NCBI GenBank assembly: GCA_015499995.1
Contig: JADNRV010000410.1
Span: forward strand, 1 to 37,971
From: Flammula alnicola
Lineage: Eukaryota > Basidiomycota > Agaricomycetes > Agaricales > Strophariaceae
Length of the DNA: 37,971 nt
Reading direction: 5' to 3'
Shown: one piece after another, positions 1 through 37,971 of the stretch
Position numbering within the stretch: position 1 is the first letter of the stretch
Layout: every line of letters begins with the position of its first letter
Notes under the pieces: model-generated
The model's input: only the letters and a program-made list of their open reading frames with translations
What the model was told of the DNA's origin: nothing
The model's database searches: none
Translations under genes and position numbers: made by a program

Positions 1-364
1 CAAGGTATACTCGGAAAAATACAAAGCACCTGCCAAAGCATCGAGGGAAGCGGTAGGAATGGGTCGGAAGGTTATAGGTGAAGCCATCTGAATATTCAAC
101 GACTGCTGCTCAAAACGCGTTCAAATCTACATTAAATAACCAGAAGCGCGGAGCGCCTTTGCCGAATAAGGAAATAGCTAGCGCCTGCCCAAAGGGATCA
201 AAAAGGGTCGCATGATGGCAGTGCAAGCCAAAAATGGCAACTAGCTTGATTGGCGAGCAACGGAAACACATAACTCCGGCGCGATAATCAGGAGGCGCAT
301 GAACAAAAGACAAAGTCTTTAGGCACGAGGCATGGTGAAAAAAAAAAAAAAAGCAATGCCTCAA
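1..364 (-). CDS. Hypothetical gene fragment running off the left edge
   Basis: A minus-strand frame is open from about 350 down to 112 and ends in a stop next to a TTTT run. Past the stop, another frame is open to the window edge. Removing one T would join them into one continuous polypeptide. I do not recognise a family. The open stretch contains a Cys-rich start (MCFRC), a His-His pair and an aromatic-rich middle. A 14-A run (plus strand) lies at its upstream end, as in the polypyrimidine tract of an intron, so the ATG at 364 is probably not the true start. It is downstream of, and on the same strand as, the two-exon gene at 483-946. It may be a further exon of that gene or a separate gene, and the exact exon ends are not fixed. 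Confidence 0.25.
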
Positions 365-482
365 GGCAAAAATACACGAGTTATGATATAGCTAGCTAAA
401 CGAATTTCGAGCTAGTTGTAAAAAAGTAACTACAATAGCAATTAAAAGAAATTCAGCCTAAAAAAAGCGAATTGAGAGAAAG

Positions 483-946
483 CTAGGGAAGAAGGAGAGG
501 AAAAATAACGAACTTGACAGCAGTTTCAACGGTGACTGACGCCTTACAAAGGTGGAATAAGGTCGCGGATGATCGACTGAGATGATAAGATACGCGATCT
601 CCGGGAAAACAAAAAGCAAGAAGCTCTTGTTCGGACTCCGCAATCGACGATAATATGAAATATATGTCGGGATGTGCGGCGACATATTCCGAAGAAAGGT
701 GAAGGGCGCACTAGGCAATAAAGTTAGACAAAGAGCGACGAAATGTACAGCTGGAAGGCAAAAACGTACAGCGTCAGCAGCTAGCTGCCTAATAACGTCC
801 AAACCAACGGAATGAGAAGCGCCAGGACGCAAATAGTCCGCATCAAATTGCAGAGTCGCGTCCTTGAGGCGTGCTAAAGTCGTGCCAATTAAGGAACGAG
901 AGGAGATCATTGAAGAATGATCAGCATCAGCTGAGATAGTGGCCAT
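483..946 (-). CDS. Hypothetical two-exon gene, 134 residues
   Basis: Reading the minus strand, the ATG at 946 opens an exon of 59 codons ending at 770. A 59-nt intron follows (donor GTACGT, branch-like CTAAC, acceptor CCTAG), then an exon from 710 to a TAG at 483-485. The splice changes the frame from a read-through of hydrophobic noise to a balanced protein-like sequence with Ser/Glu/Ala-rich helices, which is why I prefer it to the unspliced frame. There is no signal peptide from this Met. An in-frame upstream ATG at 982 would add 12 mostly hydrophobic residues. I recognise no domain. The gene lies about 110 bp downstream of a G7 tract shared with the next minus-strand gene, suggesting both belong to the same accessory segment. 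Confidence 0.4.
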
Positions 947-1040
947 GAGGGAAAGAACAAGAAATAGTTCGAAAAAGAGCACAACTAGTTGTACCCTTTT
1001 TATAAGCGAGATAAATCAAACGACGCCCAGAACGCAACTG

Positions 1041-1070
1041 GGACAGTTGATTTCCCGTGGGGGGGAGATA
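1041..1070 (+). repeat. G7 polypurine block, copy 1
   Basis: A block beginning GGACAGT and ending TGGGGGGGAGAT, with 17 bases from the first G of one motif to the T that opens the other. A second copy with the same spacing is at 4021-4050, and 23 of 30 positions agree without gaps. It resembles the polypurine tract that precedes the 3' LTR of Ty3/Gypsy or Copia elements. No pol coding sequence is readable upstream on the plus strand, so the retroelement reading is inference. Confidence 0.45.
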
Positions 1071-1325
1071 GGAATAGCTAGTCACATTCCTAGCGATAAC
1101 CCGGACTTACAAAGACAGAAAAAGCGAACTAGCTGACTACCAAGCAGCAAGTAAGCAGCTAGGACTTAGAAATAAACTAGGTCTTAGTAAAAACAAGACA
1201 TAGATGGACTTAGAAAGAAAAAGTCCGCTATAGAAATAACCTGGACTTGACTTAAGGCTTAGAGACTTAGGTTGTATGCTTAGGGTCACATCAGAGAATA
1301 CAGCACAAGAAAAATTATATTAACA

Positions 1326-1394
1326 AGTAGTGAGACTGTAAAGTCTCACTACTGACAAGAGATATATAGAGGGGACGACGATCTAAAAAGATCG
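1326..1394. other. Two adjacent hairpins
   Basis: Positions 1326-1337 and 1342-1353 form a perfect 12-bp inverted repeat (AGTAGTGAGACT and its complement) around a GTAA loop. Directly after, CGATCT at 1379-1384 pairs with AGATCG at 1389-1394 around AAAA, with G/C-rich flanks that extend the pairing imperfectly. They lie between the 3' end of the gene at 1564-3579 and the 5' side of the gene at 483-946. Repeated short GGACTTAGAAA-type motifs fill 1160-1290. This could be a decayed transposon end; the function is unknown. Confidence 0.6.
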
Positions 1395-1563
1395 CCGCCC
1401 CCGCAGCAAGCAAACGTCCGAGTTCTATATACACGACGAAAAATAAAGGCCCCCGAGGCCGCCCAAGACACCAGCTACAACCTACAGACCAAGAGGACGC
1501 GAGCAGATTTCTATATACAAGTAAAGAGGAAAAAGGGGGAAGGACGGAACGAGTAGAAATCAG

Positions 1564-2739
1564 CTAGTTGTCGGTCTGCATGAGAGCATCGTCGAGCTCG
1601 TCGAGCTCGTCAGCCTCGCGAGAATCGTCGGGTGCGTCGTGGCCGCGAGAGTCGTCAAGCGCGTCCTCGTTGAAAAGGGCGGCAGCTGCAATTGGAGTAG
1701 CAGCGACCGCGGACGAGGTAGTCGAAACGGAGGGGGTAAGGCGCGAAGAGCTGGCAACGGGAGACTCGGCAGCCTGGTACGCTTTGAAAGAGGTATCAGC
1801 GGGGCATAAGCAAGGACGGTCGACGCGTCGTTATGTGGGAGGTTGGCGAAGAACTTGACAAGGGCGTTCATCGGTGGAAAGCCTGGCCGTTTGACGGATT
1901 CGTCCAGGTAGGCATCGAGAAGAGCCTGGTCGCCAGTGACCAAGGTGTCCAAAACATCCATACTTTCGAAGCGAGGGCCGACAATATGGCCAGGGGGGAA
2001 GTTCGTTTTGAGGTAGCGGGCGCGCTCAATCAACTGCGTAACAAGGTGCGCGGCGTCTCGATTAGCGCGGTCAGCAAGCTGAGCGAAGAGAGCCGCGTCT
2101 TGGAAGAGCCGGTTGATCTGGAGCACGAGAGCTTGGAGCTCTGAAGTGAAATATTTAAAAACAAAAATAAGAAAGAAAAGACAAAGACGTACGGTGTCGC
2201 GATGAAGAAACGAGAGGCGAGATAGACGCCAGGACTTGGTCAAGCTCGCGGGGATTGAGCTCGAACGTGCAGCGAGACTTTCCACCACTCTGGCAAGGTC
2301 CGCAACGACGGCCCCAGCCGAGGAATTCGCACTCATGAGGGTCACCCTTGAACAGATGAGTGGCGCACGCGAGGCAACGACCGGGGTTCTGCAGAATGGG
2401 TAGAAAGTTAGAAAAAACAAGAAAAATAAAAGAGAGAGAGCATACCTGGAGACGCTTCTCCACCGAAAAATCAACCGGAGAAGCCGAAATCACGTCGGGA
2501 TGAGCAGGACCGGGGACCGATAGGATCTTCTGGGCAAGGACCTCACGCGGCAAGAGAGGGGTTTTGTCTTTGGGTTTACCCTTGCCCTTCGAGCGTTTGG
2601 GGGCTGGTTCGGGATCGTCCTCGAGCTCGTCGATCTGTTCCTCCTCAGAATCTTGAGGATCGGCAACGGAGGAGGTTCGACGTGTCTTGGACCCAGAAGG
2701 CTCGATCTTCGTAACAGGAGCTAGCAATCTAGGAGTTAG

Positions 2740-2773
<34 letters not shown>

Positions 2774-3579
2774 AAAAGAGTCAATAAAAGCGATGAGAAA
2801 GCTCACAGGTGGCGCGGGTGGAAGTCTTGCGAGTTTTTGAAGAAGAAGGAAGGGCAGGAGGAGCGGGTGTTGCTTTAAGAGGCACACTCCCCCGCGCCTG
2901 GGGAACGGTCTTGAGTTGGGAACGGGAGCGAGTAGAAATCGACGGAGCCGGAGAAGGAGCAACCGGATGAGAAACAATGGGAGCTGGAGGATCTAATAAT
3001 AGGTTAGAAAAGAGAAGAGGAAGGGAGAGTGGAGAAACATAGACGTACCGACTCTCTGACGCTTTTTAGGAGGACCCGTCTTGATGGGAGGAGGAGGAGG
3101 TACCTCGGGCGTGGAATCAGACTCTTCGCTAGCCTCTGCGTCTTCCTCGCTATCTTCGACAGGGATGCCGCGATACTCGTAGGAAGCCAGGAGACGAGTC
3201 GATGGGAGGAAGTGATTGTCAGGCTAAAAACAAGGGGATGAGTGAACGGAAAAGTAGGAAGAAGGCAGGAGAAACTTACGTTGAAGTCCTCCAGGGACTT
3301 GCGAATCAGCCAGGCGTTCCACTCTGGGGGACGACTACCGAGCTCATGAGCGGCCACCGAGAGAGAGGTGGCAAATGAGCGAAGAGCATCGCACTCTAAT
3401 AAGTCGTTGGGATAACGCGCTAGGTGCTTAGACAGAGGACCGTGGATATTGTTGATAGTATTGAGGATATCAGACGCAGGGGGGTGCCGGCCAGAAGCCC
3501 GATGTGAACTAAAGATCCTGGAAGTAGGCCTGATCAGATCACGAATAAGGGCGAAATGGTCGGGGGATGTCGAAGCCAT
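1564..3579 (-). CDS. Six-exon protein with a Cys6 cluster, function unknown
   Basis: Minus-strand exons 3579-3280, 3223-3049, 2992-2807, 2720-2446, 2388-2193 and 2140-1564 all join in phase through GT-AG introns and give about 569 residues. The order is: an N-terminal helical region without signal peptide; acidic and Pro-rich segments; a Lys-rich stretch (about residues 210-250) that could be a nuclear signal; a cysteine cluster in exon 5 spaced C-x2-C-x11-C-x8-C-x2-C-x7-C; a helical region; and an Asp/Glu-rich C-terminus. The cluster resembles fungal Zn2Cys6 DNA-binding domains, but the second gap (11 against the usual 6) is too long for a confident call. In the last exon the acidic tail is in another frame. 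Adding one base at the CCCC run (minus strand, 1801-1804) restores it up to a TAG at 1564-1566. A transposon-associated DNA- or RNA-binding protein is an alternative. Confidence 0.5.
2740..2772 (-). repeat. 33-nt T homopolymer inside an intron
   Basis: A run of 33 A on the plus strand (T on the coding strand) lies in intron 3 of the Cys6 gene, 19 nt upstream of the inferred acceptor at 2721. It occupies the position of the polypyrimidine tract. A run this long is likely to vary in length between strains. Confidence 0.9.
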
Positions 3580-4234
3580 GGGGAAAATGAAAGAAGAGAA
3601 GAGAATGGTGAAAAAAGTTGAACGTTGGGGGAGTTAAATAGGCAGGGGACACGTGAGCGGTCGGGAGGAACCGAACACCGAAGAATGCGAGAGAAAAGAA
3701 AAGGGAAATGTGAAAGCGACGCACGGGAGGGCGATCGCGAAAGCCTGAGCTTAACAATTCCCTAGAGGGAAGGAGCGGCGCTAGAGATACAGCGCAGGCT
3801 AAAAATAGATCCGTGTTCGGAGATGGGCGCTTGTGCCATGCAACTTACCCAATCGGGAAGTACGCATCAAAGTCAAAGAGCAGGAGACGCAGAGAGCTAG
3901 TAGCAACGCTGCAACTCGCTAGCGGCACCAGAAAACAAAGCGTATAAAACAGAAAGTCAACTAGTAGGAAATAAAGAGCAGACCACTAGTGGTGCTCAAG
4001 GGACGAGTCCGGTTGACTGAGGACAGTCAAGATTTCGTGGGGGGGAGATGATAGGGCCGATAACCGGCCACGCGTGAATTTCGCGAATATATCATCTTTT
4101 ACCTCTAGAATATAACCGAGACAGAGAGACTATAACCTACCCAAGTTAGTAGTCTAAGGCCTAGCTATGCGACTACTAGTTGTCATATAACCTGTGACAA
4201 TGGTAATCAGACGTGGTTCAGAGCTAGCTGAGTC
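3580..4234. other. Intergenic segment with LTR-like boundary
   Basis: No coding potential recognised. The second copy of the GGACAGT/G7 block is at 4021-4050. It is followed directly by TGATAGGGCCGATAACCGG, i.e. a TG start after a purine tract as at an LTR edge. GGCC...GGCC forms a small dyad there. No matching second LTR was found by eye. Confidence 0.35.
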
Positions 4235-4399
4235 CATACATCAGGAAAATGAAGTTTCTCCTCAGAGAAACCCAGGCTGCTCTAGGCATCTCTAAAGACT
4301 CTAAAGACTATAAAGACTCAAAGCTTCCCAGGCGACTTCGAAATCTAAGTGACTTGGTAACTATTTTCTCAAAGACACCTCAAAGTCACTCCACTCACT

Positions 4400-4625
4400 T
4401 TGAAAGCGGAACCAAAGACGTCTGAAAGCAGAACCAAAGCTGTCCCAAAGCAAAACCAAAGATGTCTGAAAGCAACCCAAAGCAACCCAGAGCACTCTCA
4501 AAGCAAGTCCAAAGCAATCCAAAGCACTCTCAAAGCCGGTCCAAAGCAACCTAGAGCAGTCATGGAGCAGTCAAAGAGCAGTCATAGATCTTTCAATGCT
4601 GCCCAAAGTACTGAGAGAGCTCTTT
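4400..4625. repeat. Degenerate AAAGCA/CCAAAGC tandem repeats
   Basis: About twenty imperfect units built on AAAGC, ACCAAAG and CAGAGCA follow one another. A related CAGAGCAACCCAA motif recurs at 9862-9874 and 10026-10038, inside the right end of the proposed element, in the same orientation. A preceding block at 4291-4325 repeats TCTAAAGACT three times. These are subterminal-type repeats; open frames across them are artefacts of the repetition. Confidence 0.7.
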
Positions 4626-6480
4626 AGATCCATTTCCATCTTACTTTATAGGCTTTATAATAAACAACTATATTTGCATTCTTACTACATAAGTACAACT
4701 TAGATAGCAAAATACCCTAGTCTACATATGGTTTATCATATTACTTCATTGATACTTCCCATGCCACCATTGCCGGCCTCGTTCATGGCCCATGCCCCAG
4801 TTCATAGTGTTGATGAGGCCACAGGTGGTTATCCAGGGTGCTTGGTGATCAAACGAGGGTAAAGTGGTGGCCTCGAGACCTGTTCTGCAGGAAAAAGGGG
4901 GTGGGGGTTGTTAGCCATGTCATGTGGGCGAATAGAGGGGTGCAAGGTGGGCTTACCAAAGGCATATCTAACCTCGGTGCCATCTGCTGTCCTCCAGGCT
5001 ACAGTGTGTGCTTTACGATGGCTGTGGTTTCGAGATACTGGAAGTAGTCGAGGCCACTGTCCATGTAGTTGAACGCCAAACGGGGTTGCATTTATACCTG
5101 ATGAATGAGATGTGGTGGTGGTGGTGGAAGCCAGGACCCAGCTGAGTGTGAGGGCACTGAAGAAGGAAGCGGTGGGTGAGTACGTTTTCCCGTGGCCATT
5201 GGCCAAGCGTTCTCATCTCACCTTGAACCCAACTGACTTGCTGGGATGTACGACCCCGCTTGGTAACCAGCCAGCCATCGTACCAGCGATTACCGCACAG
5301 TATATCCTCAATCTCTATCTCTTTCCTTTTCAGCCTCCAAACCACCACAAACGTGCAGCCGGTGTTCTAGGTGCTATCAAATGCATTGCGATTGTCTTTG
5401 TGGTTGCTGCAGGTGATGAAGGTAAGGCAAATTTCCTGGCAGTAATGATAGAGTAGCTTACCTGAAACCTCTATCCTGTTGCTACTGGTGCTCAGCCATG
5501 TCCCCATCCTGTCGACTTCCCGCCATGTTGTCGTCATCAGACCCCACCACCAACGCTCTGCTGGGCGGAGCGGATGAAGAGCATGGGGCGGGATATGATG
5601 GCGATTAAGGGGGGGTTGGGCATTGGGGTGGGCGAGGCGTGTGTCGGGGGAGGAGGAGCGTGTCAGAGCAGTTGGAGAGGGCGAGGCAAGGCAATAGCCT
5701 TGAGCCCCGGCATCTGCAAAAAAGGGGGGCGCAAGGGGGTGGTGGAGGTTAGCGACATTGTATGGCATCATTTTCCACGTACCTGGTGGCCTTTGTGGCC
5801 CTGGTGGCATGCACTGCCCATCTTGTCCTCCTCGCACCCTTCCTCCTCAGTGTGGTCATGTTCGGGGCCATCTGGCTTGCTTGTGATGTGCGATGGCAAC
5901 GACGAGCCATCGTGGCTCATCAGCATGTTGTCTTCCAACCCGGCCCACATACCTATTGTAGGGGAGGGGCACGCAGGTTCACCTGAAAGACATGTATGTA
6001 AAAGGATGAGAATAAGTAGAAAATAAATGATACCTCGAAATACTATAATGAACGAAGGCGGGCGAAGATGGGGGGTGGTTGAAGTCGCAGTTCAAGCTAT
6101 TCAAGTTGAAGTTGAACGTTGAAGTTCAACATTCACGTGGGTGGTCAGCACGTGATACAGCGGGCCGCAGAAGTGCGTCACATTTGACCGTGGAAAAAGA
6201 GCGACATGATGTCTGAAATCTCCTAAGTACCTCCAGCCTACCTGAGTACCTCGCGCCTCTCTCTCGCCTCTCCTTCGCCTCTCCCTTGCCTCTCCCAACC
6301 TCGAAGGCCCTCAAAAGCATAGGTAAGTCATTGTTTCATTCTTATTTACATTTTCTAACAGTTCTTGCATGTTAATAGGTACGAATCGACCAAAACGCAC
6401 TGCAATGTCGCGTGCCCCTCGCCTCGTTGAGGTATGTGGGCCGACTAGGGAGCGATGCGACTGCAGTGGAGGGGATCGGA
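4626..6480. other. GC-rich segment with gene-fragment debris
   Basis: Several open frames of 60-156 codons exist on both strands, but none reads as a convincing protein, none splices cleanly to a neighbour, and no family is recognised. Codon-like GC content and isolated GTGAGT/TTTCAG-like sites suggest decayed pieces of former genes. I leave them unannotated as genes. Confidence 0.4.
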
Positions 6481-6493
6481 GTGTATGAGGGGA

Positions 6494-6540
6494 GACCCTG
6501 GCAAAGGGAGACCCACCAGGTACGTGGCAAATCGAGTCGA
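6494..6540 (+). repeat. Second duplicated block (partner at about 9100-9150)
   Basis: GGGGAGACCCTGGCAAAGGG followed by GA-ACCCACCAGGT-like sequence here corresponds to GGGGAGTCCCTGGCAGAGGG followed by AAATCCACGAGGT at about 9100. Both copies precede stretches rich in CACC/CTCC. With the 7376/8652 pair this suggests that two diverged copies of one source gene were combined. Confidence 0.6.
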
Positions 6541-6725
6541 ACAACTCGATTTGCTTCTGTTCTTTCTCCCTCCCTCCCTCCCTCCCCTCACCTAACCCAC
6601 CCCAGGTACTGCCAGCACCGTCCCTGCTGCTCTTTTCTAGCAGCCCCACCACCACCACCGGCCGCAGCAGCAGCGGCGGTGTTCGGCCACTGCCCCGACG
6701 TCCCTCGTCTCTCGCTAAACCCCTC

Positions 6726-7000
6726 AATGCCTATGCGCATCTCGGCACGCCCAAACCCTTCGTGCACCTCTTCGACCCCCCTCTCAATCTCGCATTCGAT
6801 TCGCACATCGTCGGCAGCCAAGGCCGGTTCGTTAGAAGGATGTGCTGGCCTAACGCCATCCTTCGACCTGTGCTACGACAAACCAGCAGCGGAGGAAGAA
6901 ACCCTCAGTTTTGGGGTGTTCGTGCTGCGTGACCTCAAGGCCAGCGAGGAGATCGTGGTGGGCTGGGGGTGGGATGATGGGAACACGGTGCTCAGCATCA
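6726..7000 (+). pseudogene. Broken SET-domain fragment
   Basis: Two adjoining frames together resemble the C-terminal half of a SET domain of the Set3-like fungal type. From 6726 one frame reads NAYAHLGTPKPFVHLFDPP and on through RFVRRMCWPNAILRPVL, matching the R-x-x-N-H-S-C-x-P-N block with the Asn-His replaced. After about 6892 a different frame reads FGVFVLRDLKASEEIVVGW then WDDGN, matching the FGVFALRDLK-x-xEE-x-x-x-GW block. Intact SET proteins methylate histone lysines or act as readers in the Set3 deacetylase complex. Here the frame break, the missing N-terminal half and the poor sequence around it make a functional enzyme unlikely. The downstream Gln/His-rich and Pro-rich frames up to about 8600 may be debris of the same gene. 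Confidence 0.6.
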
Positions 7001-7375
7001 ACAACAACAACGACCGAGAGCACATCACCTATGGCTGCACATCACCTATGGCTGCACCTGAACCTGAAGCACCGCCAGCGCAGCTGTCAGCTGTCCCACC
7101 CCAGTGCCCGAGCCAGCACCCGAACCTGTCCTCAAACCCATACGCGAGCCTGAACCGCAGCCACAAGAACCCGCACATCCGGCATCCCGCCTGCACAGCC
7201 AAAGATCAGCGAGGACGCCCACAAGGATGACACGAGCCAACCGTGGGGATGAGGCTGCAGCCACGGATGCGATGACACTCGCGACGAGCCCCAAAGATGC
7301 CAGCCCACCTCACCTCCACCCGCCAGCACAACATTCAATCGCGTGAATGATGCCCACCATCTCGCCAGGTCGCGG

Positions 7376-7425
7376 CCGTAGGTTCTGTGGGGGTCGAGCT
7401 TGATCTGAGGTCATTCTCAAGCTCC
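7376..7425 (+). repeat. Duplicated block, copy 1 (copy 2 at 8652-8700)
   Basis: The stretch starting CGTAGGTTCTGTGG and running through TCGAGCTT and CTGAGGTCATTCTC occurs here and again about 1.28 kb downstream with only a few differences. This shows internal duplication within the GC-rich mosaic. Confidence 0.75.
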
Positions 7426-8651
7426 ACTCCTTCGTATCAACCACCCCCACCCCCACCACCACCCACTACCATTCCTCCGGGCTCTTCGATGCGCCGTCAT
7501 CCTCTACCGACACCTCGACCAATCCCTCGCCTCCTCCACCTCTCTGACCTCCCTACCTAAAGCACACACAATACACGAGTCGCCCACAGAGCCTATCACT
7601 GGCCTCGGATTCCGCGAGCCCACAGACGACGACTCGGGCTTGGGCTACTCCAGCCATACAAATCCCAATGTCCCTGCCGTGCCGGCTGCAGCCGCCCCTC
7701 CACCCTATCGACGCCCCGGCTTCATTGGTTGACTGGGATTGCGAAGACGGCGCATACTTGACGACGTAGGGCTTGGGATTGAGCTTGAGTTTGGTTGAGA
7801 GGTGGTGGTGGGTTCCGCAGCCACGTTGGGGGGTCGAGGAGGGGTGGCAGTGGAGTGGGTAGTGGGTAGTCGAGGCTGCGAAAAGCGGCCGACGTGTAGG
7901 TATCGTTCGTTTCGTCGATTCGTTGGCATTGCACTTACCCTCTTTCTCTTTTGTAGTCCTTCAACCCGCCGTGGACCTGCCGACTTTATCCTACAGCCGC
8001 CGTTTTGATACGACGAGGAGGGCTGTTGCCGTTTTGATACGATGAGGAGGGCCGTCAGCAACCGACGCCAACCCCAATGGACGAGCGTCCAGCAAGGCCA
8101 ACGAACGACACCCAGAATAGGCGCGGCAAGGGCGGCAAGGGCAGTGAGCACGACGAGGCGGCGAGGATGGCGGGCAAATGCTGGGGCTGCGACTTGACTT
8201 GCGAGCATGACGCCATGGTTGCGCTTCGAGCAGGACACCGCTGCAACGACTGCGGCAGCACAAAGACCCCACCAGCGTCGCAGCTGCAATGACGAAGCTG
8301 TGATTGCGGGTGCAGGATTGCCTATGCCAATGAGCATGGTTGTGGAGGTTGCAACGCTGCAACACCGTTCGCATAACCGCCACTAACCTAACACCACCAG
8401 CACCGACATCCACAACACCTGCAACAGCAGCAGCAACAACAATACACGTACCACCATGTGTACCACCACCAGCACCACCATCCGAACCAGCACCAGCATC
8501 AGGAACAGCAACGCACCCAACCATCCTCTGAAGTGCAAACGCAAACGCAATCGAGATCCCCCTCTACCCCGCCCAAGTTGCCCTCTACCCCTGCCCAAGT
8601 TGTCGCAAGCCGCCTAGTGAGTTCGCGGCGGCGCTGCATACTCCAGCCGCC

Positions 8652-8700
8652 CGTAGGTTCTGTGGTGGTCGAGCTTGGCCTGAGGTCATTCTCGAGCTGC
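8652..8700 (+). repeat. Duplicated block, copy 2
   Basis: Direct repeat of 7376-7425, sharing CGTAGGTTCTGTGG, TCGAGCTT and CTGAGGTCATTCTC in the same order and spacing. Confidence 0.75.
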
Positions 8701-8816
8701 CTTGGATTTGCGGATGCAACGGAGTGGATTTGAACATTGACGACATGACGACGACGACGACGACGTGACCCCAGGATTTCGGTTGATGCATGGCATGGGC
8801 TACGCCCATCCATCCG

Positions 8817-9055
8817 GAATGACAACAATGCCGCAACACTGCAGCTGTGGGTGTGATGACGATGACGCCACGACGCCGCGGGGGCAACGACAACGACGCC
8901 GCAACGGCGGGTGCAATGATGACAACACCCCGACGCCGCAACAGCGGGTGCATCGACGATGACACGACAACGCTGCGGGTGTGACGACAACGACGAAGCA
9001 ATGGCAGGTATATTGACGATGACGCCACGATGCTGCGGGTACAACGACGATGGGC
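8817..9055. repeat. Minisatellite based on GCCGCAACxxCGGGTGxxATGACGAC
   Basis: Six to seven imperfect units of roughly 30-40 bp share ACGCCGCAAC or ACGCTGCGGGT followed by a GACGACAACGAC-like stretch. Long open frames on the minus strand across this region reflect the repeat's lack of stops, not a gene. Confidence 0.7.
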
Positions 9056-9397
9056 TCGCTCTCGCAGGATTTGGATGGGAAGAGAAGGGACACCAAAGCA
9101 AGGGGAGTCCCTGGCAGAGGGAAATCCACGAGGTGCGTCGCGAAGCATGTCGTATACGCGATATGTTCTTCGAATCCTCCTTTACCACCCCACCACTCAC
9201 CGCTCTTCCACCTACAGGCCGTAAGAGGAGACGACCACGTCGTCTCCTCCTCTTAGGTTCACGTTTGTCCTGGCTGCCGCCCACCATTGACCATGGGCAC
9301 TCAGTCACCAAGCGCTGCCCACCCTGTTCCAACAACACCACCACCACCGCGACCGCCGCCCCCGTTACAAGGATGATGACTGGCGAGGATGGCTGCT

Positions 9398-9500
9398 GAC
9401 GGACTGCAAACAGAACCGACTGCAAGCACGACCGACTGCAAGCACGACGACCGACTGCAAGCACGACCGCTGACAGACTGCAAGCATGACTGACAGATGG
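9398..9500. repeat. Tandem GACTGCAAGCACGACC repeat
   Basis: At least five units of GACTGCAAGCACGAC-type sequence (16-20 bp) in a row, with the last units diverged to GACTGCAAGCATGACTGACAG. On the minus strand they read as a short VGRACS-like peptide repeat, which I take to be incidental. Confidence 0.75.
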
Positions 9501-9854
9501 GCATGGGTGCTGGCAAGCACGACGGATGGACAGCGAGCAGGTGGACTACGAGCCCGACCAGCACGACCAATGGTGACTAACGGTGACCGACGGTGACCGA
9601 CCAGGTGGCAAGGTGGTGGAATAGGGCAGTACCTGCAATGCAAGGTAGGCGAGCGAGCAGCGTGTCCGAGCATGTGTAGACAGGAGATGCTGCTGCTGAG
9701 CAGTTTTTTATCATAACAGCTTCCTGATTCATAGTGTACATTTTATAATAAATATAAATTCATCAGATGATAGTAGTATTATATATAACTTCTCAATCTC
9801 AGGATCTCTCAAGGCAACACTGGTAGTATTATACAATCTCAGGACGTTACAGCC

Positions 9855-10123
9855 TTACAGGGTGACTCAGAGCAACCCAAGTTACTCTATGATGGCTTAT
9901 TGCAGCTTAGGAAAATTCAACTTACCCAAGTCAATGTGGGATCAAAAGTCTTTTTCCTGATGAGATGAAGAGTCCAAGAGTGCTTTGGGGAACTGTAACT
10001 ATGTTGAAAGACATCCAGAGACACCCAGAGCAACCCAAAGCGGCCCAGAGTGCTATGATATGCTTTGGGAAAGTTGGAATTACCTAAGTTGATCTGGATC
10101 AAAAGTTGTTTTCCTGATGTATG
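9855..10123. repeat. Tandem pair of element right ends
   Basis: Two direct copies of roughly 115-120 bp (about 9855-9963 and 10018-10119) share CAGAGCAACCCAA, CTATGAT, a GAAAxTT stretch, ATTACC/CTTACCCAAGT, GATCAAAAGT and TTTTCCTGATG in the same order. The second copy carries the 15-bp sequence that is inverted relative to 4235-4249. Confidence 0.65.
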
Positions 10124-10550
10124 ATAAGCCGGGAGACAGTTAAAAGTTATCAGGCAGTAAAACACAGAACGCATAAGTCATAAACAACTAGCGAGGCATA
10201 AACGCACCATGGGGAATAATTTAAAAAGACTTCTGGATACTTTGGAATTAGTGCGCGGCGAATTCAGTACAATCAGTGTATTGCTGAATAGCTAGCTACG
10301 AAATACTACAACTAGGAGCGTGAGACACAGCTAGTGAAAGCTAGACGCGAATGCGTCGACTACTAGCGAGCGTATCTTGTGACTTACGGAGAAACGCACG
10401 GGACGCGGACGCATTAGTTAGACGCACGCTCTACCCTCTACCTGGGGGACTACCAAAAGTGGTAATAGGACGAGAAAGGAAAGAAGGAACCGGCATCAAT
10501 GATGGCCGCAGATCCGGAATAAAGCGGCACCGCTAGCCGAGACGCACGCA

Positions 10551-11402
10551 TGATGCGCATGGTACGCGGAAGTCAGGAGCGTCCTAGCGCACTAAAATAG
10601 GATGAATTTCCAAATCCTTGACCTCTATCTGGTCACCTGGAATACTCAACCCTATACCCACTGCCTGCAGGCATTATTTACACGAGATAAGAATGTTTTA
10701 CGCTATTTTATTCGCATACCAGAACCACACATAGCTGTAGTATAAAAGATGTACTTCTGTAGCTAGTTACTTTAAGCAATCTCTTCCCAGTTTTATTTCG
10801 AGCTAAGACGCAGTGTCTAGTAAGAAAGAGGACGAATAAAGGAACAGTTTGACTTCAATAGAGTTCGTTTGAAAGCCAGAAGAAGGCTTAGTGTTAAAGA
10901 GAAGTTCTTGAGGACAAGGTCCAAGAATTTAGAAGCCAGAGAGTGCTTAGAGGCCAAGAGAGCGCCTAGAGAGTCAGAAACAGAGTCCACAGTGGGCTAG
11001 CAGATCGTTCAGAAGGTAGCGCACAGTGCGGCCTTAGTTTCAGACCAGTTCCCAAAGCTTCAGAGCAGCTAGTGGCATCGAAATTCGAGCTAGCAGCGTC
11101 CTAGAGAGTTCCTCTCAAATAAAAACCATAAAAATCAATAAAACCGTTCATCCCTGTGATAAAACGAGGCTTAAAACTACAATAAAACGTGTGTTTGAAT
11201 AATCCCTCATACCCACTTTAAACGAACCGCGAGGCGCTGTCTACAAGTCAGCTAGCTAAATAAAACAAACACTGTGGAGTACAGCACACTACATATTTCT
11301 GAAGCTAGTAGAGCGTCGCTCGACCTAGTTAGGATCTCGCTCCGCAGTTGTGTGTGTTGTTTAGGTCGCTGAGCGCGTAGCGGGTCTCTCAACGGGTCAA
11401 CA
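10551..11402 (+). mobile_element. LTR-like sequence (candidate solo or 3' LTR)
   Basis: A segment of about 850 bp starts TGATGCGCATGG and ends GGGTCAACA (TG...CA). It contains a TATAAAAG box at 10741-10748 in the position of a U3 promoter, and several AATAAA-type signals (11117 onwards). Directly after its end, coding sequence of the transposase-like gene begins in mid-protein. No primer-binding site, pol sequence, partner LTR or 5-bp target duplication could be recognised, so the LTR call is inference from composition and the abrupt edge. A minor purine-rich tract lies at 10468-10494. The upstream 10124-10550 shows no gene. Confidence 0.4.
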
Positions 11403-14400
11403 AAGTTGATGATGTTCCATCACCCAAATCCCTGACGACTCTCAACCGCCTACTGCAGAACATGTGTGGTATTGAAACTCTTGCCTACAACGGGAAGCTC
11501 GGGCATCGCTACCACGTCAACAACATTTCTCAGATTCTCGCGCAGGTGTGTTCTATCCAGCTGGCTCATTTCATACATCGTCCTCATTTAGCTTTAGGAG
11601 ATGTCCAATCCCAAAGTAATGCCTTTCATGCATTTCTACCCCGAAGATACTGGGAAGACGCTTGACGAGACTCGGCAAGCGAGCCGATGGCTCAAAGATC
11701 TGCGACCAGAAGAAACGACTCCAATGATCCGGGTAGACGCAGACGACTACTATATCTACGAGCCAGCTATGCTCAAAGATCTTACGTTCTGTGTTCCTGA
11801 ACGGTGGTTCACCAGAAATGGTGTATTCTGGGCTCGCGCATGGAAGCTAGAGGTTCAGGTCATCAATGATGTGCGGGGATGGGTCGTTCGGAAGGACTGT
11901 GAGATAGAGGTCTCAGAACATGATTTTGCCAGGAATTTCGTGTCTCTACAAGACCAATGCGAATATTATCAGGTTCCCCATCCGTCTCTGATTCTTGGTA
12001 TGATGAATCTGTTTCTGTCTCGTGTATACTTATTTAATTCCATTTTATTAGCTGTTCGTCCAAGGTCCAAGAAGATCAACGACCCAGACCCGGACCATGA
12101 ATTCGATGAGGATGAAGATCAAGCTCGAGAGCCGCACGTCGATGATGAAGACTCCAACGATGTGGATGTCCTCTTACCATGGATGCACACAAATCCTGTA
12201 CTCGGTAACCGATGGCGTGCACTCGCAAAAGGCCACCGAACCTTGTGCTTGCCGTTATGGATGTACTGTGATGACACGTCTGGCAACCAGTCGAAGAAAT
12301 GGAATGAGCACAACAGTTTTCTGTTTACGCTTGCTGGACTGCCCCGGGAACATACTGCCAAGGAATATAACATCCACTTCCTCTGTACGTCAAATCTCGC
12401 CCCGCCGTTGGAGATGATGGATGGTGTTGTTAATCAAATCGAGTAAGGAATTCATTTTGTGTTTTCTGATTACTCTAATGTCATCATTCTAGATCAGCGC
12501 AACAAAACGGCATCTGGGCTTGGGATTGTGTACGCAAGGAACCCATCCTTATCTTTCCTACGGTCCTTGCATTACTAGGCGATAATCCCATGCACAGCGA
12601 ATTTGCCTGTCATATAGGACTTCGAGGAAAGTTCTTCTGCCGTGTATGTTGGGTCAAGGGCAGTGATGCGCAAGATGCCGCGAACATGCCCAACGTCTAC
12701 GATGAATCCCGCAACAACAGCCCTGCGCCTTCAAATGCAGGTAGCGATGCTGGGAGCATCAATGAACCTGATTCGGGTGCTACAACCTCACCTGATTTCC
12801 TCATCAATACCGCTCCTGCCACTTTAGCAGAGCCTCTCGTCAATATGACCGCACCCAACCTCCTCATCAATACCACTCGTGCCACATTGGCGCAGCCTCT
12901 CGTCAACACAACACCCGCTATCCCAATGCCACCTGAGCCTCTCGCGGGTACCAGCAAGCGCAAGAAGTTCAAAGAGAGCATGAGTGCCATGCTCAACCGT
13001 GTTTCAGCCTTCATAAAGGTATGGATTTGCCGTCTCATAAAGAATTGAAATAACCTCATATATTTTCGCTGTCTAGCCCGGAAAGCCTCGTAATAGAGAT
13101 GAAACTCAGCGCAAATTACGCTCGTATCTCACACAGGCAACTGTTATTGGCGCGAAAACCAAGTTGAAGAATTTACGCACAGAGAGCGGTATCAAAGACA
13201 CTGTACAAGAATTTCATCTTGAACGACTTTTCGCATCCTACAAAAACAAACTCGGTCCTCGAGCCAAGCAGGCGGCTCTCGACGCCGCCGTTTCAGCGCT
13301 GCCAGATGACATAACCAGTCCAGTATGGCGCCTAAGCGGTAAGTGCGGCTTCACTTTGTACAGACAGTTTACTAAAGGTTTTAACATGCCAGGTCTAGAT
13401 CCACATAAACACACTCCGGTTGAAATCCTCCACGTCATTCTGCTGGGCTTCCTCAAGTATTTCTGGCGTGATCTTGTCCAGAATCAAGTCAACGACGAGA
13501 CAAAAGTGTTACTCGCACAGCGGCTCAATAGCCTGGACGTTAACGGTCTTGGTATATCTCAACTTAGCGGAGAAACCCTAGTAAATTATGCGGGTTCTCT
13601 GACTGGTCGTGATTTTCGGGTGATCGCTCAAGTCGCGCCTTTTGTGGTATACGACATGGTGCCGGATGATGTGTTTCAAGCTTGGCTTGCGCTTTCCAAG
13701 CTCATTCCGCTTATCTGGCAGCCGGTTATCGAGGATATTGATCAGTACACGGTGCGTCACCCTGACTCTACCTTGTAGTTTGTTTCTTATCTCCCTTTCA
13801 GAAAACGTTACAACGTGAAATTGAGCATTTCCTTCTCATGACAGCTCAATGGTCCTGCGATTGGTTCAACAAATCCAAGTTCCATATTGTTCTTCACCTG
13901 CCGAAACATATTCGCCAGTTTGGACCAGCGATGCTCTTCGCAACAGAAGCTTTCGAGTCCTTCAATGCTGTGATACGAGCCAAAAGTATTCATAGCAATC
14001 GGCAGGCACCTTCTCGGGATATTGCAATGGCATTTGCGCAGGGAAACCGTGTCCGGCACCTCTTAAGTGGTGGATATTTTGCTCTGGCTGACCTCGAAGA
14101 ACCGGCTGAACTGCCACTCCAAGTCGGCCCCGAGCGCTTTTCTCACAATAACTGGCGTACGGTTGGACCTGGCCCTCTTCGCCTTCTCAACGCTGATGAT
14201 ACAGTCCAACACTACCTCGGACTTGTCGTAGCTGGTGAATCTCCAGCGTCATCATTGGGTAAGCCATGACATTCTCTTTTTCTCGTTCCATACTGATTTA
14301 ATTAACAGGAAGTTGCAAGAGGGATAAACACAAGCCCCGTCTTTTTGGGGAAACCCTTACAGGCATGCATTTGCCTCGCGTTTTACACTCTGCCGCGGGT

Positions 14401-15307
14401 CACCTTTATGTAACCAGCTCTGAGGTACACTTGTTAAATGGCGACAAGTGTCGACCTGGGCAACACGTCATTATTCAACGTCACGATGTCAACGTGCATA
14501 CTGGTCTTTCAGCCAATGTTGGACCCGCGTTTGTCGCTTGTGTTCGAGAGATCATCCAACAGCAAGGTTCTCAAAATTACAACAATAGTCAACCTGACGG
14601 TATTCTTGTTCAAACAGTTCATTCAACGGATGTAGCAACCAAATTTGAAATGCCAGCTCTCAAATATCAGGACGAATATTCATTTGTACCCTTATCCGTG
14701 AGTCTTTGAAGCATCCAGTTGAATTCACTAAAACATTTGGCAGGATATTGTTTGCACTGTCAATACACAACACAATTGCTTAGCCAACGACTGCACAACG
14801 AGTGGATTTCGTTACGTTTATCAAGAGCGCGTGCGGAGTCATCACCAACGACCCGTTGTCCAACACTTGACAAACCCGAATGACCTGATTCTCAATACAG
14901 CGCAAATGCGAGACGCCATTCATCTGCAGAAATTTCACATTCCACCAAACATCCCCGACGAATCTACCAAACAGAAAATTATACAAGAAAGTGTGGCCCG
15001 TGCTATTGATAAGAGAGATAAGAGGAGACTGGAGGCTGCAGTCACTGCAGATGGAGCTGGTGTGGGGCGTGGTCGAGGTCGTGGACGTGGACGTGGAAGA
15101 GGTTCAGGGTTGACACAGGCAATCACGCTCGCTGCAGATGGGGCTGGTGTGGCACGCGGAAGAGGTCCTGGACGTGAAAGAGGTGGGAGTTCCGATGGGA
15201 GTCAAGAAGCTGGATCAAGCATGGGTAGAGGGCAGGGTCGTGGTCGAGGACGAGGTTCTAATTCATTCTTACCCGGGGAGCTTACTCTGGACTTTTCTAT
15301 ATCATAG
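11402..15307 (+). CDS. Transposase-like multi-exon protein, 5'-truncated
   Basis: Nine exons (to 11545; 11598-11997; 12052-12442; 12493-13018; 13077-13338; 13393-13751; 13802-14258; 14309-14697; 14744-15307) join in frame to about 1,160 residues with no internal break. Landmarks, numbered from the truncated start: PLWMYCDDTSGN near 250; a CxxC block (CRVCWVKG) near 360; VEILHVILLGFLKYFWRD near 583; HWFNK-like FNKSKFHIVLHLP and FGPAMLFATEAFESFNAVIR at 715-750; then an Arg-Gly tail from about 1080. The order Asp block, CxxC, His/Glu blocks resembles CACTA/Plavaka-type transposases. From memory this is a protein type repeated in Agaricomycete genomes, but the family assignment is inference. An internal repeat (LINTxxATLAxPLVN, twice) sits in exon 4. 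The first exon has no start: an in-frame TAG lies at 11378-11380, inside the LTR-like segment, so the N-terminus has been lost. Confidence 0.7.
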
Positions 15308-15327
15308 TCAATGCAATTAGATTGATT

Positions 15328-16056
15328 CTACGCAGAGGGATATCGAGGAAATGGAATATTGTGCGTTCCAAGTGCTAGCTCTAACATCTGAATCCACTCT
15401 CGTTCGCGGATGAGCTCCTGAGATAACAGGTCTCTCCGAGACCTCACAGCTTCGAGCTCCTGAGATAGCAGGTCTCTTCGAACTCTGACCACCTTCAATT
15501 CTCCCTCTATCCGTCTTTCTGCATCTTTCATACAAAATTCCACCACGTCCAACAGCATCTTCTGGAGGAGAGCATCAACATCTGTTGATGTGCTGCACCT
15601 GGAAGTAGGGGATTGGCTGGAAATGGTGTGGTCTTCTACAAGTGTTGAACTTGACGTGAGCGAATGAGAGGTTGAACAACGGGCTTTCTCCTGCAATTCG
15701 ATGTAGTGTGATTGTGAAATGGGCTCCCCTTAATTACCACAGTAAGTCAATAATGCAAAAAGAAATGGAAAACACAAGTACCTATAGGCCACAACTCTTG
15801 CGATTCTTCGTCGTATTGAGCAGCCCACTGGCTGTCAGTTGTCTGGGAATCAAGGAACCCTCCCGGTTGAAATAAACTTTGAAAGTGAATAAGAAATATG
15901 AACAATAGAACAAAAAGGGACAAGCTACCTTGAGATTTTGTTGTCTTGAGTTGGGAGCCTCAGCGAGGATCTCTTTCGTTTCAAAGAGGATGTGGGAGGT
16001 GTGTCGATCTCAGCCTTCACGGGGGAGGGAGGTGCAGATTCAAACTCAGCTGACAT
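15328..16056 (-). CDS. Small coiled-coil protein of the transposase module
   Basis: Minus-strand exons 16056-15929, 15876-15782 and 15728-15328 join in phase to 207 residues. The N-terminus is Ser/Pro-rich and ends in a basic patch (LKRKRSS) that could direct it to the nucleus. A central segment reads FQPGGFLDSQTTDSQWAAQY and then acidic residues. The C-terminal 80 residues are a predicted long helix with an internal duplicate, RRDLLSQEL(E/I), repeated at 18-residue spacing, typical of a coiled coil for self- or partner-association. I do not recognise a named family. Its stop is 20 bp from the stop of the transposase-like gene (convergent), and its start faces the gene at 16295 across a short shared promoter. 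This tight packing suggests one mobile unit or a co-inherited module. Confidence 0.65.
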
Positions 16057-16294
16057 CTCAGATTTGTTGCGGAAATCAATGAACACTCGCTGCTCATCTG
16101 CTCCTCCTCTTTATACCATTTCCAATAGCCCATGATGTGATCCTCAGATTACATTGGACGCGTCGATGTGGTTGCATTGTTTAATCCAATTCAACAAACA
16201 GAAAAAGCGGCACAGCATTTCCGCGAGGATATAAAAGACCGATGGCACACCAGGTGAATTGCCTTGTTCCCCGCACATTTTCTGGTCATTTACC
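16057..16294. promoter_or_regulatory. Divergent promoter between two module genes
   Basis: TATAAAAG at 16230-16237 lies about 58 bp upstream of the rightward ATG at 16295. TTTATA at 16110-16115 (TATAAA on the minus strand) lies about 54 bp upstream of the leftward ATG at 16056. CCAAT or ATTGG motifs occur between them (around 16124, 16152 and 16187). The symmetry suggests that both genes are transcribed from one short regulatory segment. Confidence 0.6.
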
Positions 16295-17827
16295 ATGTCT
16301 GATTATAGTTCTGAAGGCCCCTCTCCTTCGACTGATACCTTACATGCAGGCCCTTCATCTGATGAAAGCCCATGGACCTTAGAAGGTGTCTCATTCATCG
16401 ACAAACTTGGTCTTCAGTACTCGTTAACGCCAGAACAACTTTTCGACTTAAAGGCTCTTCATCATGTTCGTTTTTCTTGTTCTTTCATTTTCTTATGTTG
16501 CTGAACAGGCTCGTTTCATAGCTTGGGTCATCTCTGCCTGGAAATCTTACTAGCGCAGATCTCATGACAAGAGTTTTTGTCCTGGCCTGCCACTTTGGGT
16601 CTGAACGTCGTCTCCATCTTGCACTCCAGAGCACCCAGGCTTCATCGCATGAGTCTGAAGGTGTGAACTCCTTGAGGGGACTCTTTAACGAGCTTTCCAT
16701 TCGCCTCGATGACTCCTTCCATTTGACAAAAGAGCAAAAGGTGTGATTTTTAATTCATTTCGCTTGTTTGACTCATTGAAACTCTTTTCGCAGATGTCCA
16801 TTCGACGAACCTGTCAAGATCAAATTATCTACTTGAAGCCATTGAAAGCCGCTTATAAAGATCTTCATGTTGCCGTCCAGGCAAGTCTTACTCTCATTTG
16901 TGCATCTAATCCTCGAAGCTGACTTATGATCTTAGAAGAAAATACGCACCAATCCCGGTGAATACCGCATGGACAATATATTTGGGAGAGGGCCAGCACG
17001 CAAGGCCCAGTTTGTGACTGATACTAAAAGGATTTCATCAAATGTCCGCAATGTTTATCGCCAGGATGTACGTCTTTTTTCTTCATAGATCTTTTTTAAA
17101 TTGTTTTCAATCATTCTTCTAGCTTCGGGATAGTGTCATTGGCTCCAAGCAAATATCGTTGAAGAAGTTTATAGCAGATTGTGTCACAAAGTATCTCCGA
17201 GCCCCGATGTCGAATAATGCTGAGCAACTTTACGTTATTCAAGCCGTCCTCTTGGTAAGTTTTCTTTCATGAATCATGTTTTGTACATCCTAATTGTGCA
17301 AATACAGCATCGGTTTGCTTTCGAAAACAAGTCACTTCTTGGCGAAGATGACTCTTCTGACAGTGAAGACTTGATCATGGACAGTACTGATGCACCATCC
17401 AAGAAACGCAAGAGGAGCTCTCCTGGAAAGGGAAAAGGTCGCATTCCCAATGGTACCGACTTTTGGTCGCAGGTCGACACTTGGTTTGAGAAGCTGAAAG
17501 AGAAATATGCCAGTGAGGATTTCAGCAGTTCAGCATGGAAGGGGTGCGTCACATCTCGTTTATTCTCTTTTCAATTACTCAATCTTTTATAGTTTCATCG
17601 AAGAATCTCATCAGCTCGACCAACAGCGATATGATGCCTTTGCGGCTGATGGATCTGGCTCTTCTACAATGACCTTTACCACAGCGGCTGTCCCAAACAC
17701 CCCACCTGTTGCGTCAACATCAACTTTGCCACCCCAACCTCCTGCCTTTTCACGGCCACCTACTTCGTTTGCTTTATTTGATGGTTTGATCCAGTCACAG
17801 ACTCGTTTCAGTGGGCTGTCTGCCTGA
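16295..17827 (+). CDS. Seven-exon nuclear-type protein of the transposase module
   Basis: Exons 16295-16465, 16522-16740, 16794-16880, 16936-17067, 17123-17254, 17308-17543 and 17593-17827 join in phase to 403 residues. Five introns are GT-AG. The one after exon 3 starts GCAAGT and ends TTAG, a GC-AG intron. The protein has a Ser/Pro/acidic N-terminus, a helical core, an acidic cluster (EDDSSDSEDL) directly followed by a bipartite-like basic signal (KKRKRSSPGKGKGR), a Trp-rich segment (DFWSQVDTWFEKL) and a Pro-rich tail. No signal peptide. I recognise no named domain. The Trp-rich plus basic region could bind DNA or a partner protein. Position and shared promoter tie it to the coiled-coil gene and the transposase-like gene, as an accessory factor or domesticated partner. 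Confidence 0.6.
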
Positions 17828-18237
17828 TTTATTATTTTACACCTCCTTTTTCAAAATCTTTAGGCTATTCCTTATATAATTATATTTTACTTTTCACATG
17901 TAAATAGCCCAATTGTTCACATCTTTTCCATGACTTGAGAATGAGCTACAAGCGTTGAAATATTGACGTTGTGAACTTCGCCTTTGGTGTGTGTGTTCTA
18001 TCATCTTCAAAGTTTGGCACTGTTTGCCGACGGCCTTAGGTCTGTGATTTGTTTTTTTCGTCTTCGTCCTTCCTTCCACCCAATTCCTTGTGCCCACGAC
18101 GTCTTGCAGATCCTGTGCATTGAGTCTGACCATAGACTCTATGGCAGGTGAAGTCATCTGGTGGGTCCTGCCTCCTTATTCCCTTACCACAGCTTTTGTG
18201 GCATGAGCCTGGTCGTGATCGCTATCCGTGATTGCAG

Positions 18238-18612
18238 ATGTACAAGCAATTTTCCAGCCTGTTGGAAACCATGTTGAATGGCACGGATTGGCTTCTTGAT
18301 GTTTTATTCCGATCTTCATTTCTCTCTGCTCTTCTTTTGTTCAATCTCTTTGGGTAAGTTTTGCCCGCTTGTCTCTTAACGTCTAAACATCGCTGACTTT
18401 GATCTCGCAGATCTAGTTTTGCTTGGGCTCACAATTTACAAGGTCCGCGAGCAGCTTGGATTGTGGATCTCATGCCTCATGCATCACTGGGTTCAGCTTG
18501 GACGTTGAGGTGTGTCAGTTTCTTACTTTCATCAGTGCTCAGATCACATCTCATGCCTGGGATGTTGGGTTGTGAGGTTGTGAGGCCGTGCCTCTTATCT
18601 CGGTTGGTGTGA
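18238..18612 (+). CDS. Possible two-exon small ORF
   Basis: An ATG at 18238 opens 116 nt ending at GGTAAGT (18354). A 57-nt intron ending TCTCGCAG leads to an in-phase exon from 18411 to a TGA at 18610-18612, about 105 residues with hydrophobic N-terminal stretches. The ATG itself directly follows TTGCAG, so it could be an internal exon or a spliced 3' UTR or non-coding transcript. No recognisable domain. Confidence 0.2.
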
Positions 18613-21600
18613 ACTGAAGGGCTCTGATCAGGGAATGCGCGCGGTATCTGTATGTGCTCTTCAATGCTCAGTAGAGCTCATGGCTGTACTTATTCTTTCT
18701 CTCTACCATCCTGTATCGATGCTGTGTGTTGTATAACGTGAATAATAAATATACGTCTTATTTAATCTAATTGATTTCATCTGGAAAACATAAGAAAATT
18801 TGAGACTGATGGTCCGATATCAGGAAAGAGATGGAAGGCTTGTTTTTCTTGAGACAAGGCTTTGGGCAGATATGCATAGGCCGGATGAACAATGTGCATA
18901 TCTATTTGACCTGTGGTTAAAAATTCGGTGCCTCAAACTAAATTCGATCTTTTCGATCTTCAGGTAAACTCAAGTTATGTTGGAACAAATCTCATCGATC
19001 ACGAGATCTCGATATTCTCAATAGTGCGACCCGGCTGTGTAATCATTTAAAACCAATAAGTATCAGAATAAGATCATATCGAGCCGCGACTCACAGAGGT
19101 CACAATATTGGGGAAAAACCTGGTCATCAGGGCAGGAGAGTCGGCCCCAAGCAGGACAATGCGACATGACAGGATCCAACCTTGTAAACCGTTTCGGCGC
19201 TTATCGTAAGAGACTAAACTCCCGGCCATCTTCTGTTACTTATTTCTGCCAAGAGGTGCCCACGGAGTTGCGATTTGCACTGGAAGATTTCCATGCCGTC
19301 GACTGGTACCAGGATCCCAATTTCCAAGCGCACATCTCTGCCACATGTTGAAGTTATGTAGCCGAACGTTCAAGCCAGTCAACTACATATAGAGGCGAGC
19401 AACGTTGCCGCGACCCCTGAGAAGGAAAAAACGCCTCGCTCGAGAGCTGGACCTTATGCCAGAAGACGCCGGGTTGGCTTATTGGGATGAATCATGACTC
19501 GTCTTATCCGAGAGCAAAAAAATGGCGATAATTTTTATAAATCATGACAAGTGGATAATAAAACGCACCAAATCCGTATTCGTCGCGTTGCCAAAGATAA
19601 AATATTGAACGGGTGACCTTGGAAGTAGATGATGACGGCCGTCTTGGACTGTGTACTTACTATTAGTGATTGTGCGGCATGGTTGCCCTAAGTAAGCAAT
19701 TTCAGTGAGAGGGAAACTGCGATGGTTTTGGTTAAGCAGAGTGATAGGGGCTGGAGCTCCCAATCGAATTGTCAGGCACAGCGATCACGGCGTTCGGCGA
19801 GCCAGATTTTCCCTCCAGCTGGCTTCCTAAAACAAACGAACGACCTTGACCTCAACGCTGTTAAAGTTCGCCTGCATCGTGCAGCTCTCAGATACCGGCG
19901 ACGAGCTTTACGCACCACTCCGAATCCCTCGGAATTTCTTCCTTCGCGACCTTGCCAACTCAAGGGCCAAAGCAGGATATAGAAGTCCCTCAGGAGCACT
20001 GGTCATGATCACCGGCCTAGTTCGTCCTCTCCCTCGGCTACTACGATGCTTTTTTGAGCGCGAAGATTGCTCGAAGATTGCATGAACAGTAACCATCAGT
20101 GTTTGGAAAGAACGCGACAAGGGACAAGAAAGGGCGCCATCCCGAGGCGTAACCGCATCAACTCTTCATGGTCCGTATCTACGTTTTCCGCGTTTTTTAT
20201 TGCGTACGACTGCTCGCCGAGTGCTATACATGCACTCCGAGGACATTGGGTCACAGGCAGTCATTCTGTTGCTTATCTCTGCGGTACTGGACATGGAATT
20301 GCCTTGTGATAGAGATCATTATGCCGTTTCTGGAACGTGCTGCATAGTACTTTTCAGGTTCATGGAAAGTCCATCGTTAGAAACGCAGCATTTCCGGAAG
20401 AGTAGAAGGGGGTGGATGCGGGATCGGCCTGGAATGAATACAGGATTGGGGTGGCGCGAGGTAAGTACATAGTATCCGTCTTTTTCTCTCCTGCTTCAAG
20501 TTGACAACGCTGACACAATTTCATCCAGACGTGCCCGCGGACTATGCAGTCAGCCCAGCGCATATTACTCACTTCATTCAAGTTGGAGAAGCCCTGGGTT
20601 TCAGGAGAGCTGCGCCGCCCCCCAACGACCTGACATCCACTTCCTTTGGTCTCCTATCACTGAATGCAATTGAATTACGAGGAGTTTTCAAGAACGATCG
20701 CCACGGATAAGTTTTCCTTTGCGATGCTAGGCCTTTCGGGCTAAAGATGACCTTGCTAATTACTATGTGGAAACCGGCTTCCGTTTGCCTGTGCAACCAT
20801 GCCAGGCACAGCCATGTCCCGATCCTGGGTCTCTATACGTGTTAGCCATTGTCTATAGGTATATTTTCACTTGCTGGACACCACTTATACATTAAAATTT
20901 ACGTTTAGGCAGATGCAAGCGTTATTAGTTCATGGTCCCTTTCCAGAGTTATGATCAACTCCAATAAATTTCGTTTTACTAGTCAGTGAGAATAATTTGG
21001 TTTCAGAACAAGACTCAAGAGATCTACTGAACGTAACTTATTGGTAGATGATCGCGAAGACAACTCATCCTTCGTTCGCACTGTTTCCCTCCGACTGTGG
21101 TCCTATATCCTGCAGGAGAAAGGATGGAAATAATGAGGCCTGAGGACTCGCGAGTCGAGACCTCCCATCGCCGGCATTTCAGAAGGCGTGAAGAGAGAAG
21201 CAGCGAAAGCCATCATCGCTGCCATCATATTTTCCCCAGCAACTCGCCACTAAAATTACTCGCCAATAAAATTCCCGGTCTTGCGTGGCTTTCAGGACTC
21301 TGTGGCCTGGGTTGTTGGCAGCATGACAAACCGTGCTCGTGGAATGCCCTGGTAACCGAAGCACCACACACGTTTACCTTTGCGCAAATATATCGCGCCG
21401 GACAGTAAGGCCTCGCCCATCACTGGTCGATGGCTGGATGGATGTTATTACACCAACGACGGTTCTGTAGAAACCCATTGGTTTTGCTTCATCCGTGATT
21501 CCGTGGTCTTGCTCTCCGTTCCACCCGGCCTCCGTTTTTTGTATGCTACGCTTCTACACTCTCCTCCATCCAACAACGTTTCGGATGGTACCTTTTCATG

Positions 21601-22840
21601 TACCCGTTGATCGTTCCTCCGCATTTTAGCATCCGGTGAAAGCTTTTTGCATTGAAGGAAGGCCCGAAGCATGGGACGAGGAACGACCATATGGACTAGG
21701 TACGGCTTTACTTGTCCTGGCTGGCCTCTGGTTTGTGTTCGTCTCAGATACTGAAGGTCTATTAGCCGCTAATAGGCGATTCTGATAATTAGACCATGAT
21801 AAGGAACCTACATAGTCCGTGGTCAGCTGCGAGGCATACACGGGCCGCATGGAACGTGGGCTATGCGGCTGTGGAAATCGGGCTTGTGACCATGGTTCGA
21901 TATGTTTTCTCTATTACCTGGGACCAATTTGATGCGGTGAGCGTATTGTGCGGTTTGAGCGTTGAGTTTTTTCGATTTATGCCTTTCCTTAATTGTTTGG
22001 AAGGATCGCTGCGACCGTTCCGTGAGCATCAGTACTTATTGCCCAATTTTCATTATATTTTCATGATACTGATTCTAAATAGTCGTTTGATTCTAGATGA
22101 CTGTTGCTGGGGGATTAGTTAGGCGCTATATGTGGCGATATCACTACCTGTTCTCATTTTCAAGCCTCTCCGGCTACGGTCGCTGGAGAATGGATTTCCT
22201 ATCCGAATTCACGGAATATTTCAATCCGAAAATTCCTTGCGAAAGCCAGTGCAAAAAGTAACAAGGATAGCGTCGCGCAAATGGACTTCCACTTGACTTA
22301 AAGGTTAGTGATCACCGTCAATTCATTTGCCAGTTCTTGATGCCCGATTCGTCATACCCAGCTTGTGAAAAGGCAAGAAAAATCGTCGCCTGCTCCCATC
22401 GGCAAGATGAAGCTTCAAGCATCATGTATCGGGTTACCGTTGCCCGACATCCATACTTGGCTGTACTCGAGGGCGGATATCGAGAATCGGGCAAGAAACT
22501 TTCGAGGGTTCAGCGAATTATGGCCTTGGTCGTGGCTACATCCTCCATACATGCACCTGGCCTTTCGTTGTGTGCAATCGTTGGATCCTGGCAAAATATG
22601 AATCTGCATCTTATTTCTCGGAGACTGTTGTATGTGTTTTCTTCACGATGTCCATTTCTCAGCAAGTTCTATCTCGTTGATTGGGATCTAGTCACCAAGG
22701 CCATATGGAGTTACATCGCCCTTTACGGGCTTTTACCGCTCTCCCAAGCTGACGATGCAAATGCTTCTCGCAGTTAGGTACGCCCGATTCCGGTTTGTGA
22801 TACAATGTGATACATGCATCTACTTATTCTGAGCCCATCA
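18613..22840. other. Long region without a convincing gene
   Basis: Only scattered frames of 60-146 codons are present on both strands. None has signal peptides, family motifs or splice partners that extend them. A CGAGATCTCG palindrome occurs around 19000. No tRNA cloverleaf or rRNA similarity was recognised. Base composition is close to the flanking single-copy DNA rather than to the GC-rich mosaic, so it may hold diverged or non-coding sequence I cannot read. Confidence 0.4.
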
Positions 22841-22847
22841 GTATACA

Positions 22848-22854
22848 TATATAA
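22848..22854 (+). promoter_or_regulatory. TATA box of the repeat-precursor gene
   Basis: TATATAA lies 22 bp before a first ATG (22870) and 55 bp before a second in-frame ATG (22903). With initiation about 30 bp downstream of TATA, the second ATG is the more likely start. Confidence 0.6.
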
Positions 22855-22902
22855 CATGCGCCGAAGTCCATGCAAACCATTCTTTCGACCCCTTCAATCA
22901 TC

Positions 22903-23518
22903 ATGTATATCTCTAGCCTCATTGCAATTGTCGCCCTCACGTTCTTTACCTCTACCCAAGCGTCACCAGTGAGTCGTTATCTTTTCTGGTCGTACTACGC
23001 ATTATGCTTACATCCACCTCCGCTGCCTAGATTTCTGTCGAACTACTCCACCGCCACAATCTCGTCCACGAGATAGCAAGAAGAGTTGATGTGAGTTTCG
23101 CACTACCTACTTTTATCCCATTGACTTGACCAACACATCCTTCGTCGATCTATAGGACGCCTCTTTACCTTCCAGGAGAGACGATTTAGTCGCCCGCGTT
23201 CCACCTGGCATAGACTGGAAACGCGCTGACGACACCTCTGCGCCCGATCCGTCCAAAGACTGGAAACGAGAGGATGGTGCCACAGCCGGCCCGCCTGGCG
23301 ACTGGCGGCGAGCAAACCTCCTTCCCCTCACTCCTGGTTCTCCAGAATGGAAACGAGAGGCCGACCCCACACCCAATCCACCTGGCACAGATTGGAAGCG
23401 AGAGGACGATGCCACCGCTGCCCCTCCCTGGAAGCGAGAAAGACAAGAGACCGCTTCTCCTCCCTGGAAAAGGGACGATGCCGACATCAATTCTCCTCCC
23501 TGGAAACGAATGGATTGA
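22903..23518 (+). CDS. Secreted Kex2-processed repeat peptide precursor
   Basis: Exons 22903-22968, 23031-23090 and 23156-23518 join in phase 0 through two GTGAGT introns to 162 residues (173 if the in-frame ATG at 22870 is used). Residues 1-20 form a signal peptide (hydrophobic core IAIVALTFF, cleavage near TQA-S). A short pro-region has ARR and SRR dibasic sites. The remainder is eight copies of a motif ending Trp-(Lys/Arg)-Arg: GIDWKR, SKDWKR, GDWRR, PEWKR, TDWKR, then PPWKR three times. Cleavage by the Golgi protease Kex2 and basic trimming by Kex1 would release acidic, Pro-rich peptides of 10-13 residues, each ending in Trp, such as EDDATAAPPW or EADPTPNPPGTDW. The layout is that of fungal repeat precursors (alpha-factor type pheromones, dikaritin-type RiPPs, other KEPs), but the cores match none I know. 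No UstYa-like oxidase or peptidase gene is recognisable nearby. Confidence 0.85.
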
Positions 23519-24978
23519 CCGACATTCTTCCCTGCCCTGCACGCACATATTCAAACCCGACTCCCGCCGTAGAAGCGCGCTGTCGAATCTAGCACTCAAA
23601 ATTTGAACTAGGAGATGTTGATGCAAGGAATTGCCAGTGGTATCGCTCCAATGTCTTTGGAAGCAAGCTAAAGAAATTCCGTCGCGGTGTTACTTCTTCT
23701 CCGGATCCCTCCCGCTGCTTATCTATGGTTATTTAGTTTTTCTTGTTATTTCACCCCTTACTCATCCCTTATTCCATTGTCGTTCTGAATACGACCTATT
23801 CCTTCCCTTATGTCCTTCCTCATCCTTCTTGCCTTTTTTCAAGACGCTATCTTCCTGTATTCTATTCTCCTCCGACGAAATCTCTCCTTGCAAAATTTAT
23901 TCCATTCTTGAGAGGTATCCTTGACAGAAAATTGATGGAATGGAAGTTTTATCATGTGGAAGGTGTTTACTTTTGGCTTGCATTTTCTTCTTTCTGTCAT
24001 CCCTGTCGCCGATAGTTTGGACTCGGATCACTGTTGACAGTGAAAATGTATCACGTTAACGCGCTGCTTCATATCCCTGTGTGGTTTACGACACGCATTC
24101 CCAGCACGCTGATCTAGGGGAGTCTGTACATCCGTAACAACTTTGCTTGCTTCAATTGCTCGCTTTGAATATAATCTCTGAAATTACATCCAATGCAGTT
24201 GTGTGCACCTTCGTGCGCCATTAAACCAATCCAGATATCGCCTTCTGGACTACTCTGCTAGGTCACAGAGCGCCTTGCTCTCAAGTTGATATGCGCTAAA
24301 GAAATGTTTTCTTTTAGATTTTCTTGGTTCTGGGTTCTTCAGCAACAACATGATTTGCACCAAGAATGGCTTCTGTGCATGCTTTCAGCTGCAGAACATG
24401 TACAAGCGCCGATGATTACGTCATCCCGTCAGCAACCGGGAGCACTTGGTTGTCGGCAAACAAATCCTTCCATTGAACCGTGTTGTGTCTTCAAATCCAA
24501 ATTTCGAACGCTTTTTCTCCATGTTGACTGCAGAGAGCCTCTGAAGAAGCTGTTATTTTATCTAACAAGAACGGTCTGGCTTGCGTCGACTTCGGCATCG
24601 GAATTTAATCGATGAGTTTTTGAACTCGTAAGTCATTAAATTTCTCGCACAATGTAGTACGTATTCACCTTTTAGGCCATTTCACATCGATTGTACTGTC
24701 TAAAGGACACGAATTTAAGGAAGAATAGCTTCTTTTTGCTCGTGCTTGACCATCGATTTTCGTCGAGGGACCTTTCGGCGACTTCAACCTCTTCAGAGAG
24801 AGGGACATTATCATCAACTCCACCATTTCCGGAGCTTACAGAATCGCAGGGGCTTTGGCAGAGTAAGTTGTTCTTTTCCTCATATTCTCTTTTAACGACG
24901 TGTTATACTCCTAGTCGTCCGCCTAACGATAATATAAACTACCTCGACACATCAAAAGTATCGACGAAAATCAAATCA
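23519..24978. other. Intergenic, 3' region of precursor and 5' region of folate gene
   Basis: Pyrimidine-rich, no recognisable gene. A GTAAGT...CTCCTAG pair at 24863-24915 looks like an intron in the 5' UTR of the downstream synthase gene. Confidence 0.4.
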
Positions 24979-26740
24979 ATGTCGATAGATCTAAGTCTCG
25001 ACAGGCTTAACCAGCTGGTCAAGCACTTGCCGCCGTTCACTCGCCCTACCATCCACGTCGCAGGCACGAACGGCAAAGGCAGCGTCTCCGCCCTGCTTAC
25101 GTCCATCCTCCTTGCCTCTCATAAACCATCAGAATCACAATTTACCTCGTCCTCCGATCCTTCACGACCCTTCCGTATTGGCCGCTACAACAGTCCTCAC
25201 CTCACATCCATCCTCGATTCTATAACCATCAACAACATTCCTGTCTCTCGTTCTGTATACGACCAAGCCCGCAAAGAGGTCGAAGATGCAGATCAGAAAC
25301 ACGATACTCACCTTAGTGGGTTCGAGATTTTGACGTTGACTGCGCTTCGAATATTCGAAGACGAGCAGGTTGACATTGTGGTCCTCGAAGTCGGTATGGG
25401 CGGCCGTCTCGATGCCACGAATATTGTTCCTACTTCCTGCATCCTCATTTCGGCATTGACTGCGGTGGATTTGGACCACCAGGCCTTTCTGGGCAATACG
25501 ATAACGAAGATCAGTCAGGAGAAAGCGGGCATCGCGAGAGAGGGAAAACCGTTTGTTCTTGGGAATCAGGCGCATGATGAGGTGCAAGAGGTAGTTAGGC
25601 GAGTGGTTGGGGATGTGGGAGGGCAGGTCGTTAAGGCTGTTGATGTTAGGAGGGCGGAAGAAGTTCTGAATGAGGGTGCGGGGTTCTCGCTTCTGCCTGC
25701 ATTCTCTCCTTCCTCCGCCATGAATCAAGGAGCGCCTGGTCTTCATTCATACCCTGGTGCACAATCCGTCATTGCAAGTCTTCCATGTTTCCCAACCTCG
25801 CCCCCATTGCACACCTTGCTACCTCTGCACGGCGCCCACCAGCTGGACAACCTCGGCACTGCGCTAGGCATCATTAGTGCATTGCTGACCCACGATCTCA
25901 ACGCTTCAACTTCGCACCTGAACCTGCAAGACCGCATCACCCCAGAGACGATCGCGAAGGGTATACAGGAGGTTTCCTGGCCTGGGCGACTGTCATTCCA
26001 CACCGTAGATGTTCCACTGCCGCAAGGTGATTCGAAGTCAACACCAGGTTCCGTCCCACTGCTAGTCCTCGCGGACGGAGCACATAACCCTGCCTCAGCG
26101 AAGACGTTGGGGGCGTATATCGACAATTTGCTCGAGTTGACACTGAAGACCCTCGATTGCTCCTCATGGACTTCACCAGAGCCTATATCGGTGCCTGTAC
26201 CCATCACATTCATCCTCAGCCTCTCGCACTCGCCTCCAAAGACACCTCTCCAGACCCTTGCCCCATGTTTGCCCCTGTTTTGTCTTCCCTTGCTGTCCCT
26301 TCCAACACTCCATCCAGCCCAAAAATAACCCTCACACCGTCACTGGGTATTGCTCTCCTCCCATTTACGCCCCGGACGGTATGCCATGGGTCAAGCCTGT
26401 GCCGACTAGCATAATGCGGGGTGCAGTGGCCACGCTCGTACCAGGGCTGGAAGACGAAGATGTCTGGGTCGCGGACGAGGCTGGGCCGGCTGGCTTAGGC
26501 GAATCGGAGGAACTGGAAATTGGGAAGGACAGGAATAGCAACGAGGCATTGGAGCGGGCGTTGACGTGGGCAGCGCAGAGACATTCGCATTGGTCGTTTG
26601 ATGGAGGTGGAGGTGGAAAAAACTCTGGAGGATTTAGAGCGCAAGGAGAAGCAACCCCGGGCCTAGTGGTGCTCGCTGGGAGCTTGTACCTCGTCGCTGA
26701 CTTCTATCGAATGCTAGAAGGCGGGCCTTTGCGCGCATGA
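24979..26740 (+). CDS. Dihydrofolate synthase / folylpolyglutamate synthase (FolC/Mur ligase family)
   Basis: A cytosolic or mitochondrial ATP-dependent ligase that adds glutamate to dihydropteroate or folates. Motifs in order: HVAGTNGKGSVSA (P-loop, about residues 31-43), RYNSPHLTS, a DSITIN block, EVGMGGRLDATN, the DLDHQAFLGNT and EKAGI blocks, the HGAHQLDNLGTA block, WPGRL, and LADGAHNPASA. Yeast Fol3 shares the same order. The ATG at 24979 is followed by the SIDLSLDRLNQL start typical of the Fol3 type, which favours dihydrofolate synthase over Fpgs. No introns in the coding part. Two frame breaks occur after the DGAHN motif, at CCCC runs 26261-26264 and 26370-26373. Adding one C to each gives APMFAP and LLPFTPPDGMPWVK and a single 587-residue frame. 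I regard these as probable sequence errors. There is also an unusually long insertion region rich in Ser/Pro. Confidence 0.85.
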
Positions 26741-27280
26741 AGGACTCTTATTGAAGAGGAACGGTCGAAGGGGGAATTAAACTCGGCCAGGTTGGATTAT
26801 AAGACATATGGTATTTATCATGCGAGCTCATCGTCACGACAACTCCAATTTACCATATGCACCACTCTATACGGCGTCTGTCTCTCGTCATTCTTGTCGA
26901 TTTTTGGCTTAATTACCCACAGTTTTCCCGAAGGCAGAAAATTAAAATAGAACGGTCCGTCTTGCAGCTGTTCGAGTTCGAGTACGAGCTTCTCGCTGAC
27001 AATAGGACAATATAGGAAAAACTATTAAGCTTGTCGTGTCTGCTCTCGTAATTCAAGCCAGAGTGGTGTGAGTGCAAATGCACTTACTAGCACATACCTG
27101 CCAGCAAATGCAAGCCGATGGTGATCATGTGTGCTCCTTCCGAAGTTCATGCGCATGGTGACTTTTGCTGGCGAGCGGAATATTCGACAGCCTAGACGAG
27201 AAATGGCGGACCGTCGTCGATTCGTGGAGACTATAAAGCATCCACCCAGTGCGCGCCATGCTCTTCAAAGAGTCCTGGAA
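26741..27280. other. Intergenic, promoter of the carboxylesterase
   Basis: No gene recognised. An in-frame upstream ATG at 27203 would add 26 charged residues before the signal peptide of the esterase. Confidence 0.4.
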
Positions 27281-29749
27281 ATGTTGCTTCTCGTTACGTT
27301 GGTGGCACTCGCCATCCGCCAGGTCACCCCAGCGCCGTCTGCGAGCAGCGTTGGGTCTGACCTTACATTCCTCTTCCAAAACGACCTTAACTGTAAGTAA
27401 CCAATGTCTTCGACCTCTGCCACGCAACGCTAACCGCTATCATAGGGCCGACGGCTTCTGATCATGATGGGACAATCCTTATCAGCACGCCTAGCACAAA
27501 TGCCCAAGCCATCGCATCGTGCAAATCACTCAATGAAGCCTTACTGCCTACTAGTGGCATCCACTTTCATTCGGATATCACTTCACTCATGAACTATCTT
27601 GCTCTTGAGACCACTTCGCCCCAGCAGCAATTCTGGGTTGCGTCAAGTTCTTTGTCGACTTGTTCTGCCATTTCTCTGGGGAGAGGATTCAATCTGTCCA
27701 TTGCGATGCACATCTCCCGATATTCTGTTCTCAAAGTGCACCTTATAAACCAAATGTCGCCACAGACCTGAGCCCGCAATTCCAAGTCCAGGTCCACTCA
27801 AAGCAATTGACGGTTCTCGGGTAAGCTATATCTCGTTCCTCCTCTCCTACCCATTTCTCTGACGATTCTCCGCAGCACCCGAGACCATTTGTCATTCCGA
27901 TTCATAGGTATTCCGTACGCGGATCCTTTCGAGCGCTTCACATACTCCAAAGTCTTCAGCGGAACAGGAAATATCACAGCTTTGACGTACGGAGCGCATT
28001 GTGTGCAGCCTGGCAAGGCAGCGAGGATTGTCTCTTTTTGAATATTTATACCCCGTTCCTTCCTCAAGATTCCGCGAAGACGAAGGACTTGAGGCCCGTT
28101 ATGTTTTGGATTCACGGAGGAGGGTTTACAGGCGGCGAGGGAAGCGATGGTGTATACGACGGTGGGAACATGGTCAGTCGTGGCGATGTCGTTGTTGTTT
28201 CCATCAACTACCGGTAAGCCAGATAGATTGTTCACTTCGTGATGCTAATTTGTACCCCTTTATAGTCTGGGAACGTTGGGCTTCCTCGCTTTGAACGACG
28301 GCGTCACAAACGGAAACTTTGGTATTGCCGATCAGGTAAATGGACCCTTTTTGTTATCCGACGTTGACTCGCAGACGATTAACCTTGCAATGTTCGAGTA
28401 GATTACCGCTTTGCAGTGGGTTCACGACCATATTGCGGACTTCGGCGGTGATCCATCCCGCGTCACCATCTACGGACAGTCCGCTGGAGCCGGCTCTGTA
28501 CGGGCTTTACTGGCAGCCAAGCCTGCCTTCGGGCTCTTCAAAGGCGCCATTTCACAGAGCAACTTGGGTGGCTTCGGTTATGCGACTACATACACCGAAT
28601 ACTTGACAATTGAGGAGGAGTTCACTTCTTTCGGCCAGCCGACAGTTGCATCTGTTGGCTGCGCAAACGCTACTGATACTCTGGCTTGTCTCCGGGCAGT
28701 ACCGGCAATGACCCTCATTAACGCCCCGAATGCTCCCAGGTATGTTCATAAATCGTAGAATTATATCCTATGACTAAATAAGAACTCTTTTGACAGATAC
28801 ATCGTCGTCGATGGACAGTATATTACTACAAGCCATCTTGAGCTTGATGGGTCAGGACCTGCTGCTGATGCGCACGTCATGTTTGGCTGGATGAGAGACG
28901 ACGGTGCTGATTTTGTTGGCTCCTTCCCGACAGCAAGCGTAACAATATCTCAGGCACTCCTGGGCGCCGGGTAGGTTATGTGCATACCCTTTTTTATATT
29001 CAGGAGTTGACCATTTCGACAGGGTCAGCTTCAACGTCACTAATGAAATTCTGCAATCGACTTTATTCCCAATGCCCACTACAGGAAACGAGACTTGGAA
29101 TTGTACAACCTAACCAGCCGTGTCGGCACAGACGGAGAATTCAGGTGCGCCTCATTAAAGATGTTATATAATTATACTCACTATATTTCAGGTGTATCGA
29201 TCAAGCCACTCTTGTCGCTGCTGCAAAACACAAAGTATTCCCATCAATATATGCCTACCAATTTGATCGGAGCATTCGCGGCTACGAGCCCAACCCTGGG
29301 ACTTGCAATCCGCCTGCCAGTGCTGAATTCCCAAATGGTGATCCCAGTTTACCATACTTCCGGTAGATATTTCTTCAATCGAGCTTGAGCGCAAGATGCT
29401 AAAAATTTGCCACAGGTGCCATTCTGGTGAATTATATTATATGTTTGGGTCACTTGGTCAAGATTCGGTGCCATTCCGCGACTGGAATGACCTCGTTCTG
29501 TCGCAAGTGAGTGTCGACCTATGGACATCATTCGCGCGGACGTTCGATCCCAATCCAGCACCCGAATATCTTTCTGCGCGTGGATATTCCAACACAACAT
29601 TGGCATTGCGCCAAGTAGGGCACTGGGATTCGGTCACTCCATCGAGTAAGACCCCCCTGAGGATCATGGACGTGCCGCTTTCGAATTCTGCATGGCAAGA
29701 GCAGGCGCAGTGCGACTTACTGGGATACCCCTCAACGTTATTTGGATAG
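27281..29749 (+). CDS. Secreted type-B carboxylesterase/lipase with C-type-lectin-like N-domain
   Basis: Nine exons (27281-27392, 27446-27820, 27876-28213, 28266-28335, 28402-28739, 28797-28970, 29023-29144, 29192-29362, 29416-29749) give about 678 residues if three single-base gaps are filled (near 27678-27681, 28008-28012 and 29099-29102). The start at 27281 gives a signal peptide (MLLLVTLVALAI...). Residues about 40-150 carry a C-type-lectin-like pattern: A-x-x-C-x-x-LNE-x-LLP, FWVAS, then C...C...LPIFC. The esterase part shows FIGIPYA, SEDCLFLNIYTP, the oxyanion loop WIHGGGF, the nucleophile elbow GQSAGAGS, and the catalytic-His segment RCHSGELYYMFG. It would hydrolyse esters or lipids outside the cell. 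The family is the Candida rugosa lipase / type-B esterase family. The frame breaks could mean a recent pseudogene, but all splice sites and catalytic motifs are kept. Confidence 0.75.
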
Positions 29750-30579
29750 GAGGGGTCAGTTTTAGTACGTGTTCTTAGCTCCATGTTCTAAATATCTTAT
29801 TATTATGGATTCGATGTGTGCTACCTATTATCAGTGGCTAAGCCAGTAAAAGTTTAGGGCAGATGAGCGTAGGTAGCTCTTATCAGCGATAACAACATGT
29901 CACAAGAGCCGGTGTAGATTGTGTGATTTGTACTGAAATTTTACTTAAAGCTCTGTATGCTCCGTTCACCAGGTTTTCCGATCACCATTGTGCCACTCGG
30001 CTCGGAAGGCAAAAAAAATTATTGCTTGTCATTGCTGCTCAGCGCTCAGTACTCAGTACTCAGTGCTCATTGTCAGTTACTAACATGGGTATCTAACAGG
30101 TATATCTCACCACAAAATGGACCGGTACTGGTTAGAATCGTTAATAACCTGTTAGTAACCTGTGATATGCCTATCAGTTACTAATATCGAACTGACAAAC
30201 CCAGCACTATTGGCGACTGTATGGACTTCTTTTCACTAAAGAGACGAAACCGATTGGTGGCGTGGAATCGCGTGGTCGGCCGTTATCGAAGCAAATTAAC
30301 AATTTCCATTGCATCATCTGGTCACTGGTGTACTGTGCCTCAATCGGCCAAATAACACTTTTCAGGAGGAGCTGATAAGATATTTATTTCCATTCCAACA
30401 AGTTCTTGTGTCCTAACTATAGCTAAATAACGCTACCGACCTCCACCGACACAGATATATACATTGCAATTACTGTTAAAGAATAATCACTTCTTCAATT
30501 TGTACCCCATCGCCAAACCCTGATTGGACAAAAGAATTGGCCGTGGCAAAACAGTGGCCATTATAGGGACTGAGTCCAT
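29750..30579. other. Intergenic between convergent esterase and laccase
   Basis: No gene. Contains a short CTCAGTA tandem repeat at 30043-30070 and the palindromic element at 30073-30184. Confidence 0.5.
30073..30184. repeat. Short element: 11-bp direct repeats around an inverted repeat
   Basis: TCAGTTACTAA occurs at 30073-30083 and 30174-30184. Between them CTAACAGGT (30093-30101) is inverted as ACCTGTTAG (30147-30155). The arrangement resembles a small MITE-like insertion or a folded 3' region. Too short to classify. Confidence 0.5.
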
Positions 30580-32898
30580 TCAAGTGAATACTTGGGGAGG
30601 CAAAGCGTCGTAGATCGGGCAGAGGTTATCCCAAGCAGCTGAAAACCACGATTAAGTTCAATGAGTAAAAAAGAGATGAAGCATGGATTTACTGGGAGGG
30701 TTACTGGCTGCGATCTTAGGCACATCCTCCGCCATGACGACTGCCAGGCCGCTGCGGGTAGAAAACTCATCAGATAATTCTAAGTAATACATATCACGAG
30801 GGACTTACAGAGCGAGATGCCAATCAATGTGACTATAGAACAGCATTGCATTAGGTGAGAACCGGTAGAACGCGCGACAAATTCAAGACGAACCAATGCA
30901 AGATCCAAGGGCCAGAGTTGTCCGTCTGGAAGCGCATCGTGACGTTATCCCCTGCGAATCCTGAGCTCACGACGTCGCGTTGGACGGGATTGACGTAGTT
31001 ATACACTGAGCTTCCAGCACTCCGTACAACAGAGAACGTGTGCTAAGTGGCCATGTTAGAGAATTCAAACTTCCCATGATTTCGAATAGACTTACTCCGT
31101 GAAGATGGATCGGATGCTATAAAGTTCTCCTTGTCAGTCCCGAAATGCGAAACAACAAAAATAGATCGTTCTTACAGGGCTGCCGACGGCTCCGCCAGGA
31201 ATGGATATTTCGATGACTTTGTTGGGAGGCAAAACATACACTGATCCCGGAGGAAGCAAGTCTTGAGCGGTTTGTGCGCCGCTCATGATTTGGAGCAAAA
31301 CCGGAACGCTGGGCGGGATAAATGTAGCTCCGTTTACCGTAAACTGAAGGGTTGTGAAATCAAATACGATGTCGAGATTGATGTTCACATCAGCAGCGCC
31401 GGGCGTAGCAATTCCAGGAGCGGCTGCGTTAACAAGGGGATGGAGATTTGTCTCGACCAACGGGTTCGTGCTCGACGAGTTTGTCGTCGGGTCGACGGTG
31501 GGCGCTTCCCAATAACGAAGAATCGCGGAATTAACACCGCCGTCGAAAGTAAGGGTGCCAGAATTGGGCAGGGCACGAACCCAGTAGTTCGAGACCGGCT
31601 GGTTGGTGTTCAAGACGAAAGAATAGCGCTGTCCAACGTAGATTTGGATAGAATCGACGGTGAGTGGCTGCACATTAACACCGTCAACTTCGATGATCGT
31701 CTAAATGAAAGACGCATCAACTCCCTTGCTTATTGTTCGCGATAAGTAGACTAAGAACTAACCAAGGTATGTCCATCAATTGAGAACACATAGTTGGGAT
31801 CACAGGAAATAGAAATCAGGCGGAATCGGTATCGCTTGTTTGGCAGGACCCTGATGACTGTGAGCGGGACGGTAGGTCCACCAGAATAGCGGCCTTTTCC
31901 GTTAATGAGGGTTGCGTCTGCCGTGGGGACGAGACCGGCTGACGGGGCAGGTGTGTGATACCTAGAAACCCATGTCAGAATAAGCGCTGGGGTGAATATG
32001 TCCTCATACCAATCCGCGAGAGTGATGATGGTAGAGTCTGTCACCGAAAATAAGAAGATGAGATCACGGAGATTTAAAAAAGTATGTTATCGTCTCACCA
32101 TCATCGAAGTCATATCTGACAGAAAATGAGGGTATCAATTCAAGAATACCAAGATAGCAATTTGTTATATTCTGACGTACTTGGATCGGTGAGGGTCGTG
32201 TGGGTCATACACAACAAGCGGACCTCTGAGGCCGTCGCAGTACTGCGTAGCTAAATAGGATGTCGGAGATGAGAACTCGGTATGACATGACAGTGATCTT
32301 GATGTAACTTACAATGATGTGAATGGTACCAGAATGTCCCTGCTTGGTCTGGGACTGAGAACTGGTACAAGAAGGAGTGTCCCGGAGCGATAGGACACTG
32401 TGTAACGCCGACTGGACCGTCGGCCCAACTGCTTCCTTCTTGGAACAAGCCATGCCAATGCTATGCATAACGAGGAAATGTTAACCGGTGACGCGTAGGA
32501 GCCTCCAAATAAGACTTACGATACTAGTACTCGTCAACATGGCCGTGTCGGTCAATTCGTCGACCACATTCAGATGGAATGTGCTGCCCTAATTTTTAAC
32601 GAGGCTTCAATGCTAAGACAGTGGAATTGCAATGCTAATAAACATACCTTCAAGCCAGTAATAAGGGGACCGGGAAACGCCACTGAGCTCTCGGTGCCTC
32701 CGGCAAGGACGGTCCTAAGAGTTGCATGAGAGCATTTTTTATAGAGGTAGGTCAACGTTTATGGAAAGCAACATACGTGCGATTAAAGCCATCGGGTTGG
32801 ATGTATTTGTTCTTGATGTATAAGTTAGCGTTGGGGCCTATAGAAGCATAAGCGCCCACGACGACAGAGAGTCCGACAAGGGCTGAGAGTGAGAGCAT
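30580..32898 (-). CDS. Laccase (multicopper oxidase, EC 1.10.3.2)
   Basis: A secreted blue copper oxidase of phenols and lignin-type substrates. Fourteen minus-strand exons, from 32898 to 30580, join in phase to 518 residues without a break; four are micro-exons of 17, 21, 24 and 28 nt. The signal peptide is [18 protein letters not shown]. All four copper signatures are present: HWHGLFQ (L1), [17 protein letters not shown] (L2), HPIHLHGH (L3) and [13 protein letters not shown] (L4). The type-1 axial position, ten residues after the L4 Cys, is Leu. The length fits Agaricomycete laccases (500-530). In L2 the usual HSHLSTQ is HSHHSTQ. It is convergent with the esterase and lies back to back with the small secreted-protein gene at 33539. 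No regulatory site (MRE or XRE) was identified with certainty. Confidence 0.93.
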
Positions 32899-33538
32899 TT
32901 CTTCTCAGACTTGCAAATGTTGCGTTGGAACAACCTAAAATCACCCAAGAGACATGATGGTTTTATATCATTGTGTTGGACCCATTGGGGAATGATTTTT
33001 ATCCAGAGTTCGGGAGTACGAAACAGACTGTCTGTCTATTCCAGGGGTGACGAGATATCTACGATGAAATAGCTTCCTTGCCGTTCATCAGATGCATTCG
33101 TTCCTTGTCAGAATGTGACTAGACAAGGAGCATTACCTTAAAGAACAGCTTTGTCATTGAAATGAGGTCAAACGCACCAGATGATGAACCGAACCCAATT
33201 CCATTAAGATGATAAATGGAAAATGCTACTGATTTGGCTGTGTGAGACTTCCACGGTAATGGCATCCCCAGAGTCATTTGAGCGATCTAGGTACAGTAAG
33301 CAGATGAAATCTCGTAATCGGGGAAATTTGTGAAATATAAGGAATGTTTTCTCCATCGTAATTTCCCCCGACGTCGCGGAGCGCATAACTGCGCATAAGC
33401 TGCAGGAAATTAACATCAGGATTCAAATTATCTTTTAAACCATAATTACTCACCAAGTAGGAACTGTGGAGCTCTGGACCTTGATATAAACCGCCTCTCT
33501 AACTTCGGACGTTTAGGTTACATTCCCCACCCACCATC
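32899..33538. other. Intergenic between divergent laccase and small secreted gene
   Basis: About 640 bp shared upstream region. GATATAAA at 33483-33490 fits a TATA box for the rightward gene. No other gene seen. Confidence 0.45.
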
Positions 33539-33874
33539 ATGCAGTTCAAATCCATCCTTTTCGTAGTCTGCCCAGTCATAACTGTCATGGCGGTAAGTAA
33601 AACAGTACTGCGTGAGAGACCTTCAACATACTAAACGTTCACTTGTAGTTGGAACGTAGGGCTGCTGCTGTTTTCACGGCAGAGAAGGTTTATCACACTG
33701 TTATCGACCAGTCGCCATACCTCGTCGATCGTACGACTACAGTCATCTGGACGTAAGCAAAGTCAGTTGAAACAATGACGCATAAGCTGACTAACCTTGT
33801 TCGCCAGGGAGAGCGCAAGCATCAGGGATTCATCTTTGCCGACGGTCGCGCCGACCCCGACAATTGTATATTGA
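33539..33874 (+). CDS. Small secreted protein with dibasic processing site
   Basis: Three exons (33539-33592, 33649-33752, 33808-33874) join in phase to 74 residues. Residues 1-18 form a signal peptide (MQFKSILFVVCPVITVMA) that ends exactly at the first intron. The next residues are LERR, a Kex2-type site directly after the predicted signal cleavage, leaving a mature peptide of about 52 residues. It is rich in Val, Thr, Ala and Pro and free of Cys, ending in TPTIVY. No family recognised; the tail looks like the Thr/Pro-rich C-terminus of small secreted fungal proteins. ATATAAA at 33484 is 50 bp upstream. Candidate effector-like or structural peptide; the role is unknown. Confidence 0.6.
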
Positions 33875-35480
33875 GGAAACAACAGAAACAGTAAGCATCG
33901 TACACAGCTTCTTAACAAAGCGCTGACAAGGTGGACGCACCCAGTTGTTTAGTAGTAGTCGCCGGCTTGAGATTTTAGTACGATTGGATTGCATTTGTTG
34001 AATTAATGAAAACACTTCTTTGAATGTGTCTTGAGCCCCAATATTTTTTAAAGGAATGCGAAGATGAGATGCTGAAGGAGAATGCTTTACGTTGGTTTTG
34101 CGCCAATGTGACATTCAAGCGTGACTCACTGTAACCTTGAACATCATCATGGTTTGCGCCATTAAAGAGTTCGTAAGTCTTACTGATTGTTGGGAAGTAG
34201 GTCTGGTTCTTCGCCCACAGCTGGAATGTTGAATCGAAGCAACACCTCGGCGGCTGACCGATCAGACCAGGCAGTGACAAGAGGCGAAAATTCATCTACG
34301 CAGATCGCGATGCACAGGTACATTCCGAACAGCAAGGCTCTCCCACTGTCCAGAGGCCCATTCCTGGCCTTCATGTGGGCAGTAATAATACTTCGGGACC
34401 GACAATCGTAGGATCGCAGAAAAGTTGACGGAGATGTAGAACCTCCACGGTGATAGCACCCTAGTCCGGGGGACACATTTGACAACGCCGACAAAAAGAG
34501 ACCGCAAAACTGTTTCATGAGAGTTTTCCTGGGGACGCCCGAAAGCTGCCATAAAGTGTCAAATGCACGATTGACTGGAATCTTGACAATCCGTGTGTCT
34601 TTCTCCAAGGGGATCATTGGAACTGGTGATCAGAGTCTATTTGTCAAATCAGGGTGGATATGTTCTTACCGTTGGAACGAGCAGTTTGGGAGATTGAACA
34701 GAAGCAATAGCAGCACAAAAGGAACGGCAGCTATCGATTGATTTCCTTATCATCCAAGCTTTCAGAATCTGGAAGCCTGAAGGAGAGAGTTGTGCCTTGA
34801 GAAAAAAGAAAGCAGGACAAGCCTCAAGACAGCATTTTCGTAGGAGGGTGTTGACAAACACGAACAAACTTGTACCCATCGTCGAGCGGACTCAAATACC
34901 CAGAAATCTACCAAAACCTATTAAACCTATCTTAAATTGGTTCCGCAAGTTACTAAGCAGACTTAAATTTCTCGATCTGTATACGATCGACTCGGAGTCT
35001 GCGAAGTCATGCACCTTCTTTCGAACACTGGCACTCTGGCAGTGGTCAACTTGAAGCAGATCAAAGTATGGCACATGAAAAAAAGCAAAAGCATCAGGTT
35101 TCACCCTTGACACAACTTACCCCATCAGCGTACAGCGTATGAATTAGGAACTGCCCTCTATAAATGGCTCTCAGAGGCCTTGTTCTCTAAATATGAAGTG
35201 GTAAGTATCAAAGATTCGTCAGTTACCTACGATAAACATCATCAAATCGTCATGTGGATCACGACTCCTAGCAATGGCTCACCGCCGTGTCAAACGAGGG
35301 TTGAGGGCGCCAGTGACCCACACCACCGTGGAAAACCCTAAGCCCATGCCTACTTTAAATCTCGAAATTAAAGCGAGTCTTGCTCTTCTCAAAGTGCTAT
35401 CTAGTATACGGTTGTTATCATTCGCCAGTGCATCCGTTCGCACTCCACGATTTCTCACGAGTCACGACAATTAATGACAG
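33875..35480. other. Region without a convincing gene
   Basis: Overlapping frames of up to 145 codons exist on the minus strand between 33975 and 34879. None can be spliced into a recognisable protein, and all shift frame repeatedly. This may be a decayed gene. A TATAAA at 35159 precedes the F-box gene region. Confidence 0.35.
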
Positions 35481-36415
35481 ATGCCAGAGGAACGCGTCAA
35501 CGACACACCGCCAGCAAACATTACGGATTTACCCAATGAAGTTATCGTGAAAATATTCTCTGCTGGTACTGAAATCTGCCAGTGGAAGACTACTCGGCCC
35601 CAGGAATTTCCCTTTCCCATTCTCGTTTCAGATGTCAGTTCACATTGGCGTCTTCTCGCCCAAAGCACGCCGAATCTTTGGGCGTTCATGGTTCCTCCAT
35701 TACATAAAGACGAGGATACGTGCCTTTCCCAGACTTCGAAATGGCTGGAAAGGTCTGGAGCCCTGCTCGTTTCTGTGGTATTAGATGGCACAATGGCCTC
35801 TCCAAGCCGCACGGCTACTCTCGCTTCGTTACTAGAAAATGCCGACAGTAGAGTACGGCGACTGGACATATGGGCCTACGACTCCTTGGCCGTCCGCAAT
35901 TGTCTCCCCAGCCTCTTTAACACCTCCAACAACTGTCCCTCTGTTTCCACGACCATCCTGATATTCGGTCCTCCTTGGAAACACCGAGCGCGCATGGGAT
36001 CGGGCTCTAGTCTTTCCAGCCTGACAAAGCTCAGGGTTCTAGGCGTAATCACTCCCAATATTCCAAACCTTACCTCTCTGACGGAATAGAACTTTCGCAT
36101 GAGCCATCGCGACGTACATGCACTGTCGTGACTTCTCATCTCACAAATTTGGTGCTCGATGGGCTGGTCCCCATCACACCACCAATCCCTGCCGAACGCC
36201 CTCGTACTCAAGCAAATTCGCTACGCTCCATCGCCGTGAAGTCCAACGGAATGAAAGATCCTTCTGCTTTCTACATATTCCAGTTGCTCATAATTCCCAT
36301 ACCTGGAGCTGGAGGGCACGCTCTTCACATGCTCCATCTTCGCGCCATCAATATCTTCCTCAAAAATCGAGACCCTGATGGTATCACACTATACGCAATT
36401 CTCTTTTCTTTCTAA
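35481..36415 (+). CDS. F-box protein with one frame break
   Basis: The ATG at 35481 starts a protein with an F-box at about residues 13-60: ITDLPNEVIVKIFSAG, a gap, then VSDVSSHWRLLAQSTPNLW. F-box proteins bind Skp1 in SCF ubiquitin ligases and choose substrates through their C-terminal region. The frame stops at a TAG after LTSLTE (about 36087). One extra base at GGAATAG restores a continuous frame (IELSHEP... then TSHLTNLVLDGLVPI) to a stop near 36415, about 311 residues in total. The C-terminal part has Leu-rich repeat-like segments (LTKLRVLGVIT, LTNLVLDGL). No introns seen. Agaricomycetes carry hundreds of such F-box genes, so no specific role can be inferred. Confidence 0.7.
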
Positions 36416-36424
36416 CGCCGGTAA

Positions 36425-37065
36425 ACAAGAGGACATCAGGATGTTCCAGTCATTTTCTTCCCTGGCCAAATGATGCGGATCTCAAATATCTCGTCAGGAA
36501 CGCCTCAGGACAGTTTATCTACGGGTCCACCATTCTACATAACGTATATTGAATAGGACTGTCATCGCCCTGAGGGCGGACTAGCGGATGTTCTCGGCAT
36601 ATCGCCCTTCAGAATACTCCGTTTGCTGACTTGGATGCTTTGTACCGTCAAATATCATCGGCTGAGCACCGGGACCGGGTACTCGAAGTATGTCCTGTCC
36701 TACATTATTCTATTCCCTGAGAATCGCTTTCCCAACCTGAAGGGTATGGTTATGAAAGCACCAGCGCATCTCGAGGCTCGACTAGCTTACAAGCGAGGTG
36801 ATCTCAAGGTTCTATTATGCGGCATGCAGTGTCATCATCGATGTACTAGAAGACGACCACATTCATAATCCTCTGCGTGTACATCACATATTGCTGGCGG
36901 ATTTTCTTCTGGACCAGTAACGCAACACTCTCTCAGCATTTCTTCATCGACGCTGGAAAGGGCCACGCACGTCTTGCAAGAAATTTTATTCTTTACATAT
37001 CGGAACATTCTGATTGTAGGTTGCCACGACGGTTGATCAGGAGGCTCAGCCACTGACTCGGACAT
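36425..37065 (+). pseudogene. NLR (NACHT-type STAND NTPase) relic
   Basis: Pieces of the region after the P-loop of mushroom NLR-like NTPases appear in order but in different frames: EDIRMF; WPNDADLKYLVRNASGQFIYGST; HRPE and LADVLGIS; TPFADLDALYRQ and SAEHRDRVLEV; LSYIILFPENRF; GDLKVLLCGMQ; VLEDDHIHNPLRVHHILLADFLLDQ; and a GHARLARNF end. At least four frame changes and several stops separate them, and neither the NACHT P-loop nor effector and repeat domains are present. Intact relatives act in fungal self/non-self recognition. Decay is too extensive for the single-base errors suspected elsewhere, so I call it a true relic. Confidence 0.65.
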
Positions 37066-37971
37066 TTTGTTGTTCGAAGACGATGTGTTCGACTTTCAGC
37101 CTCTTCACCAATTCACACAGGCGTGTCTTATCTAGCTCGAGCGCCATAGTCGCATGGAAGACAGAGACAGTGAAAACCATTCGTTAGCCTACAACCTCGC
37201 AGAAGGGAACTGGAAGGTGCTGAAATAGAATATGTGTCCTATTTACTATGCGAAATATCAGTCACTCTGGGTGGACGTGGCAAATTGGGTTGTATTTTTT
37301 TTATTTTTACCTACGGCACTGGAGGTTCAGGTTCATTAGGTCACATGAAGTGCTATACCGGTGGAGCAGTCGAGTTTGACTGCTCTTGGGATGCGGATGA
37401 GTGCTCGTGAATGCGTCGAGGCAGCGCCGCGCCAGGAAGTTGGTCGGGCGGGTCGGATCCGGTCGCCCGAGCCGCTTGGCTGAAGAGCACAGCCACGTAT
37501 GAATCTAATCTAATCTACGTGAGCTCCAGATATCTCCATTGGGCGATAATAAGTTCTGGAATCCAATGATATATAGATTTACATACTTAGGCGTCACCCT
37601 TTCATAATTGCCCCAGCCGTCTCAATTAAATTAGTCATGGGCATAATTAAACTTGCCCGTATCAGCTTGTGTACCCAATACTGTACGCCTCACAGCGACC
37701 TTCCCATTCGCAATATGGAATTCTTTTTCCCGCATCTTCAGCCGCTGTTCCAGTATACAGTAGGAAGCCACGATCTCGTCGACGAAGGCATCCGTGCCTT
37801 GGGTAAGCATCAGTGCATGCGGAGTCTCGTAAGAGCCTTGCTGTAATTTAGCCCAGGCGATTGGATGCTCGAGGTCTGTCTCTGGGCAGAGCTATATATC
37901 GCATTTTGAGACAAAATATTTAAAGGGTGCATTGGATTATAGAACGGAAATGAGACTCACGACCAAACGAA
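37066..37971. other. Right-edge intergenic segment with palindromes
   Basis: No gene recognised. Positions 37364-37385 form a perfect 8-bp stem (GAGCAGTC/GACTGCTC) with a 6-nt loop. At 37445-37469 CGGGCG and CGCCCG flank the palindrome CGGATCCG. A GC-rich patch of about 100 bp stands out from the AT-rich surroundings. Confidence 0.55.

Follow-up and report, generated by a model that had tools for sequence, protein, structure and literature searches.

The window, the whole 37,971-base stretch of DNA that was analysed and the entirety of contig C347 in an assembly of 74.4 Mb and 861 contigs, carries on its forward strand the gene of a tryptophan-ended agaricomycete KEX2-processed repeat protein (KEP) that lacks the Ste13 feature seen in the 490115 type and whose products are putative. 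We favour, with a probability of roughly 0.8, the reading that the gene encodes a secreted Kex2-type precursor which would be cut and Kex1-trimmed into up to eight linear peptides ending in tryptophan, likely extracellular signals. The signal peptide (judged by eye), the splicing, and the cleavage, trimming and secretion of this precursor are predicted from the DNA and its translation. The precursor would be secreted by way of the predicted signal peptide, Kex2 would cut after each Lys/Arg-Arg pair, and Kex1 would remove the basic residues to leave at most eight short linear peptides with a free terminal tryptophan. These peptides may be signals to other hyphae or to other organisms, with the Trp end as the recognised part. 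We favour this role but regard it as speculative, a guess, because in the parts of Vogt et al. 2022 (PMC9769878) drawn on here and below, the knockouts of six Coprinopsis KEPs are given as having no phenotype.

The three-exon, two-intron gene that the sequence-only reading had proposed was recovered at the same coordinates by spliced translation. The reading frame starts with the ATG at 22903, ends with the stop codon at 23516-23518, and is 489 nt long when spliced (162 amino acids). Neither intron has a length divisible by three, and both follow the pattern GTGAGT...AG. The gene is laid out as follows.

22903-22968, forward strand: exon 1, signal peptide (MYISSLIAIVALTFFTSTQA, judged by eye) and the residues S-P, from the spliced translation
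22969-23030, forward strand: intron 1, GTGAGT...CTAG, 62 nt, phase 0, junction spanned by the alignments of two relatives
23031-23090, forward strand: exon 2, pro-region ISVELLHRHNLVHEIARRVD, from the spliced translation
23091-23155, forward strand: intron 2, GTGAGT...ATAG, 65 nt, phase 0
23156-23518, forward strand: exon 3, repeat region (eight W[KR]R sites) and TGA stop codon

Two related proteins, one from Hebeloma (P0001) and one from Crassisporium (P0006), support the splice model: their alignments run through the exon 1/2 junction without a break (QASP-ISVELL / QALP-VSVEVL / HASP-ISVELL). Over the first 28 residues the leader is identical to the Hebeloma relative at 21 positions and to the Crassisporium relative at 18. 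Its N-terminal 20 residues are hydrophobic, end in STQA, are similar in the relatives and appear signal-like by eye.

The signal peptide (by eye), pro-region and eight Trp-Lys/Arg-Arg sites expected from the first inspection were all present. The sites lie at residues 63, 78, 92, 107, 122, 134, 146 and 158 (seven WKR, one WRR), and past the signal peptide each of the eight tryptophans directly precedes a dibasic pair. Conversely, Trp stands before eight of the ten KR/RR sites, the remaining two being RR pairs in the pro-region. Shuffling residues 43-162 gave at most three W[KR]R sites in 200,000 trials, compared to the eight observed. The window holds 77 stop-to-stop frames of 100 codons or more; 75 of them lack such a site, one has a single site and one has eight. 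In silico cutting at the sites yielded eight different peptides of 10-13 residues, in each of which Asp/Glu outnumber Lys/Arg; the ending is D/E-W in five and PPW in three, so that all counts agree with those proposed before. The precursor's own C-terminus reads ...WKRMD and is not Trp. The predicted peptides are listed below.

23180-23218, forward strand: peptide 1, DDLVARVPPGIDW, then KR; in silico cut
23225-23263, forward strand: peptide 2, ADDTSAPDPSKDW, then KR; in silico cut
23270-23305, forward strand: peptide 3, EDGATAGPPGDW, then RR; in silico cut
23312-23350, forward strand: peptide 4, ANLLPLTPGSPEW, then KR; in silico cut
23357-23395, forward strand: peptide 5, EADPTPNPPGTDW, then KR; the sole core with an XA/XP (Ste13-like) start
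23402-23431, forward strand: peptide 6, EDDATAAPPW, then KR; in silico cut
23438-23467, forward strand: peptide 7, ERQETASPPW, then KR; in silico cut
23474-23503, forward strand: peptide 8, DDADINSPPW, then KR and a two-residue tail MD

As no two of the eight cores are identical, processing would release not many copies of a single peptide but a set of variants with two endings, x-D/E-W and P-P-W. The cores had been described as related though varied, and they proved so: stripped of Trp and the dibasic pair they form 13 similar pairs, compared to a mean of 5.8 in 300 shuffles, only one of which reached 13. With their tails, all eight cores have at least five partners at 40% or higher local identity over six or more residues; without Trp and tail each keeps at least one partner, and seven of eight keep at least two. 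Our own alignment script, not that of Vogt et al., thus found in the window precursor what their similarity criterion for KEPs describes (PMC9769878), namely repeated cores between dibasic Kex2 sites with at least one core similar to two others. The Ste13 feature of the 490115 type was absent, as an XA/XP start occurs in one core (EADPTPNP...) and not in the other seven. The eight W[KR]R motifs are written in five different codon spellings, and a DNA-level repeat finder returned one short array only (23393-23469, period 36, 2.1 copies, 80% matches). This indicates that most of the repeat array is not a fresh duplication. The window protein had no Pfam match at E ≤ 0.001; when 14 members were scanned at E ≤ 0.1, it matched only RDM3_C (0.014, below the family cut-off), and one member matched DUF7289 (0.051). 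NCBIfam gave no match at E ≤ 0.1 for the three proteins scanned. In our judgement the precursor would be disordered.

A search with the single sequence found three proteins, the best of which was the Hebeloma cylindrosporum protein M413DRAFT_448789 (P0001; E 3.5e-18, 39% identity over 93% of the query). This protein, annotated as hypothetical, also has eight W[KR]R sites; its cores and those of the window precursor are not conserved one to one. A four-row profile made of the window protein and the three matches, scored against the 7,997 candidates with the most shared words, found 14 proteins at E ≤ 1. Eleven of the 14 have E < 0.01, and three (P0001-P0003) are rows of the profile itself. The named matches belong to Hebeloma, Laccaria, Crassisporium, Favolaschia, Rhizoctonia (two) and Volvariella, with weak ones in Lyophyllum and Mycena (E 0.075 and 0.24). 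A composite query of published Trp-ended cores added 14 proteins at E ≤ 10 (9 at E < 0.01); one of the 14, from Pleurotus pulmonarius, contains the published core MSGVAADW. The absence of similar repeat proteins from all relatives, which the sequence-only reading had named as grounds for giving it up, is thus contradicted by Hebeloma, Crassisporium, Laccaria, Volvariella and others. The protein matches suggest that the genome is that of an agaric close to Hebeloma and Crassisporium.

Past residue 20, Trp precedes 73 of 87 dibasic sites in the profile set (n = 14) and 59 of 68 in the composite-query set (n = 14), a placement that is partly selected, as the shared words and the profile contain W-K-R and the composite query was made of Trp-ended cores. 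Counted from the tryptophans, 84 of 87 in the profile set and 64 of 73 in the composite-query set stand before a dibasic pair or are the last residue. Tryptophan as the last residue, which is selected much less, yet is shared by two of the profile rows and the composite query, was found in 11 of 14 proteins of the profile set and 5 of 14 of the composite-query set (P0009 and P0010 are labelled partial). Among the NCBI-named relatives the last residue is Trp in 12 of 15, the exceptions being P0001, P0015 and P0021; three of these twelve (P0013, P0014 and P0026) belong to the matches with E > 0.01 (P0012-P0014 and P0024-P0028). Such natural ends are what one would expect of precursors whose mature products finish in a free Trp, and they suggest that this free end is the part that carries the function. 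The ends of the profile set are of the P-x-W type in 75 of 84 cases and of the x-D/E-W type in 9; the composite-query set is more mixed (28 P-x-W, 24 x-D/E-W, 12 neither; n = 64).

The sequence-only reading had seen in the gene a possibly new peptide class, without precedent among precursors for a constant C-terminal Trp like this. Its Kex2-type repeat precursor, constant Trp and agaricomycete relatives stand; the new class is rejected, because Vogt et al. 2022 (PMC9769878) had already described agaricomycete KEPs with cores ending in Trp, and their published peptides supply the precedent. According to the same parts of that paper, cores that end in tryptophan are found in many KEPs of basidiomycetes, and peptides ending in Trp, including SGTGEASAADW, SGVAADW and GPPAPSW, were detected by mass spectrometry in Coprinopsis, Lentinula (shiitake) and Pleurotus (oyster mushroom). 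They were found as linear peptides, two of those from Coprinopsis in culture supernatant. GPPAPSW and DDDPEGPPAPSW derive from the C-terminus of KEP 447393 (PMC9769878), which fits the natural Trp ends counted among the relatives. A similar KEP, perhaps P0006 and perhaps another protein, is mentioned there for Crassisporium. Trp-ended KEP peptides are thus measured products of edible and model mushrooms for which, as described there, no function has been found so far. Surveys of KEPs across fungi have been published by Umemura 2020 (PMC7329392) and Le Marquer et al. 2019 (PMC6339444), the latter, in the part drawn on here, proposing hormone-like roles for KEPs with Ste13 motifs. Among the titles listed by our literature searches, none besides Vogt et al. 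2022 was on Trp-ended KEPs.

Like the window precursor, the KEPs of Vogt et al. (Coprinopsis 490115 and 447393, Lentinula 2599, Pleurotus 1091723) have a signal peptide, cores before KR/RR and Trp ends, and the published -ADW and -PSW ends, on products found to be linear, are close to the -DW and -PPW of the window; the comparison was made through the published cores and the proteins fetched with them. The window precursor differs in that its eight cores are all different and two end types are mixed, and in having XA/XP after the dibasic site in one of eight cores, whereas 490115 is described as having such starts, and Pleurotus as having them in repeated units (PMC9769878). Measured against those parts of Vogt et al., what the present analysis adds is the natural Trp ends, the two endings within one precursor, and three sister precursors among which the Ste13-type start varies.

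The sisters emerged when the genome was searched with the Crassisporium relative P0006, which led to two further loci, KEP-B and KEP-C, each on two contigs.

C290:92076-92390, reverse strand: KEP-B (locus L031; the copy on C505 is L032), eight W[KR]R units
C87:37434-37742, reverse strand: KEP-C (locus L033; the copy on C667 is L034), D-W type units

The genome thus holds at least three Trp-ended precursors. The units of KEP-B are mostly DAAPTPPGWRR-like, with Ala or Pro at the second position in all seven cores counted (an XA/XP ladder). KEP-C has units such as SDNEARGGVDWRR, an XA/XP start in none of eight, and ...ERASDW at its stop codon, so that its last residue is Trp, the one such case among the three precursors of this genome. 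Read by eye, KEP-B and KEP-C each have, like the window gene, a signal-like exon and after it an intron in phase 0. The two KEP-B contigs are 99.9% identical over 3.2 kb with zero substitutions, which suggests that one haplotype was possibly assembled twice. Together, the three sister precursors separate the possible determinants: all keep Trp, but they differ in the ending (P-x-W or D-W) and in whether they have the Ste13-type start.

Genome queries with P0011, P0017 and P0026 gave no further clear precursor locus. The KEP-B query gave 18 genome matches. Fourteen fall outside the loci of the precursors, and 13 of these 14 contain internal stop codons. In the loci of six of the 14, and at weak matches on C126, C257 and C29, the open frames each contain one W[KR]R or none. 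Short-unit repetitive DNA with internal stop codons at C30:119125-119378 (locus L039; best on C30, 5.5e-5), and also on C174, C28 and C151, weakly matches the KEP-B query.

The genome carries a kexin-like gene, together with members of the broader families to which Kex1 and Ste13 belong, as judged by homology. Of six P-domain matches, one lies at a locus that encodes a kexin-like catalytic part as well (E 5.3e-68 against a solved kexin). There were 43 matches to Peptidase_S10, a family wider than Kex1, and nine to DPPIV_N, which is wider than Ste13.

A second copy of the window gene lies on contig C214, with 98.2% identity over 6,021 aligned columns, and is read as the other haplotype. Between the two coding sequences there are four silent changes in 117.7 silent sites and three replacement changes in 368.3 replacement sites, seven substitutions in all. 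The replacement/silent rate ratio is 0.24, and the chance of three replacements among seven is 0.064, a weak bias. None of the seven falls inside a W[KR]R motif. The C214 copy also has a broken frame.

23344, forward strand: one base missing in the C214 copy, frame shifted after the third W site

Downstream of the deletion the W[KR]R codons of C214 are retained in another frame. Nine indel events, including a single C in the C run at 26261, separate the copies within 6 kb, which makes indel errors in the assembly plausible, not shown; the frame break may be a real null allele or an assembly error. This deletion, together with the differences among all eight cores, would suit a decaying gene with one copy broken and its repeat array being lost. 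We consider decay highly unlikely, as the C347 copy is intact, no substitution touches a W[KR]R motif, C214 keeps its downstream motif codons, and the Hebeloma relative likewise has eight sites; the indel count also leaves room for an assembly error.

Two other readings accept the precursor and assign its products differently. A precursor of the dikaritin type, with Kex2-released cores cross-linked by UstYa-type (DUF3328) oxidases and Trp as the modified residue, shares with the window precursor the signal peptide and the Kex2 repeat layout known from ustiloxin, phomopsin and victorin, and the genome has 23 UstYa-family matches (E ≤ 0.001). However, none of the 23 matches listed lies on C347, where about 23 kb upstream and 14 kb downstream of the gene are seen, on C214, or on the contigs of KEP-B and KEP-C; a dikaritin cluster at the window locus was therefore rejected. 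In addition, the cores contain neither Tyr nor Cys, and the published Trp-ended KEP peptides are linear (PMC9769878, in the parts used here), which leaves the dikaritin reading with very little probability. A structural role appears improbable as well. There the product would be a secreted or wall-bound repeat protein with a surface role like that of Rep1, its repeats structural and its peptides not soluble signals. The Pro-rich repeats of the window precursor and the Ustilago Rep1 peptides, which are KEP-derived and form amyloid-like fibrils (PMC9769878), speak for this; but in our judgement the short, acidic, Pro-rich cores are unlike fibril formers, the Trp-terminated relatives fit a free mature C-terminus, and the two Coprinopsis peptides were recovered from culture supernatant.

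A wider extension of the favoured reading, which we put forward as doubtful, is an agaricomycete extracellular peptide code in which the free P-x-W or x-D-W Trp end is recognised and the core is free to vary, the peptides acting as alpha-pheromone-like hormones on a receptor new to basidiomycetes. It is suggested by the at least three precursors in one genome (one mixed, one with P-x-W and a Ste13 ladder, one with D-W), many of such precursors stopping exactly at Trp. Ascomycete alpha-pheromone precursors resemble the window precursor in having a signal peptide and Kex2-separated repeats, and Le Marquer et al., where they treat alpha-pheromones, describe a C-terminal PCW motif as well conserved in Fusarium and other Sordariomycetes (PMC6339444). 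The likeness is one of layout, and just one core of the window precursor has the XA/XP start. Vogt et al. describe the mating pheromones of basidiomycetes as prenylated and a-type (PMC9769878). A STE2-family search gave no match in the genome and likewise none in the control genomes.

No RNA family or tRNA was found within the window, and its remaining length holds several other frames. A run of open frames at 11598-15307 (forward strand), three of which were scanned and had no Pfam match, may belong to a basidiomycete DNA transposon, which it resembles. The long frame at 24676-26328 (forward strand) has a weak match to the Mur ligase middle domain, below the Pfam cut-off, and differs between the copies by the one C at 26261, near its end; we take it to resemble folylpolyglutamate synthase. 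Carboxylesterase exons lie at 27825-29749 (forward strand), and laccase exons (multicopper oxidase; E 4.9e-80 to a solved laccase) at 31134-32086 (reverse strand). A weak F-box-like match, below the cut-off, is located at 35478-36089 (forward strand).
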